This document shows, one piece after another, positions 1 through 10,933 of a DNA stretch of 10,933 nt. Origin of the DNA: Nitrospirae bacterium RIFCSPLOW2_12_42_9 (GTDB lineage: Bacteria > Nitrospirota > 9FT-COMBO-42-15 > HDB-SIOI813); contig MHER01000200.1 of NCBI GenBank assembly GCA_001805205.1, positions 1 to 10,933 on the forward strand. The letters run 5' to 3'. Position 1 is the stretch's first letter. Each line of letters begins with the position of its first letter. The position numbers and the translations under genes are program-made. The notes beneath the pieces were generated by a model. That model did no database searches. It was not told the DNA's origin and was given only the letters and a program-made list of their open reading frames with translations.

Positions 1-1
1 T

Positions 2-424
2 TTTGAACATGGAGATTTAGAGGCAAGACTTGGTGAACTCTTAAGAAGTCTTCTAAAAGACAAAGGATATACAGCAGTTGGGGAGATTGGAATCCTGATA
101 AACAAAAATCCTTTACGCATAAGGGCTGCTGATGTTGTCTATATAAGTAAAGATAAGGTGTCCAGTCGACCAAAAGGTATCCTTGAAATCCCACCAGATT
201 TGATTATAGAGATAATTTCTGAAAGCAATACTGCATGGGAACTTAATGAAAAGGTAAAGGATTATCTCTCCATCGGAGTAGACAGGATAGTCCTGATTGA
301 CCCACAAACACAAACAGTAAACCTTTATCAAAAAGGAAAGAAAGAGACGATGATATACAATTTTGATGAAGATATTACCCTGGTAGAAGGGGTTTCTGTA
401 AAGATAAAAGAATTGCTGTCCTAA
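2..424 (+). CDS. Uma2-family (DUF820) PD-(D/E)XK endonuclease, C-terminal part
   Basis: The frame is open from the window edge, so the N-terminus is missing; 140 residues are visible, and the family is usually about 180-200. The visible part carries the family landmarks: HGDLEARL near the start, the RAADVVYIS strand with Asp at visible residue 44, PPDLIIEIISES with Glu70 and Ser73, then EKVKDYL and GVDRIVLIDP. This is the order seen in Uma2 proteins, which have a restriction-endonuclease-like fold. The GTG at 158 is an internal valine, not a start. Uma2 genes are abundant in some genomes and their biological role is poorly known; a link to mobile elements or toxin-like roles has been suggested but nothing here tests it. 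No partner gene is visible; the next gene starts about 80 bases on. The family call is firm, the activity is inferred. Confidence 0.85.
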   Translation, partial: FEHGDLEARLGELLRSLLKDKGYTAVGEIGILINKNPLRIRAADVVYISKDKVSSRPKGILEIPPDLIIEIISESNTAWELNEKVKDYLSIGVDRIVLIDPQTQTVNLYQKGKKETMIYNFDEDITLVEGVSVKIKELLS

Positions 425-488
425 GTGCCTCTATCCTGTTTATTTCCCTTCCAGTAGTTTTTCTAAAAATTAAAAGTGCTCTTATTAT

Positions 489-518
489 TTGCTATGACTT
501 AGTAACATGGTCTATAAT
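489..518 (+). promoter_or_regulatory. Candidate sigma-70 promoter of ppsR
   Basis: TTGCTA at 489-494 and a perfect TATAAT at 513-518 are separated by 18 bases. Transcription would begin near 525, which coincides with one of the three possible ppsR start codons (507, 519, 525). Only sequence resemblance supports it. Confidence 0.4.
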
Positions 519-1355
519 ATGGACATGCTGGAAGAGGTAAAGGATGCTGAATACCATATATATGTCATCTCTGATGCAACAGGAGAAACAGGGGAGACAG
601 TTGCACTCGCAGCGCTCTCTCAGTTCAAAAAGAAGAATATTGTTATCTCAAGGATAGGTAATGTAAGGACAGACGAACACATCCGGAGCATTGTAAGAGA
701 GGTTGCAGAGGTACATGGGCTTATCGTTCATACACTGGTTTCTGACAGGTTGAGAAGAGTACTCCGTGAAGAGGCCCACATGTATGAAATCCTGACAATT
801 GATATTATAGGTCCTATGCTTGAGACCTTTTCGGCCTATCTCGGTAAATCCCCTCAGTCCAAACCCGGACTTCTCCATAAGATAGACGACCTGTATTTCA
901 AGCGTATAGAGGCTATAGATTTTACAGTAAAACATGATGACGGGCAGAACCTCCGAACCATGCCTGAGGCTGATATAGTCTTACTTGGGGTTTCACGGAC
1001 AACCAAGACCCCGCTCAGCATATACCTCGCAAAGGAGGGGTGGAGGGTTGCTAATATCCCTATAGTGCTTGATATAACTTTGCCACAGGAATTATTTTTC
1101 GTTGATCAACGTAAAATAGTGGGGCTTGTTATAGACCCGGAAAAGTTGACAAGTATCCGCAAGGCCCGTCTGCGTCACCTGAAACAGGAGTTGTCTTCCT
1201 ACGCAGACATTGATTATATAGCCCAGGAGCTGGATTATAGTAAGAACATCTACAGAAAAAACAGATGGTCTATTGTAAACGTAACAAACAGGGCAGTGGA
1301 AGAGGTAGCAGTCGATATACTTTCACTGACAGTAGGGAAAGACAGACGTGTTTAA
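507..1355 (+). CDS. ppsR: Pyruvate phosphate dikinase / PEP synthase regulatory protein (DUF299)
   Basis: This is a cytoplasmic bifunctional serine/threonine kinase and phosphate-dependent pyrophosphorylase. The family inactivates PPDK or PEP synthase by ADP-dependent phosphorylation of a threonine next to the catalytic histidine, and reverses this with phosphate. It thereby sets the direction of flux between pyruvate and PEP. Visible landmarks are the N-terminal SDATGETGE (residues 22-30), KHDDG (142-146), the family P-loop GVSRTTKTP (161-169) and the C-terminal RWSIVNVTNRAVEEVA block. The length of 282 is normal (about 270). The start is uncertain: in-frame ATGs lie at 507, 519 and 525, none has a clear Shine-Dalgarno sequence, and a TATAAT box at 513-518 would favour 525 on a leaderless message. 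The target enzyme is not in the window, so PPDK versus PEP synthase cannot be decided. The gene stands alone and converges on ubiT. Confidence 0.93.
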   Translation: MVYNMDMLEEVKDAEYHIYVISDATGETGETVALAALSQFKKKNIVISRIGNVRTDEHIRSIVREVAEVHGLIVHTLVSDRLRRVLREEAHMYEILTIDIIGPMLETFSAYLGKSPQSKPGLLHKIDDLYFKRIEAIDFTVKHDDGQNLRTMPEADIVLLGVSRTTKTPLSIYLAKEGWRVANIPIVLDITLPQELFFVDQRKIVGLVIDPEKLTSIRKARLRHLKQELSSYADIDYIAQELDYSKNIYRKNRWSIVNVTNRAVEEVAVDILSLTVGKDRRV

Positions 1356-1358
1356 TAT

Positions 1359-1397
1359 GTTGACGCTGAAAAATACGGGGTATTTTTGAGCGTCAAC
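1359..1397. terminator. Long hairpin between convergent ppsR and ubiT, possible two-way terminator
   Basis: An 18-base left arm (1359-1376) and right arm (1380-1397) pair with one mismatch around a GGG loop. The inner half of the stem is A/T (AAAAATAC with GTATTTTT) and the outer part is GTTGACGCT/AGCGTCAAC. It fills the gap 3 bases after the ppsR stop and 15 bases before the ubiT stop, as expected for a shared terminator. No separate T-run follows on either side, so the terminator role is inferred from position and structure. Confidence 0.5.
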
Positions 1398-1412
1398 TTG
1401 ATACAGAACGGT

Positions 1413-1820
1413 TTACAGATGCTCGAGCAGGTTTTTAAAGAATACAGAGGTCTTAATATCCCCCTTTATTATAAGTCTCCGTGAAAAAAAGAGACTGTCA
1501 GCATCCTCTTTATGCAGGAAAAGCCTCAGGAAGGTATCAAAATCCCCCTGCATTATCACATCAGGTCTTCTTTTCCTGTCAAAATCAACCTTAACACTTC
1601 CATCATCTACATAGAAACAGTAGCTCCTTTTTATATCATCAGCCTCAAGGAGAAAGGCCTTACCTTTAATCTCTTTTAATCTCTTGCAGACTTCCTGATT
1701 CTTATTGATGGTTTTATTGAGGATAAACCTGAAGATAAGATTGTGTATACTCCCCGGAGCCATCCTCAAGATTGCCTTTTTCAATAAACTCCCATCCTGC
1801 CTGTCCGTGGAACCACCCAT
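1413..1820 (-). CDS. ubiT: SCP2-domain ubiquinone biosynthesis accessory factor UbiT
   Basis: A small SCP2 (sterol carrier protein 2) fold protein of 135 residues. In E. coli, UbiT (YhbT) works with UbiU and UbiV in O2-independent ubiquinone synthesis and is thought to bind the lipid-like quinone intermediates. The C-terminal stretch DADSLFFSRRLIIKGD (about 104-119) closely matches the E. coli block DPDTLFFQRRLVIEGD as I recall it. The ATG at 1820 is preferred. It has a strong GGAGGGG site (1828-1834) at 7-base spacing, and it supplies the N-terminal helix seen in E. coli UbiT. The alternative ATG at 1763 would drop 19 residues. This start places the gene 107 bases inside the end of ubiV, in another frame. 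It is the last gene of the minus-strand operon. Gene identity rests on both sequence and the ubiU-ubiV neighbours. The protein is shorter than E. coli UbiT at the C-terminus. Confidence 0.85.
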   Translation of the reverse strand: MGGSTDRQDGSLLKKAILRMAPGSIHNLIFRFILNKTINKNQEVCKRLKEIKGKAFLLEADDIKRSYCFYVDDGSVKVDFDRKRRPDVIMQGDFDTFLRLFLHKEDADSLFFSRRLIIKGDIKTSVFFKNLLEHL

Positions 1821-2724
1821 TACTCAGCCCCTCCGGTGCATATCCTCTTAAAACCTCAACAGCATCCTGACTTGTAATACCACCTTCTATAACCTTTCTG
1901 AAGGTATTTATAATATCCACAGTATTCCGCTCCTGTGGAATTATCCGTAAATACTCTATACCAAGTGCCTCCAGTATATCAAGCTGACCTATCATACATG
2001 CCTTCTGAGCACTCAAAAGCTGAGTACCATTTATATTGAAAACAGGCATCCCATCCATGGTTTCAAGCTGCATGCCTTCAGGATGCTTCTTACAGACAAT
2101 TGCACAATTAGTCTTTGCCATTTCAAGCGCCCGCACTGTATAACATCGCCACGAAAAGGCAACCGGAAGATTACCGAATCCTATAATCTCTTTTTCTATG
2201 GACGGGATGTTTGAAGAAATAGATTCTATTGCATCCTTATGCAATTCAGGCATGAATACAAGGCGTTTGATGCTTAAATCAGAAAAGAATCTTGCTGTAG
2301 AGGCATTATATACAGCGAGATGGGGGCCGGCGATGAGCCTCTTGTCAAGCTTGTCAGGCATCCTGCCTGACCTATCCGGATCAAAGGTTCCTGACCTATT
2401 AATATCACCATTGTTGGAGATGAGGTTTAATACACCGATATTGTTAATTTCTATGGAAAATGGCAAATCAACCAGAGACCTTACATATTCAAGCTCTTCC
2501 CTGTTGGTAATCAGGCTTAAGGTAGATAATACAACCTCCTTACCTTTGTCCTGCAGCATCCGTCCAATCCTCTCAAGGGAATCCCCGCCGAGTATTGTAC
2601 GCTTGCTGCACACAACTTCCCCGATATAAACTGTAGTAACAGGTGTATTTGCTATCTCTTTATAAAATGTGATTATCTTATCTTTATCCCACAGAAAGGG
2701 GATGGGGCCGAGTGTTATCTTCAT
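1714..2724 (-). CDS. ubiV: O2-independent quinone hydroxylation protein UbiV (U32 family)
   Basis: A U32 'peptidase' family protein of 336 residues. In E. coli, UbiV forms a heterodimer with UbiU, each binding a 4Fe-4S cluster, and the pair hydroxylates the quinone ring without oxygen. The cluster cysteines are at C39, C194, C207 and C211. The 13 and 4 residue spacings match E. coli UbiV (C39, C180, C193, C197, from memory). LGPIPFLW, the YIGEVVCSKR block around C39 and the AGPHLAVYNA block are also typical. The ATG overlaps the ubiU stop as ATGA, which implies translational coupling; an AGGA sits just upstream. Oddity: residues about 106-128 (INRSG to DKLDK) form a stretch absent from E. coli UbiV. 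Its DNA holds a perfect palindrome that recurs elsewhere in the window. The ubiT start lies inside the 3' end. Confidence 0.92.
   Translation of the reverse strand: MKITLGPIPFLWDKDKIITFYKEIANTPVTTVYIGEVVCSKRTILGGDSLERIGRMLQDKGKEVVLSTLSLITNREELEYVRSLVDLPFSIEINNIGVLNLISNNGDINRSGTFDPDRSGRMPDKLDKRLIAGPHLAVYNASTARFFSDLSIKRLVFMPELHKDAIESISSNIPSIEKEIIGFGNLPVAFSWRCYTVRALEMAKTNCAIVCKKHPEGMQLETMDGMPVFNINGTQLLSAQKACMIGQLDILEALGIEYLRIIPQERNTVDIINTFRKVIEGGITSQDAVEVLRGYAPEGLSNGWFHGQAGWEFIEKGNLEDGSGEYTQSYLQVYPQ
2353..2371. repeat. Palindromic repeat, copy inside ubiV
   Basis: GTCAGGCATCCTGCCTGAC: 8-base perfect arms around TCC. The identical 19 bases occur at 8681-8699. On the ubiV coding strand it encodes the SGRMPD part of the extra segment. 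A direct repeat CCTGACCTAT (2366-2375 and 2390-2399) adjoins it and encodes two RSG tripeptides. Confidence 0.8.
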
Positions 2725-3728
2725 TTTCCTTTATAACATCCAAAGCTTGGGGAAAGCCCTTCAAATAATGACTGGATACTTTCTTTCTTAGAAAGATCAA
2801 TCCCATGGCTGCCATGTTTATAGTAGTTGTCTAATGCTTCTCTAAAAGTACTCACAACCTTTTCCACATAAGTCCTGCTCCGCTGTCTCCCTTCAATCTT
2901 AATTGAATCTACACCTGCCTGTATAATCTCAGGGAGGATCTCAAGCACATTAAGTGATTCAGGATCCTGTATTGCATTGGTTAACTGACCCGTAGCCCTG
3001 TTATAGTACTTCCCCTTGCAGGGTGTGGGGTATGCTACTTCCTCTGATGGGGAGTACTTATTTAACAACACACCATTTGAAAGAATCTTAAGGGACCCTT
3101 CATTATCATCCTGAACAAAGTCTATAAACCTGGGATGGGAACATGCACCGTATGTATTAATAGATTCACTTGTGATATATGAGGAGAGGAAACATTGTCC
3201 CTCGCTGTTTATGCATAAGAGACCAAAGGCAAAGACCTCGATCTCAATATCGGTCTCTTTCCTTAGTTCACGTATCTCGTCAATGGTAAGGACTCTCGGC
3301 AGCACCACCCTTTTTATTCCAAAATGCCTGCGATAGAATTCTATTGCCTCCACATTTGAGGCACTCGCCTGGACAGAGAGATGAACCCTCTTTCCCGGAT
3401 ACCTCTTCCTGATATAAGACAGAACTGATATATCAGAGGCTATCACAGCATCTGCACCAAGACCATATGCCCTGTCCACTGTTTCTAAGGCAAGAGGGAG
3501 CTCTTTCTCCTGTGGATAGGCATTAACAGCAATATAGACCTTTTTCCCCCTGCTATGGGCATACTGGATGGCTTTATGGACTTCATCTTCTGTAAAATTA
3601 AGGCCCGGGAAATTCCTCAGGTTGGTATCCCCTGAAAATCCCATGTATACAGCATCAGCGCCATTATCTACAGCAGCCTTAAGTGAAGGGAGATTCCCTG
3701 CCGGGGCACATATTTCAACCTTTTTCAC
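2721..3728 (-). CDS. ubiU: O2-independent quinone hydroxylation protein UbiU (U32 family)
   Basis: A U32 family protein of 335 residues, partner of UbiV in O2-independent hydroxylation of the quinone ring. It matches E. coli UbiU (YhbU) over its whole length: CAPAGNLPSLKAA at the N-terminus, VSVQASASN-like LSVQASASNVEAIEFY (118-132), VVLPRVLTI (141-149) and KIEGRQRS (277-284). The 4Fe-4S cysteines are at C172, C179, C196 and C237. The spacings 7, 17 and 41 compare with 7, 17 and 39 in E. coli (C169, C176, C193, C232, from memory). This separates it from collagenase-like or tRNA-modifying U32 proteins. Translation starts at GTG 3728, with AGGGGTG (3736-3742) 7 bases upstream; no ATG fits the conserved N-terminus. 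It follows the cytochrome c gene by 16 bases and overlaps ubiV by 4. With ubiV and ubiT it gives a complete UbiUVT set. Confidence 0.94.
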   Translation of the reverse strand: MKKVEICAPAGNLPSLKAAVDNGADAVYMGFSGDTNLRNFPGLNFTEDEVHKAIQYAHSRGKKVYIAVNAYPQEKELPLALETVDRAYGLGADAVIASDISVLSYIRKRYPGKRVHLSVQASASNVEAIEFYRRHFGIKRVVLPRVLTIDEIRELRKETDIEIEVFAFGLLCINSEGQCFLSSYITSESINTYGACSHPRFIDFVQDDNEGSLKILSNGVLLNKYSPSEEVAYPTPCKGKYYNRATGQLTNAIQDPESLNVLEILPEIIQAGVDSIKIEGRQRSRTYVEKVVSTFREALDNYYKHGSHGIDLSKKESIQSLFEGLSPSFGCYKGK

Positions 3729-3744
3729 CTAAAAACACCCCTAT

Positions 3745-4497
3745 TTATAATATTAATAGCTTTATAAAAATAAGCACTGCTATTATAGCAAGTAACACTA
3801 TCAGGATTATAGACTGTATTACCCTGTGATCAAGCTCTTTTTTATAGGATAATACATCCTGCGTAATCTCTCTGGTAATATTTATTGCTGCTTCAGTCTC
3901 CTGATATACTCCTGTGAGGTTATGCGTATAGATCATATTATTTATAGTCTCAAGATGTGTCCACCCCTGGGCATATTTAACCTCAATATGATCAACATTG
4001 AATCCCTTCTTTTTAATCTCATCAATACCATGTCTTGCCTCATCAAGCCTCTCATGGGCCATTTTGATATTCCTTTCAATATCCTTTGGCAATTCTGCAC
4101 TCTTAAGGCTTATCATGTATGCTGAGAGGGCATCTGATTCCGGGCCCGGGAGATCAAATGCCGGCATAGTCGAACCGGAGACGACGGATTGAGGTTCCCT
4201 GAAGTGTCTTTTATGCCATTCCATATCATGGGAGACTATGTTACCTTCATTTGAAAGGTCCGGGCCGAGATCTCCCCCAATACCTGCTATCTTATGACAC
4301 CCACTACAACCTTTTAAATCATAAACCTCTTTTCCTATGGCACTAAGCTTTTCCATGTCAACCGGTTGAGCTCCGGCAAGACCGATACCGAGGATTAACA
4401 GGAGGATGTTGACTGGAAATAAGATTAACAGAAATACTGAGGTACTTCTTAGACCCTGAGTCAGGTTCAGGGTGACACTTCTATGTATATTGTTCAG
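3745..4497 (-). CDS. Membrane-anchored monohaem cytochrome c, probable CTG start
   Basis: An exported electron carrier with one haem. The conserved region has CSGCH (residues 64-68 counted from 4497) and the sixth-ligand methionine in STMPAF (M111). A helical region follows, with GWTHLETINN and VYQETEAAINITREI, resembling helices of multihaem nitrite reductases. A C-terminal membrane helix (about 228-250) ends at IKLLIL. The only in-frame ATG (4356) lies after the signal peptide, has no ribosome binding site, and would leave the protein in the cytoplasm where haem c is not attached. Upstream the frame encodes arginine-containing residues, a hydrophobic run (about 20-40) and an AGA|Q cleavage-like site. 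No ATG, GTG or TTG occurs in frame back to the stop at 4588. I choose CTG 4495-4497, which overlaps the previous stop as CTGA, with GGGGG at proper distance. Other CTG starts (4470, 4464) or an assembly frameshift are possible. It probably works with the adjacent cytochrome b. Confidence 0.8.
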   Translation of the reverse strand: MNNIHRSVTLNLTQGLRSTSVFLLILFPVNILLLILGIGLAGAQPVDMEKLSAIGKEVYDLKGCSGCHKIAGIGGDLGPDLSNEGNIVSHDMEWHKRHFREPQSVVSGSTMPAFDLPGPESDALSAYMISLKSAELPKDIERNIKMAHERLDEARHGIDEIKKKGFNVDHIEVKYAQGWTHLETINNMIYTHNLTGVYQETEAAINITREITQDVLSYKKELDHRVIQSIILIVLLAIIAVLIFIKLLIL

Positions 4498-5276
4498 GAT
4501 ATATGCCCCCAGACAGTAAACAATACAAAGAATAGTGCAAAAAGGATCCCGAGTCCAATCGCTATGGGCCTCTTCCTGTATGCCCTTTCAGGATTTTTGT
4601 CTATAAATGGAACTGCAAACAGAAGCACCACAAAGATTAACTCAAAGAGTATCCCTATGGTCTTGGGAGCCCAGTTGCCAAGGAATCTTAATATCTCTGC
4701 CCCTTTCAGTATCTGATAGGCAGCAAGGAAGAACCACTCCGGCTTGATATGTTCAGGTGTGGCAAGCGGATCTGCCTTTGGAAGCATAGGAGCAGGTGAT
4801 AAAAGGGTTAAAGTGGCAAGGAGGGCAATCAAAAGGAATGCTGCGGCTATCTCCTTTAGTGCATGGTTTGGCCAGAATGGGATACCGCCCTCCTCCTCAT
4901 AAATCGGCTCTAAGATATCCCTTGCAGAAATAACCCCTGCCGGTGTGCCATTTTCTGTGACAACTAAATGACGAACATTATATTTAGTCATCATCTCATT
5001 TGCCCTTGCTACAGATTCCTCAGAATCGATCGTATAGAATGGAGAGCTCATAACATTCTCTACCGGCGTAGTATACTGGTCGATCTCGCCTGCCAGTACC
5101 TTCCTCGTCATATCAACATCTGTAACAATACCAACCAGGCTGTCATTTTTTTTAACGAGCAGACTCCCTGTCTTCTGCCCTTTCATTATCTTAGCCGCTG
5201 CAACAACAGGCTCATGAGAGTCTATCGCAGCAATGTCTTTGGTCATTATCTTTTTGACAGGGATGAGAGGGATCAT
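4494..5276 (-). CDS. CBS-pair protein fused to cytochrome b C-terminal (subunit IV-like) domain
   Basis: A 260-residue membrane protein in two parts. Residues 1-125 are a tandem CBS pair, with the two typical nucleotide-contact ends GIVTDVD (49-55) and GVISARD (114-120). Such pairs usually bind adenine nucleotides. Residues 130-260 match subunit IV of b6f or the C-terminal half of cytochrome b: FWPNHALKEI, helix E (about 142-160), the Qo-site block ATPEHIKPEWFF (172-183, PEWFF where PEWY is usual), helix F (204-224) and helix G (238-256). Known topology puts CBS in the cytoplasm and PEWFF on the periplasmic side. The haem-binding N-terminal half of cytochrome b and a Rieske protein are not in this window. 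The ATG at 5276 follows an in-frame stop and has no clear ribosome binding site. The gene starts 56 bases after clpX and overlaps the cytochrome c frame. Inferred role: nucleotide-regulated quinol-cytochrome c oxidoreductase subunit. Confidence 0.88.
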   Translation of the reverse strand: MIPLIPVKKIMTKDIAAIDSHEPVVAAAKIMKGQKTGSLLVKKNDSLVGIVTDVDMTRKVLAGEIDQYTTPVENVMSSPFYTIDSEESVARANEMMTKYNVRHLVVTENGTPAGVISARDILEPIYEEEGGIPFWPNHALKEIAAAFLLIALLATLTLLSPAPMLPKADPLATPEHIKPEWFFLAAYQILKGAEILRFLGNWAPKTIGILFELIFVVLLFAVPFIDKNPERAYRKRPIAIGLGILFALFFVLFTVWGHIS

Positions 5277-5296
5277 ATTTGTGAATCAGGACCTAT

Positions 5297-5326
5297 TAAT
5301 CTAAAATCAGGTAATCTAAAATCAAG
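5297..5326. repeat. Tandem 15-bp repeat between clpX and the CBS-cytochrome b gene
   Basis: TAATCTAAAATCAGG (5297-5311) is followed directly by TAATCTAAAATCAAG (5312-5326), 14 of 15 identical. It occupies half of the 56-base gap, 20 bases upstream of the CBS-cytochrome b start. On the minus strand a weak -35/-10 pair (TTGATT, 16 bases, TAGATT) can be drawn across the two copies. A promoter or operator role is only a possibility. Confidence 0.65.
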
Positions 5327-5332
5327 GATTCT

Positions 5333-6586
5333 TCAGGCGGATCTCGCCTCTTGCTCGCTTATAACAATAGGTTTTGCATGTTCCAGGATGACGTCCTCAT
5401 TTATAATACACTCTTTAATATCCTTCTGAGAAGGTAAATCATACATAAGCTCGAGCATAACCTCTTCCAGAATTGCCCTTAATCCTCTTGCGCCAGTTTT
5501 GAGGGAAAGCGCCTTTTTTGCAATTGCATTTACTGCACTGTCAGAAAATCTCAATGTCACATTTTCCAGGGCAAATAATTTCTGATACTGCCTCACAATC
5601 GCATTCCTAGGTTCAGTTAAGACCTTCACCAGAGCTGTATGATCAAGATCGTGCAGCGTGGTTGCAATAGGAAGACGTCCTACAAACTCCGGTATAAGTC
5701 CAAACTTTAACAGGTCCTCTGTTTGTACACGTCTTAGTATATCCCCTATCCTGAGGTCCTGTTTACTCCTGACATCTGCACCAAAACCTATAGTTGAGCT
5801 GCCAAGCCTTTTCTGTATTATATTTTCAAGGCCGACAAATGTTCCTCCACATATGAACAGTATATTTGTTGTATCTACCTGCACAAATTCCTGGTGAGGA
5901 TGCTTTCTCCCGCCCTGGGGTGGGACACTCGCAACTGTCCCTTCTATTATCTTGAGCAACGCCTGCTGAACACCTTCACCTGACACGTCCCGTGTTATGG
6001 ATGGATTCTCACTCTTCTTGCTGATCTTGTCAATCTCATCAATATAGACTATCCCCATCTCTGCCCTGTCTACATCATAGTCTGCTGCCTGGAGCAGCTT
6101 CAATATGATATTCTCGACATCTTCACCGACATATCCTGCCTCTGTCAGGGTGGTTGCATCAGCTATTGTAAATGGCACATCCAGTATCTTGGCAAGGGTC
6201 TGTGCAAGGAGTGTCTTCCCTGTACCGGAGGGTCCTATAAGGAGGATATTACCCTTCTGCAATTCCACATCATTCATGACCTTCATATCCGCATAGATCC
6301 TCTTATAATGGTTATGAACTGCAACAGCGAGGGTCTTTTTGGCGCGATCCTGGCCTATTACATAGTTATCAAGGATGTCTTTAATCTCCGAAGGTTTAGG
6401 AAGCTTCATGGAACCCTGCCCGCGGTCCTCTTCCCACTCCTCGGCTATGATGTCATTACAAAGATCCACACATTCATTACAGATATATACAGTAGGACCT
6501 GCTATAAGCTTCTTGACTTCAGTCCTCTTCTTCCCACAGAAAGAACATCTAAGGTCGCTCTCTTTTCCTTTTGTCTGATTTCCCAT
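5333..6586 (-). CDS. clpX: ATP-dependent Clp protease ATP-binding subunit ClpX
   Basis: AAA+ unfoldase that recognises tagged or native substrates, unfolds them and threads them into ClpP. All functional elements are visible in 417 residues, the normal length. They are the N-terminal zinc-binding C14/C17/C36/C39, Walker A GPSGTGKT (118-125), the GYVG pore loop (151-154), Walker B IVYIDEID (179-186), the RKHP second pore loop (227-230), the IGF loop that docks on ClpP (266-268), the FVGRLP arginine (301-306) and sensor 2 GARGLR (365-370). Presence of the IGF loop fits the adjacent clpP. It begins 7 bases after clpP; a run of six G (6598-6603) in the clpP end is the likely ribosome binding site, at a rather long spacing of 11. 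It is the last gene of the tig-clpP-clpX block. Confidence 0.98.
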
Positions 6587-6593
6587 AAATTAA

Positions 6594-7187
6594 TTAACCC
6601 CCCTTAGGGACACGCTCTTTTATTACCTCATCAATTATACCATAATTCTTTGCCTCATCACCAGACATGAAATAATCCCTTTCAGTATCCTGCCGGATCC
6701 GTTCAATAGGCTGTTCTGTATGATGAGCTAGTATCTGGTTCAGAGACTCTTTCATCCTAAGGATCTCCTTAGCATGAATCTCTATGTCAGTTGCCTGACC
6801 CTGAAAACCTCCCATAGGCTGGTGAATCATGATCCGTGCATTTGGTAGAGCAAACCTCTTCCCCTTTGCACCCGATGCAAGGAGTAAGGCCCCCATACTT
6901 GATGCCTGTCCAATACAGATCGTAGAGACATTAGGCTTTATATATTGCATTGTATCATAAATAGCAAGCCCTGATGTAACAACCCCACCCGGGGAATTTA
7001 TATATAAATAAATATCCTTGTCAGGGTCGTCTGCCTCTAAGAACAATAACTGTGCGATTATGATATTAGAAAAACTATCGTCAATTGGCGCACCTACAAA
7101 TATTATCCTGTCCTTTAGAAGACGGGAATATATATCATAAGCCCGCTCCCCTCTGCTTGTCTGCTCTATTACAATAGGTACCAGCAT
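6594..7187 (-). CDS. clpP: ATP-dependent Clp protease proteolytic subunit ClpP
   Basis: Serine protease that forms the tetradecameric chamber fed by ClpX. The catalytic triad is Ser97 (GQASSMGA), His122 (MIHQP) and Asp171 (RDYFMS), identical in position to mature E. coli ClpP. The YINSPGG oxyanion region and the QPMGG handle motif are present. I start it at ATG 7187: GAGGAG (7195-7200) is 7 bases upstream and the protein then begins [18 protein letters not shown], the usual family start, giving 197 residues. An upstream in-frame ATG (7214) would add nine residues, overlap trigger factor and lacks a comparable site. The gap from tig is 17 bases and to clpX 7 bases, so the three are almost certainly cotranscribed. 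Confidence 0.97.
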
Positions 7188-7204
7188 ATTCCTGCTCCTC
7201 TCAT

Positions 7205-8443
7205 TTAAGTCCATTTTGCCCTGTCCATGATAAGTTTCAGCACCTTGTCTACTATAATCTTTGTCTTCAGCCCCTCTAATCCCCTGTCCATAGATTCGAG
7301 AGACCTTCTCACCACCTGCACATCCTGATTACCTCTCCGGGCCATCAACTTTATCTCCTCTTCTATTTCACCCTCTGCAGCAATTATCCCATCATTTTCT
7401 GCAATAGCAAAAAGGATCAGATCACCTTTTACCTCTTCTTCTGCAAATGGCATATATTTCTTCCTGAGGGCCTGCTCTTCTTCAGGCACAAATTCATCTT
7501 TCTTGCCCATATATGTCTTAGTTCTTGTCAAAAACCTCTTCATCTCTTTCTCTACAAGTATGGAAGGCGCTTCAACAGGATTCATCTCAATAAGCCTCTT
7601 TACAATCTCCTTTTTATAAGCCGCCTTCAGTGTCTCTTTCTTATCATCAAGGATATCTCCCCTCAACCTGTCTCTAAGCTCGGCAAGGGTATTATATCCG
7701 CCAATATCCTTTGCAAGTTCATCATTCAATTCCGGTAAATCCTTTGTCTTAACCTCCAGTATCTTTATCTTAAGAATATAATCAGGCTCCGGGAGATGCA
7801 CCTCTACCTCTTCTCCTTTTCTTGCACCGATTAACTTCTTATCAACCTCAGGTGCAACAGCCCCTGCACCAATCTGAAATAACACCCCTTCCCTTTTTAG
7901 CCCCTCAACAGGTTTCCCTTCTTTAAACCCATCATAATCAACCTGCACATAATCTCCATCTACAAGGATATGGTCATCTTCAGCAACCCCAAGCTGGGCA
8001 TTATACTCTCTAAATTCCTGTATCCTGTCATCCACATCTTTATCAGTCACCTCCACTTCTTCTTTCTTTAACTCTATCCCTTCATAATTAACCCGCTCTA
8101 TCTTTGGCTTTATCTCTACTGAAGCTGTAAATGTCAGCGGCCCACCCTTCTTTAGATCTACATTTCCGATATCCGGCAGGGTAAGAGGAGTAACTCCGCT
8201 ATCTTTAACTGCCTCAAAATAATAATCAGGGATGAGTTTCTTTAGCAGGTCAGCCTCAACATCCTTTCCGTATCTCTTTTCAATAATAGATAGCGGGGCC
8301 TTTCCAGGCCTGAAACCAGGAATCTTTGCCCTCTTTCTCAGGTTATCATAGGCATCATCAAACTCCTTTGTAACAACATCAGCGGGGACCTCTATCTTAA
8401 AAATCCTCTTTGTCTTTGAAACCTCTTCGATGTCAACTTTCAT
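7205..8443 (-). CDS. tig: Trigger factor, ribosome-associated chaperone and prolyl isomerase
   Basis: Binds ribosomal protein uL23 at the exit tunnel and shields nascent chains. The ribosome-binding signature GFRPGKAP is at residues 43-50. The FKBP-type isomerase domain runs from about 150 to 235 ([20 protein letters not shown], then [19 protein letters not shown]). The remainder is the helical C-terminal chaperone domain. The length of 412 is slightly below the about 430 of E. coli and ordinary for non-proteobacterial homologues. The ATG at 8443 has AGGGGAG (8454-8460) at 10-base spacing. It is the first protein gene of the block tig-clpP-clpX, downstream of tRNA-Leu by 72 bases; this gene order is common across bacteria. 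Confidence 0.96.
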
Positions 8444-8468
8444 TTAAAAAAATCTCCCCTCTCTTGTC

Positions 8469-8489
8469 ATACCGAATTTATTTCGGTAT
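8469..8489. repeat. Perfect palindrome between tRNA-Leu and tig
   Basis: ATACCGAA (8469-8476) and TTCGGTAT (8482-8489) form an 8-bp stem with a five-base loop. It lies 27 bases past the tRNA 3' end on the minus strand, so it could be a tRNA terminator or processing hairpin. No T-run directly follows; a run of seven T on the minus strand is about 17 bases further on. It could equally be a small dispersed intergenic palindrome. Confidence 0.5.
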
Positions 8490-8515
8490 CTCTACAACAT
8501 AAATCCCTCTTTTTC

Positions 8516-8598
8516 TGGTGCGAGAGGGGGGAGTTGAACCCCCATGGTTGCCCGCTGGATCCTAAGTCCAGTGCGTCTGCCAGTTCCGCCACTCTCGC
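8516..8598 (-). tRNA. tRNA-Leu (anticodon UAG), CCA encoded
   Basis: The acceptor stem is GCGAGAG/CTCTCGC, followed by A73 and an encoded CCA (8516-8518). The anticodon stem CTGGA/TCCAG encloses loop CTTAGGA, with anticodon TAG at 8562-8564, reading CUN leucine codons. A short class II variable arm with a GG-GCAA-CC hairpin and the T-arm GGGGG-TTCAACT-CCCCC complete the cloverleaf. The length is 83 including CCA. The D-arm has AACTGGCAGACGC, typical of tRNA-Leu. It lies upstream of tig on the same strand. A second copy of its first 18 bases lies upstream (8628-8646). Confidence 0.98.
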
Positions 8599-8627
8599 AT
8601 CTTGCATAGATAAACGAAATCCTGAAT

Positions 8628-8646
8628 CAGTTCCCCCACTCTCGCA
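8628..8646 (-). repeat. Partial duplicate of the tRNA-Leu 5' end
   Basis: The 19 bases at 8628-8646 equal 8581-8599 (tRNA 5' end plus one base) with one mismatch, 47 bases apart and in the same orientation. The match covers the 5' acceptor strand and the first part of the D-arm, and then stops. It is either a remnant of a tandem tRNA-Leu copy or an att-like scar of an integration or deletion event. Confidence 0.75.
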
Positions 8647-8680
8647 AATTACTTTCATTAGCTATAGTGGTTTGTCATAG

Positions 8681-8699
8681 GTCAGGCATCCTGCCTGAC
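8681..8699. repeat. Palindromic repeat, intergenic copy
   Basis: Identical over 19 bases to 2353-2371 (8-bp arms, TCC loop). Read on the minus strand, both copies are followed by TGACAA after 3 bases here and 5 bases in ubiV, so the repeat may be longer than the palindrome. This copy lies between tRNA-Leu and the permease gene, in a region of 189 bases without a protein gene. Confidence 0.8.
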
Positions 8700-8748
8700 A
8701 TCTTATATTATGTACTTGTTAAGTTATTGTTGTGTCAAGTTAATTTAC

Positions 8749-8778
8749 TTGAAAACCGAGAGAATTGTCAAGTATAAT
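8749..8778 (+). promoter_or_regulatory. Candidate sigma-70 promoter of the SLC13 permease
   Basis: TTGAAA (8749-8754), an 18-base spacer and a perfect TATAAT (8773-8778). Transcription would start near 8785, only about three bases before the favoured ATG at 8788. If right, the message is leaderless, which explains the absence of a ribosome binding site. Confidence 0.55.
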
Positions 8779-8787
8779 GCCCTCGTT

Positions 8788-10566
8788 ATGCCAGACACTA
8801 ATATCATAATAACACTGATCATTATGCTTGCAGCCATAGTGTTGTTCTCTCTCGAGGTATTTTCAGTGGACATTGTGTCCATCCTCGTAGTCCTCGCTTT
8901 GATCTTTTTCCGTATCCTCTCACCGGAAGATGCATTCCTCGGATTCAGCAACACTGCCCTTGTAATGATCGGGAGTATACTCATCATGACCACCGGTCTT
9001 GTTAAGGCAGGTGTTGCAGACAGGATAGCGCATTTAATCCTCAAAAAGGCAGGGACACATCCCCGGCGGCTGCTGTTCATGTTTCTGATCACTGTTGGCC
9101 TGATCTCGGCATTTATAAATAATGTAGCTGCTACGGCGATACTCCTTCCGGCAGCAGTAAGTATAGCAAGGATGGCACGGCTCAACCCTTCCAAGCTCCT
9201 GATGCCCCTCGCATTCGGATCTATGTTAGGAGGAATGCTCACCCTCATAGGGACATCCACGAATATCGCTGTTTCCCAGTCTTTGTCCAGATATAATATA
9301 ACCCCCTTTTCACTTTTTGAATTCACCCCCATAGGGATTCTGATCTTTGTGGCTGGAATTATATTTTTTATTACTGTCGGATGGCTGCTGCTCCCTGACA
9401 GGGAAAAAGAAACAGTTATGGAGGAGTATGGAATCAGAGAATATCTGTCAGAGTTAAAGGTGATGCCTCAATCCCCGATAGTCGGAGGTAAGATATCGCA
9501 GGATACATTTGAAGGTGCACCCGACCTGACAATTGTGGGAATATACAGGGAAAGTAAAAATATTTACATCCCCGGAGAACATTATACAATTCAGGATGGT
9601 GATTCTCTGCTTGTAATGGGGAGTGTTGATAGTCTTGCGCGGGCAGGTCAGTTAGAAGGGGTGGTGCTTAAATCCGGCCTCAAACCTTTAGATGAAGATC
9701 TGGAACCAGGAGATGTCCGTATGGTAGAGGCAGTAATTGCTGCAGACTCCATGCTCGAGTGGAAGACACTGAAAGAGTTAAACTTCAGACATACTTACGG
9801 TCTGTCAGTAATAGCCATCTACAGGCAGGGTATCTGCCTGCGAGAAAAAGTCGGGAGAATCCTCCTTCGCGTTGGAGATGTCCTCCTGATTCAGGGTGAA
9901 AAGGACCGCATAAATGCCCTGAGCGATATATTGAAATTGATTGTTATAGGTGAAGTCTCTCCGGAACAGTACCGGACAAAAAAGGCCACAATAGCCTCTG
10001 CCATCTTTCTTTCTTCAATCGTGATTGGCGCAGCCGGGCTCCTGCCTATATCTATATCCTTCCTCGCCGGCGCTGTAATGATGGTCCTCAGCAAATGCCT
10101 CTATGCAGACGAGGTATATGAAGCTATGAATATGCATCTGCTCGTACTTATTGGCGGTATGATAGCCCTTGGTATAGCAGTTGAAAGGTCCGGCACAGCA
10201 AAGTTTATTGCTGAATTCCTTATAAACAATACCTCATCTTACGGCATACATGCACTCCTCGGATCCTTTTTTATTCTTACTGTACTTCTGACTCAACCTA
10301 TGTCCAACGTAGCAGCGGCCCTTCTCATATTGCCTATTGCCATACATACGGCGCTCCAACTCGGCGTAAATCCAAAGACCTTTGCAATGACCGTAGCAAT
10401 AGCTGCATCCTGCTCCTTCATCACCCCGCTTGAGCCCTCATGTGTACTTGTCTACGGACCTGGCAGATACCGCTTCAGCGATTTCATTCGCGTTGGGCTG
10501 CCTTTGACTATAATAGCATTTATCATATCCATAATCTTTGTTCCGATATTCTGGCCGTTAAAATAG
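8788..10566 (+). CDS. SLC13/DASS-type permease with two internal TrkA-C (RCK-C) domains
   Basis: An inner-membrane secondary transporter of 592 residues (numbered from ATG 8788). The N-terminal half has INNVAATAILLP (110-121) and the ligand loop GTSTNIAVS (155-163). A soluble middle follows, with two TrkA-C domains (about 215-295 and 308-384), each with the typical PxHYTIQDGDSLLV or RILLRVGDVLLI pattern. The second transmembrane half has MSNVAAALLILP (505-516). The family moves anions such as di- or tricarboxylates or sulfate, usually with sodium; the TrkA-C pair probably senses a ligand. The expected second Asn-containing loop (as in TPIGYQTN of related proteins) reads TPLEPSCVLVYGPG (546-559), so the substrate is not predicted. 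The frame is open from ATG 8710, but those 26 extra residues are unlike the family and contain the promoter. ATG 8788 is therefore chosen despite lacking a Shine-Dalgarno site. It appears to be a single-gene unit. Confidence 0.9.
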   Translation: MPDTNIIITLIIMLAAIVLFSLEVFSVDIVSILVVLALIFFRILSPEDAFLGFSNTALVMIGSILIMTTGLVKAGVADRIAHLILKKAGTHPRRLLFMFLITVGLISAFINNVAATAILLPAAVSIARMARLNPSKLLMPLAFGSMLGGMLTLIGTSTNIAVSQSLSRYNITPFSLFEFTPIGILIFVAGIIFFITVGWLLLPDREKETVMEEYGIREYLSELKVMPQSPIVGGKISQDTFEGAPDLTIVGIYRESKNIYIPGEHYTIQDGDSLLVMGSVDSLARAGQLEGVVLKSGLKPLDEDLEPGDVRMVEAVIAADSMLEWKTLKELNFRHTYGLSVIAIYRQGICLREKVGRILLRVGDVLLIQGEKDRINALSDILKLIVIGEVSPEQYRTKKATIASAIFLSSIVIGAAGLLPISISFLAGAVMMVLSKCLYADEVYEAMNMHLLVLIGGMIALGIAVERSGTAKFIAEFLINNTSSYGIHALLGSFFILTVLLTQPMSNVAAALLILPIAIHTALQLGVNPKTFAMTVAIAASCSFITPLEPSCVLVYGPGRYRFSDFIRVGLPLTIIAFIISIIFVPIFWPLK

Positions 10567-10599
10567 ATTTTTTAGGTGTGACAGCAGAATTAATTTTTG

Positions 10600-10629
10600 T
10601 TGACACTTATTAAACGGTTATGCTAAAAG
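10600..10629 (+). promoter_or_regulatory. Weak candidate promoter in the 346-base intergenic stretch
   Basis: A perfect -35 TTGACA (10600-10605), an 18-base spacer and a poor -10 TAAAAG (10624-10629). It points toward the small frame at 10645. The rest of 10567-10912 holds only short imperfect hairpins, such as GGGGA-CAT-TTCCC near 10700, and no recognisable RNA family or terminator. Confidence 0.25.
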
Positions 10630-10644
10630 TTAGGGTAACTAACA

Positions 10645-10803
10645 ATGGTTCATATTAGTGAAGTGCTGGCGGAAGTTTTTAAAAAGATTATGCTGGTAAA
10701 TCAAGGGGGACATTTCCCGATTATGGAGCTAAGTCCCTTAATTGGACTAGGTTTTTGGGGTTCAAAAGTTTCTATCCCTACTTTATTAATAATCTGCACA
10801 TAA
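10645..10803 (+). CDS. Possible 52-residue small protein, unrecognised
   Basis: An open frame from ATG 10645 to TAA 10801-10803. The N-terminal part is helix-like and charged (MVHISEVLAEVFKKI); the rest is hydrophobic and Gly/Pro-containing, ending SIPTLLIICT. It has a possible promoter at 10600-10629 but only a weak AGGG 10 bases before the ATG. I recognise no family. The first 14 residues faintly recall the start of DUF721/DciA proteins, which could mean a decayed remnant, but the resemblance is too short to rely on. It may be chance. Confidence 0.2.
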   Translation: MVHISEVLAEVFKKIMLVNQGGHFPIMELSPLIGLGFWGSKVSIPTLLIICT

Positions 10804-10822
10804 ATCTGGTCTCTGGTATCTT

Positions 10823-10842
10823 TGGCATTTTTTTTGTATAAT
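10823..10842 (+). promoter_or_regulatory. Candidate promoter of the right-edge gene (sigma-54-like overlapping a TATAAT)
   Basis: TGGCAT (10823) and TTGTA (10834-10838) place GG and GT with exactly the 10-base gap of -24/-12 sigma-54 promoters (consensus TGGCAC-N5-TTGCA); the -12 C is a T. A perfect TATAAT (10837-10842) overlaps it, without a good -35 at 17 bases. Either reading would start the message about 65-70 bases before ATG 10913. Confidence 0.35.
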
Positions 10843-10912
10843 TATGTTTGAAAGCAATTATTATTTCCGATAAGCATTTATTCTGAGAAGTAAATAGCGG
10901 AGGAGAAGAAGG

Positions 10913-10933
10913 ATGCGTACGTTGCCGGATTTT
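10913..10933 (+). CDS. Start of an unidentified gene, cut by the window edge
   Basis: ATG 10913 follows GGAGGAG (10899-10905) at 7-base spacing, the best ribosome binding site on the plus strand of this window. Only seven codons (MRTLPDF) are inside, so no product can be named. The leader of about 70 bases and strong site contrast with the other plus-strand genes here. Confidence 0.6.

Follow-up and report, generated by a model that had tools for sequence, protein, structure and literature searches.

A pair of CBS domains is fused to a PetD-like subunit IV of cytochrome b in a protein of 260 amino acids. Judged from sequence comparisons, the fusion is genuine and old, and it is conserved in two groups of Nitrospirota. 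The complex bearing it, a bacterial respiratory relative of complex III, is a conserved variant of the b6f-type complex and apparently undescribed in the open-access literature searched; no description of a CBS-PetD fusion was found there, subscription journals being mostly outside this search. The fusion suggests a direct control of the complex from the cytoplasm. The window, i.e. the whole stretch of DNA analysed (10,933 nucleotides), is the entire contig C200 of a 2.05 Mb genome, which is assembled in 208 contigs and 85% complete.

The fusion gene, its spread and its conservation

The fusion gene is an ATG-start open reading frame on the minus strand (4494..5276). The protein matches two CBS domains (PF00571, 1.6e-24) and Cytochrom_B_C (PF00032, 4.4e-17, residues 167-258) in Pfam, in both cases above the curated cut-offs, while the subunit IV equivalog model TIGR01156 yielded 40.8 of 127.05 bits, far under its cut-off. 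Residues 4-123 (4908..5267, minus strand) form the CBS pair, a Bateman module of two tandem CBS domains of known fold. It carries the CBS1 motif GIVTDVD (residues 49-55; 5112..5132, minus strand) and the CBS2 motif GVISARD (residues 114-120; 4917..4937, minus strand), both located by alignment counts. A short linker (residues 124-131; 4884..4907, minus strand) replaces the free N-terminus of stand-alone PetD in the alignment. The subunit IV domain (residues 132-260; 4497..4883, minus strand) comprises the helices E, F and G and the Qo motif PEWF (residues 179-182; 4731..4742, minus strand), so that the Cytochrom_B_C domain, the Qo motif and the three membrane helices that define the PetD family are all present. 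The strings GIVTDVD, GVISARD and ATPEHIKPEWFF were confirmed in the protein. An AlphaFold2 model (mean pLDDT 75, pTM 0.45) contains a formed CBS pair (block pLDDT 72-90), an ill-defined linker, three membrane helices (137-159, 203-225 and 237-259) and an extra helix (181-199) directly after the PEWF motif. The structure search with the whole model was filled by matches to the CBS half, and the subunit IV half was assessed from sequence only. The CBS pair and the complete subunit IV with three membrane helices, as described in the first-pass annotation, are confirmed by the reading frame, Pfam and the model.

How widespread this architecture is had been raised in the same annotation. Both domains occur in 56 of 108 homologues from a protein search and in 59 of the best 120 of 412 profile matches; five of these 59 are the window's own, without an outside source. 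Every stand-alone PetD among the best 120 of 412 ranks below all 59 fusions. Names are available for six of the 59, all of them Nitrospirota or Leptospirillia. A full-length fusion was found in 14 of 395 Nitrospirota genomes, comprising ten of the window's class and four of a second family (f2). The window's family equals all ten genomes of its class that were searched, each with a full-length fusion (10/10); for f2, the genomes without a match are listed for 20 of 202, and further members without the fusion are possible. Six fusion loci (G001, G002, G004, G007, G008 and G009) were not counted as independent of the class genomes. An assembly artefact is ruled out by the occurrence of the fusion on many contigs and in many genomes. 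One protein of 188 amino acids from a 700-base contig, combining CBS with the N-terminal half of cytochrome b (P0165), was taken for a chimera.

Conservation was assessed in an alignment of 43 fusions, i.e. the window and 42 of the 56 both-domain proteins, with near-duplicates and fragments excluded. Three further fusions (P0109, P0110 and P0111) were placed in the tree and kept outside the 43-row counts; among these, P0111 is the one whose sequence was inspected. In a tree of the subunit IV half, a single branch parts 46 fusions from 61 stand-alone PetD (support 94/92). It recurs in 93% of 200 bootstrap trees, a rough value in view of the few columns. This clean split between fused and stand-alone proteins fits one fusion event. 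The nearest named stand-alone PetD among the best 120 of 412 profile matches belong to Schekmanbacteria, Thermodesulfobacteriota and Lindowbacteria. Median dN/dS was 0.066 for the CBS half (29 of 45 pairs usable) and 0.05 for the PetD half (21 of 45), with dS saturated in many pairs. The CBS half changes faster (median dN 0.152 versus 0.102) and has the lower mean pairwise identity (0.51 versus 0.64 in the 43 sequences). A degenerate gene is ruled out by the conserved residues and the low dN/dS of the fusion. The CBS pair might also be an inert passenger, fixed by chance on an unregulated complex. CBS pairs are promiscuous, and many of these genomes have them in short frames of about 127-215 amino acids. 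However, the retention of the fusion in all ten class genomes and four f2 genomes, the low dN/dS and the invariant residues of the ligand motifs make such a passenger extremely improbable.

Partner genes and genomic neighbourhood

The partners of the fusion are encoded at a separate locus. Contig C102 of the same genome contains genes for glmM, a cytochrome c, a Rieske protein, a cytochrome b6 and a hemerythrin, and no subunit IV beside them. The b6 protein matches PF00033/PF13631 and forms, together with the PF00032 domain of the fusion, a split cytochrome b. The Rieske protein (PF00355, 5.5e-13) has the 2Fe-2S motif CTHLGC...CPCHAG. Both histidine pairs of b6, H-x13-H and H-x14-H, are present in 12/12 sequences of the two families; we take H-x14-H to be the b6-type spacing. 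A cysteine in NFWFCFGG, seen by eye in the same 12/12 sequences, is presumably the attachment residue of haem ci. The statement of the first-pass annotation that neither a b6 nor a Rieske gene is adjacent is true within the window, and the genome search that it proposed for both located them together on C102. The candidate reading that the genome contains no partner is ruled out by the cytochrome c, Rieske and b6 genes on this contig.

The order glmM-cytochrome c-Rieske-b6 recurs in 8/8 class genomes having this b6 (ten searched), and no subunit IV was found in the 1.5 kb flanks of these loci in any of the eight. This b6 is missing from G001 and G009, two class assemblies with a completeness of just 70-71%. 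G003 (98% complete) has both genes, fusion and b6, on a single contig at a distance of 34.6 kb. In f2, Rieske, b6 and fusion genes are adjacent in 4/4 genomes and are followed by cytochrome c domains in 4/4. An additional cytochrome c gene precedes Rieske in G027, the sole f2 locus whose main frames were run through Pfam. The f2 b6 proteins are 64-68% identical to the b6 of the window's genome, the other b6 types compared 34-43%. The two loci of the window's family together correspond to one f2 cluster as in G027, by which the window holds the half with subunit IV and cytochrome c. Next to the complete f2 cluster, one genome encodes a histidine kinase together with a sigma-54-type response regulator (L063:10670-14040, minus strand). 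The complex clearly belongs to the Rieske/cytochrome b superfamily. Its assignment to b6f proper is not secure: cytochrome f (PetA, PF01333) gave no match in the 85%-complete genome, while the control was positive in Synechococcus and Thermotoga.

A second Rieske/b-type complex is present in the class. The PF00032 search of the window's genome gave the fusion as single match, which initially suggested one subunit IV. A later search retrieved a second, more distant subunit IV-like gene, of which the C-terminal part is present, cut by the end of contig C43 (G000:C43:6659-7141, L120). A second Rieske/b6/subunit IV set occurs in seven class relatives (G002, G003, G005 to G009). Its subunit IV is 26-31% identical to that of the fusion and, in the two inspected genomes G005 and G002, has about 280 amino acids and the Qo motif APWY. 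Frames for FeS proteins and multihaem cytochromes adjoin the second set, as seen by eye (L078, L080-L085). Within the 85%-complete assembly, no subunit IV other than the fusion appears to fit the b6 on C102 in type. A separate full-length bc complex alongside a degenerate fusion gene was the scenario named in the first-pass annotation as speaking against a functional fusion. A piece of a second complex does exist on C43, but the fusion is conserved with low dN/dS, so that this scenario holds in its first part at most.

The minus strand of the window reads tig, clpP, clpX, fusion, mono-haem cytochrome c, ubiU-, ubiV- and ubiT-like genes; a ppsR-like gene is located on the plus strand. The membrane-anchored mono-haem cytochrome c (3745..4476, upper bound approximate, minus strand; Pfam Cytochrom_C/FixO) lies downstream of the fusion in 8/8 class genomes whose contig continues. 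Upstream, clpX is found in 9/10 class genomes, and the tenth contig begins near the fusion. In the window, the first ATG of the cytochrome c (4356) comes after a signal-peptide-like stretch, before which no in-frame ATG, GTG or TTG occurs; the gene may start with CTG, or its sequence may have been altered. In G002, G003, G004, G006 and G009, the cytochrome c ATG is close to the fusion stop. The window's genome gave a single match to haem-copper oxidase (PF00115), over 56 of 436 positions; the short frame with this partial COX1-type match adjoins a small cytochrome c (L119, G000:C49).

The ubiU-, ubiV- and ubiT-like genes (1413..3728, minus strand) were assigned by NCBIfam and synteny as conserved neighbours outside the complex. 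The cut-offs were exceeded by UbiT and narrowly missed by UbiU (409 of 440 bits) and UbiV (270 of 275 bits). The ubiU/V/T genes are described for the O2-independent (anaerobic) quinone hydroxylation, and menaquinone is assigned to early-branching anaerobic Nitrospirota, methyl-plastoquinone to later aerobic lineages (PMC13386864). A link between quinone synthesis and the complex is possible from the position of these genes beside a cytochrome b subunit. The window also contains a tRNA-Leu (8516-8598, minus strand), whose overlapping reading frame (8467-8658) is probably spurious, and a CitMHS/DASS-type anion transporter with two TrkA_C stretches (8710-10566, plus strand; Pfam). This transporter is found beside tig also in those class relatives whose contig reaches it.

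Membrane placement and the proposed control

The CBS pair is assigned to the n-side of the membrane, the cytoplasm, on the basis of the single membrane helix between it and the Qo motif in the AlphaFold2 model and of the loop charges, with a mean net charge of -1.3 in the ef loop and +2.9 in the fg loop. The cytoplasmic location given in the first-pass annotation is thereby borne out. With phmmer, residues 128-143 (EEGGIPFWPNHALKEI) align gap-free to DSDKIPFHPYYSFKDI, a bc1 stretch of 1bcc_C. Thus, K141-E142 (4851..4856, minus strand) fall on the K-D pair of bc1 cytochrome b at the Qi site, and the CBS pair ends 19 residues before the residue aligned with the Qi aspartate. We take this aspartate to be Asp229 in the yeast numbering. 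Asp229 forms a hydrogen bond to the Qi quinone and is the end of an n-side proton path (PMC9162462). H138, K141 and E142 are identical in 43/43 fusions, and the position of E142 is occupied by E (31), Q (29) or N (1) in the 61 stand-alone PetD. The distant fusion P0111, outside the 43, has N at this position and PHWY for PEWF/Y. A profile search sets residue 132 against residue 29 of the 160-amino-acid subunit IV chains of b6f, by which the CBS pair occupies the place of the PetD N-terminal tail. This tail, counted up to the shared motif PFxPxH, has 13-30 residues in 56 of the 61 stand-alone PetD; the motif was not matched in the other five.

A direct gating of quinol oxidation at Qo by the CBS pair, as the first-pass annotation proposed, is very unlikely. 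Subunit IV does bear PEWF, and the reading of this motif for PEWY was right for the window; across the 43 fusions, the fourth letter is Y (27), F (14) or V (2). PEWY is present in 61/61 stand-alone PetD, and the tyrosine is replaced in 16/43 fusions, a loss that is confined to the fused clade among the sequences compared. However, the end of helix E to which the CBS pair is joined is on the n-side, next to the site of quinone reduction (Qi), and the attachment aligns with the Qi carboxylate, while PEWF is located at the opposite membrane face.

CBS modules are often sensors of cell energy nucleotides; SAM, Mg2+ and further ligands are also bound. Both repeats of the fusion have the pattern G-h-h-T/S-x-x-D/N. 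G49, T52, D55, S117, A118, R119 and D120 are invariant in 43/43 fusions, and G114 of the CBS2 motif is kept in 42/43. G-h-h-[T/S]-x-x-D is given as the CBS nucleotide motif in PMC6429129, and the position of R119 corresponds to that of an MgtE arginine touching the ATP phosphates (PMC6429129). The CBS pair of the fusion may bind an adenine nucleotide, with the S117/R119/D120 site as the likeliest place. It is rather unlikely that it senses SAM, Mg2+, NAD or a dinucleotide instead and tunes the complex to that signal rather than to energy charge. SAM/MTA-bound MJ0100 and Mg-ATP-bound CorB are indeed among the structural matches, beside AMP-bound 2rif and AMP/ADP/ATP-bound AcuB. Nothing specific speaks against such a ligand, and adenosine ligands are indistinguishable from sequence.

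A purely structural role has been considered as well. The CBS pair may dimerise the protomers or dock a cytoplasmic partner, e.g. an electron donor to haem ci, without nucleotide sensing. Disc-like pairing of CBS modules is described for MgtE and for CNNM proteins (PMC6429129). The short linker and the putative haem ci cysteine in 12/12 b6 sequences, an n-side redox entry point, also fit such a docking function. It is nevertheless improbable, since the T/S and D of both motifs and R119 are invariant in 43/43 fusions and unneeded for dimerisation alone.

In Chlamydomonas under oxic conditions, the deletion of five N-terminal PetD residues made the oxidation of the b haems about 20-fold and the reduction of cytochrome f about 10-fold slower; the authors explain this by an impaired Qi with effects on Qo (PMC13287000). 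Electron transfer was unaffected in the phosphomimic T4E (PMC13287000); not every change of the PetD N-terminus alters the turnover. This deletion, the Qi-adjacent attachment and the replacement of the tail are the grounds for placing the proposed control at Qi instead of Qo.

In the best explanation, on which we are evenly divided between acceptance and doubt, the fusion is the subunit IV of a Rieske/cytochrome b complex of the b6f type and bears the CBS pair at its cytoplasmic N-terminus, where the CBS ligand would act via helix E on Qi. The CBS module would probably pair with that of the other protomer in the dimeric complex. A change of ligand may shift the start of helix E and thereby affect how Qi/haem ci takes up protons or admits quinone. 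With Qi slowed, electrons would back up on the b haems, and the Qo turnover would drop secondarily. As for the sign, it is a weakly held guess that AMP/ADP favours turnover and ATP throttles it, which would match the complex or its reverse mode to the energy charge. Arguments against this explanation are the existence of other CBS ligands, the lower conservation of the CBS half and the departure of P0111 at both Qi and Qo. The linker is poorly predicted and the pTM is low (0.45), so that a rigid coupling of the CBS pair to helix E is hypothetical. A full allosteric energy-charge gate is a tentative proposal, somewhat more doubtful than credible: paired CBS modules over the Qi/haem ci face would let the ATP:AMP ratio switch between fast forward and throttled or reverse operation, in an arrangement that arose once and was fixed in two Nitrospirota lineages.

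To our knowledge, substrate supply and proton-motive force are usually regarded as controlling complex III, rather than an intrinsic ligand-binding domain. With a CBS pair on a core subunit, it would become possible to test direct nucleotide control of the Q cycle on a single purified complex. In nitrite-oxidising Nitrospira, complex III is thought to run in reverse (PMC12324825). A nucleotide control would bear on how Nitrospirota choose the direction of electron flow.

Comparison with known systems

The complex resembles b6f-type complexes in the four-helix b6, the putative haem ci cysteine, the three-helix subunit IV with a Qo motif and the Rieske protein. It differs in the CBS pair on subunit IV, in the two separate gene loci of the window's family and in the other c-type cytochromes, with no PF01333 protein found in the genome. 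Stand-alone PetD among the best 120 of 412 profile matches are up to 63% identical to the subunit IV half of the fusion (named ones 51-59%); those of Schekmanbacteria, Thermodesulfobacteriota and Lindowbacteria have a short N-terminal tail instead of the CBS pair.

The Rieske/cytochrome b complexes of anammox bacteria likewise combine a b6-like four-helix cytochrome b with a subunit IV and have c-type cytochromes in place of cytochrome f (PMC12954380). In contrast to the fusion, their subunit IV gains two more membrane helices in models, and CBS has zero mentions in the main text of that paper (PMC12954380).

MgtE, CorC/CNNM and CBS-pyrophosphatase also have a cytoplasmic CBS pair with G-h-h-T/S-x-x-D joined to a working domain (PMC6429129; PMC11172384). 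These are transporters or soluble enzymes, whereas the fusion is a core electron-transfer subunit. A further parallel is PetD of the Chlamydomonas b6f complex, whose n-side N-terminal part also influences the Qi turnover (PMC13287000). The N-terminus of the algal protein consists of a few residues with a phosphorylation site, whereas the fusion has a putative ligand-binding domain at this place.
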